DNA of 64,000 bases from contig NZ_JAAIKB010000009.1 in the NCBI RefSeq assembly GCF_011040385.1, forward strand, positions 1 to 64,000. The letters run 5' to 3'. The notes beneath the pieces were generated by a model. The model had not been told where the DNA came from. It did not search any database and saw nothing but the letters and a program-made list of their open reading frames with translations. Made by a program: the position numbers and the translations under genes. The DNA comes from Falsiroseomonas algicola (GTDB taxonomy: Bacteria; Pseudomonadota; Alphaproteobacteria; Acetobacterales; Acetobacteraceae). Each line of letters begins with the position of its first letter. Positions within the stretch are counted from its first letter, which is position 1. Shown here one piece after another: positions 1 to 64,000 of this stretch.

Positions 1-61
1 CGCCTTCACACCCGCCGAATGCGCCAACTACCTCCGCCACGCCGGCTATGCCGCAACCTGA
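1..61 (+). mobile_element. 3' end of an IS630-like transposase gene (partial)
   Basis: Only the last 19 codons are inside the window. Read from base 2 they give FTPAECANYLRHAGYAAT and then TGA at 59-61. The pattern S/TPxECxNYxRxAGY is the usual C-terminus of IS630-family transposases. The stop lies 12 nt before the convergent stop codon of the DMT exporter, so the right end of the element must lie in or very near that gene's 3' end. No inverted repeat could be checked because the left end is outside the window. It could also be a decayed remnant. Confidence 0.55.
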
Positions 62-73
62 TGAGAATCGGCT

Positions 74-979
74 CTAACGCCCCAACAGCACCAGCACGAC
101 GCCCGAGACCACGACCAGCGCGCCCACGACATCGGCGCGCTTCGCCTTCTCCCGCAGATAGAAGCGGGAGAAGGCGAGGGTGAAGAGAATCTCCACCTGC
201 CCCACCGCGCGCACCATGGCGACGGGCGCGAGGGCGAAGGCGGAGAACCAGCAGGCCGATCCCAGCGCGGAGAGCGTGCCGACCTGCGCCGAAATCCGCC
301 AGCTGCGGAAGACCGCCACGAACTGCGCGGGCTCCCGCCAGGCCAGGTAGCCGCCCTGCATCACCGTCTGCATCGCATTCGTCATCGCCAGGATCAGCAG
401 CGCCTTGAAGATCAGGTCATCGCCCGGCATCGCCTGGTTCGCCGCCTTGATCAGCACGCCGGTGAAGCCGAAGCAGAACCCCGCGCCGATCCCGCACAGC
501 GCCGCCGGCTGAGTCACGCCGCGCAGCAGCTCCATCGGCGTCGTGCCGCGACCCGCCAGCGACAGATAGAGCACGCCGCCGACGCCGACGCAGATTCCCG
601 CCCAGGCCAGCGGCGAAAGGTGCTCGCCCAGCAGGATGGTCGCGACGACCGCCGTCTGCATCGCCTCGGTCTTGGAATAGGCGGTGCCGACGGCGAAGTT
701 GCGGTAGCCGAAGGCCATGATGAGCAGGTTGGTGCCGAGGATCTGCAGGAACCCCGCCGCCGCGCAGAGCCCGAGCACGGCGAGCCCGATGGCCGGCAGC
801 GAATAGTCGTTCGCCAGACCGTATCCCGCCGCCAGCGCGACGCCGAGCGGCACCCCGTAGAGGTAGCGCACCACCCCCGCCGCATTGACCGAAAGCTGGT
901 CCCGCAGCCGCTGCTGCATGGCGGTGCGCCAGCACTGGAACAGCGCGGCCGCGACGCTGAAGGCGATCCAGCCCGGCAT
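74..979 (-). CDS. DMT/EamA-family drug or metabolite exporter
   Basis: 301 residues from the ATG at 979, almost all in about ten hydrophobic segments arranged as two repeats, as in EamA/DMT permeases. The second half has the family-like stretch SALGSACWFSAFALAPVAMV, and a short basic ending follows the last helix. The start at 979 was chosen because it overlaps the stop of the enolase-superfamily gene as TGATG. A longer form with 15 extra residues would run into that gene. It is the last gene of a minus-strand run with a hydrolase and an enolase-fold enzyme, so it may export a product or intermediate. Substrate unknown. Confidence 0.8.
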   Translation of the reverse strand: MPGWIAFSVAAALFQCWRTAMQQRLRDQLSVNAAGVVRYLYGVPLGVALAAGYGLANDYSLPAIGLAVLGLCAAAGFLQILGTNLLIMAFGYRNFAVGTAYSKTEAMQTAVVATILLGEHLSPLAWAGICVGVGGVLYLSLAGRGTTPMELLRGVTQPAALCGIGAGFCFGFTGVLIKAANQAMPGDDLIFKALLILAMTNAMQTVMQGGYLAWREPAQFVAVFRSWRISAQVGTLSALGSACWFSAFALAPVAMVRAVGQVEILFTLAFSRFYLREKAKRADVVGALVVVSGVVLVLLGR

Positions 980-2124
980 CACCCGAGCCTCGGGTCCAGC
1001 CAGGGCCGGTCCATGCGCTTCCATTCCGGCAGCGTCGTCGGCGCCAGCTTCACGCCAAGTCCTGGCGCCTGGGAGAGCCTTGCGGTGCCGCGATCGAAGC
1101 GCAGCGATTCACCCTCCACGATATCGAAGAAGGCTTCCGTCTCCCCGAACTGCACTTCCAGCAGGAGAAAATTCGGGATGGTGGCGCAGAGATGCACCGA
1201 ATGCGCGTGGCACACCGGCCCGGTCGGGTTGTGCGGCGCCATCTCGATCCCGGCCGTCTGCGCCAGCGCGCCGATGCGGCGGATCTCCTCGATGCCGCCG
1301 GCATGCTTCGCATCGGGCATCAGCACGTCGTAGCAGCCGGCCTCCACCAGCGGGCGATAGGCAGCGAGCCCCGACAGCGTCTCCGCCCCCGCCAGCCGCA
1401 TCCCGCGGTCATTCGCCATGCCGCGCAGCCGCGTGATCGCCGGGTGGTTCGCCTCCGCCACCGGGCATTCCAGCCAGAACAGGTTGAAGGGCGCGACATC
1501 CCGCACCAGCGCCGCCGCGCCGCCGGCGGAGAAGCGCCAATGCGCGTCCACCATGACGGCGACATCGGGCCCGACGGCCTCCCGCACCGCGGCGATGCGC
1601 GCCAGCCCCTCCGCATAGGCTGCGCGGTTGGCTTGCGTGTAGCCATCCTCCCAGACCAGCGGTTCGAAGGGCGCCAGCTTCACCGCGACGAACCCCTCCG
1701 CCACCGCGCGCCTCGCGGCCGCCGCGAAACCCTCAGGGGTGCGCGGATTGGTGCCGCGGTTGATGTTGGCATAGAGCGTGACGGGATCATGCAGCGCACC
1801 GCCGAGCCAGGCATGGATCGGCTGCCCGCTGCGCTGCGCCGCCAGGTCGCAGAGGGCCTGGTCCAGCGCGGAGATCGCCGTCGCCGCCACCAGCCCGCCC
1901 GGCGCATGCGGCAGCCAGCGCGCGATGCGGTTGCGCGCCCCCGCATCCTGCCCGCGCAATGTGGCGTCCAGCCGCGCGACCTCCGCCGCCACCAGCGGTT
2001 CCTGGTTCGCCAGCGTGCATTCGCCAAGGCCCGTCAGCCCGTCCTGCGTCGTGACCTCGATGAAGCACCAGTTGGTCTTGGGCGTGACGTTGAGGCCGCG
2101 GAAGGCGATGCGCTCGATGATCAT
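979..2124 (-). CDS. Mandelate racemase/muconate-lactonizing enzyme family protein
   Basis: 381-residue enolase-superfamily enzyme. Visible metal ligands are Asp in VMVDAHWRFS, Glu in FWLECPV and Glu in LAGAETLSG, and further on are the Asp-Lys of MPDAKHAGG and the His of APHNPTGP, a layout like the mandelate racemase/galactonate dehydratase branch. These enzymes abstract the proton alpha to a carboxylate, so a sugar-acid dehydratase or racemase role is likely; the substrate cannot be read. The ATG at 2124 overlaps the stop of the upstream Bug gene as ATGA, which decides the start against a form 14 residues longer. It is co-transcribed with the Bug protein and the DMT exporter. Confidence 0.85.
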   Translation of the reverse strand: MIIERIAFRGLNVTPKTNWCFIEVTTQDGLTGLGECTLANQEPLVAAEVARLDATLRGQDAGARNRIARWLPHAPGGLVAATAISALDQALCDLAAQRSGQPIHAWLGGALHDPVTLYANINRGTNPRTPEGFAAAARRAVAEGFVAVKLAPFEPLVWEDGYTQANRAAYAEGLARIAAVREAVGPDVAVMVDAHWRFSAGGAAALVRDVAPFNLFWLECPVAEANHPAITRLRGMANDRGMRLAGAETLSGLAAYRPLVEAGCYDVLMPDAKHAGGIEEIRRIGALAQTAGIEMAPHNPTGPVCHAHSVHLCATIPNFLLLEVQFGETEAFFDIVEGESLRFDRGTARLSQAPGLGVKLAPTTLPEWKRMDRPWLDPRLG

Positions 2125-3101
2125 CCGTCGATCCTGATATTGGCGCGCTGCGCCAATTCCTTCCACTTGGCGATGTCGGCGCGCACGCGCGCGGCCAGCA
2201 CCTCCGGCGGGCTGGTCACGATGGTGCCGCCCAGCAGCTTGATGCGGTCCACCACCTCCGGCAGCGCGCCGATCCGCCGCAGCTCCGGCAGCAGCCGCTG
2301 CACGATGGCATCGGGCAGGCCAGGCGGGCCGAAGAGCCCGTTCCAGGCGATGGTCTCGAAGCCCTGCAACCCGCTTTCATGCAGCGTCGGCACCTCCGGC
2401 GCATCGGGCCAGCGATCCAGGCTCGTCACCGCCAGCATGCGCAGCTCGCCGCGGCGGATGAAGGGCATGACGTTGACCATGTTGGCGATCAGGAAGGGCG
2501 CATCCCCCGCCACCGCCGCCTGCGCCATGCCCGCCGCGCCGCGGAAGGGCACATGCACCAGGTCGGTATCCGTCATCGCCTTGAACAGTTCCGCCGAGAA
2601 ATGGGCGGAGGAGCCCGCACCGGCCGTCGCATAGTTGAAATGCCCGCGCGGCTGGCTGCGGATCAGCGCCAGCAGCTCCGCCACGCTCGCCACCGGCAGC
2701 ACGCGCGGGTTCACCGCCAGGACATTGGGGCCGGTGACCAGCAGCGAGATCGGCACGAAGCTGGTCTCGAGGTTGTAGGGCAGGTCGCGATAGAGCGCGG
2801 CGTTGATGCCGTTCGATCCCGCATTGCCCAGCAGCAGCGTGGTGCCGTCGCCCGGGCTGCGGAAGGCGTGCTCCACGCCGATCCGCCCGCCCGCGCCGGC
2901 CCTGTTGTCCACCGGCACGGGCTGGCCGAGCGCCTGTTCCAGGTGGTTGGCGAAGATGCGCGCCGTGCTGTCATTGCCGCCGCCCGGCGCATCCGGCACC
3001 ACGATGCGCACGGGCCTGGTCGGCCAGGCCTGCGCCCGTGCCAGCCGTGGCACGGCGAGGCCTGCAAGGGCGGAGGCTAGAAGCGCGCGGCGCTGCGTCA
3101 T
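2121..3101 (-). CDS. Bug-family (tripartite tricarboxylate) substrate-binding protein
   Basis: 326 residues starting MTQRRALLASALAG, a Tat-like/Sec signal peptide ending at ARAQAWP. Then come the Bug-family hallmarks PVRIVVPDAPGGGNDSTAR, VDNRAGAGGRIG and LPYNLETSFVPI. Bug proteins are periplasmic receptors for carboxylates; most are orphans without TctA/TctB permease genes nearby, and that is so here. The start was placed at the Met just before the twin arginines; the open frame continues 16 codons upstream without a signal-like sequence. The stop overlaps the start of the enolase-family gene by 4 nt, so the two probably handle the same carboxylate. Confidence 0.88.
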   Translation of the reverse strand: MTQRRALLASALAGLAVPRLARAQAWPTRPVRIVVPDAPGGGNDSTARIFANHLEQALGQPVPVDNRAGAGGRIGVEHAFRSPGDGTTLLLGNAGSNGINAALYRDLPYNLETSFVPISLLVTGPNVLAVNPRVLPVASVAELLALIRSQPRGHFNYATAGAGSSAHFSAELFKAMTDTDLVHVPFRGAAGMAQAAVAGDAPFLIANMVNVMPFIRRGELRMLAVTSLDRWPDAPEVPTLHESGLQGFETIAWNGLFGPPGLPDAIVQRLLPELRRIGALPEVVDRIKLLGGTIVTSPPEVLAARVRADIAKWKELAQRANIRIDG

Positions 3102-3186
3102 GGCGGTGGTTCCCCGGTGGCGTTTCCCGGGACGATCATCACCCGACAATCCGCGCGCGGCCAGCGCGCCGCGCGCGGGTCTGGCC

Positions 3187-4602
3187 CTACCGCTTCACCT
3201 TGCCCCAGCCCGGATCCTCGACGGTCATGTGGCGCAGGCCCGACTTCTCCAGCATCGCATCCGCTTCCCGCCACGCCGCCGTCGCGATCTCTGTCGCATC
3301 CAGGTGCGGCGTCACGCGATCCCGCATCAGGACATTGCCGTCCACGACGACATCCATCACGTCATGGCCATTGGCGAAATAGACCACGCGGGCGACAGGC
3401 ATGTTGGCCGGCACCATGTGGGGCCCCGTGAGGTCCACGGTGATGACATCCGCCTTCTTGCCGACCTCGAGGCTGCCGATCTCCTTGTCCAGGCCCATGC
3501 CCTTCGCGGCGTCGATCGTCACCATCTCCAGCGCCTTGCCGGGCGGGATCATCGTCTCGTCGCGGAAATGGCGCTGGTGGTAGCGGATGCACTGGAACAT
3601 GTGGCGGAACATGTCGCCGCTGCGGTCGGGCGCCGTCGCATCGGACCCGATCATCACCGTCACGCCATCCTGCATCATCCTGGGCGCCGGGCAGTAGCCG
3701 CGCACGGCCGCGATGGCGGAGGGGTTGTGCACGACGGAGGCGCCGGTGCGCACCAGCGTCTCGATATCCGCATCCGTCAAATCGGTGCAGTGGCTGTGCC
3801 AGCTATCCGGCCCCATCAGGCCGAACATGCGGTCCGCCATCTCGATGCTGCCCTGGCGGTGGCCATCCTGGTGGAACCAGGCGCCATGCTTCTTCCCGAC
3901 ATCGCGCACCAGCCGTCCCTGGCGCTCGATCTCGCGCACCTTGGCCGGGTCGTGCTTCGCTTCCCGGTAGACCGGCATCAGCGTCGCCAGCTTCACGCGG
4001 CCCTTGTTGTGCCAGGCCTCCAGCGCGGCGGTGATGGTCTCCAGCTGCTGCTCGAAGGAGACGGGGCGCTCCACGCCATCCGGCCCGACATAGGGGCGCG
4101 GGAAGGGCGGCCGCGTCGGGCCGACGACGAGGATGCTGCGGATGCCGACGGCCTCCGTCGCCGTCGCATGCGCATCGGCGAAGGCGGGATCATCCACGCG
4201 CCCGATGCTGTCGCCGCCACCCAGCAGCGAGACGCCCGTGGTCACGCCGAAGCGCAGCCGCTCATGCGCCGCCAGCATCGCCTCGGCCTTCCAGAAGGAA
4301 GGGGGGGAGGCGAGGGTGTAGATGATCCGGCACGCCTCGGACCAGGCGGCACCGTCATTGTTGCCCATGGTCTTGACCAGGCCATGCCCCGCATGGGCAT
4401 GGCCGTCGATGAGGCCCGGCAGGATCGCGCGGCCCTTGGCCTCGATCACCGTGGTCGCGTTGCCATGCGCCGCGACGACCTCGGCCGTCGGCCCGACGGC
4501 GACGATGCGGCCATCCTTGATGGCGACGGCGCCGTCATCGATGACGCGGCGCGTCGTGTCCATGGTGATGAGGACGCCGCCGCGGATGAGAAGATCGGTC
4601 AT
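3187..4602 (-). CDS. Amidohydrolase-superfamily deaminase/hydrolase
   Basis: 471-residue TIM-barrel metal hydrolase of the guanine deaminase/S-adenosylhomocysteine deaminase/chlorohydrolase branch. It has the opening LLIRGGVLITMD, the metal-binding HAH of LPGLIDGHAHAGHG, His in AWFHQDGH and in WHSHCTDL, and the Asp of IGSDATAPDRSG. The closing part GSLEVGKKADVITVDL is typical of the family's C-terminal beta-sandwich. It is cytoplasmic with no signal peptide. It lies between a small unknown gene (gap 20 nt) and the Bug gene (gap 85 nt), so it probably acts on a nitrogenous or chlorinated ring compound taken up by the neighbours. Exact substrate unknown. Confidence 0.88.
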   Translation of the reverse strand: MTDLLIRGGVLITMDTTRRVIDDGAVAIKDGRIVAVGPTAEVVAAHGNATTVIEAKGRAILPGLIDGHAHAGHGLVKTMGNNDGAAWSEACRIIYTLASPPSFWKAEAMLAAHERLRFGVTTGVSLLGGGDSIGRVDDPAFADAHATATEAVGIRSILVVGPTRPPFPRPYVGPDGVERPVSFEQQLETITAALEAWHNKGRVKLATLMPVYREAKHDPAKVREIERQGRLVRDVGKKHGAWFHQDGHRQGSIEMADRMFGLMGPDSWHSHCTDLTDADIETLVRTGASVVHNPSAIAAVRGYCPAPRMMQDGVTVMIGSDATAPDRSGDMFRHMFQCIRYHQRHFRDETMIPPGKALEMVTIDAAKGMGLDKEIGSLEVGKKADVITVDLTGPHMVPANMPVARVVYFANGHDVMDVVVDGNVLMRDRVTPHLDATEIATAAWREADAMLEKSGLRHMTVEDPGWGKVKR

Positions 4603-4622
4603 GGAGTCTCCTGGTCAGTCAT

Positions 4623-4964
4623 TCAGTCATTCGTTGATCGCGCTTCGTCGTCGAGCCGCAGCCCGTCCCGCCATATCGCCCGCGGCATCCGATGCGCGTG
4701 AGCCTTCAGCCATCGCCGCCGCGCCACCGTCATCCACAGCCAGAAAGACGGCACCGCGAACGGCGGACCCGCGAAGGTGGTCCAGTCCCGCCAGCCCATG
4801 CTGAAGAACAGATCCGTCCCCTGCATGTCGGTTCGGCAATGGATCGCCCAGACGCCGCTCCACGGCCACCCTTCCTTGAACAGATACCAGGCTGGATCGG
4901 CGGGATGGCGCCGGAACACGCGCAGGACGTTCGGCAGCAGCAGCAGATCGTCCAGCGCCTTCAT
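4623..4964 (-). CDS. Small tryptophan-rich protein of unknown function
   Basis: 113 residues, not recognised. It is unusually rich in Trp and aromatic residues (WYLFKEGWPWSGVWAIHCRTD, then FFSMGWRDWTTFAGPPFAVPSFWLWMTVARRRWLK), a composition not expected from a chance frame in 70% GC DNA. One hydrophobic stretch near residues 65-80 could sit at a membrane. It lies 21 nt after the family-5 binding-protein gene and 20 nt before the amidohydrolase gene on the same strand, so it is probably part of that operon. Overlapping frames in the same place are arginine-rich and look like shadows. Confidence 0.6.
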   Translation of the reverse strand: MKALDDLLLLPNVLRVFRRHPADPAWYLFKEGWPWSGVWAIHCRTDMQGTDLFFSMGWRDWTTFAGPPFAVPSFWLWMTVARRRWLKAHAHRMPRAIWRDGLRLDDEARSTND

Positions 4965-4985
4965 GGCGGAAGGTGGCGCCGCTCC

Positions 4986-6551
4986 TCACTCCACCTTCAC
5001 CAGCCACAGCCGCAGCCGGTTGTCCGGCGCCTGGCGCAGATCGATCCCCCGCCGCGCCGCCCAGGCGATGGGCTGCTGGAACAGCGGCACATGCGCGATC
5101 TCCGCGCGCTCGATCGCCAGCGCATCGCGAATGAAGCGCCGCCGCGCCGTCTCATCCGCCGCTTCCGCCGCCTGTGCCACCAGCGCGTCGAAAGCCGCAT
5201 TGGACCACCGCCCGTAGTTCAGCCCGCCCGTCGTGCGGCTCGACGTGCGCAGCACCTCGTTCAGCGTGGAATAGCTGTCCGCCAGCGGCAGGCCGGCATG
5301 GCCGAGCAGGTAGAGGGAGAAGTCGCGATTCGCCGTGCGGCGCGACCACACCGCGGTCGGCTCGCTCTGCAGCTGCAACCGGATGCCGACGCGCGCCAGC
5401 ATGGCGGCGATCGCCTGGCAGGTGCGTTCGTCATTCACGTAGCGGTCGTTCGGGCAGACGATGCCGACGCTGAAGCCCTGCGGATACCCGGCCTCCGCCA
5501 GCAGCCGCCGCGCGCCATCGGGGTCGAAGGGCAGGCGCGTGTTGAGGTCCTGCGGCGCGCCGGTCAGGAAGGGGCTCACCATCATGCCCGCGGGCCAGGC
5601 CTTCTCCCGCATCACCCCGCGCACCAGCGAATTGACATCGATCGCGCGATAGATCGCCTCCCGCACCCGCCGGTCCTTCAGCGGATTGCGGCCGCGCACG
5701 TCGGAATAGAGCAGCTCCTCCCGCTCATGGTCGAAGCCGAGATAGATGGTGCGCAGTTCCGGCCCCTCGATCACCTGCACGCGGCTGTCCTGCAGCAGGC
5801 GGGGGATGTCCTGCAGCGGCACCTCCACATTCGCGTCGATGGCGCCGGACAGCAGCGATGCCGTGCGCGTCGCGGCGCTGCGGATCGGCTGGAAGGTCAC
5901 GCGCGTCAGGTTGTGGACGGGCCGGTCCCACCAGCCCGCATGCGGCTCCAGCACCGTCCGTTCATCCGGCCGCCGCTCCACGATGCGGAAGGGACCCGTG
6001 CCATTCGCCACGCGCGTCGCGCCGCTTTCCTGCTGCCCGGCCAGGTTCGCGGCTTCCGTCGCGTTGTTCGCGCGGCTCCAGCCCTCATCCATGATGAAGA
6101 ACTGCGTGATGGAGGCCGGCAGGATCGGGAAGGGACGATGCGTCTCGATCTCGATCGTGTGGCTGTCGACCTTGCGGACCTCCTTGATCGATCCCAGCAG
6201 CCCACGCGCCATCGACCCCGGCGTGTTCACCCGCGCCCAGGTGAAGATCACGTCGTCCGCGTCGAAGCTCTCGCCATTGTGGAACACGACGTTGCGCCGC
6301 AGGTTGAAGCGCCACACGGTCGGCGTGGTGCGCTCCCAGCTCTCCGCCAGCGCCGGCTCGATCTCGATCCGGTCGTTGTGCCGCACCAGCGCCTCATAGA
6401 CATTGCCCATGAAGGTGTTGGTGAAGGTGTTGTTGGAGCTGTGCGGATCCAGCGTCAGCACATCCGCATTGTAGGCCCAGGTGAAGTTGCGAGCCTCGGC
6501 CGCGGGGATCGCTCCCAGGGCGAGCAGGGCGGCAAGGGCGAGGTGGCGCAT
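4986..6551 (-). CDS. ABC transporter substrate-binding protein, family 5 (peptide/nickel/oligopeptide type)
   Basis: 521 residues with a cleavable signal peptide (MRHLALAALLALGAIPAAEA). The mature start FTWAYNADVLTLDPH and the motifs YEALVRHNDRIEIEPALAESWE and VVFHNGESFDADDVIFTW are those of SBP_bac_5 periplasmic receptors. Later LKDRRVREAIYRAIDVNSL and DPDGARRLLAEAGYPQGF are also typical. No ABC permease or ATPase genes lie next to it, so it must use components encoded elsewhere. It is the first gene of the minus-strand run to 74. Ligand unknown; an N-containing ring compound or small peptide would fit the adjacent amidohydrolase. Confidence 0.9.
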   Translation of the reverse strand: MRHLALAALLALGAIPAAEARNFTWAYNADVLTLDPHSSNNTFTNTFMGNVYEALVRHNDRIEIEPALAESWERTTPTVWRFNLRRNVVFHNGESFDADDVIFTWARVNTPGSMARGLLGSIKEVRKVDSHTIEIETHRPFPILPASITQFFIMDEGWSRANNATEAANLAGQQESGATRVANGTGPFRIVERRPDERTVLEPHAGWWDRPVHNLTRVTFQPIRSAATRTASLLSGAIDANVEVPLQDIPRLLQDSRVQVIEGPELRTIYLGFDHEREELLYSDVRGRNPLKDRRVREAIYRAIDVNSLVRGVMREKAWPAGMMVSPFLTGAPQDLNTRLPFDPDGARRLLAEAGYPQGFSVGIVCPNDRYVNDERTCQAIAAMLARVGIRLQLQSEPTAVWSRRTANRDFSLYLLGHAGLPLADSYSTLNEVLRTSSRTTGGLNYGRWSNAAFDALVAQAAEAADETARRRFIRDALAIERAEIAHVPLFQQPIAWAARRGIDLRQAPDNRLRLWLVKVE

Positions 6552-6715
6552 GCGGCGGGAATCTCCGTGGCGTGGATCGCGCGAGCGTCCGTCCGCATCG
6601 CGGAATCGTCAACCGCATTCCGAACCTCGCCACGGCCCCGCCGCCATCCCGCCACGACCGGCGTGATAAGCAGCGCGTGATCGCCGTCTGATCGTCTACG
6701 AAGGAACCTGCCTCG

Positions 6716-7393
6716 ATGCATCGCCGCCTGCTTCTCCTCGGCGCCGCCCTCGCCACCCTGCCGGCCCTGGCCTTCGCCCAGCCGGTCGAGACCGCGCTGC
6801 ACCTGTCCGAGACTGCCGAGGTGACCCGCGCGCCGGATGAGGTGGTGGCGACGCTCCGCGCCGAGGCCCGCGCCCCCTCCGCCGCCGCGGCGCAGGAGGC
6901 GGTGAACCGCGCCATCACCGCCGCGGTTGCCCGCGCGCAGGCGGTCTCCTCCGTCCGCGTCTCGACCGGCGGCTACTGGACCGGGCGCGGGGAGGAAGGC
7001 CGCGGCTGGCAGGCCGCGCAATCCGTGACCTTGCGGGGTGGGGAGGCAGCGCCGCTGCTCGACCTCGCGGGCACGCTGCAATCCCAGGGCCTGGCAATGC
7101 AGTCCCTCTCCTGGACCCTGACGCGGGAGGCCGCGCGGACGGCGCGGGAGGAAGCCTCCCGCCTGGCGCTGGACGCGCTGCGCCGCCGCGCCGATGCCCT
7201 GGCCGCCCAGCTCAACATGACGGTCGCCGGCATCCGGGAAGTGCGGATCGACGCCCCCGACCGCTCGCCCCGCCCGGCACCCATGGCCGCGATGCGCAGC
7301 AGCGCCAGCGGATCGACGCCCCCGGTCGCGATCGCGGAGGACATCACCGTGCCCGCGACGGTGGAGGCGGTGGTCGTGCTCCGCCCCCGCTGA
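6716..7393 (+). CDS. Periplasmic SIMPL-domain (DUF541) protein
   Basis: 225 residues with a signal peptide ending ALAFAQPVET. The mature part begins LHLSETAEVTRAPDEVVATLRAEA, the recurring SIMPL/DUF541 opening in which a beta strand with a polar pattern precedes a helix rich in Ala. A second block, AREEASRLALDALRRRADALAAQL, followed by a basic-acidic strand, matches the conserved C-terminal helix of the family. The role is poorly known; E. coli relatives (YggE) are linked to oxidative-stress tolerance. It stands alone, divergent from the family-5 binding protein and convergent with the glycosyltransferase 3 nt downstream. Confidence 0.85.
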   Translation: MHRRLLLLGAALATLPALAFAQPVETALHLSETAEVTRAPDEVVATLRAEARAPSAAAAQEAVNRAITAAVARAQAVSSVRVSTGGYWTGRGEEGRGWQAAQSVTLRGGEAAPLLDLAGTLQSQGLAMQSLSWTLTREAARTAREEASRLALDALRRRADALAAQLNMTVAGIREVRIDAPDRSPRPAPMAAMRSSASGSTPPVAIAEDITVPATVEAVVVLRPR

Positions 7394-7396
7394 GCG

Positions 7397-8269
7397 TTAC
7401 ATCGCCCGGCGCCGCCCCCCGATCCAGGCCAGCGTCCCCGCGAGCGATCCGAGATCGGCCACCAGCTTCCGCCCCCGTAGCGTGAGCGCATGGCCGATCG
7501 CCTTGCCCGCATGCCGCGCCGCCATGCGCCAGGCCTCCCTGCCCACAGGCCCGCCATGCACATGGAGAAACAGCAGGCGGGACCAGGCCATGTGCCAGGC
7601 CTTTCGCCAGGCGACCCGCGCCGACCCGCCGGAGGACCGCCCGCCCTCATGCGCCACGCCGACGGCAGGCTCCACCAGCACGCCGCCGGCGCGAAGGCAG
7701 AGGTCGTCATCCTCGTAGAACAGGAAGAAGCGCTCATCGAAGCGCAGCCCGTCCCCCGCCTGCCCCAAGGCTGGCCGCAGCAGCAGGCAGGCGCCGGAGG
7801 CATAGTCGGCGCAGAACATCCCCTCCGGCCAGGGCTCCCCCTCCCGCCGCCCGGGCATGGCCCCGCGACGCAGATGCGACGCGTTCCAGGACCGCACGGG
7901 CCGGCCCGACCCGTCCAGGATCAGCGGCGCCACCAGCCGCGCCGCCGGATGCGCCTCCGCCGCCGCCACCAGCCCCGCGATCGCCGCTGCCGTCAGCCGC
8001 GCATCGGGGTTGGCCAGCAGCGCGAACTCCGTCTCCACCCGGTCGAGCCCCCGGTTGCAGCCCGCCCCGAAGCCCAGATTGGCGGCGTTCTCCACCACCA
8101 GCGCCCCTGGCCGCGCCGCGCGCACCGCCGCCACCGTGCCGTCCGGGCTGGCATTGTCCACCACGATGAGCCGGACGCCCTGCGGCAGCGCGGCCAGGAA
8201 GCCGCGCATCGCCACCTCGCTGGCCCAGGTGACGGTCACGATCGTGACACGGGAGAGAACGGCATCCAT
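7397..8269 (-). CDS. Glycosyltransferase family 2 (rhamnosyltransferase-like)
   Basis: 290 residues from the ATG at 8269. The opening VTIVTVTWASE, then VVDNASPDGT and ENAANLGFGAGCNRGL, and LLANPDARL (the DxD-like metal site) are the GT-A fold hallmarks of the GT2 group related to rhamnosyltransferases. The acceptor-side motif FFLFYEDDDLCLRA follows near residue 185. The start was chosen at the Met immediately before the Rossmann strand; the 24 residues that could precede it are arginine-rich and look non-coding. It is soluble, with one weak hydrophobic stretch at the C-terminus. It probably decorates surface polysaccharide. No other polysaccharide genes are adjacent. Confidence 0.87.
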   Translation of the reverse strand: MDAVLSRVTIVTVTWASEVAMRGFLAALPQGVRLIVVDNASPDGTVAAVRAARPGALVVENAANLGFGAGCNRGLDRVETEFALLANPDARLTAAAIAGLVAAAEAHPAARLVAPLILDGSGRPVRSWNASHLRRGAMPGRREGEPWPEGMFCADYASGACLLLRPALGQAGDGLRFDERFFLFYEDDDLCLRAGGVLVEPAVGVAHEGGRSSGGSARVAWRKAWHMAWSRLLFLHVHGGPVGREAWRMAARHAGKAIGHALTLRGRKLVADLGSLAGTLAWIGGRRRAM

Positions 8270-8538
8270 TCCTGCCCCCTGCCACGCGCCCCGGCGCCGC
8301 GGCAAGCGCCGCAGCCTCGGAGTCGGGCCCGCGCGCAGCATCGAATGACGATCTGCTCATGCCCGCGTCATCCACTGCTTCGTCTACGATCAGACGGCAT
8401 GGTGTGGATAAGTCAGGAACATAAGCCGAATCGGCGCGTTTCGAACAAAGATGACAAAAAACGCAGGGCGGACCCGCCCATTGAATGCATGCATGCCGCC
8501 CACTTATGCGCTAGACCGCCTGCTCTGATGGCAACTCG

Positions 8539-8952
8539 GTGACGGAAAAGACTCGAATGGGTGTCGTGATCGGGGAGGTGGCGCGCAAACTTGGCTACCG
8601 CCCGGGGATGGCCTGCGCGGTGCTCGGTGCCCCGCAGGGAATGACCTTTGGACTGCCGAATGGGGCGACCGCCGCCGCGGATCTCATCCTGGCCTTCGCC
8701 GCGGACAAGGCGACGCTCCGGGCCGTGGCCCCCCGCGCGCTGAACCTCTACGGCATCGGCGCCCGGCTGTGGTTCGCCTACCCTAAGAAGACCGGACCGG
8801 TACGCTCCGACCTCGACCGCGACCATGGTTGGGACCCGCTGACCACGGAAGGCCTGCTGCCGGTCACGCAGGTGGCGCTGGACGATACCTGGTCCGCGCT
8901 CCGCTTCCGGTTCCGGGAGGAAATCCCGAAGATCATGCGCGCGGGCGCCTGA
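8539..8952 (+). CDS. DUF3052-like protein
   Basis: 137 residues. The segments LGYRPGMACAVLGAPQGM, a strand-helix repeat ending ADLILAFAADKATL, RLWFAYPKKTGPVRSDLDRDHGW and ALDDTWSALRFRFREE match the DUF3052 pattern (GxKPGxRxAxLxAPxGF ... WPKKxSGxxTDL ... DDxWSGLxF). The function of the family is unknown. The frame opens at GTG 8539; ATG 8557 (MGVVIGEVARKLGY) is equally possible. It is monocistronic, with about 270 nt of non-coding DNA upstream shared with the divergent glycosyltransferase, in which nothing beyond possible promoters is seen. Confidence 0.75.
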   Translation: MTEKTRMGVVIGEVARKLGYRPGMACAVLGAPQGMTFGLPNGATAAADLILAFAADKATLRAVAPRALNLYGIGARLWFAYPKKTGPVRSDLDRDHGWDPLTTEGLLPVTQVALDDTWSALRFRFREEIPKIMRAGA

Positions 8953-9064
8953 ACGGGGCACGCCACCGGGGAAGCGGGGAAGGGCAAATGATGTGGCCTT
9001 TCGCCCGCACCCCGATTAGCGTCCGACCACGCCCGCCCCTCCGCGGCCGAACCCGGACGCCCGC

Positions 9065-9817
9065 ATGAACCACTCCACGGGCACCCCCCGCCCGGCCCCA
9101 GACCTCAACCGCAGCGCCGTCGCCCGCTACCTTCAGCTGGCGACCCTGTTCCGCCACCGCGTGGAACAAGGCACCTGGCCCGCCGGCAAGCAGATCCCGA
9201 CCGTCGACGACCTCGCCGCCGAATGCGGCGTGGCCCGCGCCACCATCCGCCAGGCGCTGGACCAGCTGGCCCAGGAAGGCCTGATCGAGCGCTTCCGCGC
9301 CAAGGGCACCTTCGTCCGCGCGACCCCACCCGACCGCCTCTGGTGCGACGTCGAGACCGACTGGAACGGCCTGCTCCGCTCCCGCGAAGGCGCCGAGATC
9401 GAGATCCTCTCCGACCACCCGAACCAGGACGGCAGCGTCGCCCCGGCCCATGCCGGCCAGCCCGCCCCCAGCTACCGGCACCTCCGCCGCCGCCACTGGC
9501 GGAACGGCCAACCCTTCCTGCTGGCCGATGTCTGGATGGATGACCGCCTCTCCGCCAAGGTCACGGCGGAAGACCTGGTCACCAAGACCAGCCTGAAACT
9601 CGTGGCCGGCCTGCCCGGCGTCACCATCGCCGAGGCCCGGCAGACGCTCACCATCGGCAGCGCGGATGTCGAGACCGCCGCCGCCCTCCACCTCCCCCTC
9701 AACGCCCCCGTCGCCCATGTCCACCGCACCGCCCTCGACCCCAGCGGCACCACCCTCCTCATCGCCAACGGCATCTACCGCGGCGACATGGTCCGGATCG
9801 ACGTGAAGCTCCGGTAG
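9065..9817 (+). CDS. GntR-family transcriptional regulator (HutC/UTRA type)
   Basis: 250 residues. Residues 17-90 form the winged helix: LFRHRVEQGTWPAGKQIPTVDDLAAECGVARATIRQALDQL, then IERFRAKGTFV. Residues 100-245 are a UTRA effector domain, with the closing RTALDPSGTTLLIANGIYRGD. Such regulators release DNA when a catabolic intermediate binds. No target operon is adjacent: upstream is the DUF3052-like gene and downstream is the hairpin cluster, so its target and ligand are open. Confidence 0.88.
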   Translation: MNHSTGTPRPAPDLNRSAVARYLQLATLFRHRVEQGTWPAGKQIPTVDDLAAECGVARATIRQALDQLAQEGLIERFRAKGTFVRATPPDRLWCDVETDWNGLLRSREGAEIEILSDHPNQDGSVAPAHAGQPAPSYRHLRRRHWRNGQPFLLADVWMDDRLSAKVTAEDLVTKTSLKLVAGLPGVTIAEARQTLTIGSADVETAAALHLPLNAPVAHVHRTALDPSGTTLLIANGIYRGDMVRIDVKLR

Positions 9818-9860
9818 CGGGGCGCGGCGCCGGGTTCTGGGGATGGGTGCGCTGGTGGCC

Positions 9861-10060
9861 TCTGGAGAGGGGCTGCTCGCCCCTCTCCAGACCTCTCCCC
9901 GCCAGGGTCCGACGGGACCCTGGACCGCGGGCATAACGACGAAGGGGGAGGGGGCCGAAGTGCCCCCTCCCCCTTCGTCGTTGTATCTCCTGGGTTCCCA
10001 AGGGCCCGCTGGCCCTTGGCAGGGAAGGGGTATCGGGGAAGGGACAGCGTCCCTTCCCCG
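9861..10060. repeat. Cluster of five consecutive perfect hairpins between two convergent genes
   Basis: Within 200 nt there are five separate perfect inverted repeats. (1) 9861-9873 with 9879-9891, 13 bp, 5-nt loop. (2) 9902-9910 with 9915-9923, CCAGGGTCC type, 9 bp, 4-nt loop. (3) 9935-9955 with 9962-9982, 21 bp, loop CGAAGT. (4) 9998-10006 with 10011-10019, CCAAGGGCC type, 9 bp, 4-nt loop. (5) 10034-10045 with 10049-10060, 12 bp, loop AGC. The arrangement is roughly symmetric around the long third stem. The block separates the convergent GntR and hydrolase genes, so it can act as a two-way terminator, but T-runs are missing. It looks like a composite REP/BIME-type element. Confidence 0.8.
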
Positions 10061-10101
10061 GGCAATCCGCGCGCCCGCCCCGGACCCGGCGCCGCACCCC
10101 G

Positions 10102-11127
10102 CTACCCGAACATCGCCTCGACCGTGGCCGCGTCCGGCGTGGGTTGCCAGTGCGGGTGGTTGTCCTTGTCGACCAGCACGGCGCGGACGCCTTCGGCGAA
10201 GTCGGGGTGCATCGTCACGGCGCGGGTCAGGCGCAGTTCCATCGCCAGGCAGCCGGCCAGGTCCAGGGTTGCGCCGCGCTTCAGCAGTTCGAGCGTCACG
10301 GCCATGCTGGTCGGCGACATGCGGGCCAGGATGGCGGATTGGGCGCGGGCCCAGTCCGTATCCTCGGCCGCCAGCGCGGCCTGGATGTCTGCCAGCGTCG
10401 CATGGCTGAAGCAGCGGTCGATGGCGGGGCGCTGGGCGGCGATGGCGCCGGGGGCCACGGCTTCGGCCAGGCGGTCCACGGCGCCGATGTCCCCGGCCAG
10501 CAGGGCGTCGCGCAGCGCGGGCAGCCTCTCCCGCTTCACGAAGTGGGTGGCGAGGCCGGCTTCCACCGCTTCCGCGCCGCGCAGCCGCGCGCCGGTCAGG
10601 GCCAGCCAGGGGCCGAGCGCGCCGGGCAGCCGCGGCAGGACGTGGCTGGTGCCGACATCGGGAAACAGCGCGATGGCCGTCTCCGGCATGGCCAGCATCG
10701 CGTGTTCCGTGACGATGCGGTGGCTGCCATGGACGGAGACGCCGATGCCGCCGCCCATGCAGACGCCGTCGATCAGGCTGACCCAGGGCTTGCCGAAGCC
10801 GGCGATGGCGGCGTTCACGGCGTATTCGCCGGCGAAGAAGGCCTCGATCCCCGAGGCGTCGCGCGCCAGGGCCAGTTCGCGGATGCGCCGCACATCGCCG
10901 CCGGCGCAGAAGGCCTTGCCGCCCGCGCCCTCCAGGACCACCAGCGCCACGGCGGGGTCGGCGCGCAGCGTGGGGATGGCGCTGGCGAAGGCCTCGATCA
11001 TCGGCAGGTCGAGCGCGTTGAGGGCGCGGGGCCGGTTCATCAGCAGCGTGCCGGCAGCGCCTTCGCGCTTGAGGATCACGGTGGCTTCGGCGGTTTCGCC
11101 CATGCGGTTCGCTCCCGGGTCGGTCAT
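10102..11127 (-). CDS. 3-hydroxyisobutyryl-CoA hydrolase-like protein (crotonase superfamily)
   Basis: 341 residues of crotonase fold. The oxyanion-hole segments are GKAFCAGGDVRRIRE and DGVCMGGGIGVSVHG, and the block MPETAIALFPDVGTSHVLPRLPG is the signature that separates 3-hydroxyisobutyryl-CoA hydrolases and their relatives from ordinary enoyl-CoA hydratases. The Glu in PETAI and the Asp in FPDVG are the expected catalytic residues. The hydrolase acts in valine breakdown in the cytoplasm. Length fits the family (about 340-360). The start may be 11127 or the internal Met at 11103. The sensor kinase gene lies 9 nt upstream on the same strand. Confidence 0.87.
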   Translation of the reverse strand: MTDPGANRMGETAEATVILKREGAAGTLLMNRPRALNALDLPMIEAFASAIPTLRADPAVALVVLEGAGGKAFCAGGDVRRIRELALARDASGIEAFFAGEYAVNAAIAGFGKPWVSLIDGVCMGGGIGVSVHGSHRIVTEHAMLAMPETAIALFPDVGTSHVLPRLPGALGPWLALTGARLRGAEAVEAGLATHFVKRERLPALRDALLAGDIGAVDRLAEAVAPGAIAAQRPAIDRCFSHATLADIQAALAAEDTDWARAQSAILARMSPTSMAVTLELLKRGATLDLAGCLAMELRLTRAVTMHPDFAEGVRAVLVDKDNHPHWQPTPDAATVEAMFG

Positions 11128-11136
11128 CCCCGGGCG

Positions 11137-13182
11137 TTACGCGGCCCCGCCATCCAGCGCAACCGCCTCGGAAGGCGGGTTGCTGCCGCCGGGGATGATG
11201 CGGTCCATCGGCATGGTGATCACCGCGTGCAGCCCTTCGGCCCGCCAGTCGAAGGCGATGGTGCCGCCAAGCTGCGCCAGCACGCGGGCGATCATGCGGC
11301 TGCCGAAGCCGCTGCTGGCCGGCGCCTGCACCGGGGGGCCGGATGCCTCCCGCCATTCGAGCACCAGTTGGCCTTCCGCCTCCCGCCAGGCGAGCGACAC
11401 CTGGCCGCCAGCCACGGACAGCGCGCCGTATTTCACCGCATTGGTCGCGAGTTCGTGCAGCGCCATGGCGAGCGGCTGGACCGCTTCCGGGCGGAGGGCG
11501 ATGGCGTCGCCCTCCAGCCGGATCGCCTCCCCATTCGCGCGCAACTCGTTCTCCGCCACCTCCCGCATGGTGGATCCCTGCCACCGGTTGCGCGCCAGCA
11601 GGGTATGGGTCTTGGCCAGCGAGAGCACGCGCTGGGACAGCGCCGCGCGCAGTGCTTCCGCGCTATCGGCCCGGGTCATGGAGACCATGGCCTGCACCAC
11701 CGCCAGCAGGTTCTTCGACCTGTGGTCCACCTCGCGGGCCAGCAGCAGCCGCTCCTCCTCCTGCCGCCGCAGGTCGGTGACATCCATGATGACGCCGGCG
11801 AGGCGCCCCGGCGCGACGAAGCGGCTGATGCTTTCGCACCAGCGGACCTGGCCGTCGTCGCGCCGGATGATGCGGTAGGTCAGCCGCACCAGCCCGTCCG
11901 GGTTGTCGCCGCTCGCCTTCCATTGCTGGCGGACCTGGGCGCGGTCGTCGGGATGCACCGCTTCCCACCACAGCGCGGCGGCGACGCGGCCGGAGGGTTC
12001 GCGGGGGTAGCCGAGCAGGTCGAAATGCCGCGGCGACCAGACGGCGCGGCCCGTTGCCTGGTCGGATTCCCAGGTGGCCAGGCCCGTCTTGTCGAGCGCG
12101 ATGTTCAGCCAGGCATCCTGGTTCTGCACCAGGCCGCGCGTGGACCGCCAGGCACCGCCGGACAGCAGCAGGGCCAGCACCGTCATCGCCACCGCGCCCG
12201 CCGCGCCCGCCAGCAGCAGGGTCCGCGTGCGGATCCAGTCGGCCTCCACCACCGCTTCTGGTGCCGCGACGGCGATGACGTAGTCCGGCGCCAGCTGCAG
12301 GGCGGTGAAGGCGCCCACCACGGCCTGCCCATCCAGCGACTGCCCGCGGAAGCCGCCCGAGGTCGCGGTGCCGATCGCGCCCATCACGGCGGGCCGCGCC
12401 GTCTCCCCGATATGCGCTTCCGGGACGCGGGCAAGCAGCTGCCCGTCCCGGTGGACGACGCCGGCGATGGTCCCGTTGGGCAGGGTCTGCTGGCGCAGGA
12501 CCGCCTGGATGTCGGCCTGCCGCAGGCTCACGGTGAGCACCGCCACCACCGCCTCGTTCCGCAGCACCGGATAGGCGATCAGCAAACCCGTATTGCCGGT
12601 CGCCACGCTGTCGAAGGGGCGCCCCACCGCGGGCCGTCGCGTCTGCGCGGCGCGCCGGATCACCTCCTCCGCTGCCGGGGTACTGACCGGCGCACGCATC
12701 ATGGCGAAGGGCTGCAGCGTGCTGACGATGCGGACCGGGGTCTCCGCCGGCCCAGCCACGCCGGTCCAGACATTCAGCGTGGCGCCGCCCAGGATCGCCG
12801 CGCTGTCCTGCAGGCGGCGAAACAGGTGCTGCATCTCCTCCGCCGGGGTGTCGGCCAGGTCGTCGAAGGCGGCGAGGGAGGCCAGCAGCCGCGCGATGCC
12901 GAGGCGCAGCTGCAATTCGGAATCGAGCGTCGCCGCAACGGTGCGCGCCACATCCATCAGCCGCGCCTCGGATTCGACCCGATGGCTGCGATTGGCTTCC
13001 ATGGCCGCATAGATGCCGATGGCGGCCAGGGGCAGCAGCGCCGCAACCACGCCGGCCAGCAGGATGGCGAAGCCCGCGCGGACGCGCCGGGCGGCGCCCT
13101 GGTCCCTGCGGGCCGAACGCAGAACCCGCTCCGCCTCATTCCCTGCCACGGCGTCGCCGCGCGCCGCATCGTCCATGGCCAC
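11137..13182 (-). CDS. Membrane sensor histidine kinase, HWE/HisKA_2 type, with PAS domain
   Basis: 681 residues. A transmembrane helix near 38-60 is followed by a periplasmic sensor region of about 230 residues (double-Cache-like), a second helix near 310-330 ([20 protein letters not shown]) and a PAS fold near 345-460 with WWEAVHPDDRAQV and FVAPGRLAGVIMDVTDL. The phosphoacceptor block LLAREVDHRSKNLLAVVQAM and the ATPase N-box HELATNAVKYGALS place it in the HWE/HisKA_2 class common in alphaproteobacteria; these often feed general stress or light responses. No response regulator is adjacent. It ends 9 nt before the crotonase gene, perhaps incidentally. Confidence 0.88.
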   Translation of the reverse strand: MAMDDAARGDAVAGNEAERVLRSARRDQGAARRVRAGFAILLAGVVAALLPLAAIGIYAAMEANRSHRVESEARLMDVARTVAATLDSELQLRLGIARLLASLAAFDDLADTPAEEMQHLFRRLQDSAAILGGATLNVWTGVAGPAETPVRIVSTLQPFAMMRAPVSTPAAEEVIRRAAQTRRPAVGRPFDSVATGNTGLLIAYPVLRNEAVVAVLTVSLRQADIQAVLRQQTLPNGTIAGVVHRDGQLLARVPEAHIGETARPAVMGAIGTATSGGFRGQSLDGQAVVGAFTALQLAPDYVIAVAAPEAVVEADWIRTRTLLLAGAAGAVAMTVLALLLSGGAWRSTRGLVQNQDAWLNIALDKTGLATWESDQATGRAVWSPRHFDLLGYPREPSGRVAAALWWEAVHPDDRAQVRQQWKASGDNPDGLVRLTYRIIRRDDGQVRWCESISRFVAPGRLAGVIMDVTDLRRQEEERLLLAREVDHRSKNLLAVVQAMVSMTRADSAEALRAALSQRVLSLAKTHTLLARNRWQGSTMREVAENELRANGEAIRLEGDAIALRPEAVQPLAMALHELATNAVKYGALSVAGGQVSLAWREAEGQLVLEWREASGPPVQAPASSGFGSRMIARVLAQLGGTIAFDWRAEGLHAVITMPMDRIIPGGSNPPSEAVALDGGAA

Positions 13183-13280
13183 TCCCCCAGCGCCCTCCCC
13201 ATAGCCGCCACATGCGAAGAGGGCGCCCCAGGCGGGACGCCCTCACTCCCATGTGACGATAGCGGAAAGGCTGCCGGGTT

Positions 13281-13715
13281 TCAGCGGCGGGACATCAGCC
13301 CCACCACCGCGGCGGTGATCGCCGCGCCGAACAGGCCCTTCTTGGCGGTCTGGCTCTTCAGCAGAGGTGCCAGCATCGCCGCCCGCATGGCCCCGTCAGA
13401 AAGCTGGGACGTCGCGGCCTGGCGGATGCGCAGCGCTTCCTCCGCCACCGGGTCACGCGGCGGGTTCCGCGCCAGAAGGCCGAGGATGCCCGCCAGCACC
13501 AGGTCACCCAGCGCCACGATCAGTGCCGCCCAGACCGGGCCGAAGCCCGGCACCAAGGCGGCAAAGGCCGCGATGTGCAGCATCAGCAGCAGCAGCAGCC
13601 CGAAGACCGCTGCCCCCGCGCCGTAACCCGCCTGCACGGCGTAGCCACGGCTGGTGCGGCGCAGATAGAGGCTTTCCGCCTGCCAGGCGGCCTGGGCGAG
13701 CCGGAACAGGCGCAT
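13281..13715 (-). CDS. Holin-like membrane protein (phage holin 3_6/DUF1469 type)
   Basis: 144 residues with two close hydrophobic segments near 29-55 and 62-83, a polar middle and a weaker hydrophobic segment near the end before SRR. The overall shape fits the Phage_holin_3_6 family, which in proteobacteria is usually chromosomal and unrelated to phage. It lies 15 nt downstream of a DUF883/ElaB-like gene on the same strand, a pairing seen repeatedly (YqjD-YqjE-like), so both probably act at the inner membrane in stress or stationary phase. No phage genes are nearby. Confidence 0.7.
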   Translation of the reverse strand: MRLFRLAQAAWQAESLYLRRTSRGYAVQAGYGAGAAVFGLLLLLMLHIAAFAALVPGFGPVWAALIVALGDLVLAGILGLLARNPPRDPVAEEALRIRQAATSQLSDGAMRAAMLAPLLKSQTAKKGLFGAAITAAVVGLMSRR

Positions 13716-13730
13716 GCCTACGATCCCCGC

Positions 13731-14069
13731 TTAGCGGTGCCGGTCCGGATAGACGTAGGTGTTGCCACCCATCAGCCGGCCCAGCAGGTAGCCGCCGATC
13801 GCCGCGACCGCGACGGTCACCAGCGGACGCTCCCGCACGGTGTCGGACAGGGCGTAGGCGTTCTCCTCGATCGTCTCCTTGGCGCGGCGGCCGTAATCCT
13901 CGACCGTCTCGGCGGCGGAGCCGAGCGCCGGCGTCACGCGCTCCTCCATCAGCCGCTCCACCTGGCCGCGCAGGCGGGCGAGTTCGGCGCGCGCGTCGTC
14001 GGCAAGGCGGCTGCCGCTTTCCACGGCCTCGTCGCGCAGGTTGCGGAGGTCATTGGCGCTCTGGGACAT
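13731..14069 (-). CDS. DUF883/ElaB-YqjD-like membrane-anchored protein
   Basis: 112 residues. Residues 1-80 are a charged amphipathic helix (SANDLRNLRDEAVESGSRLADDARAELARLR), and the C-terminus has one hydrophobic segment with glycines (LVTVAVAAIGGYLLGRLMGG). This is the layout of ElaB/YqjD, inner-membrane proteins that bind ribosomes in stationary phase in E. coli. The start at 14069 was chosen because GAAGGAAG lies just upstream; five more codons are open but have no ribosome site. It precedes the holin-like gene by 15 nt. Confidence 0.72.
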   Translation of the reverse strand: MSQSANDLRNLRDEAVESGSRLADDARAELARLRGQVERLMEERVTPALGSAAETVEDYGRRAKETIEENAYALSDTVRERPLVTVAVAAIGGYLLGRLMGGNTYVYPDRHR

Positions 14070-14210
14070 GGTGTCTTCCTTCATCGGGGTATCGGGGTCG
14101 CGGGTCGAACGTCGCGACCGTGATTCGGTTCCGGGCCAATGTCCCCTTCGACGCGATGCCCGAAGGCGCTACCTTCCCCCACCGACAGGCAGCAGGAGGC
14201 AGGATTGGCG

Positions 14211-15263
14211 ATGCAAGCGAGGTTGCTTCTGCTGCTGCCGTTGCTGGCCCTGGCCTGCCTCGCCGCCGGGTCCGCGCGCGCGCAGATGCGCGACCTCACC
14301 ATCGTCTCCTGGGGCGGCGCCTATCAGGAAGCGCAGCGGGAGGTCTTCTTCCGCCCCTGGATGCAGGCCCGCAACGCCCGGATGCTGGAGGGCACCTGGG
14401 ATGGCGGCATCGACGTCCTGCGGGCGAGGCTGCGAGACGGCAACAACAACTGGGACCTGGTGCAGGTCGAGGCCGATGAGTTGCTGGCGGGCTGCGAGGA
14501 AGGGCTCTTCGAGCGGATGGACTGGCCGCTGATCGGCGGCACCGATCGCTACGTGCCGCAGGCCGTGAACGAATGCGGCGTCGGCGCCGTCGTCTATTCC
14601 TTCGTCCTGGCCTGGGACCGCGGCCGCCTGGCGGAGCCGCCGCGCGGCTGGGCGGATTTCTTCGACACGGCCCGCATCCCCGGCCGCCGCGCGCTGCGCC
14701 GCGGGCCGAAGACCACGCTGGAGATCGCGCTGCTGGCCGATGGCGTCGACCCCGGCCAGGTCTATCGCGTGCTGGCGACGGAAGCCGGCGTCGATCGCGC
14801 GCTGCGGCGGCTCGATACCATCCGGGGCGAGCTGATGTGGTGGGAGAGGGGTTCCCAGCCCCCGCAATGGCTGGCCTCGGGCGAGGTGGCGCTGGCCGCC
14901 GCCTATAATGGCCGGATCGCGGCGGCGAATGCGCTGGATGGCCGCGACCTCGGCATCCAATGGGCGCAGAACCTTGCTACGCTGGACAGCTGGGTGATCA
15001 TGCGCGGCAGCCCGAACCGGGCGCAGGCGCTGGATTTCCTGGCCTATGCCGGCCAGCCCCAGGTGCAGGCCCTGCTGCCGCCGCTGATCCCCTACGGCGT
15101 CACGGCGCGGGAGGCGAATGCCCTGCTCTCGCCGCCCGTCCTGGCCACGCTGCCGACCGCGCCGCCCAATGCCGCGACGGCGCTGCGCATCGATGACCGC
15201 TTCTGGCTGGACAACATGGATCGCCTGTCCCGGCGATTCGCGGATTGGCTGGCCCGTCCATGA
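14211..15263 (+). CDS. Periplasmic extracellular solute-binding protein (PotD/polyamine type)
   Basis: 350 residues from ATG 14211, with AGCAGGAGG about 10 nt upstream. The signal peptide MQARLLLLLPLLALACLAAG ends near ARAQ; the mature chain starts RDLTIVSWGGAYQEAQREVFFRPW, the classic opening of the ABC receptor group that includes spermidine/putrescine-binding proteins. GWADFFDTARIPGRRALRR, and then a cluster of aromatic residues near WWERGSQPPQWLASGEVAL, also fit. No permease or ATPase genes lie nearby. An upstream in-frame extension of 24 codons was rejected because the signal peptide would not be at the N-terminus. Confidence 0.87.
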   Translation: MQARLLLLLPLLALACLAAGSARAQMRDLTIVSWGGAYQEAQREVFFRPWMQARNARMLEGTWDGGIDVLRARLRDGNNNWDLVQVEADELLAGCEEGLFERMDWPLIGGTDRYVPQAVNECGVGAVVYSFVLAWDRGRLAEPPRGWADFFDTARIPGRRALRRGPKTTLEIALLADGVDPGQVYRVLATEAGVDRALRRLDTIRGELMWWERGSQPPQWLASGEVALAAAYNGRIAAANALDGRDLGIQWAQNLATLDSWVIMRGSPNRAQALDFLAYAGQPQVQALLPPLIPYGVTAREANALLSPPVLATLPTAPPNAATALRIDDRFWLDNMDRLSRRFADWLARP

Positions 15264-15315
15264 TCCCGTCTGGGACCCCATCTGCCCCAGCACGCCACCC
15301 GGGAAAGGAAACCCC

Positions 15316-16050
15316 ATGACCATGATGCATCGCCGCCACCTGCTCGGCTTCGGCGCCGCGCTCGGCGCCACCATCTGGGCCGCGCCCCGCGCCGCTTTCG
15401 CGCAGGCAGCCCCGGCGCCGACCGGCCCGCACAGCCTGGCCCCGCTGCCCTACGCCTTCGATGCGAACGAGGCCGCCATCGATGCGCGGACCATGGAACT
15501 GCACTGGCGCTTCCACCATGGCGGCCAGGTCAACAACCTGAACGCCGCGATCCGGGAGCATACGGCGCTGCAGGCCATGCCGCTCGACCGGCTGCTGATG
15601 AATCTCGGCCAGGTGCCGGAGGCCGTGCGCACCGCGGTCCGCAACAATGGCGGCGGCCATGCCAACCACAGCATGTTCTGGGGCATCATGGGCGGCCGGG
15701 GCGGCGACCCCACCGGCGAGCTGGCGGCGGCGATCAACCAGGACTTCACCGATTTCGCCACCTTCAAGAACCGCTTCAACGCGGCGGCGAATGGCGTCTT
15801 CGGCAGCGGCTGGGCCTTCGTCACCGTCACCCAGGCCGGGCGCCTCGCCATCGTCACCAAGCCGGGCCAGGACAACCCGCTGATGGACGGCCAGCGGGTG
15901 CTGATCGGCAACGATGTCTGGGAACACGCCTATTACCTGCGCTACCAGAACCGCCGCCCCGAATACACGGCCAACTGGTGGAACGTGATCGACTGGTCGA
16001 AGGTCGCGGAGCGCTACGCCGCCGCCAAGGCCGGCACGCTGACCGTCTGA
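15316..16050 (+). CDS. Fe/Mn superoxide dismutase with Tat-type signal peptide
   Basis: 244 residues. The N-terminus MTMMHRRHLLGFGAALGATIWAAPRAAFAQA is a twin-arginine-like signal, so the enzyme is probably exported folded to the periplasm, which is unusual for this family. The mature part (about 205 residues) has all four metal-ligand sites: His in MELHWRFHHGGQ, His in GGGHANHSMFW, and Asp and His in NDVWEHAYYLRYQNRRPEY. The segment GQDNPLM resembles the manganese branch, but metal use cannot be decided. The start at 15316 follows GGGAAAGGAAAC. It converts superoxide to peroxide. Confidence 0.93.
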   Translation: MTMMHRRHLLGFGAALGATIWAAPRAAFAQAAPAPTGPHSLAPLPYAFDANEAAIDARTMELHWRFHHGGQVNNLNAAIREHTALQAMPLDRLLMNLGQVPEAVRTAVRNNGGGHANHSMFWGIMGGRGGDPTGELAAAINQDFTDFATFKNRFNAAANGVFGSGWAFVTVTQAGRLAIVTKPGQDNPLMDGQRVLIGNDVWEHAYYLRYQNRRPEYTANWWNVIDWSKVAERYAAAKAGTLTV

Positions 16051-16163
16051 CGTCCTTTTCCTCCCCCGCCTCGGCGCGGGAGGAGGCGGGGTGGGGCGGC
16101 CTGTCGGAACCCCCCACCCCTTCACGCCGTTCCCGGTGACCACCCGAAAGGTCCGTCACCGCC

Positions 16164-17507
16164 ATGGCCATCCGCCTCAAGAAGCTATCCCAGCAGACGC
16201 TGGTCATCACCGGCGCCTCCTCCGGCATCGGCCTCGCCACCGCGCGGATGGCGGCCGGGCGCGGCGCCGCCGTGGTACTCGTCGCCCGGGACGAGCCCTC
16301 CCTCGTCTCCGCCGTCAACGCCATCCGCGAATCCGGCGGCCGCGCAGAATATGTCGTGGCCGACGTCGCGGACCTCGAGGCCATGGAAGGCGTCGCGAAA
16401 TTCACCGAGGAGAAGTTCGGCGGCTTCGACACCTGGGTGAACGATGCCGGCGCCAGCATCTACGGCACGCAGGAACAGACGCCGATCGACGACCAGCGCC
16501 GGCTGTTCGAGACCAACTACTGGGGCGTGGTGCATGGCAGCCTGGTGGCGGCGCGGCGCCTAAAGTCCCGTGGCGGCGCCATCATCAATGTCGGCTCCGT
16601 GCTGTCTGACCGCGCCATCGCCTACCAGGGCACCTATTCCGCGACCAAGCATGCGGTGAAGGGCTTCACCGATGCGCTGCGCATGGAATTGCAGGCCGAG
16701 GGCGCGCCGATCAGCGTCACCCTGGTCAAGCCGGCCGCGATCGACAGCCTCTTCGCCGAGCATGCGCGCAACCTGCTGGGCACGCCGGGCCTGGCCGTGC
16801 CGCCGCCGACCTATGACCCCAAGGTCGTCGCCCGCGCCATCACCTTCGCGGCCACCACGCCGCGCCGGGACCTCTATGTCGGCGGCGGCGGCCTGATGAT
16901 CTCCGTCCTCGGCACGCTCTTCCCGCGCGCCACCGATGCGCTGATGGCCAAGGGTGCCCGCGCCGCGCAGACCAGCCAGCATGCCGGCCGCCCCGGCCGC
17001 CGCGACAATTTGCATGAGGGCCGCCCGGGCGGCGAGGAACGATCGAGCCTGCCCGGCCCCGCCGCGCGCCAATCCAGCCTGGTGCTGGAGGCGCAGATGC
17101 ACCCCATGGCGACCCTGGCCGTGCTGGCCGGTGGCGTCGCGCTGGTGGCGGGCGCGCTGGCGGCGCGGCGCAGCGGCCATGGGCGCCTGGCGAGCCTGGC
17201 GATGGACCACCTGCCGCGTGGCATCGCGCGCCATGTGCCGGACCGCATGCCGCGCCTGGCAGACCTGCCTCGGGCCCGTGACCTGCCCGGCTACCGCTAC
17301 CTGCCGAGCCGCCGTGACCTGCCGAGCACGAGCGACCTGCCGCGGCTGCGCGACGTGCCGGGCTATCGTCACCTGCCGAGCGCCCGGGATATCCAGCGTC
17401 ACCTGCCGGGGCGCGCCGATGTCTCGCGGCTGCTCGGCCTGCTGCCCGATCCCGCGCGCATCGGCGCCGAACTGGTCCGTCGCGCCCGCCGCAGCGGGCT
17501 GTTCTGA
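16164..17507 (+). CDS. SDR oxidoreductase with C-terminal membrane segment and LPxxRDLP repeat tail
   Basis: 447 residues. Residues 12-250 are a classical short-chain dehydrogenase: TGASSGIG for the cofactor, NDAG, the catalytic Ser in NVGSVLSD and YSATKHAVKGF. The usual length is about 250-330. Here it is followed by a linker with poor complexity, a hydrophobic segment near 320-340 (TLAVLAGGVALVAGALAARR) and a tail in which LPxxRDLP/VPGYRxLP units recur (ARDLPGYRYLPSRRDLP, then RLRDVPGYRHLPSARD). The tail is strongly basic with regular Pro spacing. The function of the tail is unknown; it could bind an acidic polymer or the envelope. Confidence 0.85.
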   Translation: MAIRLKKLSQQTLVITGASSGIGLATARMAAGRGAAVVLVARDEPSLVSAVNAIRESGGRAEYVVADVADLEAMEGVAKFTEEKFGGFDTWVNDAGASIYGTQEQTPIDDQRRLFETNYWGVVHGSLVAARRLKSRGGAIINVGSVLSDRAIAYQGTYSATKHAVKGFTDALRMELQAEGAPISVTLVKPAAIDSLFAEHARNLLGTPGLAVPPPTYDPKVVARAITFAATTPRRDLYVGGGGLMISVLGTLFPRATDALMAKGARAAQTSQHAGRPGRRDNLHEGRPGGEERSSLPGPAARQSSLVLEAQMHPMATLAVLAGGVALVAGALAARRSGHGRLASLAMDHLPRGIARHVPDRMPRLADLPRARDLPGYRYLPSRRDLPSTSDLPRLRDVPGYRHLPSARDIQRHLPGRADVSRLLGLLPDPARIGAELVRRARRSGLF

Positions 17508-17553
17508 CCGCCGGGTCGCGGGGGGAGGGCATCCTCCCGCGGCAGCCCCGGGT

Positions 17554-18453
17554 TCAGGAGGGGTCCTGCACCTCCACCCGCTTCGGCGCCTCCGCACCCA
17601 CGGGATGCGGCTTGTGCCGCCGCAGCCTTCCACTCCAGGCCCGGGTGAATTCCGCCCCCAGCAGGAAGACCTGCGCGGAGTAGTAGACCCAGAGCAGCAC
17701 GACCACGAGCGCACCCGCCGCGCCGTATTTCGCCGCGATGCCGCTGCCGCCGATATACCAGCCGATGGCCGCCTTCCCGATCCCGAACAGCAGCGCGGTG
17801 CCGAGCGCCCCCACCGCCACGTCCCGCCAGCGCAGCCGCCGGTCCGGCAGGATCTTGTAGATGGCGGCGAACAGCAGAGCGGTCAGCAGGAAGGACACCA
17901 GCAGGTTCGCCCCCTGCAGCAGCGGCACCAGCTCCGGCGCCAGCTGTTCGGTCCACTTCCACAGCGCGGAGATGATGGCGGAGGCGATCAGCGACACCAG
18001 CAGCAGGAAGCCCGTTGTCGCCACCAGCCCGATCGAGAGCAGCCGCGCCCGCACCAGGGTGGAGATGGTCACCGGCGGCGGGGGCGACTTCCAGATCGCG
18101 TTCAGCGCGGATTGCAGCTCCGCGAAGACGCCCGAGGCGGTGATCAGCAGCACGGCCAGGCTGACCAGCGCGGGGATGCCCGAACTGCCGGTCCCGTCGC
18201 CATCCATCCCCTCCATGATGGCCTCGACCGCCGCGGCACCATCCCGTCCCACCAGGGCGCGCAACTGCTCGGCGACCGCGGCGCTGACGCGTTCCTCGCC
18301 GAAGGCGGCGCCCGCGATGGCGACGGCCACGATCAGCAGCGGCGCGATGGAGAACATGGTGTAGCAGGCGATGGCGGCGCCCCGCGTCATCGCCTCATCC
18401 TCGATGAAGCCGTTCACCGTCTCCTTGATGATCGACCAGGCGCGCCTTCGCAT
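17554..18453 (-). CDS. YihY/BrkB-family inner-membrane protein
   Basis: 299 residues from ATG 18453. After a short basic start comes FIEDEAMTRGAAIACYTMFSIAPLLIVAVAI, the well-conserved first helix of YihY/BrkB proteins, then five more hydrophobic segments, IYKILPDRRLRWRDVAVGAL and the last-helix signature AAGALVVVLLWVYYSAQVFLLGAEF. The family was once called ribonuclease BN but that activity is not theirs; function remains unclear. An in-frame upstream extension of 52 codons overlaps the divergent DUF3830 promoter region and lacks family similarity, so the internal Met was used. Confidence 0.9.
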   Translation of the reverse strand: MRRRAWSIIKETVNGFIEDEAMTRGAAIACYTMFSIAPLLIVAVAIAGAAFGEERVSAAVAEQLRALVGRDGAAAVEAIMEGMDGDGTGSSGIPALVSLAVLLITASGVFAELQSALNAIWKSPPPPVTISTLVRARLLSIGLVATTGFLLLVSLIASAIISALWKWTEQLAPELVPLLQGANLLVSFLLTALLFAAIYKILPDRRLRWRDVAVGALGTALLFGIGKAAIGWYIGGSGIAAKYGAAGALVVVLLWVYYSAQVFLLGAEFTRAWSGRLRRHKPHPVGAEAPKRVEVQDPS

Positions 18454-18586
18454 CGCAGCATCCCATCCACGCGGGGCCGCAACGGCGCCAGGTGCCGCGG
18501 GTTGCGCGCGGCGGCGTGAGGACCCCCGCTTGGCAAGCGCCCCCGGGCAGCGTAGGGGCGGGCGACAGACCGGGAGAGACCACGGC

Positions 18587-19015
18587 ATGGCCGACATCGA
18601 GATCGACATCGGGGGCGAGATCTTCCACGCCTTCTACGAGGAGAAGGACGCGCCGAAGACGGTGGCCCGTTTCCGGGAACTGCTGCCCTTCAACGACCGC
18701 ATCATCCATGTCCGCTGGTCCGGCGAGGCCTGCTGGATCCCGATGGGGGAGCGTGACCTCTCCATCGGCTACGAGAACGCGACCAGCCACCCGGCCCCCG
18801 GCCAGATCATCGTCTATCCCGGCGGCCTGCCGACCAGCGTCAGCGAGACGGAGATCCTGCTGGCCTACGGCGCCGTCGCCTTCGCCTCCAAGGCCGGGCC
18901 GCTGGCGGGCAACCATTTCCTGACGATCCGCGAGGGGCTGGATCGTCTCTATGCCATCGGGCGTTCCGTGCTGTGGGACGGCAACAAGCCCATCACTTTC
19001 CGAAAGGCAGGCTGA
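18587..19015 (+). CDS. DUF3830 cyclophilin-like protein
   Basis: 142 residues starting [23 protein letters not shown], with the block [28 protein letters not shown] typical of the DUF3830 cyclophilin-like fold. [27 protein letters not shown] and LAGNHFLTI are also characteristic. Members commonly sit in catabolic or isomerase operons; a biochemical role is not established. The start was set at ATG 18587 after CGGGAGAG. The FKBP isomerase gene begins 2 nt after its stop, so the two are translated together. Confidence 0.8.
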
Positions 19016-19017
19016 CC

Positions 19018-19362
19018 ATGGCCCTTGGCATGACCGACATCACCGAAGGCGAGGGGACCATGGCGGTCTCCGGCAAGCAGGTGACCGTGCACTACACCGG
19101 CTGGCTGTTCGACCCGAAGGCGCCGGAGAACAAGGGGAAGAAGTTCGACAGCTCCCGCGACCGCGGCGAGCCCTTCAGCTTCCCCCTCGGCGCCGGCCAT
19201 GTGATCCAGGGCTGGGACCGCGGCGTGGCGGGCATGCGCATCGGCGGCCACCGCCGCCTGACGATCCCGCCGGAGTTCGGCTACGGCGCCCGCGGCGCCG
19301 GCGGCGTGATCCCCCCCAACGCCACGCTGGTCTTCGACGTCGAACTGCTCGGCGTCGGCTGA
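19018..19362 (+). CDS. FKBP-type peptidyl-prolyl cis-trans isomerase
   Basis: 114 residues, a single FKBP domain with no signal peptide. The family core is complete: [45 protein letters not shown], the active-site Trp in QGWDRG, then [36 protein letters not shown]. It catalyses prolyl isomerisation in the cytoplasm. The start was placed at ATG 19018, 2 nt after the stop of DUF3830; the open frame upstream lies inside that gene. A hairpin 10 nt after its stop probably ends the two-gene transcript. Confidence 0.95.
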
Positions 19363-19372
19363 CGCCCCGAAG

Positions 19373-19397
19373 CCCTCTCCCCCGACGGGGGAGAGGG
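19373..19397. terminator. Perfect hairpin downstream of the FKBP gene
   Basis: CCCTCTCCCCC at 19373-19383 pairs over 11 bp with GGGGGAGAGGG at 19387-19397 around the loop GAC. It starts 10 nt after the FKBP stop. There is no T-run, so it may be a dispersed intergenic repeat that acts as an mRNA end rather than a simple intrinsic terminator. The rest of the gap up to 19591 holds no gene that I can see. Confidence 0.5.
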
Positions 19398-19591
19398 TTG
19401 GGTGAGGGGGGGACTGCCCTTTCGGGGAAAGCCCTTGCCTCCCCCGCGCCTCCCGCGATAAAGCCTCCTCCAGCATCAGGAGTTGGGCCGACGCCCAACG
19501 CCAACCTGCCTTCCCGGGCAAGGTGGCGCTCCCGCAAGGGGGGATGCGGCCTCACCGGCAACCAATCGGGCAGCGCCGCCGTCGGTTCGAT

Positions 19592-19608
19592 CTCCTGGAC
19601 ACCAGGAG
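19592..19608 (+). promoter_or_regulatory. Hairpin covering the ribosome-binding site of the 97-residue ORF
   Basis: CTCCTGG (19592-19598) pairs perfectly with CCAGGAG (19602-19608) around a 3-nt loop. The second arm contains most of the Shine-Dalgarno AGGAGG that precedes ATG 19615. In the folded message the site would be closed, so translation could depend on opening the stem. It may also be a chance effect of a strong site in GC-rich DNA. Confidence 0.4.
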
Positions 19609-19614
19609 GCCACC

Positions 19615-19908
19615 ATGTTGGACAGCGCGGGGACGCCCCCGGACCTAACCCTTCTTCTCGGCCCGCATGACGCGGCGGAATTCGTCGCATTCTGCGAGTG
19701 GCGCGACCGCCTCGGGCGATGTGCGCCCTCCCTCCTCTATGTCACGCTGCATCGGCGTGGCGCGGAGATCTGGACCCAGGCGATCCGCATCCTGCCCGAC
19801 CGCCGCCCGGGCCACCTGACCATCCATGTCGAGCGCATCCGCGATGGCGATGAACGCGCCGCGCTGCGCGACTGGCTGCTGGCGGCGGCTTCAGGGATGC
19901 GTCGCTAA
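19615..19908 (+). CDS. Hypothetical protein
   Basis: 97 residues starting MLDSAGTPPDLTLLLGPHDA, not recognised. A strong ribosome site (AGGAGG at 19604-19609) stands 5 nt before the ATG. Composition is that of a small soluble protein with mixed helix and strand (FVAFCEWRDRLGRCAPSLLYVTLHRRG, then HLTIHVERIRDGDERAALRDWLL). An open extension upstream is Pro/Arg-rich and lacks a start signal. It lies 80 nt before the GlmU-like gene. No function can be given. Confidence 0.55.
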   Translation: MLDSAGTPPDLTLLLGPHDAAEFVAFCEWRDRLGRCAPSLLYVTLHRRGAEIWTQAIRILPDRRPGHLTIHVERIRDGDERAALRDWLLAAASGMRR

Positions 19909-19988
19909 AGTTTCTTGCATTTCGCATGGCACGCCGGTTGCGCCGGGGGCCCTGCCTGCTCGCCTTTCGCGAGAGGCCGGGAAGTCCC

Positions 19989-20747
19989 ATGCCCCATTCG
20001 CGCGTGCCCAGATCCTCCACCGCCGTCGCCATCATCCTCGCGGCGCGCCCCAGCCCGAACGCGGCGCGCCCGCTGCCGGCGCAACCCATCGGCGGGCGGC
20101 CCATGCTGCACCACGTGATGGATGCCGCCGCGGGGGTCTTCGGCCGCGCCATCCTCGTCATCGGGCCGGAAATGGCGGACCTGCCGCCGCCCCCGCCGCC
20201 GCATCGCACCGTGGTGCAGCGGGACCGGCGCGGCGCCGCCCATGCCGCCCTGCTGGCCGCGCCCATGCTGGCCGGCTTCCGCGGGGATGCGGCGGTGATC
20301 CGGGGCGACCTGCCCTCCCTCTCCGCCGCGTGCCTCCAGGCGCTGCGGGACGCGCGACGCGATGGCGCGGACCTGGCCCTGCTCGCCTTCCGCCCCGCTT
20401 CGCCGGCGCCGCTCGCCCGCGTCCTCGCCTGCGCCGATACCGGCCAGGTGGATCGCGTGGTGCCCTGGGCGGAGGCGACGGCGGCGGAGCGTGCCATCGG
20501 CCTCTGCGATGCCGGCGTGCTCTGCGCCCGCAGCGTGGACCTGGTGCGCTGGCTGCGCGCCATCCGCCCCGACGAGGCCCGCGGCGAGTTGCGCCTGACC
20601 GGCATCGTCGCCGCGGCGCGGGAGGAAGGCCGCCAGGTCATCGCCATCGAGGGTCCGGCCGCGGAACTGACGCCGCTCGACACGCCGGAGGCGCTGATCG
20701 AGGCGCAGGCGCTGGACCGATTATCGCGGCACCTCAGCGCCGCCTGA
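19989..20747 (+). CDS. Degenerate GlmU/MobA-like nucleotidyltransferase
   Basis: 252 residues that align along the length of the pyrophosphorylase domain of GlmU: AIILAARPSPN for LAAGxGTR, PIGGRPMLHHVM for the acceptor loop, VVQRDRRGAAHAALLA for QxxxGTAHA, AVIRGDLPSL for the Asp-metal segment, GLCDAGVLCA for LxNAG and ARGELRLTGIVA for GEYYLTD. The Gly of LAAG, the Arg/Lys that bind phosphate and the Asn of NAG are all changed, so the catalytic centre looks lost or altered. It may be a pseudoenzyme or use another substrate. The start at 19989 is the Met closest to the fold. Confidence 0.65.
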   Translation: MPHSRVPRSSTAVAIILAARPSPNAARPLPAQPIGGRPMLHHVMDAAAGVFGRAILVIGPEMADLPPPPPPHRTVVQRDRRGAAHAALLAAPMLAGFRGDAAVIRGDLPSLSAACLQALRDARRDGADLALLAFRPASPAPLARVLACADTGQVDRVVPWAEATAAERAIGLCDAGVLCARSVDLVRWLRAIRPDEARGELRLTGIVAAAREEGRQVIAIEGPAAELTPLDTPEALIEAQALDRLSRHLSAA

Positions 20748-20803
20748 TTGACAGGTCCGGGCCGCCTGCGATCCTCCCCGCAAAACGACGGAGGATCGGG
20801 TCC

Positions 20804-21763
20804 ATGAAGCGCAGGACGATGCTGGCGGCTGGCGTGCTGTTGCCCCTCGCCGCGCGCGCCCAGGGGCGGCCCGTGCGGCTCGTGGTCCCCGCCGCGCCCG
20901 GCGGGGCCATCGACGTCATCGGCCGCCTCTACGCCCAGCGCCTCTCTTCCCGTGCGGGCCAGAACTGGGTGATCGAGAACCGCGCGGGCGGCAACAACAC
21001 CATCGGCGCGGCGGAAGTCGCGCGCAGCGCGCCGGATGGCACGACCTTCCTCGTCAATGCCGACATCCACCTGATGGGCACGCGCGTCGTGCGCAACCTG
21101 CCCTATGATCCCGTCGCCGATTTCACGCCCATCGCCCGCCTCGCCACCGCGCCGCTGCTGGTCGTGGGCCATCCCGAGCAGTCCCGCGCGCGCACCATGC
21201 AGGAGCTGGCGGCGGCGATGCGGCGCGACCCGCGGCACTACACCTTCTCCACCTCCGGCGCCGGATCCATGGCGCATCTGGCGGCCGAGGGGCTGAAGCG
21301 CGCCATCGGCGCCGATGACGCGGTGGTGGCGCATTACCGGGGCACCGCGCCGGCCATCAACGACGTCGTCGCCGGCAATGTCGCGCTGATGGTGGCGCCC
21401 CTCCTCTCCGCCCAGCCGCTGGTCCAGGCTGGCCGGCTGCGCGCCTTCGCGCTGATCGGCGCCGCGACCCGCAGCGCCGCCATGCCCGATGTCCCGACCA
21501 TCGCGGAAGCCGGCATCCCCGGCATCGACTTCCTGCTGTGGTACGCGGTCTGGGGCCCCAAGGGCCTGCCCGCCGCCACGGCCGATACCCTGGCCCGCCA
21601 GCTGAACGAGATCGGCCAGGAGGCCGAGATCGCGCGCCGCCTGACCGAGATGGGCGCGGACGCCTTCACCTCCGACACGCCTGCCAGCTTCGCCGCCTTC
21701 ATCGCGCAGGAGAACGTGAAGAACGGCCGCATCGCCGACCTCGCGGGGATCCAGCCGGAGTGA
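20804..21763 (+). CDS. Bug-family (tripartite tricarboxylate) substrate-binding protein
   Basis: 319 residues with a signal peptide (KRRTMLAAGVLLPLAARAQ) and the Bug core PVRLVVPAAPGGAIDVIGR, VIENRAGGNNTIGAAEVA, LPYDPVADFTPIARL and GKLP-like WGPKGLPAATAD. The start follows a clear ACGGAGGATCGGG. Like most Bug proteins it lacks nearby TctAB permease genes. It is followed by a 3-hydroxybenzoate 6-hydroxylase-like gene and a class II aldolase-like gene on the same strand, so its ligand is probably a hydroxylated aromatic or ring-cleavage acid. Confidence 0.9.
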   Translation: MKRRTMLAAGVLLPLAARAQGRPVRLVVPAAPGGAIDVIGRLYAQRLSSRAGQNWVIENRAGGNNTIGAAEVARSAPDGTTFLVNADIHLMGTRVVRNLPYDPVADFTPIARLATAPLLVVGHPEQSRARTMQELAAAMRRDPRHYTFSTSGAGSMAHLAAEGLKRAIGADDAVVAHYRGTAPAINDVVAGNVALMVAPLLSAQPLVQAGRLRAFALIGAATRSAAMPDVPTIAEAGIPGIDFLLWYAVWGPKGLPAATADTLARQLNEIGQEAEIARRLTEMGADAFTSDTPASFAAFIAQENVKNGRIADLAGIQPE

Positions 21764-21879
21764 TGCCCGCGAGCGTTTCTGGTGATCCGATGGCGGCCGG
21801 TGTTCTTCACGCCGGCCGAGGCCGCGAATGCGGCCCGCCGCTTATGCGGCGAAGCCAAGCGAAGCGCCGGCGTCTGAGG

Positions 21880-21903
21880 GCCTTTTCGTGTCAGCGAAAA
21901 GGC
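21880..21903 (+). promoter_or_regulatory. Hairpin immediately upstream of the flavin monooxygenase start
   Basis: GCCTTTTCG (21880-21888) and CGAAAAGGC (21895-21903) form a perfect 9-bp stem with a 6-nt loop, ending 8 nt before ATG 21912. It occupies the ribosome-binding region, so it could modulate expression of the downstream enzyme separately from the Bug gene. The preceding 60 nt (GCGAAGC repeated twice) look like a dispersed repeat. Confidence 0.45.
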
Positions 21904-21911
21904 ATGGCGGC

Positions 21912-23111
21912 ATGACCAGCCCGCCCATACTGATCGCCGGCGGCGGCATCGGCGGCCTCGCCACCGCCCTCGGCCTCGCCCGCCAGGGTTTTTCGTCCAT
22001 CGTCCTGGAGAAGGCGCCGGCGATGGGGGAGGTGGGGGCGGGCATCCAGCTCGGCCCCAACGCCTTCCATGCCTTCGACTGGCTGGGCGTCGGCGACACG
22101 GCGCGCGCCATGGCGATCTATGTGGACCGGCTGCGGCTGATGGACGCGCTGACGGCGGAGGAGATCTGCCACATCGACCTCGGCCCCGATTTCCGCGCGC
22201 GCTTCGGCAACCCCTACGCCGTCATCCACCGCGGCGACCTCCACGGGGTCTTCCTGCAAGGCTGCCGCGCCAGCGACCTCATCACGCTGCGCACCTCGGC
22301 CGAGGTGGTCGCCTATGAGCAGGACAGCACCGGCGTCACCGCCATCCTGGCCACCGGCGAACGCCTGCGCGGCCGCGCGCTGATCGGCGCGGATGGCCTC
22401 TGGTCCAAGGTGCGCCGGCAGCTCGTCGGCGATGGCGCGCCCCGCGTCTCCGGCCACACCACCTATCGCAGCGTCATCCCGACCGAACAGATGCCGGAGG
22501 AACTGCGCTGGAACGCCGCGACCCTCTGGGCCGGCCCGAAATGCCACATCGTCCACTACCCGCTGCAGGGCTGGAAGACCTTCAACCTCGTCGTCACCTA
22601 CCACAACGACGCGCCGGAGCCCGTCGCGGGCAAGCCCGTGGAGGCCGAGGAGGTCTTCCGCGGCTTCACCCATGTGCACCCCATGGCCCAGCAGATCATC
22701 CGCCAGGGACGCGACTGGAAGCTCTGGGTCCTCTGCGACCGCGACCCGATCGAGCGCTGGGTCGATGGCCGCGTGGCACTCCTTGGCGACGCCGCGCATC
22801 CGATGATGCAGTACATGGCGCAGGGCGCCTGCATGGCGATGGAGGATGCGGTCTGCCTGGCGCAGACGTTGGCCGCGCACCAGGGCGAGATCGAGGCCGC
22901 GCTGCCCGCCTATCGCGATGCCCGCGCGCTGCGCACGGCGCGCGTGCAGCTGCAGTCCCGCGCCATCGGCGACCACGTCTACCACCCCGCCGGCGCCCAT
23001 GCCGCGCTGCGCAACTCCATCATGGCCGCGAAGTCGCAGGCGGAATGGCGGGACACCCTCGCCTGGCTCTATGGCGGCACCGGGCCCATCACACAGGACA
23101 AAGCAGCATGA
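21912..23111 (+). CDS. FAD-dependent 3-hydroxybenzoate 6-monooxygenase-like enzyme
   Basis: 399 residues of the aromatic-hydroxylase flavoprotein family. The N-terminal Rossmann motif is ILIAGGGIGGLATALGLARQGF, the GD motif is ALIGADGLWSKVRRQL, and the second FAD motif is VALLGDAAHPMMQYMAQGACMAMEDAVCLA. The stretch AVIHRGDLHGVFLQGC and the C-terminal segment with MQYMAQGACMAMED are typical for 3-hydroxybenzoate 6-hydroxylases, which give gentisate using NADH and oxygen. Salicylate hydroxylase is the main alternative. The stop overlaps the aldolase start as ATGA. No gentisate dioxygenase gene is in the window. Confidence 0.85.
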   Translation: MTSPPILIAGGGIGGLATALGLARQGFSSIVLEKAPAMGEVGAGIQLGPNAFHAFDWLGVGDTARAMAIYVDRLRLMDALTAEEICHIDLGPDFRARFGNPYAVIHRGDLHGVFLQGCRASDLITLRTSAEVVAYEQDSTGVTAILATGERLRGRALIGADGLWSKVRRQLVGDGAPRVSGHTTYRSVIPTEQMPEELRWNAATLWAGPKCHIVHYPLQGWKTFNLVVTYHNDAPEPVAGKPVEAEEVFRGFTHVHPMAQQIIRQGRDWKLWVLCDRDPIERWVDGRVALLGDAAHPMMQYMAQGACMAMEDAVCLAQTLAAHQGEIEAALPAYRDARALRTARVQLQSRAIGDHVYHPAGAHAALRNSIMAAKSQAEWRDTLAWLYGGTGPITQDKAA

Positions 23112-23830
23112 GCTCCGACGCCGTCGCCCACGCCATCCGCGAACTGGTCATCGCCAACCGCATCCTGGCGCGGGAGGATGTGATCGACGATTTCGGCCAT
23201 GTCAGCCTGCGCCATCCCGAACGGCCGGACCGCTACTTCCTCTCCCGCAGCCGCAGCCCCGTGGCCGTGACCAGCGACGACATCATGGAGTTCGAGCTGG
23301 ACGGCACGCCCATCGCGCAGAATGGCCGCCGCATCTATGCGGAACGCGCCATCCACTCCGCCATCTTCATGGCCCGGCCGGAGGTGCGCGCCGTGATCCA
23401 CCACCACGCCCGCCCCGTCATCCCCTTCACGGTCACGAAGACGCCGCTGAAGCCCGTCTTCCACATGGGCAGCGTGATGGGGGCGGAGGTGCCGATCTGG
23501 GACAGCCAGGACGAATTCGGCGACACCAACATGCTGGTGGACGACCTGCCGCGCGGCCATTCGCTGGCGCGCGCGCTCGGCCCGCACCGCTCCGTCCTGC
23601 TCGCGCGCCATGGTGCCTGCAATGTCGGCGTCAGCCTCCGCGCCGCCGTCTTCACCGCCGTCTACATGAAGGACAATGCGGCGATGGTGCTGGCGAGCCT
23701 GCCCTACGGCCCCGTCAGCTACCTGACGCCGGGTGAGGTGGAGAAGACCGCGACCATGCTGCTCTCCGACATGCCGCTCGCCCGCGCCTGGGACTACTGG
23801 ATCACCCGCGCCGGATTCGGCGGCGTGTAG
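23108..23830 (+). CDS. Class II aldolase/adducin-family protein
   Basis: 240 residues with the family's zinc site: His in GHVSLRHPE, the pair in VIHHHARP and His in LARHGACNVGVSL. The middle runs RRIYAERAIHSAIFMARPEV, typical of fuculose-aldolase-like domains. Some close relatives decarboxylate rather than cleave aldols. The ATG at 23108 lies within the stop of the monooxygenase gene, so translation is coupled. Its last 37 nt overlap the 3' end of the convergent GGDEF-EAL gene. Confidence 0.88.
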   Translation: MSSDAVAHAIRELVIANRILAREDVIDDFGHVSLRHPERPDRYFLSRSRSPVAVTSDDIMEFELDGTPIAQNGRRIYAERAIHSAIFMARPEVRAVIHHHARPVIPFTVTKTPLKPVFHMGSVMGAEVPIWDSQDEFGDTNMLVDDLPRGHSLARALGPHRSVLLARHGACNVGVSLRAAVFTAVYMKDNAAMVLASLPYGPVSYLTPGEVEKTATMLLSDMPLARAWDYWITRAGFGGV

Positions 23831-25710
23831 GGCGCCTCCCCGGCCGCGGGCGGGGCCACGGCCTCCGCCTGCGGCCCGCCGGCGCTCTCGATCAGCGCCG
23901 CCAGCTCCGTCTCCGGCACCGCGCGGCCATAGAGGTAGCCTTGCGCCTCCGTGCAGCCTTCCGCGCGCAGCAGCGCCGCCTGCACGGCGTTCTCCACCCC
24001 CTCCGCATTGCACCGCAGGCCGAGCGCATGGGTGATGCCGATCATGGCGCGGACGATCGCGACCGCCTGCGGATCGTCCGTCAGGGTCGCGACGAAGCTG
24101 CGGTCGATCTTGATCTTGTCGAAGCGGAACTTGTGCAGGTAGCCGAGCGAGGAATAGCCGGTGCCGAAATCATCCATGGCAACGGAAACGCCGAGCGCGT
24201 GCAGCGCCTCCAGCGTCGCCAGCGTGCGCTCCGTGTCCGTCAGCAGCACGCCTTCCGTGATCTCGATCTCGAGGCGGGCGGGCGGCAGCCCCGTCTCCTC
24301 CAGCGCCGTCCGCACGGCGCGCAGGAAGTCGGCGGCCTGGAACTGGTGGGCGGAGATGTTGACCGCCATGCGCAGCCCGGGCCAGCGGGTCGCGACGGCG
24401 CAGGCCTCCCGCAGCACCCATTCGCCGATCCGGCTCAGCAGCCCGATCTCCTCCGCCAGCGGGATGAAGCGGTCGGGCATGACGCGGCCGCGCACCGGAT
24501 GGTCCCAGCGCAGCAGCGCCTCCAGCCCGATCACCCGGCCGGTGGAGAGATTGACCTGCGGCTGGTAGTGCAGGTGCAGCTGGCCCGTGGCCATCGCCTC
24601 CCGCAGATCCTGTTCCAGCGCGCGGCGTTCGCGCAGCGCCTGGTTCATCTCCGCCGAGAAGAAGCGGAAGCCGTTCCGCCCTTCCGCCTTGGCGCGATAC
24701 AGCGCCGTGTCGGCATCCTGCAGCAGGTGGTCGGGGGCACTTTCCACCGACAGCGCGATGCCGATGCTGGTGCCGATCATCGCCTGGTTGCCATGCAGGA
24801 TGAAGGGCTGCGACAGCAGCTCCACCAGCCGCGCGGCCAGCGCCTCCGCCGCCTTGGGCTGTTCGGCGCTGCGCTGGATGATGGCGAATTCGTCGCCGCC
24901 GAGCCGCGCCAGCGTATCGCTTTCCCGCATCGCGTCGGTGATGCGCTTCGCCACCTGGCGCAGCAGCTCGTCCCCCGCCGCATGGCCCAGCGTGTCGTTC
25001 ACTTCCTTGAAGCGGTCGAGGTCGAGGGCCAGCACGGCGAAGTGCCCGCCATAGCGCTTCAGCCCCGCCGCCGTCTGTTCCAGCCGGTCATGGAACAGCC
25101 GCCGGTTCGGCAGCCCCGTCAGCTGGTCATGCGTCGCGAGATGGGTGATGCGGCTGGTCGCCCGTCGCAGCATGCGCAGCGGCAGCAGCCGCAGCGCGAC
25201 ATAGGACCCGCCCGCGAGGAAGAGGGAGGCCAGCGTCACCCAGACCGACTGCACCAGCAGGTGCAGCCCCGAATGCTCGATCTCGACCGTCCCCACGGGC
25301 TGGCCGTTCTCGAAGATCGGCGCGCTGGCGCCATGCAGGGGGCCACGAAGCGGTGCCTCGATCGCCGCCAGCGTATCGCCGTTCACGTCGCGCACCCGCA
25401 TGGTGACGTCGGCTTCCGGCGTCGCCGTCGCCAGCGCCGCGCGCAGCCGCGCCGCCTGGAAGCGCCAGAGGTCCGGATCGCGGCTCGCGATCTGGGAGAC
25501 AGTATAGGCGACGATCCGCGCCTCCGCCTCCATCGCCGCATTCTCCTCCCGCAGCTCCGTCCAGACATGCATGACCGGCAGCGCGACCGCCACCAGCATG
25601 GCGATCCCGGCGGCGAAGCCCGTCACGAGCCGCACCAGCGCCGCATCGCCGGCGGAAGGTTCGGCCGCCATGCCGCCCGGCATGCGTCGCTGCTCGATGG
25701 CCTCGCTCAT
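23794..25710 (-). CDS. GGDEF-EAL cyclic-di-GMP enzyme with membrane-anchored sensor
   Basis: 638 residues. Helices near 25-47 and 155-175 bracket a periplasmic region of about 105 residues; the cytoplasmic part has a GGDEF domain (ARLGGDEFAI near 275, preceded by an RESD inhibitory site) and an EAL domain (GLEALLRW near 400, LEIEITEGVLL, MDDFGTGYSSLGYL, KIKIDRSF and AEGVEN). All catalytic signatures of both cyclase and phosphodiesterase look intact, so it could run either way under sensor control. It is the last gene of a run that starts with ppsR and bphP, coupled by ATGA to the PstS-like gene. The pairing with a periplasmic binding protein suggests ligand control. Confidence 0.93.
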   Translation of the reverse strand: MSEAIEQRRMPGGMAAEPSAGDAALVRLVTGFAAGIAMLVAVALPVMHVWTELREENAAMEAEARIVAYTVSQIASRDPDLWRFQAARLRAALATATPEADVTMRVRDVNGDTLAAIEAPLRGPLHGASAPIFENGQPVGTVEIEHSGLHLLVQSVWVTLASLFLAGGSYVALRLLPLRMLRRATSRITHLATHDQLTGLPNRRLFHDRLEQTAAGLKRYGGHFAVLALDLDRFKEVNDTLGHAAGDELLRQVAKRITDAMRESDTLARLGGDEFAIIQRSAEQPKAAEALAARLVELLSQPFILHGNQAMIGTSIGIALSVESAPDHLLQDADTALYRAKAEGRNGFRFFSAEMNQALRERRALEQDLREAMATGQLHLHYQPQVNLSTGRVIGLEALLRWDHPVRGRVMPDRFIPLAEEIGLLSRIGEWVLREACAVATRWPGLRMAVNISAHQFQAADFLRAVRTALEETGLPPARLEIEITEGVLLTDTERTLATLEALHALGVSVAMDDFGTGYSSLGYLHKFRFDKIKIDRSFVATLTDDPQAVAIVRAMIGITHALGLRCNAEGVENAVQAALLRAEGCTEAQGYLYGRAVPETELAALIESAGGPQAEAVAPPAAGEAPYTPPNPARVIQ

Positions 25711-26570
25711 GCCGCTTCGGCCGGCACGGGGACGTAGCCATGGGCCCGCAGCAGCGCGCGAGCAGGCGGGGAGGCGAGGAAGTCGAGGAAGGCCTGCGCC
25801 GCGGCCGGCGCTTCGCCCCGCGTCACCACCGCCAGGGCGCGGGAGAGGCGGTAGCGGCCCGACACCAGCGCCTCCAGCGTGGGCGCCACGCCATCCAGCG
25901 CCAGCAGCCGCAGCCGGCGCCGTTCCGCCATCGCCTGGCCGACGGAGATGATGCCGAAGGAACCTTGGATGCGCTCCAGCAGCTCCGCATTCTCCTGGTC
26001 CGTCCCGGCGGTGGCCAGGCCCGGCCGGGCATGGGCGCGGTCCACGGCCAGCGCGATCTCCGGCGACAGGCTGGAGAGCAGGATCCAGTCGCCCTCCGCC
26101 CGGTCACGCCGCACCACGCGCAGCGGGCCGCCGCCGGGCCAGCTCGTCAGCTCGCCGGACAGCGCATCGGCCAGTTCCGCCGTGGTCACGCCGTCTGCGG
26201 GCGTCGCCTCATGCGTCGCGACGGCCAGCGGATTGGTCGCGAAGGTCGTGGCGACCAGCCCCTGCGCCTGTTCCGCCGGCGTCAGCGGCCGGCCGGCCAG
26301 CGCGATGTCGATCCGCCCCGCGCGCAGCGCCGCCAGGCCGCCCGCGCTGCCCAGGCTGTTCAGCACCGTCGCCGGCACGCCGCCCCCGCCGCGCAGCCAT
26401 TCATCCAGCAGCAGCCGCGTGATGGCGATCGCCATGCCGGTGCCGCCCAGCGTCAGGCCAGCGGCCCGCGCGCCAGGCAAGGGAAGGGCCGCACCCATGG
26501 CCATCGCCGCCGCCAGCAGGGCGCGGCGCGGCAGGCGTGGCGGCGTGTCTCTGTCGGGCACGGGCGTCAT
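25707..26570 (-). CDS. PstS-like periplasmic substrate-binding protein
   Basis: 287 residues with a Tat-like signal (LPRRALLAAAMAMGAALPLPGARA). The mature protein resembles the PstS/phosphate-type type II binding fold: LTLGGTGMAIAITRLLLDEW, ATVLNSLGSAGGLAALRAGRIDIALAGRPL, and WPGGGPLRVVRRDRAEGDW. Sequence is divergent and the ligand may not be phosphate. There are no Pst permease genes. Its stop overlaps the GGDEF-EAL start by 4 nt, so it may be the extracytoplasmic sensor for that enzyme. The heme oxygenase gene ends 34 nt upstream. Confidence 0.75.
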   Translation of the reverse strand: MTPVPDRDTPPRLPRRALLAAAMAMGAALPLPGARAAGLTLGGTGMAIAITRLLLDEWLRGGGGVPATVLNSLGSAGGLAALRAGRIDIALAGRPLTPAEQAQGLVATTFATNPLAVATHEATPADGVTTAELADALSGELTSWPGGGPLRVVRRDRAEGDWILLSSLSPEIALAVDRAHARPGLATAGTDQENAELLERIQGSFGIISVGQAMAERRRLRLLALDGVAPTLEALVSGRYRLSRALAVVTRGEAPAAAQAFLDFLASPPARALLRAHGYVPVPAEAA

Positions 26571-26604
26571 GCGGGCAGGATGCCCGGCAGCTGTGAACCG
26601 AGCG

Positions 26605-27192
26605 CTAATCGACCTCGCCGAACCAGGACTCGAAGCCGTGGAAGCCCGCCACCGCGCCCTCCGTCATGGCCTGGCGGCGCGCCGGATCGGCGCCGCAGGC
26701 CTCGATCGCCGCGCAGCATTCCCGCCACATCGCGCCATGGCGCGCCCCGTGGCCGAGCAGGAACAGCCGCCCCTCCCGCGCCTCGCCCAGCAGCGGGTCC
26801 AGCGCCCGCGCCAGATGCAGGCCGCCCAGCGTCGAGCCTTCCGAGACGTAGAGCCACCCCATGGCCGTCGCGGCGCTGCCCGGCACCGGGATCGGCGCCG
26901 CCGGCACCGCGGCCTCGTCGCCCAGCGCCGCGCGATCCGCCACCAGCAGGGGGGAACGCCGGCGCTCCGCCAGGTCGATGCCCCAAATGGCCAAGGATGG
27001 GGACAGGGAGGGTGCCGCCGCCAGCGCGGCCTCCAGCGCCGCGTGGAAGCCCTGCAGCCGCGCCAGCAGCGCCCGGTATTCCTCGCGGGTGATCCGCCCG
27101 CTGGCCAGGCGCGCGAAGCATTCGACCCCGTGCAGCCTTTCATGTACGGCGCCGGTCGCCTCCCGCAGCGCGTCCCGCGCGCTGGTCGTCAT
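26605..27192 (-). CDS. bphO: Biliverdin-producing heme oxygenase (BphO type)
   Basis: 195 residues. The proximal heme His lies in ATGAVHERLHG near residue 16 and the distal helix is GWLYVSEGSTLGGLHLARALD near 115, both hallmarks of bacterial heme oxygenases of the BphO type. It opens heme to biliverdin with release of CO and iron. The start ATG 27192 lies 8 nt after the bacteriophytochrome stop, so the chromophore maker and its photoreceptor are translated together. Position and size fit BphO. Confidence 0.92.
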   Translation of the reverse strand: MTTSARDALREATGAVHERLHGVECFARLASGRITREEYRALLARLQGFHAALEAALAAAPSLSPSLAIWGIDLAERRRSPLLVADRAALGDEAAVPAAPIPVPGSAATAMGWLYVSEGSTLGGLHLARALDPLLGEAREGRLFLLGHGARHGAMWRECCAAIEACGADPARRQAMTEGAVAGFHGFESWFGEVD

Positions 27193-27200
27193 GGCGATGC

Positions 27201-29399
27201 TCAACCCCGGTCGTCGCCTTGCGGATCGGACCGGCTGGAATGCCGGATCAGCGCTTCCAGCACCTCCGCCGTGCGGGCGACGGAGGCGCGGACGCTCTCC
27301 AGCTGCTCCGGCATATGCGCGACATCGACGCCGTCCGTGATCTCCAGCGCCGCCAGCTGCGCATTCTCCACCACCGAGGAGAGGATGGCCCGGAAGGCGA
27401 GATCCGCCTTGCGGTCGAGCCGCCCGGCGCGGGACCGCGAGCCTTCCTCGATGCCCTGCTGGAAGCGGCGCCGCGCGGCTTCCGCCGCCTTGCGTTCCGC
27501 CAGGTCGTTGAACAGGAAGACGTAGCCCAGCACGCGGTCGGGGGAGGAGAAGACGGGATCCGCCCGCACCAGCAGCGGCCGTCCCGCGCCCATGCCATCC
27601 GCCAGCCGCGCCTCGCCCCGCCAGGACCGGCGGTTGTCCAGCACGTCCCGCAGCCGCCGTCCGATCTCGGTCGGGTCGGCGAAGAAGGGCAGCAGCTGGT
27701 CGATCCGCCGCGGCGCCGCGCCGCGCACGCCGGGCAGCAGCGCGTCGAAGGCGTCGTTGCGCAGGTCGATGTTGCCCTGCGCGTCGCAGATCACCACGGC
27801 CTGGGGCGAATTGCCGACCTGCCGACGGATCTGGGAAAGCTGGTCCTCCGCGATCAGCATGCGGACCGATCGGAACTGCAGCACCACGTCGCTGACGGTG
27901 TCGCCCACCATCCGCGCCGTCGCCAGGTCCTTCGGCGTCCAGGGCTCCGACCGCCCTTCCACCACCTGGTGCCACTGCGCGAAGGACCGGCGCGGCGAGA
28001 GGTCGCGCGGATCGTCGCCCACCGTCACCGGCTTGGTCGGGTCGCCGCCCCAGGTCACGGTCCGCACCTGCTCCGGCCGGAACCAGATGATGTATTCGCC
28101 GGGCGTGGAGGAGATCGGCGTCGCCAGCACGCCGGAGGCGACCGCCGTCAGCCCCGCCAGCCCCGGCGCATCCTGCCCCAGGCTCGCCGTCCCGATCACC
28201 GGCCGGCGGGGCTGGTCGTCCAGCCACTGCCCGATGTCGCGCAGCCCCGCGGTGGAGGGCACGTCGCCCGTCGTCTGGGTCTGCCCCTCGAACAGCAGCG
28301 CCGCGCCCGTCGCGTTCAGCGGCGCCAGCAGCGTGTTGGGGTTGTCGAACAGCGCGCTCCGCCAATCCCCGTCGCGGGAGATCGCCTCGATCATCCGCTG
28401 TTCCAGCCGGCGGACGGAAAGCTCCGCCTGCGCCTGCACGAAGCTTTCCAGCGCGGCGATCCGCGTGCCGACGGCTTCCGCCAGCAACTCGACCACGGCG
28501 CGCAGCGCGAAGGGCGCGCGGCGCGGGCTGTCATGGTGGCAGGCGATCAGGCCCCAGAGCCGCCCGCCCACCATGATGGAGGCCACCAGCGTCGCCCCCA
28601 CCCCCATGTTCTTGAGGTACTGGATATGCATGGGCGAGGTGCTGCGCAGCACGCAGAGCGACATGTCGAGGTCGCGGCCCGTGAGCGGCGAGAGCCGCGG
28701 TTCCAGCGGGCAGGCGGCGTAGTAGACATCCGCCACCACCCGCACGCGGTTGCGGATGTAGAGGCGCCGCGCGACCTGCGGGATGTCGCTGTCGGGATAG
28801 CGGTTGCCGAGATAGGGCTCGAGCGAGGGGTCGCGTTCCTCCGCGAAGACCTCGCCGTGATGGTCCTCGTCGAAGCGGTAGACCATGACGCGATCATAGC
28901 CCGTCAGCCCGCGGAAGATCCGCGCCACCTCGTCGCAGAGCGGCCGCACCGCATAGCTGGCCAGGATGGTCTGCAGCGCGGGCTCGATCCGCCCGGCGAA
29001 ATTCTCGTCCGGCCCCGCGCGTTCCAGCTCCAGGATCAGCCCGCCACCGGCGGGGCGGTGCGCCATGCCGTCCAGCACCATCCCGTCCAGCCGTACGCGG
29101 AAGGCGCCCGGGATCTCGTCCAGCGGGTCCGCCAGCAGCGGCGCCAGCGCGGCCGCGATGCGCGCCTCCACGGCTGAGAGGCGCCGTCCCTGCAGCGGCG
29201 CCGCCGCGCCGATGAAGGCGGCCGCATTGGCGCTGGCCTGGAGGATGGTCAGGTCCGGCTCGCGCAGCGCCAGCAGCGCGCCATGCGGCTGGATGGAGGC
29301 GGCGAGGTGGATGGGCTCCCGCTCGCAATTGGACAGGTCGGCGGCGCCGAAGGCGGGGTCGCCCTCCATCGTGCCCGGTTCGCGGCGATCGGACATCAC
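27201..29399 (-). CDS. bphP: Bacteriophytochrome with PAS/helical output and no histidine kinase
   Basis: 732 residues from GTG 29399 (or 731 from ATG 29396). N-terminal PAS with the biliverdin-binding Cys in DLSNCEREPIHLAASIQPHG (residue 25), GAF domain with DRVMVYRFDEDHHGEV and the PDSDIP motif, PHY domain with the tongue motif PRRSF. After it come a PAS domain (about 520-640) and about 90 residues of helix. There is no HisKA H-box and no ATPase, so the output is not kinase activity. That architecture matches the purple-bacterial phytochromes that bind and relieve PpsR repression in far-red light. The stop of ppsR overlaps its start. Confidence 0.93.
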   Translation of the reverse strand: MMSDRREPGTMEGDPAFGAADLSNCEREPIHLAASIQPHGALLALREPDLTILQASANAAAFIGAAAPLQGRRLSAVEARIAAALAPLLADPLDEIPGAFRVRLDGMVLDGMAHRPAGGGLILELERAGPDENFAGRIEPALQTILASYAVRPLCDEVARIFRGLTGYDRVMVYRFDEDHHGEVFAEERDPSLEPYLGNRYPDSDIPQVARRLYIRNRVRVVADVYYAACPLEPRLSPLTGRDLDMSLCVLRSTSPMHIQYLKNMGVGATLVASIMVGGRLWGLIACHHDSPRRAPFALRAVVELLAEAVGTRIAALESFVQAQAELSVRRLEQRMIEAISRDGDWRSALFDNPNTLLAPLNATGAALLFEGQTQTTGDVPSTAGLRDIGQWLDDQPRRPVIGTASLGQDAPGLAGLTAVASGVLATPISSTPGEYIIWFRPEQVRTVTWGGDPTKPVTVGDDPRDLSPRRSFAQWHQVVEGRSEPWTPKDLATARMVGDTVSDVVLQFRSVRMLIAEDQLSQIRRQVGNSPQAVVICDAQGNIDLRNDAFDALLPGVRGAAPRRIDQLLPFFADPTEIGRRLRDVLDNRRSWRGEARLADGMGAGRPLLVRADPVFSSPDRVLGYVFLFNDLAERKAAEAARRRFQQGIEEGSRSRAGRLDRKADLAFRAILSSVVENAQLAALEITDGVDVAHMPEQLESVRASVARTAEVLEALIRHSSRSDPQGDDRG

Positions 29400-30784
29400 G
29401 GGCGCCCTTCCGCAGACCCCTCCCGGTCCTCGCTCAACCCGTAGCGTTCGAGCTTGGCGTAGAGGCTCTGCCGGCTGAGCCCGAGGGCATCGGCGGCGGC
29501 GGTGCGGTTGTTGCCGGCCAGGCGCAGCGCGCGCTCGATGCAGGCGCGTTCCACCAGGGCGGCGGTGCTGCGCACCATGGCGGGCAGCGGCACGCGCCCC
29601 ACATCATTGGCCAGCGCGCCGAGCGCCGCGCGCAGCGCCGCGGCTTCCCCGGAGGCCAGCATGCGCCGGCCGATGTCGCGGATGATGAAGCCCATCATGC
29701 GCTGGTCGTCGGAGGCGCCCCGCACCGGGGCGCGGATGGCGGCGCCGGAGACCTCGACCTCCGTCTCCGTCCCCAGGCTGCCGGTCAGCGTCGCGGGCAG
29801 CAGCCGCACCTCCCCGTGCTGGGCGATGGTCTGCATCAGCACGGTGGCGTCCATGCCGGGCTGCGCCAGCCAGCGGTCCAGCTTCTCGCCCACCACGGAA
29901 TTCTCGGACCCCGCCTGTGCCAGGTCCAGGAAGGCGCGGTTGGCGCGGCGGATGGTGCCGCCCTGGTCGATCACCACGAAGCCGTCCGGCATCTCCTCCA
30001 GCAGCGCATCGCCGCGCAGCGGCACGCCGCGCGGCTGCTCCTCCGCCATCTCCTGCACCTGCGCCTGCACGGTGGCCGGCGTCAGCTGGATCAGGAAGAC
30101 GGGGCCCGGGTTGCGCGCCATCAGGGAGGCCCGCAGCAGCCAGGGTGTCGCCTCCGTGCCGAGGTGCATCATCACCCCCGGCGCGCGGCCCTGTTCGCGG
30201 GCGCGCAGCAGCACGTCCCGGAAGGCAGCCCGGTCGCGCGGCGCGACCTCATCGGCGAAGTTCCAGCCCGGCGCCAGGCCAAGCTCCCGGATCGCGGCCG
30301 GATTGGCCTCCACGATCCGCAGGGTGGAGGCGGCGATGACCAGCACGGCTTCGGAGGAAGCGTCGAACAGCAGGCGGGACCGGGTCTCGATCTCCCGCAG
30401 CTTCCAGTAATCCTGCTCCCGCGCCTGCTGCGCCGCGACCAGGCGCGATTGCAGCTCCGCCACCGCCTGCAGGTTCTTGCCCACCGCGATGAGGCCGGCC
30501 TGCCCACCCAGCCGCACGGTGGTGTATTCGACCGGGATCTCGAGGCCGGAGGGGAAGCGCTGCGTGACCTGGAGATAGGCGGAGACGCCGGAGGCGCGCG
30601 CATCCTCCACCATCCGGCGGACCTGCAGCCCGCCGATGTCGCTGACCGTCTCCATCCAGGGCCGGCCCAGCCACTCGGACACCGGCTCGCCCCGCATCGT
30701 CTCGGACAGCGCGGCATTCCGGATCACGCCTTCCCAGTCGAGGGTGAGCATGATGTCGGGCTGGATGACGGCAACGCGGGTCAT
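29396..30784 (-). CDS. ppsR: PpsR/CrtJ photosynthesis gene repressor
   Basis: 462 residues: an N-terminal PAS-like domain, two further PAS domains (about 140-250 and 265-380, with DASSEAVLVIAASTLRIVEANPAA and EMPDGFVVIDQGGTIRRANRAF), a linker, and a C-terminal Fis-type helix-turn-helix ALRLAGNNRTAAADALGLSRQSLYAKLERYGL. PpsR represses bacteriochlorophyll and carotenoid genes, binding TGT-N12-ACA. Only one Cys is present, next to the recognition helices (VERACIERAL); the Rhodobacter pair is therefore not complete. The start is the Met at 30784; the frame beyond has no other start. It overlaps bphP by 1-4 nt. Confidence 0.94.
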   Translation of the reverse strand: MTRVAVIQPDIMLTLDWEGVIRNAALSETMRGEPVSEWLGRPWMETVSDIGGLQVRRMVEDARASGVSAYLQVTQRFPSGLEIPVEYTTVRLGGQAGLIAVGKNLQAVAELQSRLVAAQQAREQDYWKLREIETRSRLLFDASSEAVLVIAASTLRIVEANPAAIRELGLAPGWNFADEVAPRDRAAFRDVLLRAREQGRAPGVMMHLGTEATPWLLRASLMARNPGPVFLIQLTPATVQAQVQEMAEEQPRGVPLRGDALLEEMPDGFVVIDQGGTIRRANRAFLDLAQAGSENSVVGEKLDRWLAQPGMDATVLMQTIAQHGEVRLLPATLTGSLGTETEVEVSGAAIRAPVRGASDDQRMMGFIIRDIGRRMLASGEAAALRAALGALANDVGRVPLPAMVRSTAALVERACIERALRLAGNNRTAAADALGLSRQSLYAKLERYGLSEDREGSAEGRP

Positions 30785-31072
30785 TGGTCGCGAACCATGG
30801 GGGCGCGGGTCATGGGGAGGATGGGTCCGTCGTTTCGGCCCGACCGCGCGGCAGAACCTGGAGGGCAGAGCCTGGCGGAGGACCTGCGCCATCGTCGCAG
30901 CACTGGCGAAGACGCTTGATACTGTGTGGGACTTTAAGCGCCCTACGTCAATGTAAGATGACGACTGGTCGTTGAGACAATCGCGAGGCAATTCACAAAT
31001 TCTCGCAGCCCACCGCCAAAGTAGTGTCAAGCATGCTTGACACTCGGCGTCATTCCACGACCTATTCAGGGC
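30785..31072. promoter_or_regulatory. ppsR-crtD divergent control region with PpsR box and -35 element
   Basis: A perfect 18-nt palindrome, TGTCAAGCATGCTTGACA, spans 31025-31042. It fits the PpsR consensus TGT-N12-ACA, and its right end TTGACA (31037-31042) is a perfect -35 hexamer. A weak -10 such as CCTATT at 31061-31066 lies 18 nt on, giving a start close to the crtD ATG 31073. Binding would block polymerase at crtD directly. The left arm gives another TTGACA toward ppsR, but no convincing -10 follows. The remaining part of this gap shows nothing further that I recognise. Confidence 0.75.
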
Positions 31073-32566
31073 ATGCGCGGACCGACCCAACGGAGCCCCG
31101 ACAAGCCGATCGGCATCATCGGCGCCGGCATCGGCGGCCTTGCCGCCGCCATCACGCTGGCCGCCGCCGGCCGGTCCGTGACCGTGCTGGAACGTGGCGC
31201 GGTGCCGGGCGGCAAGGTCGCCGCCATCCCCCTCGGCGGCCTCGCCGTGGATGCCGGCCCCGGCGCGCTGAGCCTCCGCCCGGTCTTCGACGCGCTGTTC
31301 GAGGCGGCTGACACCAGGCTTGATCGTCATCTGCACCTGACACGCCTGCCCCTGCTCGGCCGCCACCTCTGGCCCGATGGCAGCCGGCTCGACCTGCCGG
31401 CCGATGCCGCCGCCGCCGAATCGGCCATCGGCGCCTTCGCCGGCACCGCCGCCGCGAAGGGCTACCGCGACTTCATGGCCCGCGCCGCGAAATGCTGGGC
31501 GGCACTGGAGAAACCCTTCCTGACGGTGCAGCGTCCCGGCGCGCTGGCGCTCGGCGCGCAGGCGGGGATGCGCGGGCTGCTCGGCACCTCGCCCTTCGGC
31601 ACGCTCTGGGATGCGCTCGGCGAGCATTTCGCCGATCCCCGCCTCCGCCAGGTCTTCTCCCGCCTCTCCACCTATGTCGGCACCTCGCCCCTCGTCGCCC
31701 CCGCCACCTTGATGCTGGTCGCGCAGGTGGAGGCCGGCGGCCTCTGGGCGATCGAGGGCGGCATGGCGCGCCTGCCCCAGGCGATGGCGGAGGCGGCCGC
31801 CGCCAAGGGCGTGGCCTTCCGCCACGGCGCCGATGTCGCCGGCCTGCGCGTCGCCGGCGGCCGCATCGCCGGCGTCACGCTGCGGGATGGGGAGGTGATC
31901 GAGTTCGCCCAGGTGATCCTGAACGCCGATCCCGCGACGCTCGCCGCCGGGCATCTCGGTGCCGCCGCCGCCCGCGCCGTGCCGGCGATGACGCCGAGAG
32001 AGCGCAGCTTCTCCGGCATCAGCTGGGCCATGGCCGGAAGGGCCGAGGGCCTGGACCTGCCGCGCCTCACCGTCTTCCACGCTGGCGATGCCATGGCGGA
32101 GCTTGCCGCGCTCACCTATCGCGGCCGCATGCCGGACCGGCCCTCCGTCACCCTCTGGGCGCAGGGCCGCCACGGCGTGGCGCCGCCGCCCGAGGGGCGG
32201 GAAGGCCTGCTCGCCCTGGTCAGCGCGCCCGCCCGCGCCGATGGCCGCCGCATGGACCCCGCCGCGCTCGCCGCCGCGGAGGCCGCCGCCTTCGGCGCCA
32301 TGCAAGGCGCCGGCCTGACCATCACGCGCGACGCCACGGCGGTGATGACACCCCCGGATTACGAGGCGCTGGCCCCCGGCACCGGCGGCGCCCTCTTCGG
32401 CCCGGCCGTGCAGGGCTGGAAGGCGATCTTCAGCCGCCCGGCGGCGCGCACGGCGCTGCCCGGCCTGTTCCTGGCCGGCGGCGCGACCCATCCCGGCGCG
32501 GGCCTCGCCATGGCGGCGATCTCGGGACGATTGGCGGCCGAGGCCGCGATGGCGGAGCGGATCTGA
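31073..32566 (+). CDS. crtD: Carotenoid 3,4-desaturase (CrtD-like, phytoene desaturase family)
   Basis: 497 residues, an FAD-dependent carotenoid desaturase. The dinucleotide motif is IGIIGAGIGGLAAAITLAAAGRSVTVLERGAVPGG near residues 12-45, and the C-terminal FAD-binding motif is LPGLFLAGGATHPGAGLAMAAISGRLAA. The family length is about 490-520. In purple bacteria CrtD introduces the 3,4 double bond in spheroidene/spirilloxanthin synthesis; the adjoining crtC and PpsR box support CrtD over CrtI. The start is the ATG 31073; a TTG at 31037 inside the operator was rejected. The stop overlaps the crtC start as TGATG. Confidence 0.88.
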   Translation: MRGPTQRSPDKPIGIIGAGIGGLAAAITLAAAGRSVTVLERGAVPGGKVAAIPLGGLAVDAGPGALSLRPVFDALFEAADTRLDRHLHLTRLPLLGRHLWPDGSRLDLPADAAAAESAIGAFAGTAAAKGYRDFMARAAKCWAALEKPFLTVQRPGALALGAQAGMRGLLGTSPFGTLWDALGEHFADPRLRQVFSRLSTYVGTSPLVAPATLMLVAQVEAGGLWAIEGGMARLPQAMAEAAAAKGVAFRHGADVAGLRVAGGRIAGVTLRDGEVIEFAQVILNADPATLAAGHLGAAAARAVPAMTPRERSFSGISWAMAGRAEGLDLPRLTVFHAGDAMAELAALTYRGRMPDRPSVTLWAQGRHGVAPPPEGREGLLALVSAPARADGRRMDPAALAAAEAAAFGAMQGAGLTITRDATAVMTPPDYEALAPGTGGALFGPAVQGWKAIFSRPAARTALPGLFLAGGATHPGAGLAMAAISGRLAAEAAMAERI

Positions 32567-33519
32567 TGGACGGCATGACGCATACTTCCCTCCGCGGCTG
32601 GGAATTCGACCGCCCGGTGGCGCCCCGCGGCTACAGCTGGTGGTACATCGATGCGCTCAGCGACGATGGGAAGCACGGCATCACCATCATCGCCTTCATC
32701 GGCACCGTCTTCTCCCCCTGGTATGCGCTGGCGCGGCGCGGCGGCGGCGGCGATCCGGAAGACCACAACTGCATGCATGTGGCGCTCTACGGCGCGCCCA
32801 GCCGCTGGGCGATGACGGATCGCCGCCGTGGCGCGCTCTCCCGCGACGCGAATACGCTCCGCATCGGCCCCAGCAGCGCCCATTGGGACGGCCAGGCCCT
32901 GACGGTGGAGATCGACGAACGCACCGCCCCCATCCCCGGGAAGCTCCGCGGCCGCGTGGTGCTGCGCCCCGATGCGCTCTCCACCCGCGCCTTCCGCCTG
33001 GACAGCGACGGTCGCCACCATTGGCACCCCATCGCCGCACGCTCCCGCGTGGAGGTCACGCTCACCGACCCCGCCCTGACCTGGTCCGGCCCCGCCTATT
33101 TCGACACCAATTGGGGCACCGCCCCCCTGGAGCAGGATTTCGTCGGCTGGGACTGGTGCCGGGCGCCGATGCCGGAGGCAACCGCCATCCTCTACAATGC
33201 GCAGCGCCGCGACGGCACGAACCAGTCCCTTGCGCTGCGCGTCGGTACCGATGGCAGCGTCACGGATATCCCCGTGCAGCCCAAGGTCGAGCTGGGAAAG
33301 ACGCTCTGGCGCATCGCCCGCCCGACCCGGGCGGAGGACGGCCAGGCCCGCCTGGTGCGCACCCTGGTCGATGCCCCCTTTTACTCCCGCTCCGAGATCC
33401 GCACCCGGCTGCTGGGGCGGGAGGCGACGGCCGTCCACGAAAGCCTCTCGCTGGACCGCTTCGCCAGCCCCGCCATGTACGCCATGCTCCCCTTCCGGGT
33501 GCCGCGCCCGTTGCGCTGA
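32566..33519 (+). CDS. crtC: Carotenoid 1,2-hydratase (hydroxyneurosporene synthase)
   Basis: 317 residues of the CrtC family: AFIGTVFSPWYALARR, the repeated DHNCMHVALYG, SSAHWDGQALTVEIDE, the long block FDTNWGTAPLEQDFVGWDWCRA and the C-terminal FYSRSEIRTRLLG. CrtC adds water across the terminal double bond of acyclic carotenes such as neurosporene and lycopene at the membrane. It starts within the crtD stop (TGATG), so the two are co-translated and both fall under the PpsR box. A Met 9 nt further is an alternative start. Confidence 0.93.
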   Translation: MDGMTHTSLRGWEFDRPVAPRGYSWWYIDALSDDGKHGITIIAFIGTVFSPWYALARRGGGGDPEDHNCMHVALYGAPSRWAMTDRRRGALSRDANTLRIGPSSAHWDGQALTVEIDERTAPIPGKLRGRVVLRPDALSTRAFRLDSDGRHHWHPIAARSRVEVTLTDPALTWSGPAYFDTNWGTAPLEQDFVGWDWCRAPMPEATAILYNAQRRDGTNQSLALRVGTDGSVTDIPVQPKVELGKTLWRIARPTRAEDGQARLVRTLVDAPFYSRSEIRTRLLGREATAVHESLSLDRFASPAMYAMLPFRVPRPLR

Positions 33520-33549
33520 GGCAGCCTCCCCCGCGATTCCGGTGGCTTC

Positions 33550-33569
33550 TGTATCTCAGATGAGATACA
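33550..33569 (+). promoter_or_regulatory. Palindromic operator candidate of the toxin-antitoxin operon
   Basis: TGTATCTCA (33550-33558) and TGAGATACA (33561-33569) form a perfect 9-bp inverted repeat with a 2-nt spacer, ending 30 nt before the antitoxin ATG. Antitoxins of this ribbon-helix-helix class repress their own promoters through such palindromes, so this is the likely autoregulatory site. AT content is higher than its surroundings. Confidence 0.65.
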
Positions 33570-33599
33570 TCCGGCCCGCCCCTGGCAGAGGAGGTCGCG

Positions 33600-33860
33600 A
33601 TGGGCACCAGGATGCTGCATGTCCGGGTGGAGGAGGAGGTGAAGGAACGGGCTTCCATCGCGCTGGAGCAGATGGGCCTGACCATGTCCGAGGCCGTGCG
33701 CGTCTTCCTGCACCGGGTCGCGGCCGACCAGAAGCTGCCCTTCGCGCTGGAGGTGCCCAATGCGCGCACCCGCGCCGCCATGGAGGAGGCGCGCAGCCTG
33801 AGCGCCCGCTTCGAAACGCCCGCCGCCCTGCTCGATGACCTCGACGGTGGCCAGCGGTAA
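33600..33860 (+). CDS. dinJ: RelB/DinJ-family antitoxin
   Basis: 86 residues. The N-terminal half, MLHVRVEEEVKERASIALEQMGLTMSEAVRVFLHRVAAD, is a ribbon-helix-helix domain of the RelB/DinJ type that dimerises and binds DNA; the C-terminal half is the flexible toxin-binding part (PNARTRAAMEEARS). The gene is preceded by the palindrome at 33550. It overlaps the toxin gene by 26 nt, typical of coupled antitoxin-toxin pairs. Complexed with the toxin it blocks RNase activity. Confidence 0.92.
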   Translation: MGTRMLHVRVEEEVKERASIALEQMGLTMSEAVRVFLHRVAADQKLPFALEVPNARTRAAMEEARSLSARFETPAALLDDLDGGQR

Positions 33861-34164
33861 GCGGGCAACCCTGCCGCGGGCCTCCGACTGCACGGGCGAG
33901 TTCCGCAAGGACTGGGAGCGCCTGACGCGATCCGGGCGCTACGACATGGCTCGGCTCAAGGCGGTGATGATGCACCTCATCGCCAATGAGGGCCCGCTGC
34001 CGCCCGAACGCCGGGACCATGCGCTGGCCGGCGAGTTCCAGGACCATCGCGAGTGCCACATCGGCGGCGACTTCCTGCTGATCTATCGCCTGGCGGATGC
34101 CGGCAAGCGGCCGAGCGTCATCTTCGTCCGCGCCGGCACGCATTCCGACCTGTTCGGGCGGTAG
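33835..34164 (+). CDS. yafQ: YafQ-family mRNA interferase toxin
   Basis: 109 residues of the RelE/YafQ fold. The residues known to be catalytic in E. coli YafQ are present: His in RRDHALAG, His and Asp in ECHIGGDFLLIYRL, and His in RAGTHSDLFG. Such toxins cleave mRNA on the ribosome. The first 18 residues are an N-terminal extension; an internal Met may be the true start, and the first Met overlaps the antitoxin. It converges with the OmpA-like gene 7 nt downstream. Confidence 0.92.
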   Translation: MTSTVASGKRATLPRASDCTGEFRKDWERLTRSGRYDMARLKAVMMHLIANEGPLPPERRDHALAGEFQDHRECHIGGDFLLIYRLADAGKRPSVIFVRAGTHSDLFGR

Positions 34165-34171
34165 CCGCGCC

Positions 34172-34963
34172 TCATCGTTCCAGCACGAACTCCACCCGCC
34201 GGTTCAGCGCCCGCGCCTCCGCGTCGTCGCTCCCGTCCGGCTTCGTGTTGGGCGCCACCGGGTCATGCTCGCCGCGGCCCTCCACCACCACCGCCGGCAT
34301 CGCATCGCCGACGCGCTGTTCCAGCCAGCGCTGCACCGCCCGCGCGCGCCGCAGCGACAATTCCTGGTTCACCGCGGCGTCCCCCACGCTGTCGGTGTGA
34401 CCGATGATCCGCAGCGTGCGCGGCCGCAGCTCCCGCACCAGCGTCACCACCTGGCCGAGCCCTTCCGCCGCTTCCGCCCGCAGCTGGTCGGCGCCGAAGG
34501 GGAAGAGCACGTCGCCCGAAAGATTGAGCGCCACGCCCCGCGCCGTCTCCCGCCGCGTCACGCCGGGGCGGGCGGGTGGCACCGGCGCTGGCGAGGCCGC
34601 GACCTGCTCCACCCGGATCTGCCGCCCCTCCTGCGCGATGCGCGGCGCGGCACCCTCCGCGGATTGCGACCAGGTCAGCTCCAGCGTCTCCCCCCGCAGG
34701 CTCACGCGCGCACCCGGCGCCAGCTCCGCCCGGATGGTGCTGGTATTGCCCTGCACCTCCAGGCTCCGGCAGCCGCCGGTGAAGGTCAGGGCGTTGCGCT
34801 CGCCGCGCACCGTCACGTCCCGGCCCGTGCAGTCGATCGTCTGGCGCTGGGCATTGCCCTCGACGATCAGGGGGCCGAGGCCCTGGCCCGCGGCGGGCAG
34901 GGCCAGCGTGGCCAGGAAACCGATCATCAGCGGGCGCAGCGTCATGGCGGGGTTCCTTCTCAT
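34172..34963 (-). CDS. OmpA-family protein with N-terminal DUF3060-like domain
   Basis: 263 residues with a signal peptide (LRPLMIGFLATLALPAAGQG). Residues 30-110 contain short beta repeats (VEGNAQRQTIDCTGRDVTVRG, then NALTFTGGCRSLEVQGN) that resemble DUF3060 repeats. Residues 150-263 are an OmpA C-terminal peptidoglycan-binding domain: LFPFGADQLRAEA, RIIGHTDSVGDAAVNQELSLRRARAV, NRRVEFVL. It should be periplasmic or outer-membrane anchored and bind diaminopimelate in peptidoglycan. The start is uncertain between 34963 and 34945. Confidence 0.88.
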   Translation of the reverse strand: MRRNPAMTLRPLMIGFLATLALPAAGQGLGPLIVEGNAQRQTIDCTGRDVTVRGERNALTFTGGCRSLEVQGNTSTIRAELAPGARVSLRGETLELTWSQSAEGAAPRIAQEGRQIRVEQVAASPAPVPPARPGVTRRETARGVALNLSGDVLFPFGADQLRAEAAEGLGQVVTLVRELRPRTLRIIGHTDSVGDAAVNQELSLRRARAVQRWLEQRVGDAMPAVVVEGRGEHDPVAPNTKPDGSDDAEARALNRRVEFVLER

Positions 34964-35038
34964 CCCCCCGCCAACGCCGCAGCGCTCCCGTTGGCGGTCC
35001 GCGCGCGCGGAAAATTCATCCGGCGCGCGGGGAGCCGT

Positions 35039-37894
35039 TCAGAACCGCAGCGTCAGGTTGGCCCGCGCCCCCAGGCTCTGCGCCCCATCGGCGAACTGCC
35101 CGTTGAAGGAGACGCCGAGCGCCAGCGCCTGGGTCAGGCTGGCGGAGAGGCTGGCCTCCGCCACCGCCGCATCCTTCGCGATCGGCGTGCCGCCGACGAT
35201 GAAGGGGGCGGAGCCCGCCAGCCGCAGGTCGGCGGTCGGCGTCACGTCGCCCCAGGCATGGCGCCAGCCCAGCATGCCGGCCAGGCCCAGCGTGGTCTCG
35301 CCCAGCTGCGTCCCCGTGGCGGCGCGGAGCCCGAGCGTGCCGTAGTTGACGCCCGCATTGCCGCGCTCCGCCGTCAGCGCGGCGCTGCCGCCGCGTTCCG
35401 TGAAGCCATCCTCCCGCACATCCGCCCGCGCCAGCCCGGCGAAGGGCTCGATCGCGGCGGCGCCGAGGTCGATGCGCCAGCCCATCTCGCCGAAGACCTG
35501 CGTGGTCTGCGCATTGGTCTTGCCGGTCAGCCCCTCCGCGAAGCCGGCGAAGGCCGGGCTGCGGCGCGTCGAGATCTCGCTCCATCCCTGGGTCGCGCCC
35601 AGCCGCAGGCCGAGCGCCCCCCATTGCCGGCCGCCATAGAGGCCGAGGGTCGTCGTCTCCGCCGATCCCTTGGCGGCGCGCGCCCCGGATTCGAAGCCGG
35701 CATCGCCGTAGCCCGCCAGCAGGCCCACCCGCCAGCCATCGAAGGCGGGCATGTCCGCGCCCACCACCAGGCCGCCGCTGTCATGCGACAGGGTGGCGGC
35801 ATTGCCGTCCCCGGCGCTGCGCCCCCAGGCGCCATAGCCCTGGGACCAGAAGGCGATGCCGGGCACGTTGCCCGCGACCGCCTCCGTCCCGCCCCCGCCG
35901 ATGCCGCCCAGCGAGACCCGCACCCGGTCGAGCGCCGCCTGCCGGGTGAAGCGCGTCTCCTCCAGCATCGCGCCGCGGATGGAGGCGTGGATCTCGCCCG
36001 AGAGGCTGTCATAGGCGAGGCGCGCGGCTGCATCCGTCTGCTGCACGCCGATCGCGGTGCGGATCGCGCTGCTGGCCGGCAGCCCCTGCATCGCATCCGC
36101 CACCGCGGCCTGGTTGCGCGTCGCCGCCGCGGTGCCGAAGCCGCGGGACTGCGCCGGCACCAGCGTCACGCCATTGGCGCCGTAGCTCGCATAGAGCTGG
36201 TAGAAGGTGGACAGCTCCGGATCGCCGGTCACCACATAGGTCCCGGTCACGCCGCCCGTCGCGCTCAGCACCGTATAGACCGTGTCGAGCGAGACGGCCC
36301 CGCCGCCGGCGCGCACCAGCTGCAGGATGGCGCCCGGCTGGATCGTGGCGGTGCCGTTCACCACCAGGCGGTCGGCCGTTACGCCCGGCACCACCTCCGC
36401 CACCAGGATCGCGCCCGCGGCCTGGGTGTAGTTGCCCGAGACGGTCAGCGTGCCCGGGCTGTTGCCCGGGGAGACGGTGCCGCCGGCCTGCACCGCCAGG
36501 CTGGCGACGGTGCCGGAGCCGCCCAGCGTGCCGCCATTGCCGACCGTCACCGTGCTGCCCGTGGCACCCAGCGTGCTGTTCACGATCAGCCGCCCGCCCG
36601 TGACGTTGATGGCGCCGTTGTAGCTGCCGCCATCGCCGGAATAGATGGTCGTGCCCGCCTGGTGCCGGATCTGCCCGCCGCTGCCGAAGATCCGCTGGTC
36701 GAAGGCATAGGCGGTGCCGGTGTGGTTGAACAGCAGCGTGGCGTCGCCGGCGCCGAAGAAGATGCCGTTCGCCGCGCTGATCGTGCCGGGCGCCTGCGCG
36801 GCCTCCCCGAGCGCGCCGCCCACCGCCAGCACGCCGCGGCTGCCGCTGTTGGTCGCGATGTCGATGATGTTGGCGGCGCCGATGTAGCCGCCATTGCGCA
36901 CCGCCACCTGGCCGTCGCCGTTGAAGCCCACGCGGAAATTGCCGTTGAAGCCGGTGCGGCGCAGGCTTTCGTAGCGCGACCCCTCGCCGGTGACGACCAT
37001 CTCGCCGAAGGAGCCCGTATCGGTGCCGACCGCGCCGGTATAGGCGGTGACGACGGCGCCATCGGCAATCGTCAGCCGCCCGAAGCCGACATTCCCGTTG
37101 CCGTTGCCGCCGACATAGACGTTGAGCGCGTTCTGCAGCGTCGTGCCGCGGCCGGTGACGGTCGCATTCGCCCAGGTCGAACCGGCTCCGCCGATATAGG
37201 TCGCATCCGCGATCACGGCTGCGCCGTTGGCGATGACCAGCGTGCCCTCATTCGGCTGCAGCCAGCCGGCGGCGGAAGCCCAGTCCGGCGGCAGCGTCAC
37301 GGTGCGCGTGCCGATATCGACCGTCGTGCCCGGCCCGGTGATGGTCACCACGCCCTGGGCGCCGAGGGTGAGGGAGCCCTCGAAGGTGGTCAGCCGCGCG
37401 CCGTCCCGCACCGTCAGCGACCCCGCGCCCCCGAAGCCGACATCGATGCTGCTGGTGCTGTCCCAGCTGGTCCCGGTGCCGGAGACGGTGACGCTGCCCG
37501 CGCCCCCGCCATTGCCGATGGTGGTCGTGGAGCTGACGGCCAGGCTGCCCCCGCCGGAGAGCCCGAGCGCGCGCCCGCCCGTCACCGTCACGGTGGAGGC
37601 ACTGGCCGATCCGCCATTGATCACGGGATCGGCCGGCGGCGTGCCGCCGATGGTCACCGCATCGGCGGTGGTCGGCACCGCGCTGGTCCAGTTGCCCGGG
37701 GCGAACCAGCTGGAGCCGAGGCTTCCCGTCCAGCTCTGCTGCGCCGCCGCCGGCGCGGCCAGCGCCAGGGCTGTCAGGGCGGTGCTGGATAGAAGAAGCC
37801 AGGTCGAGAGCGGCCGCCCTGGCCGCATGGCTGAGACAAGACGCAGATTCGCTGCCCCGCCGCAAAGGCGGTCTCCAGCCGACATGATTAACAT
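35039..37894 (-). CDS. Autotransporter with beta-helical passenger and C-terminal barrel
   Basis: 951 residues from ATG 37894 (ATG 37885 is also possible). A long signal region ends LALAAPAAAQQSWTG. The passenger (about 60-620) is Gly/Ser/Thr-rich beta-helix with recurring phrases such as ITVGNGGTLGGSGTV and SGNYTQAAGAILVAEV. From about 690 on, WSQGYGAWGRSAG, GWRVGLLAGYGDAGF and GLYGGRQWGALGLRLGA form the translocator barrel, and the chain ends NLTLRF with a terminal Phe, the assembly signal. Function is probably adhesion or surface exposure; nothing adjacent suggests more. Confidence 0.9.
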   Translation of the reverse strand: MLIMSAGDRLCGGAANLRLVSAMRPGRPLSTWLLLSSTALTALALAAPAAAQQSWTGSLGSSWFAPGNWTSAVPTTADAVTIGGTPPADPVINGGSASASTVTVTGGRALGLSGGGSLAVSSTTTIGNGGGAGSVTVSGTGTSWDSTSSIDVGFGGAGSLTVRDGARLTTFEGSLTLGAQGVVTITGPGTTVDIGTRTVTLPPDWASAAGWLQPNEGTLVIANGAAVIADATYIGGAGSTWANATVTGRGTTLQNALNVYVGGNGNGNVGFGRLTIADGAVVTAYTGAVGTDTGSFGEMVVTGEGSRYESLRRTGFNGNFRVGFNGDGQVAVRNGGYIGAANIIDIATNSGSRGVLAVGGALGEAAQAPGTISAANGIFFGAGDATLLFNHTGTAYAFDQRIFGSGGQIRHQAGTTIYSGDGGSYNGAINVTGGRLIVNSTLGATGSTVTVGNGGTLGGSGTVASLAVQAGGTVSPGNSPGTLTVSGNYTQAAGAILVAEVVPGVTADRLVVNGTATIQPGAILQLVRAGGGAVSLDTVYTVLSATGGVTGTYVVTGDPELSTFYQLYASYGANGVTLVPAQSRGFGTAAATRNQAAVADAMQGLPASSAIRTAIGVQQTDAAARLAYDSLSGEIHASIRGAMLEETRFTRQAALDRVRVSLGGIGGGGTEAVAGNVPGIAFWSQGYGAWGRSAGDGNAATLSHDSGGLVVGADMPAFDGWRVGLLAGYGDAGFESGARAAKGSAETTTLGLYGGRQWGALGLRLGATQGWSEISTRRSPAFAGFAEGLTGKTNAQTTQVFGEMGWRIDLGAAAIEPFAGLARADVREDGFTERGGSAALTAERGNAGVNYGTLGLRAATGTQLGETTLGLAGMLGWRHAWGDVTPTADLRLAGSAPFIVGGTPIAKDAAVAEASLSASLTQALALGVSFNGQFADGAQSLGARANLTLRF

Positions 37895-38374
37895 TTCTCG
37901 TTGTTCCACCGCGTGACTTGGGCCTGACACGGAGGATGTGGCAGCCCTGCTTCGCCACATCCGCGAATCGTCCACGACAACTCTGCAACAGGGACGGTAA
38001 CAACGCCGTGTCTGGTCTTGCACGTCCCGTTTCTTGGACGTTTCGACCGGCCTGCCGACCCCGGCAGGCGCATCGCCGGCCAGGCGGGCCCGGTTCCACG
38101 GATGGCGGGGGTCGCCGCCACGGCGCGAAAAGCCGCGGATTGCCGAGCGTCGGGGCCGCGCTTGATCGGCATCAAGACGCCGTCAACAGCCCCCGGGCAA
38201 GATGGCGCCGTGGCCCGCGCGGCCCGGCGGGGCAGCCGGATCCTCAGTTCCAGCCTGCCGGATCGCGAAAACGTGATCAATGCGATGCGCGACGTCGATC
38301 ACCGAAACCGGGCCGCGCCCGCGAACGCCGCCCCGCCCCGGGCGTATAGTGCGGTGCAGCAAACGCCGTGACCG
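37895..38374. other. 480-nt gap between the autotransporter and icd genes
   Basis: It holds the promoters of two divergent genes. A 7-bp hairpin CCTGCCG/CGGCAGG with loop ACCC lies at 38051-38068, without a T-run. Several frames are open over more than 200 nt but are Arg-rich shadows. A TATAGT at 38345-38350 could be the icd -10, but no good -35 is placed with it. I see no other element. Confidence 0.4.
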
Positions 38375-39859
38375 ATGAAAGACGATTGCCCGATGGACCA
38401 GCACGCCTCCCCCACCAAGGTCACCGCCATCGCCGGGGACGGCATCGGGCCGGAGGTGATGCGCGCCACCCAGGCCGTGCTTGCCGCCGCCGGTGCGCGC
38501 ATCGAATGGGAGGATGCGGTGGCGGGCGCGGAGGCCTTCCGCAAGGGTGTGGGCTCCGGCGCGCCGCAGGAAACGCTGGACAGCATCGCCGCCAACCGCG
38601 TGGCGCTGAAGGGGCCGCTCGAGACCCCCGTCGGCTTCGGCGAGAAATCCGCCAATGTCACGCTGCGCAAGGTGTTCGAGATGTATGCGAACATCCGCCC
38701 GGTGCGGGAGATTCCCGGCATCCGCACTCCCTTCGCCGGGCGCGGCATCGACTTCGTCGTGGTGCGCGAGAATGTCGAGGATCTCTATGCCGGCATCGAG
38801 CACATGCAGACTCCGGGCGTCGCGCAATGCCTGAAGGTGATCACGGAGGCGGGCTGCGAGCGCATCGTCGCCATGGCCGCCGCGCTGGCGGAGGCCGAGG
38901 GCCGCAGGAAGGTCACCGTGGCCACCAAGGCCAACATCATGAAGCTGACGGAAGGCATGATGAAGCGCGTCGGCGAGCGCGTGCTGAAGGAGCACCCGTC
39001 CCTCGTCCATGAACACATGATCGTGGACAACGCCGCGCACCAGATGGTCGTGCGGCCGGAACAGTTCGACGTCTGCGTCATGACGAACATGAACGGCGAC
39101 ATCCTCTCCGACCTCGCCGCCGGCCTGGTCGGCGGCCTTGGCGTCGCACCCTCCTCGAACATCGGCGACGAGGTCGCGATGTTCGAGGCGGTGCACGGAT
39201 CGGCCCCCCAGATCGCCGGCCAGGGCCTGGCGAACCCGACCGCGCTGCTGCTCTCCTCCGTCATGATGCTGCGCCATATCGGCGACTTCGCCACCGCGCG
39301 GCGGGTGGAACACGCGCTCTACGTCACACTGGAGGAAGGGCGCGACCTCACGGGCGACATCGCCGCCCCCGGCCAGGGCGTCGGCACGGACGCCTATGTC
39401 GCCCGCGTCATCGCCAATCTGGGGCGGGAAAGCGCCCGGGTCCCGGCGCGGGACTACCGCCCGATCGCCATGCGGACCTGGCCGGCCGAGCCCTTCGCCC
39501 GCCCCGCCGCGACGCGAGAGGTTGTCGGCGTCGATGTCTTCATCGAGAGCAGGGAGGACCCCTCGGCGCTCGGTGCCGCGCTGGGTGCGCTGGCGGAGGG
39601 CACGCCCTTCGCGCTGCAGACCATCGCCTCCCGCGGCGCCCAGGTCTGGCCGCCCCAGGGCGGCACCACCTTCCTGGTGGACCAGTTCCGCGCCCGCTTC
39701 CGGCTGAAGGCGCCCGAGGCCGGCGATGCGTCGGCCGCGGCGCTGGAATTGCTGTCACGCATCGGCCGGGGGCATCGCTGGATGCATGTGGAGATGCTGC
39801 AGCGCTTCGACGGCGTGGACGCCTTCAGCAAGGCGCAGGACGAGATCCGCGCCGGCTGA
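38375..39859 (+). CDS. icd: Isocitrate dehydrogenase
   Basis: 494 residues (488 if ATG 38393 is the start). Decarboxylating dehydrogenase fold: AGDGIGPEVM, the isocitrate-binding block VVVRENVEDLYAGIEHMQ, KANIMKLTEGMM, DNAAHQMVVRPEQFDVCVMTNMNGDILSDL and VHGSAPQIAGQGLANPTALLLSSVMMLRHIG. The extra C-terminal domain of about 150 residues (GVDVFIESREDP) is the feature of the long Thermus/Rickettsia-type IDH. It oxidises isocitrate to 2-oxoglutarate in the citric acid cycle. Cofactor preference is not read. It is monocistronic. Confidence 0.9.
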   Translation: MKDDCPMDQHASPTKVTAIAGDGIGPEVMRATQAVLAAAGARIEWEDAVAGAEAFRKGVGSGAPQETLDSIAANRVALKGPLETPVGFGEKSANVTLRKVFEMYANIRPVREIPGIRTPFAGRGIDFVVVRENVEDLYAGIEHMQTPGVAQCLKVITEAGCERIVAMAAALAEAEGRRKVTVATKANIMKLTEGMMKRVGERVLKEHPSLVHEHMIVDNAAHQMVVRPEQFDVCVMTNMNGDILSDLAAGLVGGLGVAPSSNIGDEVAMFEAVHGSAPQIAGQGLANPTALLLSSVMMLRHIGDFATARRVEHALYVTLEEGRDLTGDIAAPGQGVGTDAYVARVIANLGRESARVPARDYRPIAMRTWPAEPFARPAATREVVGVDVFIESREDPSALGAALGALAEGTPFALQTIASRGAQVWPPQGGTTFLVDQFRARFRLKAPEAGDASAAALELLSRIGRGHRWMHVEMLQRFDGVDAFSKAQDEIRAG

Positions 39860-40054
39860 ATCCAGTGGCGGCGGGCGATGGTTTCACGGTATGTTCCGGC
39901 CATCATCCGCCGCATCGCGCCTGGAACCCGCCGTTACGGCATCGCTGGCCGTGCGGGCGTGAATTTGTCCCAAACCGGCGCGCGAATCGCGACTAAACGC
40001 GGCTAAACGGCATAATCGGGCTAAAGGGGTTAGTGGCCTAAAAGCCACAGTATC

Positions 40055-40825
40055 TCACCCCCCGGGGATCCAGACCTCGATCGTCTGGGGGGACGGCTGC
40101 GGCTGGTAGGCCCGGAAATCCTGGATCGCCCAGCCCCGGCCGAGCCGCCCCGCGATCCGCGCCGCCGCCGCCTGGTCCTCCTCATGGAAGTAGCGGACCA
40201 CGGGGGTGGAGGGCACGAAGGGCGCCTGCCGGGTCGACTGCACCTCCAGCCCCGCCTCCCGCAGTCGCCCGGCCACCTCCTCCGCCGCCGCCGCGCCCTG
40301 GCTGGAACTGCTGCGGTGATGCAGCACGATGCGCAGCCCGGCATCGGCCGGTGGGGGCGGGGCCGGCACCGCGGCCGGCGCCACGGGGGCCGGCGGGGCA
40401 GCGGGCGCCAGGCGCGTCAGCTGCGCCGGCGCGGGCCCGGCCGGTTCGGTCGGCATGGTCTTCTGCGACGGCAGGGCGCGCTGCACCGCCTCCAGCTCCG
40501 CCCGCAACGTCTCGATCTCGCGTTCCAGCCCGAGGCGGGCTTCCCGCAGCGCCGCCAGCCGCGCCTCCTCCATCGCCACCTCACCGGACAACCGGGGGGG
40601 CGCGGCGGCGGGGGCGGGGTTGCCCGGCGGGGGCGGCGGAAGCGGCGCGGGCACCATGCCCGCACCCGTCATGCGCGATGGCGGCGCGCCATCGGCGGCG
40701 AGGAAGGTGATGCCCACGACCACCGCCAGCACGCCGGCACCGATCCAGGGCAGGCGGCGATAGGGATTGGCGCCGCGCCGGCGCCCGCCCTCATGCCGCC
40801 CATCCCGTCGACCCTCTGCGCGCAT
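40055..40825 (-). CDS. Membrane-anchored Pro-rich protein with coiled coil and LytR_C-like domain
   Basis: 256 residues: a basic N-terminus, one transmembrane helix near 29-45 (IGAGVLAVVVGITFLAA), Pro-rich linkers (PAPLPPPPPGNP), a short coiled coil near 85-118 (REARLGLEREIETLRAELEAVQRAL) and a final domain of about 90 residues, LRIVLHHRSSSSQGAAAAEEVAGRLREAGLEVQSTRQ followed by VRYFHEEDQAAAARIAGRLG. The final part resembles LytR_cpsA_psr C-terminal (LytR_C) or SPOR-like folds. The role is unknown and envelope-related by context of composition only. Confidence 0.65.
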   Translation of the reverse strand: MRAEGRRDGRHEGGRRRGANPYRRLPWIGAGVLAVVVGITFLAADGAPPSRMTGAGMVPAPLPPPPPGNPAPAAAPPRLSGEVAMEEARLAALREARLGLEREIETLRAELEAVQRALPSQKTMPTEPAGPAPAQLTRLAPAAPPAPVAPAAVPAPPPPADAGLRIVLHHRSSSSQGAAAAEEVAGRLREAGLEVQSTRQAPFVPSTPVVRYFHEEDQAAAARIAGRLGRGWAIQDFRAYQPQPSPQTIEVWIPGG

Positions 40826-40905
40826 GCCAAGCCCTTCCCGCGCGCCCCGCCATGGGGTGCGTCACGGGGGGGAAACGCCACGGAAGGACGTCTGTTCCGG
40901 CGGCG

Positions 40906-41379
40906 TCAGCCGCCTTCGCGTTCCGCCTGGGACTGGGCGGCCAGGGCGCGCGCCATCTGGGACAGCGCCTCCTGGTGCTTCTCGTTGTCGATCAGCGCGA
41001 AGTTGCGGGCCAGCTCCAGGCACATGCGCTGGCGCGGCGATGCCTCCTGCCCCGGGCCTTCCACCGCCAGCCCGTCGAAGAACCAGGAGACGGGAACGCC
41101 CAGCACCTGGCCGATCTCGAACAGCCGCCCGGCGGAGATGCGGTTCAGCCCGCGCTCATACTTGTGCGCCTGCTGGTAGGTCACGCCGATCATCTTCGCC
41201 AGCTGCTGCTGGGACAGGCCCATCATCACCCGGCGTTCGCGGATCCGCGCGCCCACATGCCGGTCGGCCGCATTGGCGCGCTGGCCAGGCCGCTCCCCCG
41301 GAGTCGCCGTCTCACGCGACGAAGCCTGGGGCGCTGCCTTGGCGCTGCCGTTGCGCCGATCGGTGTCAGTGGTTGCCAT
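40906..41379 (-). CDS. XRE-family (Cro/CI) HTH regulator, PraR/SinR-like
   Basis: 157 residues with an unstructured Ala/Pro/Arg-rich N-terminus of about 40 residues, then VGARIRERRVMMGLSQQQLAKMIGVTYQQAHKYERGLNRISAGRLFEIGQVLGVPVSWFFDGL, the HTH-XRE domain seen in alphaproteobacterial PraR-type regulators of biofilm and quorum sensing. The Q-x-HKYERG signature is typical of that group. The C-terminal part forms a helical region. The start is the Met at 41379; ten more residues are open upstream. The 231 nt before the phaR stop shows no gene. Confidence 0.88.
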   Translation of the reverse strand: MATTDTDRRNGSAKAAPQASSRETATPGERPGQRANAADRHVGARIRERRVMMGLSQQQLAKMIGVTYQQAHKYERGLNRISAGRLFEIGQVLGVPVSWFFDGLAVEGPGQEASPRQRMCLELARNFALIDNEKHQEALSQMARALAAQSQAEREGG

Positions 41380-41610
41380 GATTTCGATCCCTGCCGGTGT
41401 TTGACGCACCGTGCAATGCGATAGATGCCCATGCGTTCGCCCGAGGCGCGCATGACAACAGTGTGAGTTTCGACTTTCCGGCGCGTTTGCGCCGCCATGG
41501 ACGATTCAATCCCCGGTTCTTCCGGGGGGCGGGTTCATGAAAACGCTCGTGCAACCGAATGCACGATCACGCGGCCAATGCAAGCAAGCCGCGCGCCAGG
41601 GTGGCGCAGG

Positions 41611-42222
41611 CTACTCCGCGCTGCCCTTCTTGGCGGCCTTCAACTGCTCCAGCTGCCGGCGCAGCGTCTCCACCTCGGCCTGCAGCGCCGCAAGCCGGGC
41701 CGAATCGGGGGCGGGCTCCGGCGGTTCCATGCCGGTCCGGAAGGGGGCGAAGAGGTTCATGGCGCGCTCCATCATCGCCATGTTCTGCTTGCCCACTTCC
41801 TCCAGCCCGCCGAAGGGCATGAAGCCGCCCATCGTCTGCTCCACCGTGCGCCGCACCTGGTCATGCTGGCGGGAGAAGGCGCCCATCACGCTTTCGAGGT
41901 AGCGCGGCACCAGCGACTGCATGCTGTCGCCATAGAAGCCGATGATCTGCCGCAGGAAGGACGTCGGCAGCAGGTTCCGCCCCTTCGCCTCCTCCTCGAC
42001 GATGATCTGCGTCAGCACGCTCCGCGTGATGTCCTCGCCCGACTTGGCGTCGTAGACCACGAAGTGCCGGCCGTTCCGCACCATGACGGCCAGGTCCTCC
42101 AGCGTGACGTAGGAGGAGGATTCGGTGTTGTAGAGCCGCCTGTTCGCATACTTCTTCACGACCACCGGGGGGGTCGAGGGGCCTTCCGTCTCCGCCGTCG
42201 CCTGCGTGGTGTCGTTTGCCAT
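41611..42222 (-). CDS. phaR: Polyhydroxyalkanoate synthesis repressor PhaR
   Basis: 203 residues. The N-terminal DNA-binding domain has KKYANRRLYNTESSSYVTLEDLAVMVRNG, and the second domain has GEDITRSVLTQIIVEEEAKG and LPTSFLRQIIGFYGDSMQSLVPRYLESVM, both signature blocks of the PhaR family. The C-terminus has a coiled-coil stretch (LAALQAEVETLRRQLEQL). PhaR binds both PHB granules and promoters of phasin genes, linking granule presence to expression. It diverges from the PHA synthase genes across 170 nt. Confidence 0.96.
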   Translation of the reverse strand: MANDTTQATAETEGPSTPPVVVKKYANRRLYNTESSSYVTLEDLAVMVRNGRHFVVYDAKSGEDITRSVLTQIIVEEEAKGRNLLPTSFLRQIIGFYGDSMQSLVPRYLESVMGAFSRQHDQVRRTVEQTMGGFMPFGGLEEVGKQNMAMMERAMNLFAPFRTGMEPPEPAPDSARLAALQAEVETLRRQLEQLKAAKKGSAE

Positions 42223-42395
42223 CCGTTTGCCTTCCCGAAGCGGGTGCGCCGCCACCGATGATGCTAACATGGTGATTGATGCAGTGCGAAAGCCCTGATG
42301 CGTAAATATGCGACCGGAATGCCGCCCCTGCTGGCACCAGCTTGTCTCGCCCGACCGACCGGCCCGCGCCGCCAGGCCCCCCTTGGCGCCGCCTG

Positions 42396-42959
42396 ATGCC
42401 TGGCGACCGGCCGAAGGACGGCAACCCCAAACCGGAAGGGCCAGAGGGGAGCACGGATCTCGACCGCCTGGCGGAGGATTGGATCACCCTCTGGCAGACG
42501 GAGATCGCGGGCCTCGCCGCGGATCGGGAGGTGGCGGAAGGGCTGGCCGGCATGGCCGCGGCCTGGGCGGGACTCGGCGCCGCCTGGATGCGGGCCGCCA
42601 CCGCGCCCCCCTTCGGCCGGACGCCGCCGGGCGGCCCCGACCCGTTTGCCGCCTTCCGCCCAGCTTTCGGGCCATCCGGCTTCCCGCCGCCCAATTTCGC
42701 GTCACCGCCCGGCTGGGGCCCGGGATACCCGCCGCATGATGGCGCCGGAAGCCCGCCACCGCCGCCGGGGCCCCCGCCCGCTGCCGCTGCACCTGATGCT
42801 GGGGATGGGCAGGGGCATGGCGGCGATCGGCAGCGCGGGGCTGATCCCGTCACCGACCGGATCGCCGAGCTGGAGCGGCGGCTGGCCGATCTCGAAGGCG
42901 GCGCAGCCGGAGATCGCTCGGATCGGCGCCGCCCTCGCCGCCGGAAACCACCGGCCTGA
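42396..42959 (+). CDS. PhaE-like PHA synthase-associated protein
   Basis: 187 residues from ATG 42396. Residues 20-65 are a helix (DLDRLAEDWITLWQTEIAGLAADREVAEGLAGMAAAWAGLGAAWMRA) like phasin/PhaE N-termini, a Pro-rich middle follows, and the C-terminus has RIAELERRLADLEGG and then a basic tail RRRPRRRKP, the ending commonly seen in PHA synthase subunit E-like proteins. It would assist the PhaC-like partner. Its last 224 nt are also coding in another frame for that partner's N-terminus. A TTG at 42342 could extend it. Confidence 0.6.
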   Translation: MPGDRPKDGNPKPEGPEGSTDLDRLAEDWITLWQTEIAGLAADREVAEGLAGMAAAWAGLGAAWMRAATAPPFGRTPPGGPDPFAAFRPAFGPSGFPPPNFASPPGWGPGYPPHDGAGSPPPPPGPPPAAAAPDAGDGQGHGGDRQRGADPVTDRIAELERRLADLEGGAAGDRSDRRRPRRRKPPA

Positions 42960-43983
42960 GGCCTTCCGCGCCGCGGTGATCCGCCGGCTGATGCGCGCCG
43001 ACCGCGCCCTGCTGGCCGGCATCGCCGCCTATCGCCGCCATCCCTTCGCGCGCGACCTGCCGGACCCGCCGGCGATCTGGTCGGAGGGTGACAGCCGCAT
43101 CCTGGATCACGCCCCGGGATCGGCCGGGCCCGTCGCGCTCTTCGTGCCCTCGCTCGTGAACCGGGCGCAGGTGCTGGACCTCATGCGCGGCCGGTCGATG
43201 ATGCGCTTCCTGGCGGGGCAGGGGGTGCGGCCGCTGCTGCTGGACTGGGGCTGGCCGGGAGCCGCGGAGCGCGACTTCTCGCTCACGGACTACATCGCCG
43301 GGCGGCTGGAACGCGCGCTGGTGGCGATGCCCGGGCCGGTGGTGCTGGTGGGCTACTGCATGGGCGGGCTGCTCGCCTTGGCGGCCGCGCTGCGCCGGCC
43401 GGACCGGGTCCGGGCACTCGGCCTGCTTGCCACGCCCTGGGATTTCCATCCCTCGGCGGAGGATGCCGAGCGTGCCCGCGCCGCGAGCGCCCTGCTGCCG
43501 GGGCTGGAGCCGCTGCTGCAGGCCACCGGCACGCTGCCGGTCGATGCCATCCAGACCCTCTTCGCCGGGCTCGACCCCTTCGGCATCCCGCAGAAATTCA
43601 GGGCCTTCGCGCGGCTCGACCCCGCCTCCGACCGCGCCGCGCAATTCGTGGCGCTGGAGGACTGGCTGAATGACGGCGTGCCGCTCGCCGCCCCCGTGGC
43701 GAGGGAGGCGCTGGGCGGCTGGTACGGCGCCAACACGCCGATGCGCGGCGCCTGGCGGGTGGCGGGCGCGGTGGTGGATCCCGGCGCGCTGGCGATGCCC
43801 GCCTTCTGCGCCATCCCGCATCGCGACCGCATCGTGCCGCCGGACAGCGCGCGGGCGCTGGCGGCGCGGCTGCCCCGGTCCACGGTGCACGAAGCCGCTT
43901 CCGGCCATATCGGCATGGCGGCCGGCGGCAATGCGGAAGCGGCGCTGTGGCGCCCGCTGCTGGAATGGCTGCGCAGCCTGTAG
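42736..43983 (+). CDS. Short PhaC-like PHA synthase (alpha/beta hydrolase)
   Basis: 415 residues with the synthase triad: Cys in the lipase-like box GYCMGGLLALAAAL, Asp in PHRDRIVPPDSARAL and His in AASGHIGMAAGG. The Cys nucleophile, in place of Ser, marks polyhydroxyalkanoate synthases. Usual class I proteins are about 570-600 residues and class III about 360, so this is a short type that may need the PhaE-like partner. The N-terminus PRPLPLHLMLGMGRG is like other short members. It overlaps the PhaE-like frame by 224 nt; a later start at 42991 is possible. It precedes phaA by 87 nt. Confidence 0.75.
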   Translation: MMAPEARHRRRGPRPLPLHLMLGMGRGMAAIGSAGLIPSPTGSPSWSGGWPISKAAQPEIARIGAALAAGNHRPEAFRAAVIRRLMRADRALLAGIAAYRRHPFARDLPDPPAIWSEGDSRILDHAPGSAGPVALFVPSLVNRAQVLDLMRGRSMMRFLAGQGVRPLLLDWGWPGAAERDFSLTDYIAGRLERALVAMPGPVVLVGYCMGGLLALAAALRRPDRVRALGLLATPWDFHPSAEDAERARAASALLPGLEPLLQATGTLPVDAIQTLFAGLDPFGIPQKFRAFARLDPASDRAAQFVALEDWLNDGVPLAAPVAREALGGWYGANTPMRGAWRVAGAVVDPGALAMPAFCAIPHRDRIVPPDSARALAARLPRSTVHEAASGHIGMAAGGNAEAALWRPLLEWLRSL

Positions 43984-44070
43984 CCGGGCCCGAAAGCTTG
44001 TAGCGGCGCCCCGCCCGTCCCACACTGCACCGCAATACCAGTCACGCTTCATCAAGGAGTCCCAGGACCC

Positions 44071-45246
44071 ATGACCGAGATCGTCATCGCCTCCGCCGCC
44101 CGCACGCCGGTGGGCTCCTTCAACGGCGCCTTTGCCAGCCTCTCCGCCCATGCCCTCGGCACCGTCGCCATCCAGGCGGCGCTCACCCGCGCCGGCGTGA
44201 AGCCGGAGGAGGTGGATGAGGTGATCCTGGGCCAGGTGCTGCCCGCCGGCGCCGGCCAGAACCCCGCCCGCCAGGCCGCGGTGGCCGCCGGCATCCCGGT
44301 GGAGCGCACCGCCTTCGGGATCAACCAGCTCTGCGGCTCCGGCCTGCGCAGCGTGGCGCTGGCCGCGCAGCAGATCGCCTGCGGCGATGCCGCCATCGTC
44401 GTTGCCGGCGGCATGGAGAGCATGACCCAGGCCCCCCACTGCGCCCAGCTTCGCGCCGGCCAGAAGATGGGCGGGCTGGAACTGGTGGACACCATGCTGA
44501 AGGACGGCCTCTGGGACGCCTTCCAGGGCTACCACATGGGCAATACGGCCGAGAACGTCGCGCAGAAGTACCAGCTGACGCGGCAGGAGCAGGACGAATT
44601 CGCCGCCGCCAGCCAGCGCAAGGCCGGTGAGGCGATGAAGGCCGGCCGCTTCAAGGACGAGATCGTCCCCGTCACGGTGAAGGGCCGCAAGGGCGACACC
44701 GTGATCAGCGAGGATGAGTACCCGAAGCCCGAGACCACGATGGAGATCCTGGCCAAGCTCCGCCCGGCCTTCTCGAAGGACGGCACCGTCACCGCCGGCA
44801 ATGCGTCCGGCATCAATGACGGCGCGGCCGCGATCGTCGTGATGTCGGCGGCCGAGGCCGCGAAGCGCGGCGTGGCGCCCATGGCGCGCATCGTCAGCTG
44901 GGCCACGGCGGGCGTCGATCCCTCCATCATGGGCACGGGCCCGATCCCGGCCAGCCGCAAGGCGCTGCAGAAGGCGGGCTGGTCGATCGACACGCTCGAC
45001 CTGATCGAGGCCAATGAGGCCTTCGCCGCGCAGGCCTGCGCGGTGAACAAGGACCTCGGCTGGGATCCTTCCAAGGTGAACGTGAATGGCGGCGCCATCG
45101 CGCTCGGCCATCCCATCGGCGCCTCGGGCGCCCGCGTGCTGAACACCCTGCTGTTCGAGATGCAGCGCCGCGGCGCCAAGCGCGGCCTCGCCACGCTCTG
45201 CATCGGCGGCGGCATGGGCGTCGCGATGTGTGTCGAGCGCGCCTGA
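44071..45246 (+). CDS. phaA: Acetyl-CoA acetyltransferase (beta-ketothiolase)
   Basis: 391 residues, a complete biosynthetic-type thiolase. The nucleophile Cys is in [16 protein letters not shown] (about residue 90), the oxyanion and substrate loops are [11 protein letters not shown] and [12 protein letters not shown], the His is in [18 protein letters not shown], and the second Cys is in TLCIGGGMG. It condenses two acetyl-CoA to acetoacetyl-CoA, the first PHB step. It stands downstream of the PhaEC-like genes and the PhaR regulator, with phaB 8.7 kb away. A terminator follows. Confidence 0.96.
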
Positions 45247-45272
45247 CGCCTTGACCGGCTGACTGAACGGAA

Positions 45273-45303
45273 GGGGCCGCGTCCGCCAGGGCGCGGCCCT
45301 TTT
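45273..45303 (+). terminator. Intrinsic terminator after phaA
   Basis: GGGCCGCG (45274-45281) pairs over 8 bp with CGCGGCCC (45292-45299), the loop is 10 nt, and TTTT follows at 45300-45303. It lies 27 nt after the phaA stop and should end the PhaE-PhaC-phaA transcript. Confidence 0.8.
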
Positions 45304-45387
45304 CGTTGCGCGGTGTTTCACGCCCCCTGGACGGCGGCCTCGTGGTGAAACGATGCTGACCAGGAAGAATCCCGGGGGCTGCTGGCG

Positions 45388-47883
45388 ATGGCGCTGTTTC
45401 TAATCCGGCCGCTCTCCGGCGCGCCGCTGGTGCAGGCCGGCACCGCCGGTGCCGATGACTTCCTGCTGCGGGATCCCGCGAACCTGCTGGTGCCCGGCCT
45501 TTCGCAGGATGCAGCCGGCGGCTTCGACACGCTCCGCATCCGCGTCACCGGCGGGCTCACCCTGGCCGACAACGCCTTCGCAGGGCTTTCGGGGTTCGAG
45601 CGGATGGTGGTGCATGCCGCCGGTCCCGTCTCCCTGACGCTCGGCGCGGAGGCGCGCTCGGCCCTCGGCGCCGCACCGATCGTCACCGTGGCCTCCGGCG
45701 CTCCGAGCCTCGCGGTGGAGGCCTCCGGCTTCGCCGGCGCGCTTCGTCTGGTCGGCCGCGGCGGCAATGACCTGCTGCGCGGCGGCGCTGGCAGTGACGA
45801 GATCAGCGGCGGCGCGGGTGACGATACGCTGTCCGGCGGCGGCGGGCGGGACCGCTTGAATGGCGGCGCCGGCGCCGATGTCTTCGCCATCGGGCCCGAG
45901 GCCGGATCGACGCTGGTCAATGATTTCGGCAACGGCGCGGACCGGCTGGACCTCAGCGCCTTCGGCATCATGGATTTCGCCGGCGCCATGGCCGCGGCCC
46001 GCCAGGTCGGGACCACGGTGCGCTTCGACCTGGCCGGCGGCGTCACGGTGACGCTGCGCCAGACGCAGCTTTCCAGCCTGGACGCCGCCGACTTCCTCTA
46101 TGCCGCCCCCGCGACGCCGATCAGCATCACGGAGGACCGGAGCTACACCGGCGCCGATGGCGTGGCGGCGGGCGAGGCGGGCGAATCCATGTCCCTGCTG
46201 CTCTATGGCGCCGCGGACCTCGTCACGGGCGGCACCGCGGCGGACAGCGTGGCCCGCACCGGTACCGTCGCCGGCGGCGATGGCGCGGCCGGGGCGAGTG
46301 GCAGCGCCGGCGCGGCAGGCGACGACACGCTGGTGCTGGGCACGCCCCTCGACACCCGCACCACCGCCGATGGCGCGGATGGCACGGCCGGCCAGGCCGG
46401 CGGGATGGGCGGGGAGGCGACGGCGACGGTGGATGACGTCGGCGCGCGTCTCGGCATCCTAGGCATGACGCAGGACCCTGCGTCGCTCACCATCGTCGCT
46501 GCGGGCGGTGCCGGTGGCGCGGGCGGCGCCGGCGGCGCGGGCGGTGCCTCGGCCTTCGAGGAAGACCTGGACATCCTCGATGCCGGAAGCGCCGTGGTGG
46601 ATGGCGTGGCCCACGCGGCCGGCCAGGGCGGCGCGGGCGGGGCCGGCGGCGCGGGAGGCTCGGGCGGCCGGGCCACGGCGCTGCTGACGGATTACATCGG
46701 CGACCATACGGCGGCGATGCAGCAGGCGCTCACGGTGCGCGTGCTGGCCGGCGATGGCGGCGCGGGTGGTGCCGGCGGCACCGGCGGCGATGGCGCCTTC
46801 TATGCCGACCTCGCCGGGGCGCGGGATGGCGGGGAAGGCGGCGCGGGCGGTGCCGGCGGCGCGGGCGGCGATGCGGTGGCGCGGCTGCTCGGCCTGCAGG
46901 GCGGCGTGGCACCCGACGTGGACTGGACGCTGGTCGCCCATGCCGTGGGCGGTGCCGGTGGCGCGGGCGGCGCCGGCGGCGCGCCGGGCCTCAATCGCAG
47001 CAGCTTCACCGAACAGCCGGCCGCCGGCGACGCCGTCACCACCATCGAGGAAGGCCCCGACATCGGTGGCAATGGCGGCACGGGCGGCGCGGGCGGGAAC
47101 GCCACGGCGGAAATCTCCGGCGCCACCATCGCCACCCCCGATGTGGTGGAGACGCTGGTCCGGCTGGAGGCCGCGGCAACCGGCGGCGCGGGTGGCGCAG
47201 GTGGCGCGGGCAGCACGGAGATCGGCGAGGATGGCGTCGCGGATGGCGGCGACATCACCACCACGACCCATGCCGGCGTGGCCGGGCTGGATGGCGCGGC
47301 GGGCGCCCGGGGCGACGCCACCATCATCATGCGGGACAACACGATCCTGACCGGGGATGGCCGCGACATCGTGCAGGTCGCCACCTTCTTCGACGGCGCC
47401 ACCCACAGCCTGGTCTTCGAGGGCAACCGCTTCGAGGGGGGCGCGGACCATGACAGCCTCGACCTCTCCGCCGTCTATGGCGGCTTCGGCGCCACGGTGG
47501 ATGTGGCGGCGGGCACCCTCTCGCTCGGCGGCGGCGGCGCCAATGTCATGCTGGGATTCGAGGATTTCGTCGGCACCGAGAGCGCGGACCGCTTCATCGA
47601 TGGCGCGTCGGAGCAGGTCTATTTCGGCGGCAGCGGCGCGGATGTCTTCGTCTTCGCTCCCGGCCACGGCCAGGACAGCATCAAGGACTTCACGCAGGGA
47701 CAGGACCTGATCGACCTGACCGCCTTCGGCTATGCGGATTTCAGCGCGGTGCAGGCGCTGCTGGGCTACTCGCCGCCGGGCGATCCCTACCCCTATGCCG
47801 TGGTGACCACCTCGGGCGGGACGGGAATCAGCCTCAGCTTCGCGGTGGATACGGTGCTGACCGCGGCCGATTTCATCCTGTAG
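45388..47883 (+). CDS. RTX-type calcium-binding protein with PGRS-like Gly-Ala tracts
   Basis: 831 residues without a classical signal peptide. Residues 125-172 hold RTX nonapeptides (GGNDLLRGGAGSDEISGGAGDDTLSGGGGRD), and C-terminal modules such as FGGSGADVFVFAPGHGQDSIKDF recall the ends of type I-secreted proteins. Between them, about residues 300-640, seven GGAGGAGGAGG-like tracts alternate with segments of 40-60 residues rich in beta strands (LTIVAAGG, LTVRVLAGD, VDWTLVAHAVGG). The alternating pattern resembles mycobacterial PGRS proteins. It is probably secreted and bound by calcium; no type I exporter is nearby. Confidence 0.82.
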   Translation: MALFLIRPLSGAPLVQAGTAGADDFLLRDPANLLVPGLSQDAAGGFDTLRIRVTGGLTLADNAFAGLSGFERMVVHAAGPVSLTLGAEARSALGAAPIVTVASGAPSLAVEASGFAGALRLVGRGGNDLLRGGAGSDEISGGAGDDTLSGGGGRDRLNGGAGADVFAIGPEAGSTLVNDFGNGADRLDLSAFGIMDFAGAMAAARQVGTTVRFDLAGGVTVTLRQTQLSSLDAADFLYAAPATPISITEDRSYTGADGVAAGEAGESMSLLLYGAADLVTGGTAADSVARTGTVAGGDGAAGASGSAGAAGDDTLVLGTPLDTRTTADGADGTAGQAGGMGGEATATVDDVGARLGILGMTQDPASLTIVAAGGAGGAGGAGGAGGASAFEEDLDILDAGSAVVDGVAHAAGQGGAGGAGGAGGSGGRATALLTDYIGDHTAAMQQALTVRVLAGDGGAGGAGGTGGDGAFYADLAGARDGGEGGAGGAGGAGGDAVARLLGLQGGVAPDVDWTLVAHAVGGAGGAGGAGGAPGLNRSSFTEQPAAGDAVTTIEEGPDIGGNGGTGGAGGNATAEISGATIATPDVVETLVRLEAAATGGAGGAGGAGSTEIGEDGVADGGDITTTTHAGVAGLDGAAGARGDATIIMRDNTILTGDGRDIVQVATFFDGATHSLVFEGNRFEGGADHDSLDLSAVYGGFGATVDVAAGTLSLGGGGANVMLGFEDFVGTESADRFIDGASEQVYFGGSGADVFVFAPGHGQDSIKDFTQGQDLIDLTAFGYADFSAVQALLGYSPPGDPYPYAVVTTSGGTGISLSFAVDTVLTAADFIL

Positions 47884-47901
47884 GGCGGGGCCGCCCGCGC
47901 C

Positions 47902-48525
47902 CTACATGTTCAGCAGCGCGTCGATGTCGTCCTGGCCGAGGTCGCCGCCACTCGGCTTCTCCACGGTGCGCATGGCGGTGGCGATCTGCAGCGTCGGCTT
48001 GGCCGGGTCCTTCCCGGTGCCGTCGGGGATCATCGAATCCAGCATGGTCTCGACCTGCTGCAGGTGCTGGATGGCGCGGCGGATGCGCTGGCCGGTCACG
48101 TCCTGGAAGCTGCAGGCCTCGAAGATCGAATTCACGCGGGCCGCGATGGCGGCGACGGCGCTGGCGTCCTGGCCACCGCCCGCCACCCAGTCCTGGATCG
48201 CCTCGGCGGCTTCCATGATGGTGTTGGCCGCGGCCTCCGTGGCCTGCACCACCGCTTCCAGCTCCAGCCCGCTGTTGCGGGTGGCGGCGGCGGGGACCGC
48301 GACCAGCTGGGCGATCTGTTCCTGGATGCGGGCGAGTTCGCTGGTCATGCGCGTCTCGCCCATGTCGGCGATCTCCACGCTGGCATGCAACTCCGCCGAA
48401 AGCTCCGCGATCCGACGGTCCACGAAGCTGTGGAGGGCGGAGAGTGCGGGGTCGAGTTCCGCCCGCAGGGCTGCGCGGATGGCGGCCTCCGAGGTCGTGG
48501 CGCCCGGGTCGATCGTCATGGACAT
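47902..48525 (-). CDS. cheZ: CheZ-like protein phosphatase
   Basis: 207 residues, mainly helical. The CheZ active segment EACSFQDVTGQRIRRAIQHL includes the Asp and Gln (QDxTGQ) that act on phospho-CheY, and the C-terminus ends LGQDDIDALLNM, resembling the CheY-binding tail. The family is rare in alphaproteobacteria, where annotations often read as protein phosphatase CheZ. No chemotaxis gene is adjacent, so it is an orphan. It converges on the RTX gene 18 nt away. Confidence 0.8.
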   Translation of the reverse strand: MSMTIDPGATTSEAAIRAALRAELDPALSALHSFVDRRIAELSAELHASVEIADMGETRMTSELARIQEQIAQLVAVPAAATRNSGLELEAVVQATEAAANTIMEAAEAIQDWVAGGGQDASAVAAIAARVNSIFEACSFQDVTGQRIRRAIQHLQQVETMLDSMIPDGTGKDPAKPTLQIATAMRTVEKPSGGDLGQDDIDALLNM

Positions 48526-48642
48526 GCAGCGTCATCCTCGTCGCGCCGATCCTCACCAACGGTGGCGCGGTCCGGCAGGAATGACATGGCGGAGTGAACA
48601 ACCCGTTGCCGGGCGTCGAAAGTGGTGAGGTCCTGGGATGGC

Positions 48643-49389
48643 CTACACGGCCACGGGCGCCAGCACGCGGCGGCGCAGCGCGACGGCGCCCGCCGGCATG
48701 CCGGAGAACAGATCCTTCTCCGCCTCGACGATCGCCACGCCGGCGAGGCGCGGGCAGACCGTGCGGCCGGCGCGTTCCACCGCCGGCGCCGCAGCCCGCA
48801 GCAGCCGCAGCCCGTAGGGCGGCAGGAAGAGCGCGGCATCCCGGGTTTCCACCCGGAAGAGGTGCCGGGCGAGAAGCCGCGACAACTGGCCGCTGGAATA
48901 GGGCTGGCCATGGCCGAAGGGCGTGCGTTCCAGCTGCGCCCAGAGGCCGAGCCGGTTCGGCACCACGATGATCAGCCTTCCGTCGTCGCGCAGCACCCGC
49001 CAGGCTTCCCGCAGCAGGCGCCGCGCATTCTCGGCGGCCTCCAGCCCATGCACGAGCAGGATGCGGTCGATGCTGGCATCCGCGAAGGGAAGCGCCTCCT
49101 CCTCCGCCACCACAGCGGCGGAGGGGCGGGCGGCGCCCGGCCAGGGGCCGGGCATCACGGGCGGCCAGGGGGCGACGGGATGGTGGGCATGCGCGGGGGT
49201 CAATGCGATGCAGGCCCGCGCCTGCCCCTGCCACAGGCCGAGATAGGGCGCGGCGTGACCGATGCCGAGCACCGTCATGCCCGACAGCGCCGGCCACAGC
49301 CCCGCCAGGCGCGCACGGACCAGCCGCGCCGCCGCTTCTCCGCCGGGGGAGGCGTAGAACGCCTCCAGGGCATGGACCTCGGTCGTCAT
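48643..49389 (-). CDS. SAM-dependent methyltransferase, type 11
   Basis: 248 residues. The glycine motif is altered to VLGIGHAAPYL, but the core EEALPFADASIDRILLVHGLEAAENARRLLREAWRVLRDDGRLIIVVPNRLGLWAQ is a class I methyltransferase of the type 11 group. The gene diverges from glyoxalase II (gloB) by 65 nt, a neighbourhood I recall in other alphaproteobacteria. Substrate unknown. Confidence 0.85.
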   Translation of the reverse strand: MTTEVHALEAFYASPGGEAAARLVRARLAGLWPALSGMTVLGIGHAAPYLGLWQGQARACIALTPAHAHHPVAPWPPVMPGPWPGAARPSAAVVAEEEALPFADASIDRILLVHGLEAAENARRLLREAWRVLRDDGRLIIVVPNRLGLWAQLERTPFGHGQPYSSGQLSRLLARHLFRVETRDAALFLPPYGLRLLRAAAPAVERAGRTVCPRLAGVAIVEAEKDLFSGMPAGAVALRRRVLAPVAV

Positions 49390-49454
49390 GCCGGGGATAT
49401 AGGGGCAGAAGCCCCCGGTTTGGACGGGGGCATTGGACCGGGAGCCGGATTGCC

Positions 49455-50189
49455 ATGTCGGTCAAGGTTGAGGCGGTCCCCTGCCTCGAGGACAACTACC
49501 TCTGGCTGCTCAAGGATGGCCCGACGGGCGCCATCGGCATCTGCGACCCCGGCGAGGCCGGGCCCGCCATCGCGGCGGTGGAGGCGGCGGGCGGGACGCT
49601 CGATGCCATCTTCCTGACCCACCATCACGGCGACCACATCAACGGGGTGGAGGAGTTGCGCGCCCGCTACCCGCAGGCGCGCGTCATCGGCGGCAAGCCG
49701 GACCTGCACCGCCTGCCGAAGCTGGACGAGGCGGTGGGCGAGGGTGACGAGGTGGTGTTCGGCGCCGCCCGCGCCGCGGTCATGCACCTGCCCGGCCATA
49801 CCACCGGCCACATCGCCTTCCACTTCGCCGCCGACCATTTCCTGCTGTGCGGCGACATCGTCTTCGCGCTGGGCTGCGGCCGGCCGCTGGAGGCCGGCGG
49901 CATGGAGGCGCTCTACAAGTCGTTCAGGCGACTCGCAAAACTGCCGCCCAACACGCGTTTCTGCTGCGGCCATGAATATACCGAGACCAATGCCCGCTTC
50001 GCCCTGACCATCGAGCCCGACAACAAGGCCCTGCGGGCGGAGGCCGAAGCGGCCGCGGCGCTGCGCGCGGCGGGGCGCCCGACCGTGCCCACCACGCTCG
50101 CCCAGGAACTGGCGGGCAATCCCTACTTCCGCGCCCGCGACCTGGCGGAGTTCACCGCCCGGCGGGAAGCCAAGAACCACTTCAGGTGA
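49455..50189 (+). CDS. gloB: Hydroxyacylglutathione hydrolase (glyoxalase II)
   Basis: 244 residues of metallo-beta-lactamase fold. The metal motif THHHGDHINGV is near residue 55, His is in MHLPGHTTGHIAFHF, Asp in LLCGDIVFALGCGRPLEG-like segment, and CCGHEYTETNARFAL completes the binuclear site. Glyoxalase II hydrolyses S-lactoylglutathione to lactate and glutathione. The start is the ATG 49455; more frame is open upstream but overlaps the divergent methyltransferase gene. It is followed by a glutathione transferase gene 10 nt later, consistent with glutathione metabolism. Confidence 0.95.
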   Translation: MSVKVEAVPCLEDNYLWLLKDGPTGAIGICDPGEAGPAIAAVEAAGGTLDAIFLTHHHGDHINGVEELRARYPQARVIGGKPDLHRLPKLDEAVGEGDEVVFGAARAAVMHLPGHTTGHIAFHFAADHFLLCGDIVFALGCGRPLEAGGMEALYKSFRRLAKLPPNTRFCCGHEYTETNARFALTIEPDNKALRAEAEAAAALRAAGRPTVPTTLAQELAGNPYFRARDLAEFTARREAKNHFR

Positions 50190-50199
50190 GGAACAGCCG

Positions 50200-50796
50200 G
50201 TGAAACTGCACTACGCCCCCGCCAGCCCCTTCGTCCGCAAGGTCCTGGCCTGTGCCATCCTGCGTGGCATCGACGGGCAGATCGAGACGGTCGCGACCGA
50301 CCCCCATGTCTCCCCTGCCCACCTGCTGCAGGACAACCCGCTCTCGAAGATCCCGGCCCTGGTGCTGGAGGATGGGCGTGCGGTCTATGACAGCCCGGTG
50401 ATCTGCGAATACCTGGACACGCTGGGCGAGGCAGCGCCGCTGTTCCCGCCCACCGGCAGCCCGGCGCGGCTGACGGTGCAGATCCGCCACGCGCTGGCGG
50501 ATGGCATCATGGATGCCGCCGTGGCGCGCCGCGGCCAGTCCGCCCATCCCCAGGACGAGGCCCGCGCCGCCTTCATCGCCCGCCAGAAGGCGGCGGTGGA
50601 GCGCGGCCTGGCGGTGCTGGAGGCGAGCCCGCCCGCGGGGCTCGGCGATGTCGGCTCCGTCGCCGTCGCCTGCGCGCTCGGCTACCTCGACTTCCGCTTC
50701 GGGCATGAGCCCTGGCGGGAAGCGCATCCGAAGCTGGCCGCCTGGTATGCGGAGGTCTCCGCCCACCCGGCCATGGCCCGCACCGCGCCGGGCTGA
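50200..50796 (+). CDS. Glutathione S-transferase
   Basis: 198 residues, short for the family. Starts with GTG 50200 after GAGGAA. The thioredoxin-like domain has KLHYAPASPFVRKVLACAILRG (Ser-Pro-Phe-Val at the glutathione loop), NPLSKIPALVLEDG and YDSPVICEYLDTLG; the helical domain follows to residue 198. It joins glutathione to an electrophile. It lies between gloB (10 nt) and the methyltransferase (3 nt), so the three are an operon of thiol detoxification. Confidence 0.92.
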   Translation: MKLHYAPASPFVRKVLACAILRGIDGQIETVATDPHVSPAHLLQDNPLSKIPALVLEDGRAVYDSPVICEYLDTLGEAAPLFPPTGSPARLTVQIRHALADGIMDAAVARRGQSAHPQDEARAAFIARQKAAVERGLAVLEASPPAGLGDVGSVAVACALGYLDFRFGHEPWREAHPKLAAWYAEVSAHPAMARTAPG

Positions 50797-50799
50797 GCG

Positions 50800-51408
50800 A
50801 TGAGCACCAGCCTCGCCTGGGACGAACGCTATGCCGGCGGCGACTTCCAGTTCGGGGAGGCGCCGAACCTCTACCTGGAAAGCCTCGCCCCCCGGCTGCG
50901 GCCGGGAATGCGGGCGCTGGCGCTGGGGGATGGGGAGGGGCGGAACGGCGCCTGGCTGGCGGGGCAGGGGCTGGCGGTGACGTCGCTCGACTGGTCGCCG
51001 GTCGGCTCCGCCAAGGCGGCCGCGCTGGCGGCCCGGCGGGGCATGGCGATGGACTGCGTCACGGCGGATGCCAGCGCCTGGGATTACCCGGAGGCCAGCT
51101 TCGACCTGGTCGCCTGGATCTACCTGCACCTGCCGCCGGCGGACCGTGCCGCGGCGGCGGCGGGCGTCGTCCGCACGCTGGCGCCGGGCGGGCTGCTCGC
51201 GCTGGAATGCTTCACCCCGGCCCAGCAGGGGCGGCGCAGCGGCGGCCCGAAGATGCCGGAACTGCTGTGGTCCCGCGCCATCGTGGAGGATCTGTTTGGC
51301 GCGCTGGAGGTGCTGGAACTGCTGGAAGGCACCGTTCGCCTCGATGAGGGCCCACGCCACCAGGGGCCGGCCGAGGTGGTGCGCGCCTTGTTGCGGAAGC
51401 CATCCTGA
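50800..51408 (+). CDS. SAM-dependent methyltransferase, TehB/thiopurine-like
   Basis: 202 residues. WDERYAGGDFQFGEAPNLYL is the N-terminal block of TehB-like methyltransferases, RALALGDGEGRNGAWLAGQGLAVTSLDWSPVGSAKA the SAM site (Gly-Glu-Gly-Arg-Asn), and FDLVAWIYLHLPPADRAAA the core. It starts 3 nt after the GST stop. Relatives methylate small thiols, tellurite or other xenobiotics, fitting the upstream detoxification genes. The following 150 nt before the small gene at 51559 has no visible gene, only a short GC hairpin. Confidence 0.85.
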   Translation: MSTSLAWDERYAGGDFQFGEAPNLYLESLAPRLRPGMRALALGDGEGRNGAWLAGQGLAVTSLDWSPVGSAKAAALAARRGMAMDCVTADASAWDYPEASFDLVAWIYLHLPPADRAAAAAGVVRTLAPGGLLALECFTPAQQGRRSGGPKMPELLWSRAIVEDLFGALEVLELLEGTVRLDEGPRHQGPAEVVRALLRKPS

Positions 51409-51558
51409 CGCGGCCAGCAACTGACTTTGTCGTGAAGCGTCGCCGCCGCCGGACCGTTAACAGGTTTGTTGCGGAGGGTCGGGCAATTGATGTCTGCGCG
51501 GATGATCCGCGCCGCACCGGAATAGCCGGGCGGGACTGGCGACGGACAGGAGGTTGCG

Positions 51559-51762
51559 GTGGCGAAGCAGGAAGCGATGGGCGTTGGCGGGGCGCTCTGT
51601 GAACCGGTGGCGGTCGGCATGGGGGCCGAGGGCTTCAGCATCGACCTGGTGACGCAGGCTGGCGAACGCCTGATGTTGCGGATGGATGAGATCTCGGCCG
51701 GCCAGCTGGCCGCGCTGGTCAGCGCCTGCCTGGCGAAGCGCGGAACGGCGCTGGCGGCCTGA
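51559..51762 (+). CDS. Small hypothetical protein
   Basis: 67 residues starting GTG 51559 after a good AGGAGG at 51549-51554. The segment FSIDLVTQAGERLMLRMDEISAGQLAALVSACLAKRG looks like a small strand-helix protein. It ends 15 nt before the stop of the convergent exporter. Not recognised; coding status rests on the ribosome site and composition. Confidence 0.5.
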   Translation: MAKQEAMGVGGALCEPVAVGMGAEGFSIDLVTQAGERLMLRMDEISAGQLAALVSACLAKRGTALAA

Positions 51763-51777
51763 TCTTCCGGGCCTGAT

Positions 51778-52623
51778 CTACCGCGCCCGCGCCGCGATCA
51801 TGCCGCCGCCCGCGACCATCAGGGTGGCGAGCACCACGCGCAGCGACATGGTGCCTTCCCCCGCCAGGATGAGGAGGAGGGTGGAGGCGACGGGGACGGC
51901 ATAGGCCAGGGTGCCGAGCAGGCGCGGATCGCCGCGCTTCATGCCGACATCCCAGAGGAAGAAGGCCGCGCCCACCGGGCCGAGGCCGAGCAGCAGCAGC
52001 GCGAGCGCCTGCCGCGCATCCGGCAGGACCGTGGTCTCGAACACGAGGTGCGCCACAAGGGCGCAGGCCGCCGTCGCTAGGCAGAACCCCGCCACCGCCT
52101 CCGTCGGCACGCCGGCGAGCGGCTTCGTGCCCGCGGTGACCGAATAGACGGCCCAGGTGACGGCGCAGCCCAGCGCGGCCAGGAAGCCCGGCAGCGCCTC
52201 CGCCGGGAAGCTTGCCCCGGTGCCGACCAGGATGGCGCAGCCGGCGAAGCCGAGGCCGACGCCCGCGAGGCGCGCGGGGCCGAGCCGCAATCCGCGCAGC
52301 GGTGCGGAGAGCAGCACGATCAGCAGCGGCCAGAGATAGTTGATGAGGTTCGCCTCCACCGCCGGGGCGAGGGCGAGGGCGATGAAGTAGAGCGCGTGGT
52401 AGCCGAACAGCCCGCCCACGCCATGCAGCCAGGCAAGCGGCCTCTGCCGCAGCGCGCCAAGCCTCCCCGTGGCCGCCACGACGGCGAGGCCCACGACGCC
52501 GCCGACGGCGAAGCCCATGGCGGTGATCTGCAAGGGCGGGATGCCCGCCGCGAGGCGGGAGAGAAGGGCGAGAAAGGCCCAGAGCGCGAGGGCGCCGCAG
52601 CCGGCGATGGTGGCGGTGGACAT
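51778..52623 (-). CDS. EamA/DMT-family exporter, YddG-like
   Basis: 281 residues, ten hydrophobic helices. NLINYLWPLLIVLLSAPLRG near residue 90 and GPVGAAFFLWDVGMKRGDPRLLGTLAYAVP near 220 are signatures of the YddG subgroup of DMT permeases, which in E. coli export aromatic amino acids. The carrier sits alone, convergent with the small gene at 51559. Substrate not fixed. Confidence 0.88.
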   Translation of the reverse strand: MSTATIAGCGALALWAFLALLSRLAAGIPPLQITAMGFAVGGVVGLAVVAATGRLGALRQRPLAWLHGVGGLFGYHALYFIALALAPAVEANLINYLWPLLIVLLSAPLRGLRLGPARLAGVGLGFAGCAILVGTGASFPAEALPGFLAALGCAVTWAVYSVTAGTKPLAGVPTEAVAGFCLATAACALVAHLVFETTVLPDARQALALLLLGLGPVGAAFFLWDVGMKRGDPRLLGTLAYAVPVASTLLLILAGEGTMSLRVVLATLMVAGGGMIAARAR

Positions 52624-52689
52624 GTGCGCCTTCTACGCCGCCCGCCCCGCCACGCGAACCGGGGGAGGCGCCAGCGCGTTGCCCTCGCC

Positions 52690-52863
52690 ATGAAGGGCAC
52701 CCCCCGCAGCATGATGATGAGTGCCGCCAGCCGCGCCGCGGGCTGGTGGATGGGCCATGCGGCCAACGCGATGAGGCGGGGGCAGAAGGCCTGGATCGCG
52801 GCCGTGGCGCGCGCGGCGGTGCCCGATGCGAAGCCGAAGCGGCCACGGCGGAAGACGAAGTAG
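52690..52863 (+). CDS. Small basic hypothetical protein
   Basis: 57 residues: MKGTPRSMMMSAASRAAGWWMGHAANAMRRGQKAWIA and a basic tail PKRPRRKTK. It occupies the only gap between the divergent exporter and a minus-strand gene and shows an amphipathic helix. Not recognised; the frame is open upstream but without a clear start. Its stop is 6 nt before the end of the convergent AhpD-like gene. Confidence 0.4.
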   Translation: MKGTPRSMMMSAASRAAGWWMGHAANAMRRGQKAWIAAVARAAVPDAKPKRPRRKTK

Positions 52864-52868
52864 CCGCC

Positions 52869-53255
52869 TCAGTCGAATTGTGGATCCACCGGCACGCGCA
52901 GCGCCTCCGCCAGCCGGTTCGTCTCCGCGGCCATGCCGACGATGGCGAGAAGCTCGCCATACTGCGCCTCCGTCATGCCCTTGGCGCGGGCGGCGGCGGT
53001 GTGGCTGGCGGTGCAATAGGCGCAGCCGCTGGTCATGGAGACGGCGAGGTAGAGCATCTCCTTCACCGCCGGATCCAGCGCGCCCGGCGCCATGACGGCG
53101 CGCAGGCTGTCCCAGGTCCTTCGCAGCAGCGGCGGATCGATGGCGAGCGCCTTCCAGAAGTTGTTGACGTCATCGACGCCGCGCGCGGCCTTGATCTCGT
53201 CGAAGACGGCCTGCGCCTCCGGCGCCGCTTCCTCGTAGGACAGCAGCCTAGGCAT
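52869..53255 (-). CDS. AhpD-like carboxymuconolactone decarboxylase-family protein
   Basis: 128 residues. The key block LDPAVKEMLYLAVSMTSGCAYCTASHTAAARAKG contains the Glu-Cys-x-x-Cys-x-x-x-His pattern of AhpD peroxidase-like proteins. PRLLSYEEAAPEAQAVFDEIKAARG is the family N-terminus. Its ATG 53255 lies inside the 3' end of the YCII gene, an 8-nt overlap, so they are coupled. It may reduce peroxides with a thiol partner. Confidence 0.9.
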   Translation of the reverse strand: MPRLLSYEEAAPEAQAVFDEIKAARGVDDVNNFWKALAIDPPLLRRTWDSLRAVMAPGALDPAVKEMLYLAVSMTSGCAYCTASHTAAARAKGMTEAQYGELLAIVGMAAETNRLAEALRVPVDPQFD

Positions 53256-53883
53256 GCGGCAGCGCCTGGTAGGGCAGGACGCGGAAGCTGGTGCCGAACA
53301 GCGTGATGTCCCGCCAGACATCGCCCGCCACATAGGGGTCGGGCGCCATCCAGGCGCGCGCCTCCTCATGCGTCAGGTGACGCGTCACGGCGATGGAGCC
53401 GCGCATCGTCGACCCATCGGCCGAGAGCAGCGCGCCGCCGAACAGCAGCGTGCCGTCTGCCGCCATCGGCCGGACGCGGTCGAAATGCCCCTGGCGATGC
53501 GCCAGGCGCCGCTGCAACGCGCCGTCATCCGTCCCGTCCCAGGCGATGGTCACCGTATGGGTCCGCCCATGCGGCGCGGCCTGCGGCCAGCCCTGGTAGG
53601 GCAGCGGCGCGATGCGGAAGGGGTGCGCTTCGATCCGCTGCCAGACGCCAAGCCGCGCGAAAGGCTCGGCGGCGAGGTAGGCGTCGCGCGCCGCCGCATC
53701 GCCTGCGATCATCATCAACGATCCGAGGCTTCGCCCCGTCTCGTCATGCAGGGGCAGGCCGAGCTGCAGGCGGCCGGCCGCGGCTTCCGCGGCGCTGAAG
53801 GCGACGTGCTCGTCGCGCGCCGCCGCGCGGCGCGACGGCGCTTCAGGGTCCGTGCCGTCGAAGGCGATGATGGCGGTGGTCAT
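53248..53883 (-). CDS. Tandem YCII-domain protein
   Basis: 211 residues with two copies of the YciI/YCII fold. Copy one (residues 1-95) includes RDEHVAFSAAEAAAGRLQLGLPL and AAEPFARLGVWQRIEAHPFRIA; copy two (about 110-211) includes RLAHRQGHFDRVRPMAADGTLLFGGAL and APDPYVAGDVWRDITLFGTSFRVLPY. Usual members are one domain of about 100 residues. The N-terminal start at 53883 is the Met before the first strand. It stands between phaB (51 nt upstream) and the AhpD-like gene. Function unknown. Confidence 0.8.
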   Translation of the reverse strand: MTTAIIAFDGTDPEAPSRRAAARDEHVAFSAAEAAAGRLQLGLPLHDETGRSLGSLMMIAGDAAARDAYLAAEPFARLGVWQRIEAHPFRIAPLPYQGWPQAAPHGRTHTVTIAWDGTDDGALQRRLAHRQGHFDRVRPMAADGTLLFGGALLSADGSTMRGSIAVTRHLTHEEARAWMAPDPYVAGDVWRDITLFGTSFRVLPYQALPHA

Positions 53884-53934
53884 GGCGGTCTCCTGGGCGG
53901 GGGCGGCCATGGCGGCGGCCACCCCCGGCCGGTC

Positions 53935-54657
53935 TCAGTACATGTGCTGGCCGCCATTGATGGACAGCGTGGAGCCGGTGATGAAGTCGGCCTCATCCGC
54001 CGTCAGGAAGGCGACGCCGCGCGCGATGTCCTGCGCGGTGCCGAGGCGCCCGCGCGGGATGCGGGCGATGATCTTCTCCAGCACGTCGGCCGGCACGGCG
54101 CGCACCATCTCCGTGTCCACATAGCCCGGCGCCACGGCGTTCACCGTGACCTGGTTGCGCGCGCCTTCCTGGGCCAGCGCCTTGGTGAAGCCGTGGATGC
54201 CCGACTTGGCGGCGGCGTAGTTCACCTGGCCGAGCTGCCCGGCCTGGCCGTTGACGGAGCCGATATTGACGATGCGGCCGAACTTCCGGCTCGTCATCCC
54301 ATCCCACACCGCCTTGCACATGTTGTAGCAGCTGCCGAGGTTGGTATCGATGACGTCGTCCCACATCTGGCGCGTCAGCTTGCGCATCATGGCGTCGCGC
54401 GTGATGCCGGCGTTGTTCACCAGCACCTCGACGGGCCCGACCTCGGCCTCGATCTTCTGCACGGCGGCGACGCAGGCATCGAAGTCACCCACGTCGAACT
54501 TGTAGCAGGGGATGCCGGTGCGCTCCGTGAACGCCTGCGCCGCGGCGTCGTTGCCGGCGTAGGAGGCAACGACCTTGCGGCCCGCCGCCTGCAGCGCCTC
54601 GCTGATCGCGGCGCCGATGCCACGCTGACCACCCGTCACCAATGCAACCCGTGCCAT
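53935..54657 (-). CDS. phaB: Acetoacetyl-CoA reductase PhaB
   Basis: 240 residues, SDR fold. VALVTGGQRGIGAAISEAL is the cofactor loop, LVNNAGITRDAMMRKL, the catalytic Ser in NIGSVNGQAGQLGQVNYAAAKSG with Tyr and Lys, and NAVAPGYVDTEMVRAVP close the match to PhaB. It reduces acetoacetyl-CoA to (R)-3-hydroxybutyryl-CoA with NADPH. The start is the ATG 54657. It is separate from phaA by 8.7 kb and is divergent from the small RNA candidate described below. Confidence 0.95.
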   Translation of the reverse strand: MARVALVTGGQRGIGAAISEALQAAGRKVVASYAGNDAAAQAFTERTGIPCYKFDVGDFDACVAAVQKIEAEVGPVEVLVNNAGITRDAMMRKLTRQMWDDVIDTNLGSCYNMCKAVWDGMTSRKFGRIVNIGSVNGQAGQLGQVNYAAAKSGIHGFTKALAQEGARNQVTVNAVAPGYVDTEMVRAVPADVLEKIIARIPRGRLGTAQDIARGVAFLTADEADFITGSTLSINGGQHMY

Positions 54658-54808
54658 GCCGGCTCTCCCACCCTGTTGTCGCGACGCGCCTTGCGCGCCC
54701 CTCGCTTCCCTGCATGCCGCCGGGCCGGTTGGCCTGGCAACACCAACCCATCCTCGCGCGCCCGGGGCAGGAGAGCAAACACGCATCAAGGGCGAAGAAC
54801 ACGGCGTT

Positions 54809-54850
54809 TTGATTCACATCAAGGCAAGGGCGCATGGCGTGCCCTACTCT
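54809..54850 (+). promoter_or_regulatory. FNR-type promoter of the small RNA
   Basis: TTGATTCACATCAA at 54809-54822 is a perfect match to the FNR/Anr/FixK box TTGAT-N4-ATCAA. TACTCT at 54845-54850 is a fair -10. A start seven bases further, at 54857, puts the box centre at -41.5, the position of class II FNR activation. No annotated gene lies on the plus strand until 55131. The box is about 158 nt from the phaB ATG and could also act toward phaB. Confidence 0.7.
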
Positions 54851-54856
54851 CCGCCA

Positions 54857-54948
54857 TGTCCCGAGGCGCCCCTTTGCGCCGCACGGACGTTCCTGGACGT
54901 TTCCTCCCTGAACTCAGCCCCGGCGGACAACCGCCGGGGATTTTTTTG
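54857..54948 (+). ncRNA. Candidate FNR-activated small RNA, alpha-r8/MmgR-like
   Basis: About 92 nt between an FNR-type promoter and a strong terminator, with no coding sequence. It has a 5-bp hairpin GGCGC/GCGCC (54865-54880), a single-stranded stretch with two GGACGTT repeats and TTTCCTCCCT (54901-54910), and the terminator hairpin. The core TTTCCTCCCT recalls the conserved segment of the alphaproteobacterial alpha-r8 (suhB RNA/MmgR) family, known in Sinorhizobium for limiting PHB accumulation. CCTCC can pair with Shine-Dalgarno sequences. Family assignment is from memory and the 5' end is inferred. Confidence 0.65.
54919..54948 (+). terminator. Strong intrinsic terminator of the small RNA
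   Basis: CCCCGGCGG (54919-54927) pairs with CCGCCGGGG (54932-54940), a perfect 9-bp stem with loop ACAA, followed by A and TTTTTTT (54942-54948). It is the best rho-independent terminator in the window and no protein gene ends in front of it on this strand. Confidence 0.93.
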
Positions 54949-55130
54949 CCATCCTAACCGGTTGCCACGCCATCGGCAGGATCGTCTGCGGGGTTCGGCT
55001 GTGCTGATGCCGGACGACGCAACCGATGGTGGAAAACCGACGCATGCGATTTTGTCTTCACGGATACGTGATCGGTATGCAATACGCTTAGCACCGGCCG
55101 CGCTTGGGCCCTACCCCCAGGACCAACATC

Positions 55131-55316
55131 ATGCAGACCCAGCTGCCCGCCTCCTCGGATGGCGAGAAGACCGACCAGGCCGCCATCATGCTGATGCTGG
55201 CCTATGTCGAGGCCGAATGCCGCCGCCTTGGCGCGGAGGCCGCGGCGCGGCACGCCGCCATGGCGGCCTCCCTGCTGCCCGCGCAGGGCGCGCCGGCGGG
55301 CGTCAGCCTGCACTGA
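55131..55316 (+). CDS. Small hypothetical protein
   Basis: 61 residues starting MQTQLPASSDGEKTDQAAIMLMLAYVEAECRRLGAEAAARHAAMAASLL; one amphipathic Ala-rich helix. A weak promoter (TTGTCT and TATGCA near 55055-55080) and CCCCAGGA before the ATG are possible signals. It converges with metW. Not recognised. Confidence 0.5.
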   Translation: MQTQLPASSDGEKTDQAAIMLMLAYVEAECRRLGAEAAARHAAMAASLLPAQGAPAGVSLH

Positions 55317-55334
55317 TCCTCCGTGCGGCGGGTG

Positions 55335-55985
55335 TCACCCCCGCCGCAGCAGGAACAGCGCCTGTTCGCCGAACAGGTTGGCGAGCCAGGGGGACCGCTT
55401 CCAGGGCGTGCTGAGGCCCTTGTCGTCCACCGCCAGCCACTTCTCCACCACATAGCCTTCCATCGCGCAGAGCGCGAAGAAGTCGCGGATCGTGCAGGGG
55501 TGGATGTTCGGCGTCTCGTACCAGGGCCGGCTCCACACCTCCGTATCCGGCATGCGGCCGCCCAGCAGCAGCTTCACCCGCATCTGCCAGTGGCCGAAAT
55601 TGGGGAAGGAGACGATGGCGCGGGCGCCGATGCGCAGCATCTGGCGCAGCACCTCCCGCGGCCGCTCCACCGCCTGCAGCGTGCGCGACAGCACCACATA
55701 GTCGAAGGCGCCATCGGGATAGAAGGCGAGGTCGGCATCGGCATCGCCATGGATCACGGGCAGCCCCGCGGCGACCGCTTCGGTCGCCTCCGCCATGTCG
55801 ATCTCGATGCCCCGCGCATCGGCGCCCTTCAGGCGCGTCAGGTGTTCGATCAGCGCGCCGTCGCCGCAGCCGATGTCGAGCACGCGCGCGCCGGGCTGGA
55901 TCATCTCCGCGATCAGGCGGAGATCGAGGCGCATGTTCTTGGCGACGAAGCGCACCTCGGCGGCGTCGGGCACGGGCATTCCCAT
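55335..55985 (-). CDS. metW: Methionine biosynthesis protein MetW
   Basis: 216 residues, methyltransferase-like. RLDLRLIAEMIQPGARVLDIGCGDGALIEHL is the family opening; GIEIDMAEATEAVAAGLPVIHGDADADLAFYPDGAFDYVVLSRTLQAVERPREVLRQMLRIG and FPNFGHWQMRVKLLLGGRMP are characteristic of MetW. In other bacteria metW follows metX directly and aids homoserine acetylation or succinylation. Here the partner gene metX is about 7 kb upstream on the same strand with other genes between. The small gene at 55131 converges on its end. Confidence 0.94.
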   Translation of the reverse strand: MGMPVPDAAEVRFVAKNMRLDLRLIAEMIQPGARVLDIGCGDGALIEHLTRLKGADARGIEIDMAEATEAVAAGLPVIHGDADADLAFYPDGAFDYVVLSRTLQAVERPREVLRQMLRIGARAIVSFPNFGHWQMRVKLLLGGRMPDTEVWSRPWYETPNIHPCTIRDFFALCAMEGYVVEKWLAVDDKGLSTPWKRSPWLANLFGEQALFLLRRG

Positions 55986-56043
55986 CCGTTGCAGGCGTCC
56001 CGGGCGATCTAGCTTTCCGCCGGGGTGGCGTCCAGCAGCGGGA

Positions 56044-56997
56044 TCAGGACGTCGCTTCCTGCCAGGACAGGCGGCGGGCCATGAAGTTCCGGTACACCTG
56101 CTCCCCGGCCACGATCGGCGCGAACTCCTCGGCGGCCGGCGCCTCCCCCACCAGCGTCATCGGGTCGATGCGGGTGTGGTAGGAGGGGTGGACGAAGAGC
56201 GGGATGGAATAGCGTTCCCGCCCCGACCGGTTGACCACCATGTGCATCGCCGCCTGGTACCGCCCATTGGTCCAGCGGCGCAGCAGCTTGCCGGCGTTCA
56301 CCACCATCGCTTCCCGGTTCGGCACCACCGGCAGCCAGTCGCCGGAGGGGCCCTGCACCGCGAGGCCGCCATTCATGTCCTGCACCAGCAGGGTGATCAG
56401 ACCCTCATCCGCATGGGCGCGCACCCCGATATCGGTGCGGTCCGCGATGGCTTCCGCCGGCGGGTAGTGGATGACGCGCATGTTGGAGTAGCTCTGCCGC
56501 GCGGCCTCGGCGAAGAAATCCTCGGCGACGCCAAGGTGCAGCGCGACGGCGGAGAGGATCTGCTGCCCACAGTCGTACATGGCGCGGTAGCAGGCCTCCA
56601 CCCGTTCCCGGAAGCCGGGCATGTCGGGCCAGGGCGTCTCCGCATGGAAGGGCAGGGCGCGGAGGTCGGGATCCTCCGGCCGCGTCAGGTGCCCGATGCT
56701 GAAGGCCTCATGCCCACCGGGCTTCTGGCCGGGCAGGGCGGTGTCGAACATCGGTATGTAGCCGCGGTTGTTGCGGCGGTCCTGCACCTGGCGCTTCCAG
56801 TCCTCCGGCCGGTCGAAGAAGGCCTCGGCCGCCGCGAAGGCGCCCTGCAGCGCCTCCTGCGGCACGCCATGGCCGACCAGCTGGATGAAGCCGTAGCGTT
56901 CGAAGGCGCCGCCGATGGCCTTGGCCGCATGGGCGCGGTCGGCGGCCGTGCCGTGCAGGAAGGGCTCGAAATCGAGGGTCGGGATCGCGTCGTTCAT
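56044..56997 (-). CDS. Isopenicillin N synthase-like 2-oxoglutarate/Fe(II) oxygenase
   Basis: 317 residues. N-terminal FLHGTAADRAHAAKAIGGAFERYGFIQLVGHGVP is the DIOX_N-like region; the iron site is His and Asp in VRAHADEGLITLLVQD and His in RYQAAMHMVVNRSG, with the Arg-x-Ser of RERYSIP for the co-substrate. These enzymes hydroxylate or desaturate small acids. The start is ATG 56997, 11 nt after the NMT1-like gene stop, so the two are likely co-translated. Substrate unknown; the block with TRAP and AroQ suggests an organic-acid pathway. Confidence 0.88.
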   Translation of the reverse strand: MNDAIPTLDFEPFLHGTAADRAHAAKAIGGAFERYGFIQLVGHGVPQEALQGAFAAAEAFFDRPEDWKRQVQDRRNNRGYIPMFDTALPGQKPGGHEAFSIGHLTRPEDPDLRALPFHAETPWPDMPGFRERVEACYRAMYDCGQQILSAVALHLGVAEDFFAEAARQSYSNMRVIHYPPAEAIADRTDIGVRAHADEGLITLLVQDMNGGLAVQGPSGDWLPVVPNREAMVVNAGKLLRRWTNGRYQAAMHMVVNRSGRERYSIPLFVHPSYHTRIDPMTLVGEAPAAEEFAPIVAGEQVYRNFMARRLSWQEATS

Positions 56998-57008
56998 GGG
57001 ATCGCGCC

Positions 57009-58037
57009 TCAGCTCGTCACCACCAGGCGCCGATCGGCGGCGGGCGGCAGGAAGGCGTCGGTATAGACATCCTCCGGCTTCAGCTTCGGCGCCATGCCAT
57101 AGGCTTCCTCCACTGCCGCCAGCCCCAGCTGGAAGCGGGCCGGCACCACGGAGGACAGGCCGTTGGCGATGACGTGGTCGGAGACGATCTGCTCCCGCAG
57201 CGAGACCTGCTGGCGCTCCGCCTCGATCGCGACATCGGTCAGCGGCTCCGCCGCCTTCAGGGCCGCGATGCAGCCCGCGGGGTCGCGATGGGCTTCCCGC
57301 AGGGACCGGATACCGCCGGCGACGACGGCGCGGACCAGTTCCGGGTTGCGCCTTGCATAGTCGCGCGTGGTCAGCCAGCAGGTGCCATAGAGCGGCAGGC
57401 CAAAATCCCGGTACCAGAGGATGCGCTGCTGCGGCCAATCCATCCCCAGCGCCTTCAGCGACATGCCCGTGCTGGTCGCGGCGCCGGTGATGCCATCTGC
57501 GCGGCGCTGCACCAGCATGGGCTCCCGCAGTTCCGGCCGCACCGTCAGCCAGTTGACCTTGCTGGCGTCGAAGCCGGCGGCGCGGGCGAAGGCCGGGAAG
57601 ATCTGCCGGCCCGCATCGCTGTCCGGCGCCGCCAGGGTCCGGCCCTCGAAATCTTTCGGCGCGCGGATCGGCCCATCCTCCCGCACCGTGGCGCAGAGCA
57701 GGCTGCGGTCGCCGAAGACGCCGACCACGACCAGGCCGGCATTCGGGTTCTCCGCGATGAACTTGATGACCGGGTTGATGTCGGCCTGGGCGATTTCATA
57801 GGCGCCGCCCGCCACATCGATGGGCACGCGGCCCGACCCGAAGCCGCGGTCGATCTGGATGTCGATCCCGGCATCGCGGAAGAAGCCCTTCTCCCGCCCA
57901 TAGAGCATGAAGGCGTTGGGCCCCTGGAAGGCCCAGTCCACCTGGTATTTGACGCGGGGCAGCCCCTGGGCGCGGAGCGCGGGGGCGGCGAGCAGGCTGG
58001 CGGCGGCAAGACCGAGGGTGCGGCGGGCGATCGGCAT
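57009..58037 (-). CDS. NMT1/THI5-like periplasmic ABC substrate-binding protein
   Basis: 342 residues with a Tat-like signal (IARRTLGLAAASLLAAPALRAQ). KYQVDWAFQGPNAFMLYGREKGFFRDAGIDIQIDRGFGSGRVPIDVAGGAYEIAQADINPVIKFI is the typical NMT1 half, WYRDFGLPLYGTCWLTTRDYARRNPELV the second lobe. These bind pyrimidine-type or sulfonate ligands in the periplasm. No permease or ATPase genes are next to it. It is the upstream partner of the 2-oxoglutarate oxygenase gene, 11 nt away. Confidence 0.85.
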   Translation of the reverse strand: MPIARRTLGLAAASLLAAPALRAQGLPRVKYQVDWAFQGPNAFMLYGREKGFFRDAGIDIQIDRGFGSGRVPIDVAGGAYEIAQADINPVIKFIAENPNAGLVVVGVFGDRSLLCATVREDGPIRAPKDFEGRTLAAPDSDAGRQIFPAFARAAGFDASKVNWLTVRPELREPMLVQRRADGITGAATSTGMSLKALGMDWPQQRILWYRDFGLPLYGTCWLTTRDYARRNPELVRAVVAGGIRSLREAHRDPAGCIAALKAAEPLTDVAIEAERQQVSLREQIVSDHVIANGLSSVVPARFQLGLAAVEEAYGMAPKLKPEDVYTDAFLPPAADRRLVVTS

Positions 58038-58112
58038 GGGCGGAGCCTCCGGGCTGGGTGCCCAGGGCCACGCAAGAAGCTTGCCAGGACCGCGGCGGCC
58101 GCCGGCCGGTGG

Positions 58113-58556
58113 TCAGGCCGGCCGATCCAGCATGTCCCGCAGCGCGCGGACGGCAACCGCATAGCCGGGCGCGCCGAGCCCCGCGATCACCGCCGTGGCC
58201 AGGGTGGAGACGAGCGAATGCTGGTGCAGCGCATCGCGGCGATGGATGTTGGAGATGTGCAGCTCCACGATCGGGCGCGGGAACATGCGCAGCGCATCGA
58301 CCAGGGGAATGGAGCGGAAGCTGAGCCCGGCCGGGTTGATCACGAGACCCGCGGCGTCCGTGTCGATCGCCTCATGGATCCATTCGATCAGCTGGCCTTC
58401 CCAATTGGTCTGGCGGAACACCAGGGCATCGTTGCCGGCTTCCGCACGGCACAGCGCCTCGATCTCCGCCAGCGTCGTACGACCGTAGATCTCGGGCTCC
58501 CGCTTGCCGAGGCGATCGAGGTTGGGGCCGTTCAAGACATGGATGGTGCGGGGCAT
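58113..58556 (-). CDS. aroQ: Divergent type II 3-dehydroquinate dehydratase (AroQ-like)
   Basis: 147 residues. LNGPNLDRLGKREPEIYG has the catalytic Arg19 and Tyr24, and ELHISNIHRRDALHQHSLVS the C-terminal loop, so the fold is type II dehydroquinase. But the loop usually reading NPxxxTHTS is INPAGLSFRS here: the active-site His (Mycobacterium His81) is Phe80 and the following Thr is Arg81. It could be a catabolic paralogue or act on another substrate. It is 4 nt before the TRAP permease end, so is in the same operon. The true shikimate enzyme is probably elsewhere. Confidence 0.8.
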   Translation of the reverse strand: MPRTIHVLNGPNLDRLGKREPEIYGRTTLAEIEALCRAEAGNDALVFRQTNWEGQLIEWIHEAIDTDAAGLVINPAGLSFRSIPLVDALRMFPRPIVELHISNIHRRDALHQHSLVSTLATAVIAGLGAPGYAVAVRALRDMLDRPA

Positions 58557-58560
58557 TCTC

Positions 58561-59862
58561 TCACCCTTGATAGCCGAGCTGGCGCGGCAGCCAGAGCACG
58601 AGTTCGGGGACGTAGGTGATGACCAGCAGGGCGGCGACCATGGCCAGCAGGAAGGGCATGGTGTCCCGCACCACCGCCATCAGCGGCTGGTTCGACAGCT
58701 TGGCCACGATGAACAGCAGCAGCCCGTAGGGCGGCGTCACCAGGCCCAGCATGATGTTGACGACGACCATGACGCCGAAATGCACCATGTCCACGCCCAG
58801 CGCCTGGGCGGCGGGCACCAGCACGGGCACCACGATCAGCAGGATGGTGCTGCCTTCCATCAGGCAGCCCAGCACCAGCAGGATGATGTTCACCAGCAGC
58901 AGGAACTGCCATTGCGACAGATCCCATCCCGCCAGGATGGCGCGCACCGTATTCGGCACGTTCTCGCTGGTGATGACGTAGTTCAGCGCCAGCGCGCCCG
59001 CGATCAGCATGCCGATCGCGGCGGTCGATCGCGCGCTGGCCACGATGGCGTTCCAGGTCTGGCGCAGCGTCAGGCTGCGGTAGAAGACGGCGGCGATCAG
59101 CCAGGCATAGGCGGCGGCGACGGCCGCGGCCTCCGTCGGCGTCATCACGCCGCCATAGATGCCGCCCAGCAGGATGACCGGCATCAGCAGCGCGGGCAGG
59201 GCTTCCGCCGTCAGCCGCGGCACTTCGCGCAGAGGCACCTTCTCCGCGATCGGCCAGTTGTTGCGATGGGCCATCCAGCTGTTGATGCCCATCTGCGCCA
59301 GCGCCATCAGCAGGCCCGGGATCACGCCGCCCAGGAACAGGTAGCCGATGGAGGCATCGGCCACGAGCGCATAGAGCACCATCGGGATGGAAGGCGGGAT
59401 GATCGGCCCGATCACGGCGGTGACGGCGGTGATGGCGGCGGCGTAGCTCGGCGGATAGACGCCGCCCTTCGTCATCATGTCGATCTGCACCTTGCCGCTG
59501 CCCGCGGCATCGGCGACGGCGGAGCCCGACATGCCGGCGAAGATCACGCTCTGCACGATGTTGACGTGGCCGAGGCCGCCGCGGAAGCGCCCCACCAGCA
59601 GGTCGCAGAAGCGCAGCAGCCGGTCCGTCAGGCTGCCCGCATTCATCAGCCCGGCCGAGAAGATGAAGAGCGGCACGGCCAGCAGCACGTAGCTGCCGTT
59701 GAGGCCGTTCAGCACCTGCTCCGCCGCGATCGACATGTCCTGCCCGGAGGCGCCGAGATAGACGATGGCGGCGGAGATCATCGCGACGCCGATCGGCAGG
59801 CCGAGGCAGGAAAGGCCGAGCAGCGTGATGAGCATGAGCATGAGGGGGGAGAGCATCGTCAC
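58561..59862 (-). CDS. dctM: TRAP transporter large permease DctM
   Basis: 433 residues in about twelve hydrophobic segments. LFIFSAGLMNAGSLTDRLLRFCDLLVGRFRGGLGHVNIVQSVIFAGMSGSAVADAAGSG and IGPIIPPSIPMVLYALVADASIGYLFLGGVIPG are hallmark blocks of DctM. It is the membrane channel of a sodium-driven uptake system. Its start overlaps the DctQ stop by 4 nt (ATGA). The AroQ-like gene follows 4 nt later. The transported acid is not known. Confidence 0.95.
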   Translation of the reverse strand: MTMLSPLMLMLITLLGLSCLGLPIGVAMISAAIVYLGASGQDMSIAAEQVLNGLNGSYVLLAVPLFIFSAGLMNAGSLTDRLLRFCDLLVGRFRGGLGHVNIVQSVIFAGMSGSAVADAAGSGKVQIDMMTKGGVYPPSYAAAITAVTAVIGPIIPPSIPMVLYALVADASIGYLFLGGVIPGLLMALAQMGINSWMAHRNNWPIAEKVPLREVPRLTAEALPALLMPVILLGGIYGGVMTPTEAAAVAAAYAWLIAAVFYRSLTLRQTWNAIVASARSTAAIGMLIAGALALNYVITSENVPNTVRAILAGWDLSQWQFLLLVNIILLVLGCLMEGSTILLIVVPVLVPAAQALGVDMVHFGVMVVVNIMLGLVTPPYGLLLFIVAKLSNQPLMAVVRDTMPFLLAMVAALLVITYVPELVLWLPRQLGYQG

Positions 59863-60332
59863 GCCCCCCGCGCCAGGCCGCGGCCGGTGACGGACCGCCA
59901 GACGATCAGCGCATGGCGGACGATCTGCGCCACCGCGAAGACCAGGTAGACCGAATAGACGTAGTCGAAGCGCAAGCCGAGATAGGCGGTCTTCTCCACC
60001 TTCATGAAGGTGACGTAGTCAGCCATCGCGGGCAGCGACCAGGTGAAGATAGCCACCACCGCGCTGCCCGTGATGGTATCCGCCACGCGCTTCACGCCGG
60101 GCGACATGGCGCCATACAGCACGTCGAAGCGGATCTCCTCCTCATCCCGCAGCACCAGCCCGGCGCCCCAGAGGATGCCCCAGAGCCAGCAGAGGGTGGA
60201 GAACTCGGCCGTCCAGCTCAGCGGCGCGTTCATCACGTAGCGCGTCACGATCTGGAGGATGAAGGCGACGAACATCGCCGCCAGCAGCGCGGAGAGCACA
60301 TCCTCCGCGCGGCGGCCGAGCCAGAAGATCAT
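59859..60332 (-). CDS. dctQ: TRAP transporter small permease DctQ
   Basis: 157 residues with four hydrophobic helices. QIVTRYVMNAPLSWTAEFSTLCWLWGILWGAGLVLRDEEEIRFDVLY is the standard DctQ central block. It couples DctM and DctP. It starts at 60332, 7 nt after the DctP stop, and overlaps dctM by 4 nt. An extended frame of 66 codons upstream lies in dctP and was rejected. Confidence 0.93.
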   Translation of the reverse strand: MIFWLGRRAEDVLSALLAAMFVAFILQIVTRYVMNAPLSWTAEFSTLCWLWGILWGAGLVLRDEEEIRFDVLYGAMSPGVKRVADTITGSAVVAIFTWSLPAMADYVTFMKVEKTAYLGLRFDYVYSVYLVFAVAQIVRHALIVWRSVTGRGLARGA

Positions 60333-60339
60333 CGCCGCG

Positions 60340-61329
60340 TCAGCGGACGGCGTTGATGCGGTCGAGGATTCCCGCGGGCCAGGCCTGGGACTGGCTGGAA
60401 GCGAGGTAGCGCCGCTGCGCCTCCGCCCGGAAGGCGTCCACGTTCGGTGCATAGACCTCCAGCCCCTGGGTACGGAAGAACTCGGCCGCGGCCTGCTCCT
60501 CCGCCAGGTGGCGCCGCGTGCTCTCGGCAATGGCCTTGTCGGCGGCGGCCTGCACCGCGCTGCGCTGCGCCGGCGTCAGCTGGTCCCACAGGCGCGAGGA
60601 GATCGACAGCAGGTCATAGGCGACCAGGTGGCTGGTCAGTACGAACTGCGTCGTCACCTCGTTGAAGCGCATGGTGCGGCTCGACGGCAGCGGGTTGTCC
60701 TGCCCGTCCACCGTGCCGGATTGCAGCGCGGTGTAGAGTTCCGCGAAGGCGACCGGCGTCGGGTTGGCGCCCAGCGCCTCCCCCAGGAACTGCCAGGTCT
60801 CGCCCGGCGGCATGCGCAGCTTGATCCCGCGCATGTCGGCCGGCGTCGTGATGCGGGTGCGCGGCTTCAGGTTCACGTGCCGCGTGCCGAAATAGAGCGG
60901 GCCCAGGATCTGCACGTTGAGCTGGTCGCGGACCATCTTCTTGAAGTCGTCGCCGATCGGGCCGGCGAAGACCTTGTTCATGTGGTCCACGTCGCGGAAC
61001 AGATAGGCCGAGGCCAGGACCGACCAGGCCGGGATCTGGCGGGAGAAATCCTGCGGCGCGAGGTTCGCCATCTCCACATTGTTGCGCTGGATGGCGACAA
61101 GCTCCGTCCCCTGGCGGAACAGCGTCGCGTTGTGGTGCAGCTCCACGTCGAATTCGCCGGCCAGGTCGCGCTGGAAGCCCCGCATGGCATCGGCGCGGAT
61201 GTCCTGGTCGGAGAAGACGGCGGTGAAGCGGATGCGCCGGCGGGCCTGCGCTTCCGCCTTCAGGATCGGGGCGGTGGCAAGCGCGGCGGCAATGCCGAGC
61301 AGCGGGCGACGCCCGGTGAGCAATGACAT
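60340..61329 (-). CDS. dctP: TRAP transporter substrate-binding protein DctP
   Basis: 329 residues. Signal peptide SLLTGRRPLLGIAAALATAPILKAEAQA; the mature part has IRFTAVFSDQDIRADAMRGFQRDLAGEFDVELHH, then KLRMPPGETWQFLGEALGANPTPVAFAELYTALQSGTVDGQDNPLPSS, the DctP hallmark with the Arg that binds the carboxylate. The start is the Met at 61329; a longer frame of 13 codons is open. It is the first gene of a four-gene minus-strand operon with dctQ, dctM and aroQ-like. A divergent GntR regulator lies 178 nt away. Confidence 0.93.
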   Translation of the reverse strand: MSLLTGRRPLLGIAAALATAPILKAEAQARRRIRFTAVFSDQDIRADAMRGFQRDLAGEFDVELHHNATLFRQGTELVAIQRNNVEMANLAPQDFSRQIPAWSVLASAYLFRDVDHMNKVFAGPIGDDFKKMVRDQLNVQILGPLYFGTRHVNLKPRTRITTPADMRGIKLRMPPGETWQFLGEALGANPTPVAFAELYTALQSGTVDGQDNPLPSSRTMRFNEVTTQFVLTSHLVAYDLLSISSRLWDQLTPAQRSAVQAAADKAIAESTRRHLAEEQAAAEFFRTQGLEVYAPNVDAFRAEAQRRYLASSQSQAWPAGILDRINAVR

Positions 61330-61439
61330 GAGGTGTTCCCTTCCCTGGACCGTCCTTGGCCGCGTCACGGCATGGCGGAACGCTAGTAGCCGCGATTGCG
61401 GTGATCAAGCGGGATTTTCTAATTCATCCTATGTTTGCC

Positions 61440-61449
61440 CGGATATCCG
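61440..61449. promoter_or_regulatory. Palindrome CGGATATCCG in the dctP-gntR divergent region
   Basis: A perfect 10-bp palindrome lies between the TRAP operon and the first GntR gene, flanked by AT-rich DNA (TTTTCTAATTCATCCTATG before it, GATATTGTCG after). It is the natural place for a regulator site acting on both genes. Short palindromes arise by chance, so the assignment is weak. Confidence 0.35.
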
Positions 61450-61507
61450 ATATTGTCGTTGCCTGCCCACCGGCCGATACTGCGGCCGTCAGCCAGGGAG
61501 CGGCGCG

Positions 61508-62254
61508 GTGATCCGCAGCGACGAGGCGAAGGAAGCGCGGGAGGACGGAGGCGAGGCCGCCTATCGGCGCCTGCGCGCCGACGTGCTGCTGGGGCGCCTG
61601 GCGCCGGGGCGCAAGCTCGGCCTCGATGGCCTGCGTTCCATCTACGATGCCGGCGTCGGCACGCTGAGGGAGGCGCTGAACCGGCTGGCGACCGAAGGGC
61701 TTGTCGTCGCCGAAGGCCAGCGGGGCTTCACCGTGGCCCCCGTCTCCGCCGAGGATTTCCGCGAGATCGCCGATCTGCGGCTGCTGCTCGAACGCCATGC
61801 CATCCGCCTGTCCTTCGCCGCGGGCGATCTCGACTGGGAAGGGCGCGTGGTCGGTGCGCATCACAAGCTGGCGGCGCTGGAGAGGAAGCTGCTGGCGGGG
61901 GAGGCGGCGGATACCGCGCTCTGGAAGCGCTACGACCGCGAATTCCACCACGCGCTGATCGAGGCCTGCGGATCGGGCGTGCTGCTGGAAACCTACGCCG
62001 CCGCCTATGACCGCTACCTCCGCTACCAGATGGTCGCCGTCGTGTTCCGCGGCGCCGTCGCCGCCGACCAGCATGCGGCGCTGCTCGGCTGCGCCCTGGC
62101 GCGCGACGCCGCCCGTGCCGGAGAGGTGCTGGAAGCGCATATCGCGGGCTGCGTGGACCAGGTGCTGCGCAGCCGCGCCCTCGCGCCGATCGCCTTCGAA
62201 GCGCGCAGCGTCCCGGCCACGCCGCCGGCCAGGCGCCAGGGCGGCGCCCGGTGA
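61508..62254 (+). CDS. GntR-family regulator (FCD type), first of a tandem pair
   Basis: 248 residues from GTG 61508. Winged helix near 15-75 (AYRRLRADVLLGRLAPGRKLGLDGLRSIYDAGVGTLREALNRLATEGLV) and an FCD effector domain (DLRLLLERHAIRLSF, AHHKLAALERKLL, FHHALIEACGSG, LEAHIAGCVDQVL). FCD regulators sense organic acids through a metal site. It diverges from the TRAP operon and its stop overlaps the start of the second GntR gene by 4 nt, so both are co-expressed and probably control the neighbours. Confidence 0.88.
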   Translation: MIRSDEAKEAREDGGEAAYRRLRADVLLGRLAPGRKLGLDGLRSIYDAGVGTLREALNRLATEGLVVAEGQRGFTVAPVSAEDFREIADLRLLLERHAIRLSFAAGDLDWEGRVVGAHHKLAALERKLLAGEAADTALWKRYDREFHHALIEACGSGVLLETYAAAYDRYLRYQMVAVVFRGAVAADQHAALLGCALARDAARAGEVLEAHIAGCVDQVLRSRALAPIAFEARSVPATPPARRQGGAR

Positions 62255-62910
62255 GGGACCCGGCGGAAACGGCGGGGGAGCGGGCCTATCGGCTGATCCG
62301 GTCCGACATCCTGCGCGGCAGGCTGGAGCCCGGGCGGAAGCTGAAGCTCGACGCGCTGCGCGACGCCTATGACGCCGGCGTGGGCACGCTGCGCGAGACC
62401 CTTTCCCGCCTCGTCGCGGAACGCTTCGTCATCGCCGAGGGGCAGCGCGGCTTCGAGGTCGCCCCCTTCTCGGCGACCGAATTGCGGGAGCTGGCCGGGC
62501 TTCGCCTTCTGCTCGAGGGCCATGCGCTGGACCAATCCTTCCGCGCCGGCGACGTGGAGTGGGAGGCCCGCGTCGTCGCGGCGCATCACAAGCTGGGCCA
62601 GATGGAGGAGAGGCTGCTGGCGGGCGACAACGAGGCGCTGGAGGCGTGGCGCCACTTCGACGCGCAGTTCCACCAGACGCTGATCTCCGCCTGCGGGTCA
62701 CGCACCCTGATGGCGACGCATGCCGCGACCTTCGACCGCTACCAGCGCTACCAGAACCTGGCCCTGGGCTTCCGCGGCGTGATCGCGGCGGAGGAGCATG
62801 CGGCGCTGCGCGACGCCGCGCTGCGCCGCGATCCGGCCGCGGCGCGATCGGTGCTCAACCTGCACATCCTGGCCGGGGTGGACCACGCGCTGGCCAGCGG
62901 CGCGCTTTGA
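62251..62910 (+). CDS. GntR-family regulator (FCD type), second of a tandem pair
   Basis: 219 residues from GTG 62251, which lies in the previous stop (GTGA). It closely parallels the first gene: AYRLIRSDILRGRLEPGRKLKLDALRDAYDAGVGTLRETLSRLV against AYRRLRADVLLGRLAPGRKLGLDGLRSIYDAGVGTLREALNRLA, and the same order of FCD motifs (AHHKLGQMEERLL, FHQTLISACGS, LNLHILAGVDHAL). The pair arose by duplication. It may form heterodimers. No other target genes are obvious. Confidence 0.88.
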   Translation: MRDPAETAGERAYRLIRSDILRGRLEPGRKLKLDALRDAYDAGVGTLRETLSRLVAERFVIAEGQRGFEVAPFSATELRELAGLRLLLEGHALDQSFRAGDVEWEARVVAAHHKLGQMEERLLAGDNEALEAWRHFDAQFHQTLISACGSRTLMATHAATFDRYQRYQNLALGFRGVIAAEEHAALRDAALRRDPAAARSVLNLHILAGVDHALASGAL

Positions 62911-62957
62911 CCCGTTGAGGGATCGCGAAGGCCGCGGCGCTGCGTCGCGCGGGCCGG

Positions 62958-64000
62958 CTACACGCCGACGCGCTCCGCGGCGCCCTTGAGGAAGCCGCCC
63001 AGCGCGCGATGGAAGACGGGTTCGTCGAGCAGGAAGGCGTCGTGGCCCTTGTCGGTCGCGATCTCGACGAAGGAGACATTGGCCGCGGCGGCATTCAGCG
63101 CGCGGACCAGGGCGCGGCTCTCCTCGGTCGGGAACAGCCAGTCGCTGCTGAAGGATGCCACCAGGAAGCGGGTGCGCGTGCCGCGGAAGGCATTCGCGAC
63201 CTCCCCGCCATGCTCCGACGCCAGGTCGAAATAATCCATGGCGCGGGTGATGGTGAGGTAGCTGTTGGCGTCGAAGCGGCGGACGAAGGTGCTGCCCTGG
63301 TGGCGGAGGTAGCTCTCCACCTCGAACACATCCTCGAGAAAGGTCAGTGCCGAGGCACCGCGCAGCCGGCGGCCGAATTTCCGCCCCAGCGCCGCCTCCG
63401 ACAGATAGGTGATGTGGGCGACCATGCGGGCGACGGAGAGCCCCTTGGCCGGGATGCGCCCATCCTCCCAGTAGCGGCCGCCCTTCCAGTCGGGGTCGCC
63501 ATGGATGGCGGCGCGGCCGACCTCATGGAAGGCGATGTTCTGGGCGGAGTGGTAGGAGGCGGTGGCGATGGGGGCGGCGGCCACCACCATGTCCGGATAG
63601 GTCGCGGCCCATTCCAGCACCTGCATGCCGCCCATGGACCCGCCGACGACCGCCAGCAGGCGATCGATGCCGAGGTGATCGACCAGGCGCTTCTGGGCGC
63701 GGACCATGTCGCGGATGGTGATGGACGGGAAATCGATCCCCCAGGGCCGGCCCATGGGCTGGCCCTCGGCGTCGGTCATCTCCTCGGCCGGGCCGGAGGA
63801 GCCCATGCAGCCGCCCAGCACATTGGCGCAGATGACGAAGAAGCGGTTCGTGTCCACCGGCTTGCCGGGGCCGACCAGCGTGTCCCACCACCCGCCCTTG
63901 CCCGTCAGCGGCTGGGTTTCCGCCACATACTGGTCGCCCGTCAGGGCGTGGCAGATCAGCACCGCATTGGTCCGCAGCGCGTTGAGCTTGCCATAGGTCC
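62958..64000 (-). CDS. metX: Homoserine O-acetyltransferase MetX (5' end outside the window)
   Basis: At least 347 residues are inside the window; the frame runs off the right edge (last codons read [25 protein letters not shown]). Alpha/beta hydrolase fold: nucleophile Ser in [14 protein letters not shown], Asp in [17 protein letters not shown] and His in [55 protein letters not shown] is the MetX signature. It acetylates (or succinylates) homoserine for methionine synthesis. It is upstream of metW on the same strand, but separated by the TRAP-GntR module. Confidence 0.96.

Follow-up and report, generated by a model that had tools for sequence, protein, structure and literature searches.

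The described small RNAs closest to the one considered here are MmgR of Sinorhizobium meliloti and SisA-D of Caulobacter crescentus. MmgR has been reported to lower PhaP1 and PhaP2 levels (PMC8401924) and to associate with Hfq (PMC8401924, PMC12559287). It is placed under the control of NtrC and AniA/PhaR (PMC8401924, PMC12542648, PMC7143759), and PhaR is reported to bind the mmgR promoter at the site CAATTGTGCACCGCAGCATTA (PMC12542648). SisA-D, which are sponged by CrfA, are alpha-R8 siblings with unrelated promoters; SisA is reported to repress mRNAs by pairing of a 10-mer, named as the alpha-R8 core, over their start regions, and the neighbourhood of the N-formylglutamate amidohydrolase gene is given as the usual alpha-R8 place (PMC12559287). 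The RNAs of the Rfam model RF00519 are said to resemble in part the AbcR (alpha-r15) RNAs (PMC7143759).

FnrS of E. coli is a small RNA under an FNR-class regulator, and in Rhodobacter sphaeroides FnrL is reported to bind at the promoters of two sRNAs not yet characterised, RSs0019 and RSs2461, so that FNR-class control of small RNAs, as we propose for the RNA described below, has an alphaproteobacterial precedent (PMC4263372). FNR-type regulators have also been reported to act on PHB in Herbaspirillum, Pseudomonas and Azotobacter, and in Bradyrhizobium through FixK2 (PMC9049629, PMC7204398). An oxygen-PHB link is not in itself new; one that runs via an alpha-R8 RNA would be. The text of the SisA-D paper (PMC12559287) holds no word starting with oxygen, anaerob or microaer, and "Fnr" occurs in it only within FnrS. 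Among the matches listed for MmgR or alpha-R8 together with Fnr, mostly from the open-access literature, no FNR-controlled alpha-R8 RNA was found, and a search for a Roseomonas small RNA with polyhydroxy storage returned no literature. A phylogenetic survey of the alpha-R8 family, reportedly by Lagares in 2016, could mention these loci.

We analyzed a window of 64,000 nt from Falsiroseomonas algicola (contig NZ_JAAIKB010000009.1, positions 1 to 64,000), in which an earlier note had described a small-RNA unit beside phaB. The unit, at 54809-54947, is likely to be an alpha-R8 (mmgR/SisA-D) small-RNA gene, one of four RF00519 places in its genome, with a promoter that depends on an activator of the FNR/FixK class bound at -41.5, and we interpret it as an alpha-R8 paralogue that responds to oxygen, the response to oxygen being suggested by its promoter sequence. 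It resembles MmgR in the 10-mer core, the 5′ hairpin and the terminator, and MmgR affects PHB while the window copy lies beside phaB; it differs from MmgR in carrying an FNR-type box and no PhaR-like promoter site. With SisA-D it probably shares an anti-Shine-Dalgarno action, and its genome, like that of Caulobacter, holds four sibling RNAs that share the core and have unrelated promoters, although the hairpin before the core is weak in SisA and larger in the window RNA.

Anatomy of the unit and its match to RF00519

The unit lies between phaB (53938-54657, minus strand), an acetoacetyl-CoA reductase gene (TIGR01829, 339.2 bits, cut-off 302.1), and a plus-strand gene of 61 aa (55131-55316) that has no NCBIfam match, similar small genes being found near phaB in relatives by reading. 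It runs on the plus strand and would be transcribed away from phaB. The elements that the earlier note had described were all found: a perfect FNR/FixK-type box, TTGATTCACATCAA, occupies 54809-54822 and is kept in 10/10 phaB-linked units of the genus; the -10 hexamer TACTCT follows at 54845-54850; and the box centre, 54815.5, falls at -41.5 relative to a putative start at 54857, placed 7 nt past the -10. The predicted RNA of about 91 nt (54857-54947, its end set at the T run) opens with a 5′ hairpin of two helices and 10 pairs (54857-54889), 5 of which show changes on both sides among the aligned units. The conserved alpha-R8 10-mer, or anti-Shine-Dalgarno core, TTTCCTCCCT, stands at 54900-54909 and is invariant in 11/11 aligned units, and the intrinsic terminator (54918-54947) consists of a helix of 9 pairs, CCCCGGCGG-ACAA-CCGCCGGGG at 54918-54939, paired in 100% of the alignment cells, and then A and T7. 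The predicted fold of 99 nt lies 3.7 sd below that of shuffles; the core is unpaired in the centroid, and part of it is paired in a short 3-bp helix in the minimum-energy fold.

The unit also appears to be free of protein, as had been claimed. A complete start-to-stop frame within the RNA was seen in 3 of the 11 aligned units, at three different places, and the loop lengths vary by 1-2 nt among them, so that no shared protein is seen; a protein-coding reading was rejected, since no reading frame is common to the aligned units.

RF00519 is suhB, the "Makes More Granules Regulator RNA" (mmgR, alpha-R8). When 54700-55120 was analyzed by cmscan (E up to 10), RF00519 was the best of 11 families, with 40.7 bits and an E value of 4.1e-7 at 54862-54954, 0.3 bits under the Rfam gathering cut-off of 41, and FnrS was not among the 11 families listed. 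The copy at 54862-54954 was not reported by a whole-window scan at the Rfam cut-offs, of which the sole match was a SAM-I/IV riboswitch at 19468-19575 (57.4 bits). The ten phaB-linked units straddle the cut-off, two lying above it (45.9 and 43.1 bits) and eight between 31.6 and 40.7 bits. Three features of the family are present in the window copy: the core UUUCCUCCCU, a hairpin upstream of it whose two helices are kept in 11 units, and a Rho-independent terminator after it. The earlier note's assignment to the alpha-r8/MmgR type is thus supported by the covariance-model match, just below the cut-off, and by the 10-mer core, but the window copy is a paralogue and not the canonical mmgR locus.

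Promoter and conservation within the genus

In the 6.56-Mb genome (G000) that carries the window there are 7 perfect TTGATNNNNATCAA sites and no site of the reversed pattern, and one of the seven lies ahead of ccoN (TIGR00780, 743.8 bits), a classical low-oxygen gene; for these reasons the unit is more than a chance arrangement. The box reads TTGATNNNNATCAA (TTGAT) in nine phaB-linked units and TTGACGTGGATCAA (TTGAC) in G005. A TANNNT hexamer is found exactly 22 nt past the box in 9/10 units and in none at offsets 0-21 and 23-39; the exception, G001, has CAGGCT at that place, and a unit from another genus (G215) has no recognisable -10. This is the spacing between box and -10 of class II FNR promoters, the box being centred at -41.5 from the putative starts, and the box and the phased -10 of 9/10 genomes support the FNR-type promoter that the earlier note had proposed. 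A generic sigma-70 scan called no promoter, as is expected of an activator-dependent promoter that lacks a -35. From box and phasing, the activator would bind the box at low oxygen and the RNA would then be switched on.

A phaB orthologue is present in 15/15 genomes of the genus, and core, terminator and box were found divergent from it in 10 of them (G000, G001, G002, G004, G005, G006, G008, G009, G010 and G013). In the other five (G003, G007, G011, G012 and G014), the 1500 nt upstream of phaB contain no TTGA-N6-TCAA and no TTTCCTCCCT; the box therefore goes with the RNA.

An alignment of 11 units, the 10 phaB-linked ones and G215, was paired in 99% of its cells, with changes on both sides in 7 of 19 pairs. 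None of 500 shuffles reached any of the five structure values, and slid versions of the alignment were only 39-51% paired. Five of the seven double-sided changes are in G215, one is in G009 and one in G002; three of the 5 double-changed pairs of the 5′ hairpin are in G215 only, and so are both of those in the terminator helix. Because G215 holds most of the changes, the support from within the genus is mostly preserved pairing, with covariation resting on two pairs.

Sibling copies and their promoters

The four RF00519 places of the genome scored 58.3, 55.2, 45.3 and 40.7 bits, and such places were found in 15/15 genomes of the genus, 53 in total (E up to 0.001). We examined 52 of them (G005:C174 was omitted) and dropped 9 that lack GTTTCCTCCCT and a T run, which left 43 distinct copies falling into three promoter classes. 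All 10 phaB-linked copies have the FNR box, placed between -87 and -90 relative to GTTTCCTCCCT, and the box is absent from the other alpha-R8 copies of the 15 genomes (0/33). The mmgR type (CTTGGACGTTTCCTCCCTAAACT) accounts for 19 copies, and in 18 of these a PhaR-like TGCRNYGCA motif lies at -40 to -47, the exception, L018, having it at -96. The remaining 14 copies have neither the FNR box nor the PhaR-like motif; the one of this third type in the genome of the window, L003, precedes a proline--tRNA ligase-like gene, named by reading.

The TGCRNYGCA motif also occurs in 2/10 phaB-linked units, the window copy included, where it is located inside the hairpin to be transcribed, -24 from the core, and the window copy has no canonical PhaR promoter site. 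The counterparts closer to MmgR in the same genome are the PhaR-motif copies L001, which stands beside an N-formylglutamate amidohydrolase-like gene (named by reading), and L002, whose PhaR-like site is TTGTGCACCGCAGCA. The canonical mmgR/SisA place is thus occupied by L001, and this, together with the different promoter, makes the window copy a paralogue with another input.

The same core as in SisA makes the same mode of action likely: by analogy with SisA, the UUUCCUCCCU stretch, with Hfq, would most likely cover the ribosome-binding sites of target mRNAs. With siblings that carry a PhaR-like motif and a copy that carries an FNR box, the genus probably feeds at least two signals, PHB or carbon status and oxygen, into one kind of RNA activity. 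The likely inputs can be read from the sequence, the PhaR-like motif in the mmgR-type copies and the FNR box in the phaB-linked copy, which offers a direct test of how one RNA family divides among signals; the phaB-linked copy is also a candidate path by which oxygen limitation could reach PHB storage in Acetobacteraceae.

Relation to the PHB genes

The RNA could directly repress PHB genes (phasins, phaB, phaC or phaR), as reported for MmgR, which lowers PhaP1/PhaP2 (PMC8401924); the RNA adjoins phaB, and phaR, recognized by its PHB_acc_N domain (PF07879, 107.6 bits; 41980-42162, minus strand), lies 12 kb away from phaB. We compared the simple duplex energy of the window RNA at the start regions of these genes with that at a background of 761 home-called starts, taken from the window and a further 1.2 Mb of its genome. 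The phaB start gave -22.9 (13.9th percentile), phaC -23.4 (11.4th percentile) and the phaR of the same genome -19.4 (41.9th percentile), and phaR lay between the 16th and the 68th percentile in 12/13 loci. Phasin starts were ordinary as well: 25 of 30 loci gave a value, among them L182, whose frame is not that of a phasin; 24 values fell from the 22.7th to the 94th percentile and one at the 9.1th. Since pairing at the phaB, phaC, phaR and phasin starts was thus outside the best 5% of the background, a role in PHB is suggested only by position, direct repression of these genes appears rather unlikely, and the oxygen-PHB link raised by the earlier note, with the pairing to phaB and phaR mRNAs that it called for, finds no support so far. 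Given the position beside phaB, an effect would be sought first in PHB metabolism. The strongest pairings in the genome include several transporter substrate-binding proteins, named by reading.

Candidate regulator

One Crp/Fnr protein of the genome has CGTCGSRVAGLC (C-x2-C-x7-C) near its N-terminus, followed by a further Cys, and its recognition helix reads ETVSR. In the PDB it matches the FNR-type regulator 9qlt best (E 4e-26), and the NCBIfam models FixK, FnrL and Fnr match it below their cut-offs. Homologues of this Cys-cluster regulator (E up to 1e-40) were found in 7/15 genomes of the genus, all unit-bearing, whereas the 5 unit-less ones had no such homologue; the association has a one-sided Fisher p of 0.019, in which the kinship of the genomes is ignored. 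In G013 the regulator gene (L261) has an in-frame stop, though the phaB-linked unit looks intact.

A search at 1e-8 in the 8 genomes without the regulator gave only other Crp/Fnr proteins, with no N-terminal cluster. Three of these genomes, G001, G002 and G008, bear the unit, and the unit-less G014 has a Crp/Fnr protein with the ETVSR helix and without the cluster. The 1.19 Mb (30%) of G002 that was scanned had a single perfect box and neither ccoN nor a Cys-cluster regulator. In G001, G002, G008 and G013, either another Crp/Fnr protein must serve the box or the search must have missed one. The unit might then be an alpha-R8 paralogue whose box is bound by a Crp/Fnr protein without an oxygen-sensing cluster, of the type of L133, the signal being other than oxygen. 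The matches at 1e-8 in G001, G002 and G008 are only of the L133 type and are 82.8-87.2% identical to the L133 protein of the genome of the window. However, proteins of this type are also present in the unit-less G003, G007, G011 and G014, their recognition helix is EHANR and not ETVSR, and it is the Cys-cluster regulator that tracks the unit, all of which makes such a protein an unlikely candidate, and we favor the activator of the FNR/FixK class.

The FNR box and phaB

The box could instead serve phaB, FNR acting at about -72 (a class I position, estimated from a guessed phaB start) on the phaB promoter, with the RNA a by-product or the leader of some other unit. Putative phaB promoter elements, assigned by sequence comparison (ATCCTCG ... 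GCAAAC on the plus strand), occupy 54750-54780 in the minus orientation, and from the end of GCAAAC to the FNR box there are 28-30 nt in 9/10 genomes and 37 in one; moreover, effects of FNR-type proteins on PHB genes are reported from other bacteria (PMC9049629, PMC7204398). Against this, the box is phased exactly to the -10 on the RNA side, and the five RNA-less genomes keep phaB without the box, which leaves service to phaB improbable as the main function of the box. As a phaB-only element the box was rejected, being absent at phaB in all 5 RNA-less genomes.

The use of the box for the RNA and its use for phaB are compatible and do not exclude each other. A single FNR-type site might drive the RNA from -41.5 and also modulate phaB from about -72, while the PhaR-controlled siblings would give the same RNA activity when PHB changes; we regard this wider scheme as speculative and not likely in full. 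If true, interchangeable anti-Shine-Dalgarno RNAs would form a single pool on which the oxygen and PHB signals converge, and this pool would set carbon storage and nutrient uptake.

Occurrence beyond the genus

The pattern box-N60..90-TTTCCTCCCT was found in 11 of 299 sampled genomes of the family and its reversed control in 0/299. The matches came from 4/7 sampled members of the genus, from 1/6 of the genus g16 and from 5/6 of g58, another genus of Acetobacteraceae, and the remaining one, L078, has no terminator and is likely a chance match. The g16 match (L068, RF00519 32.6 bits) is again divergent from a phaB-like gene. In g58, FNR-boxed alpha-R8-like copies (L073-L077) lie near an msrB-like gene, named by reading, which is the immediate upstream neighbour in four and lies some 0.6 kb off in one; the one g58 copy tested, L122, scored 41.3 bits with RF00519. 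A class-wide search gave 1 match in 385, the genome of the window only and with a slightly different gap, so that the arrangement is rare there, and a plasmid search gave no match.

A named collection yielded 53 stretches with box and 10-mer, 24 of them with a strong hairpin before the T's (cut at -15 kcal/mol, by which L117 was missed). A different RNA, which combines an FNR box with TTTCCTCCCT and has two hairpins after the latter, was found at L083, L088, L092, L097, L103, L106, L111, L112, L117, L125 and L126, in Rhodobacteraceae (Roseibaca, Roseinatronobacter, Natronohydrobacter and MAGs) and in one MAG of the Alphaproteobacteria. The Rhodobacteraceae RNAs were not accepted as homologues, the 5 of the 11 loci that were tested (L083, L092, L103, L111 and L126) giving no RF00519 match (E up to 0.5); they could be convergent or very diverged. 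The remaining stretches of the collection look like chance. Labrenzia sp. OB1 has a strong RF00519 copy of 69.5 bits (L087:5199-5352), with TTGATCAATATCAA, a putative box, 84 nt before its core.

Two further observations were made in the window. A palindrome, TTCACG-N4-CGTGA, lies at 55057-55071, ahead of the small gene, with a chance expectation of 0.01 in the window; it recurs on the upstream side of phaB in 12 or more of the 15 genomes of the genus, five of these by reading, whether or not they have the RNA, is absent within 700 nt at L062, and is perhaps the operator of some regulator. A second perfect FNR-type box, at 38162-38175, stands ahead of an isocitrate dehydrogenase-like gene, whose best NCBIfam match, 505.1 bits, is just under the cut-off of 509.
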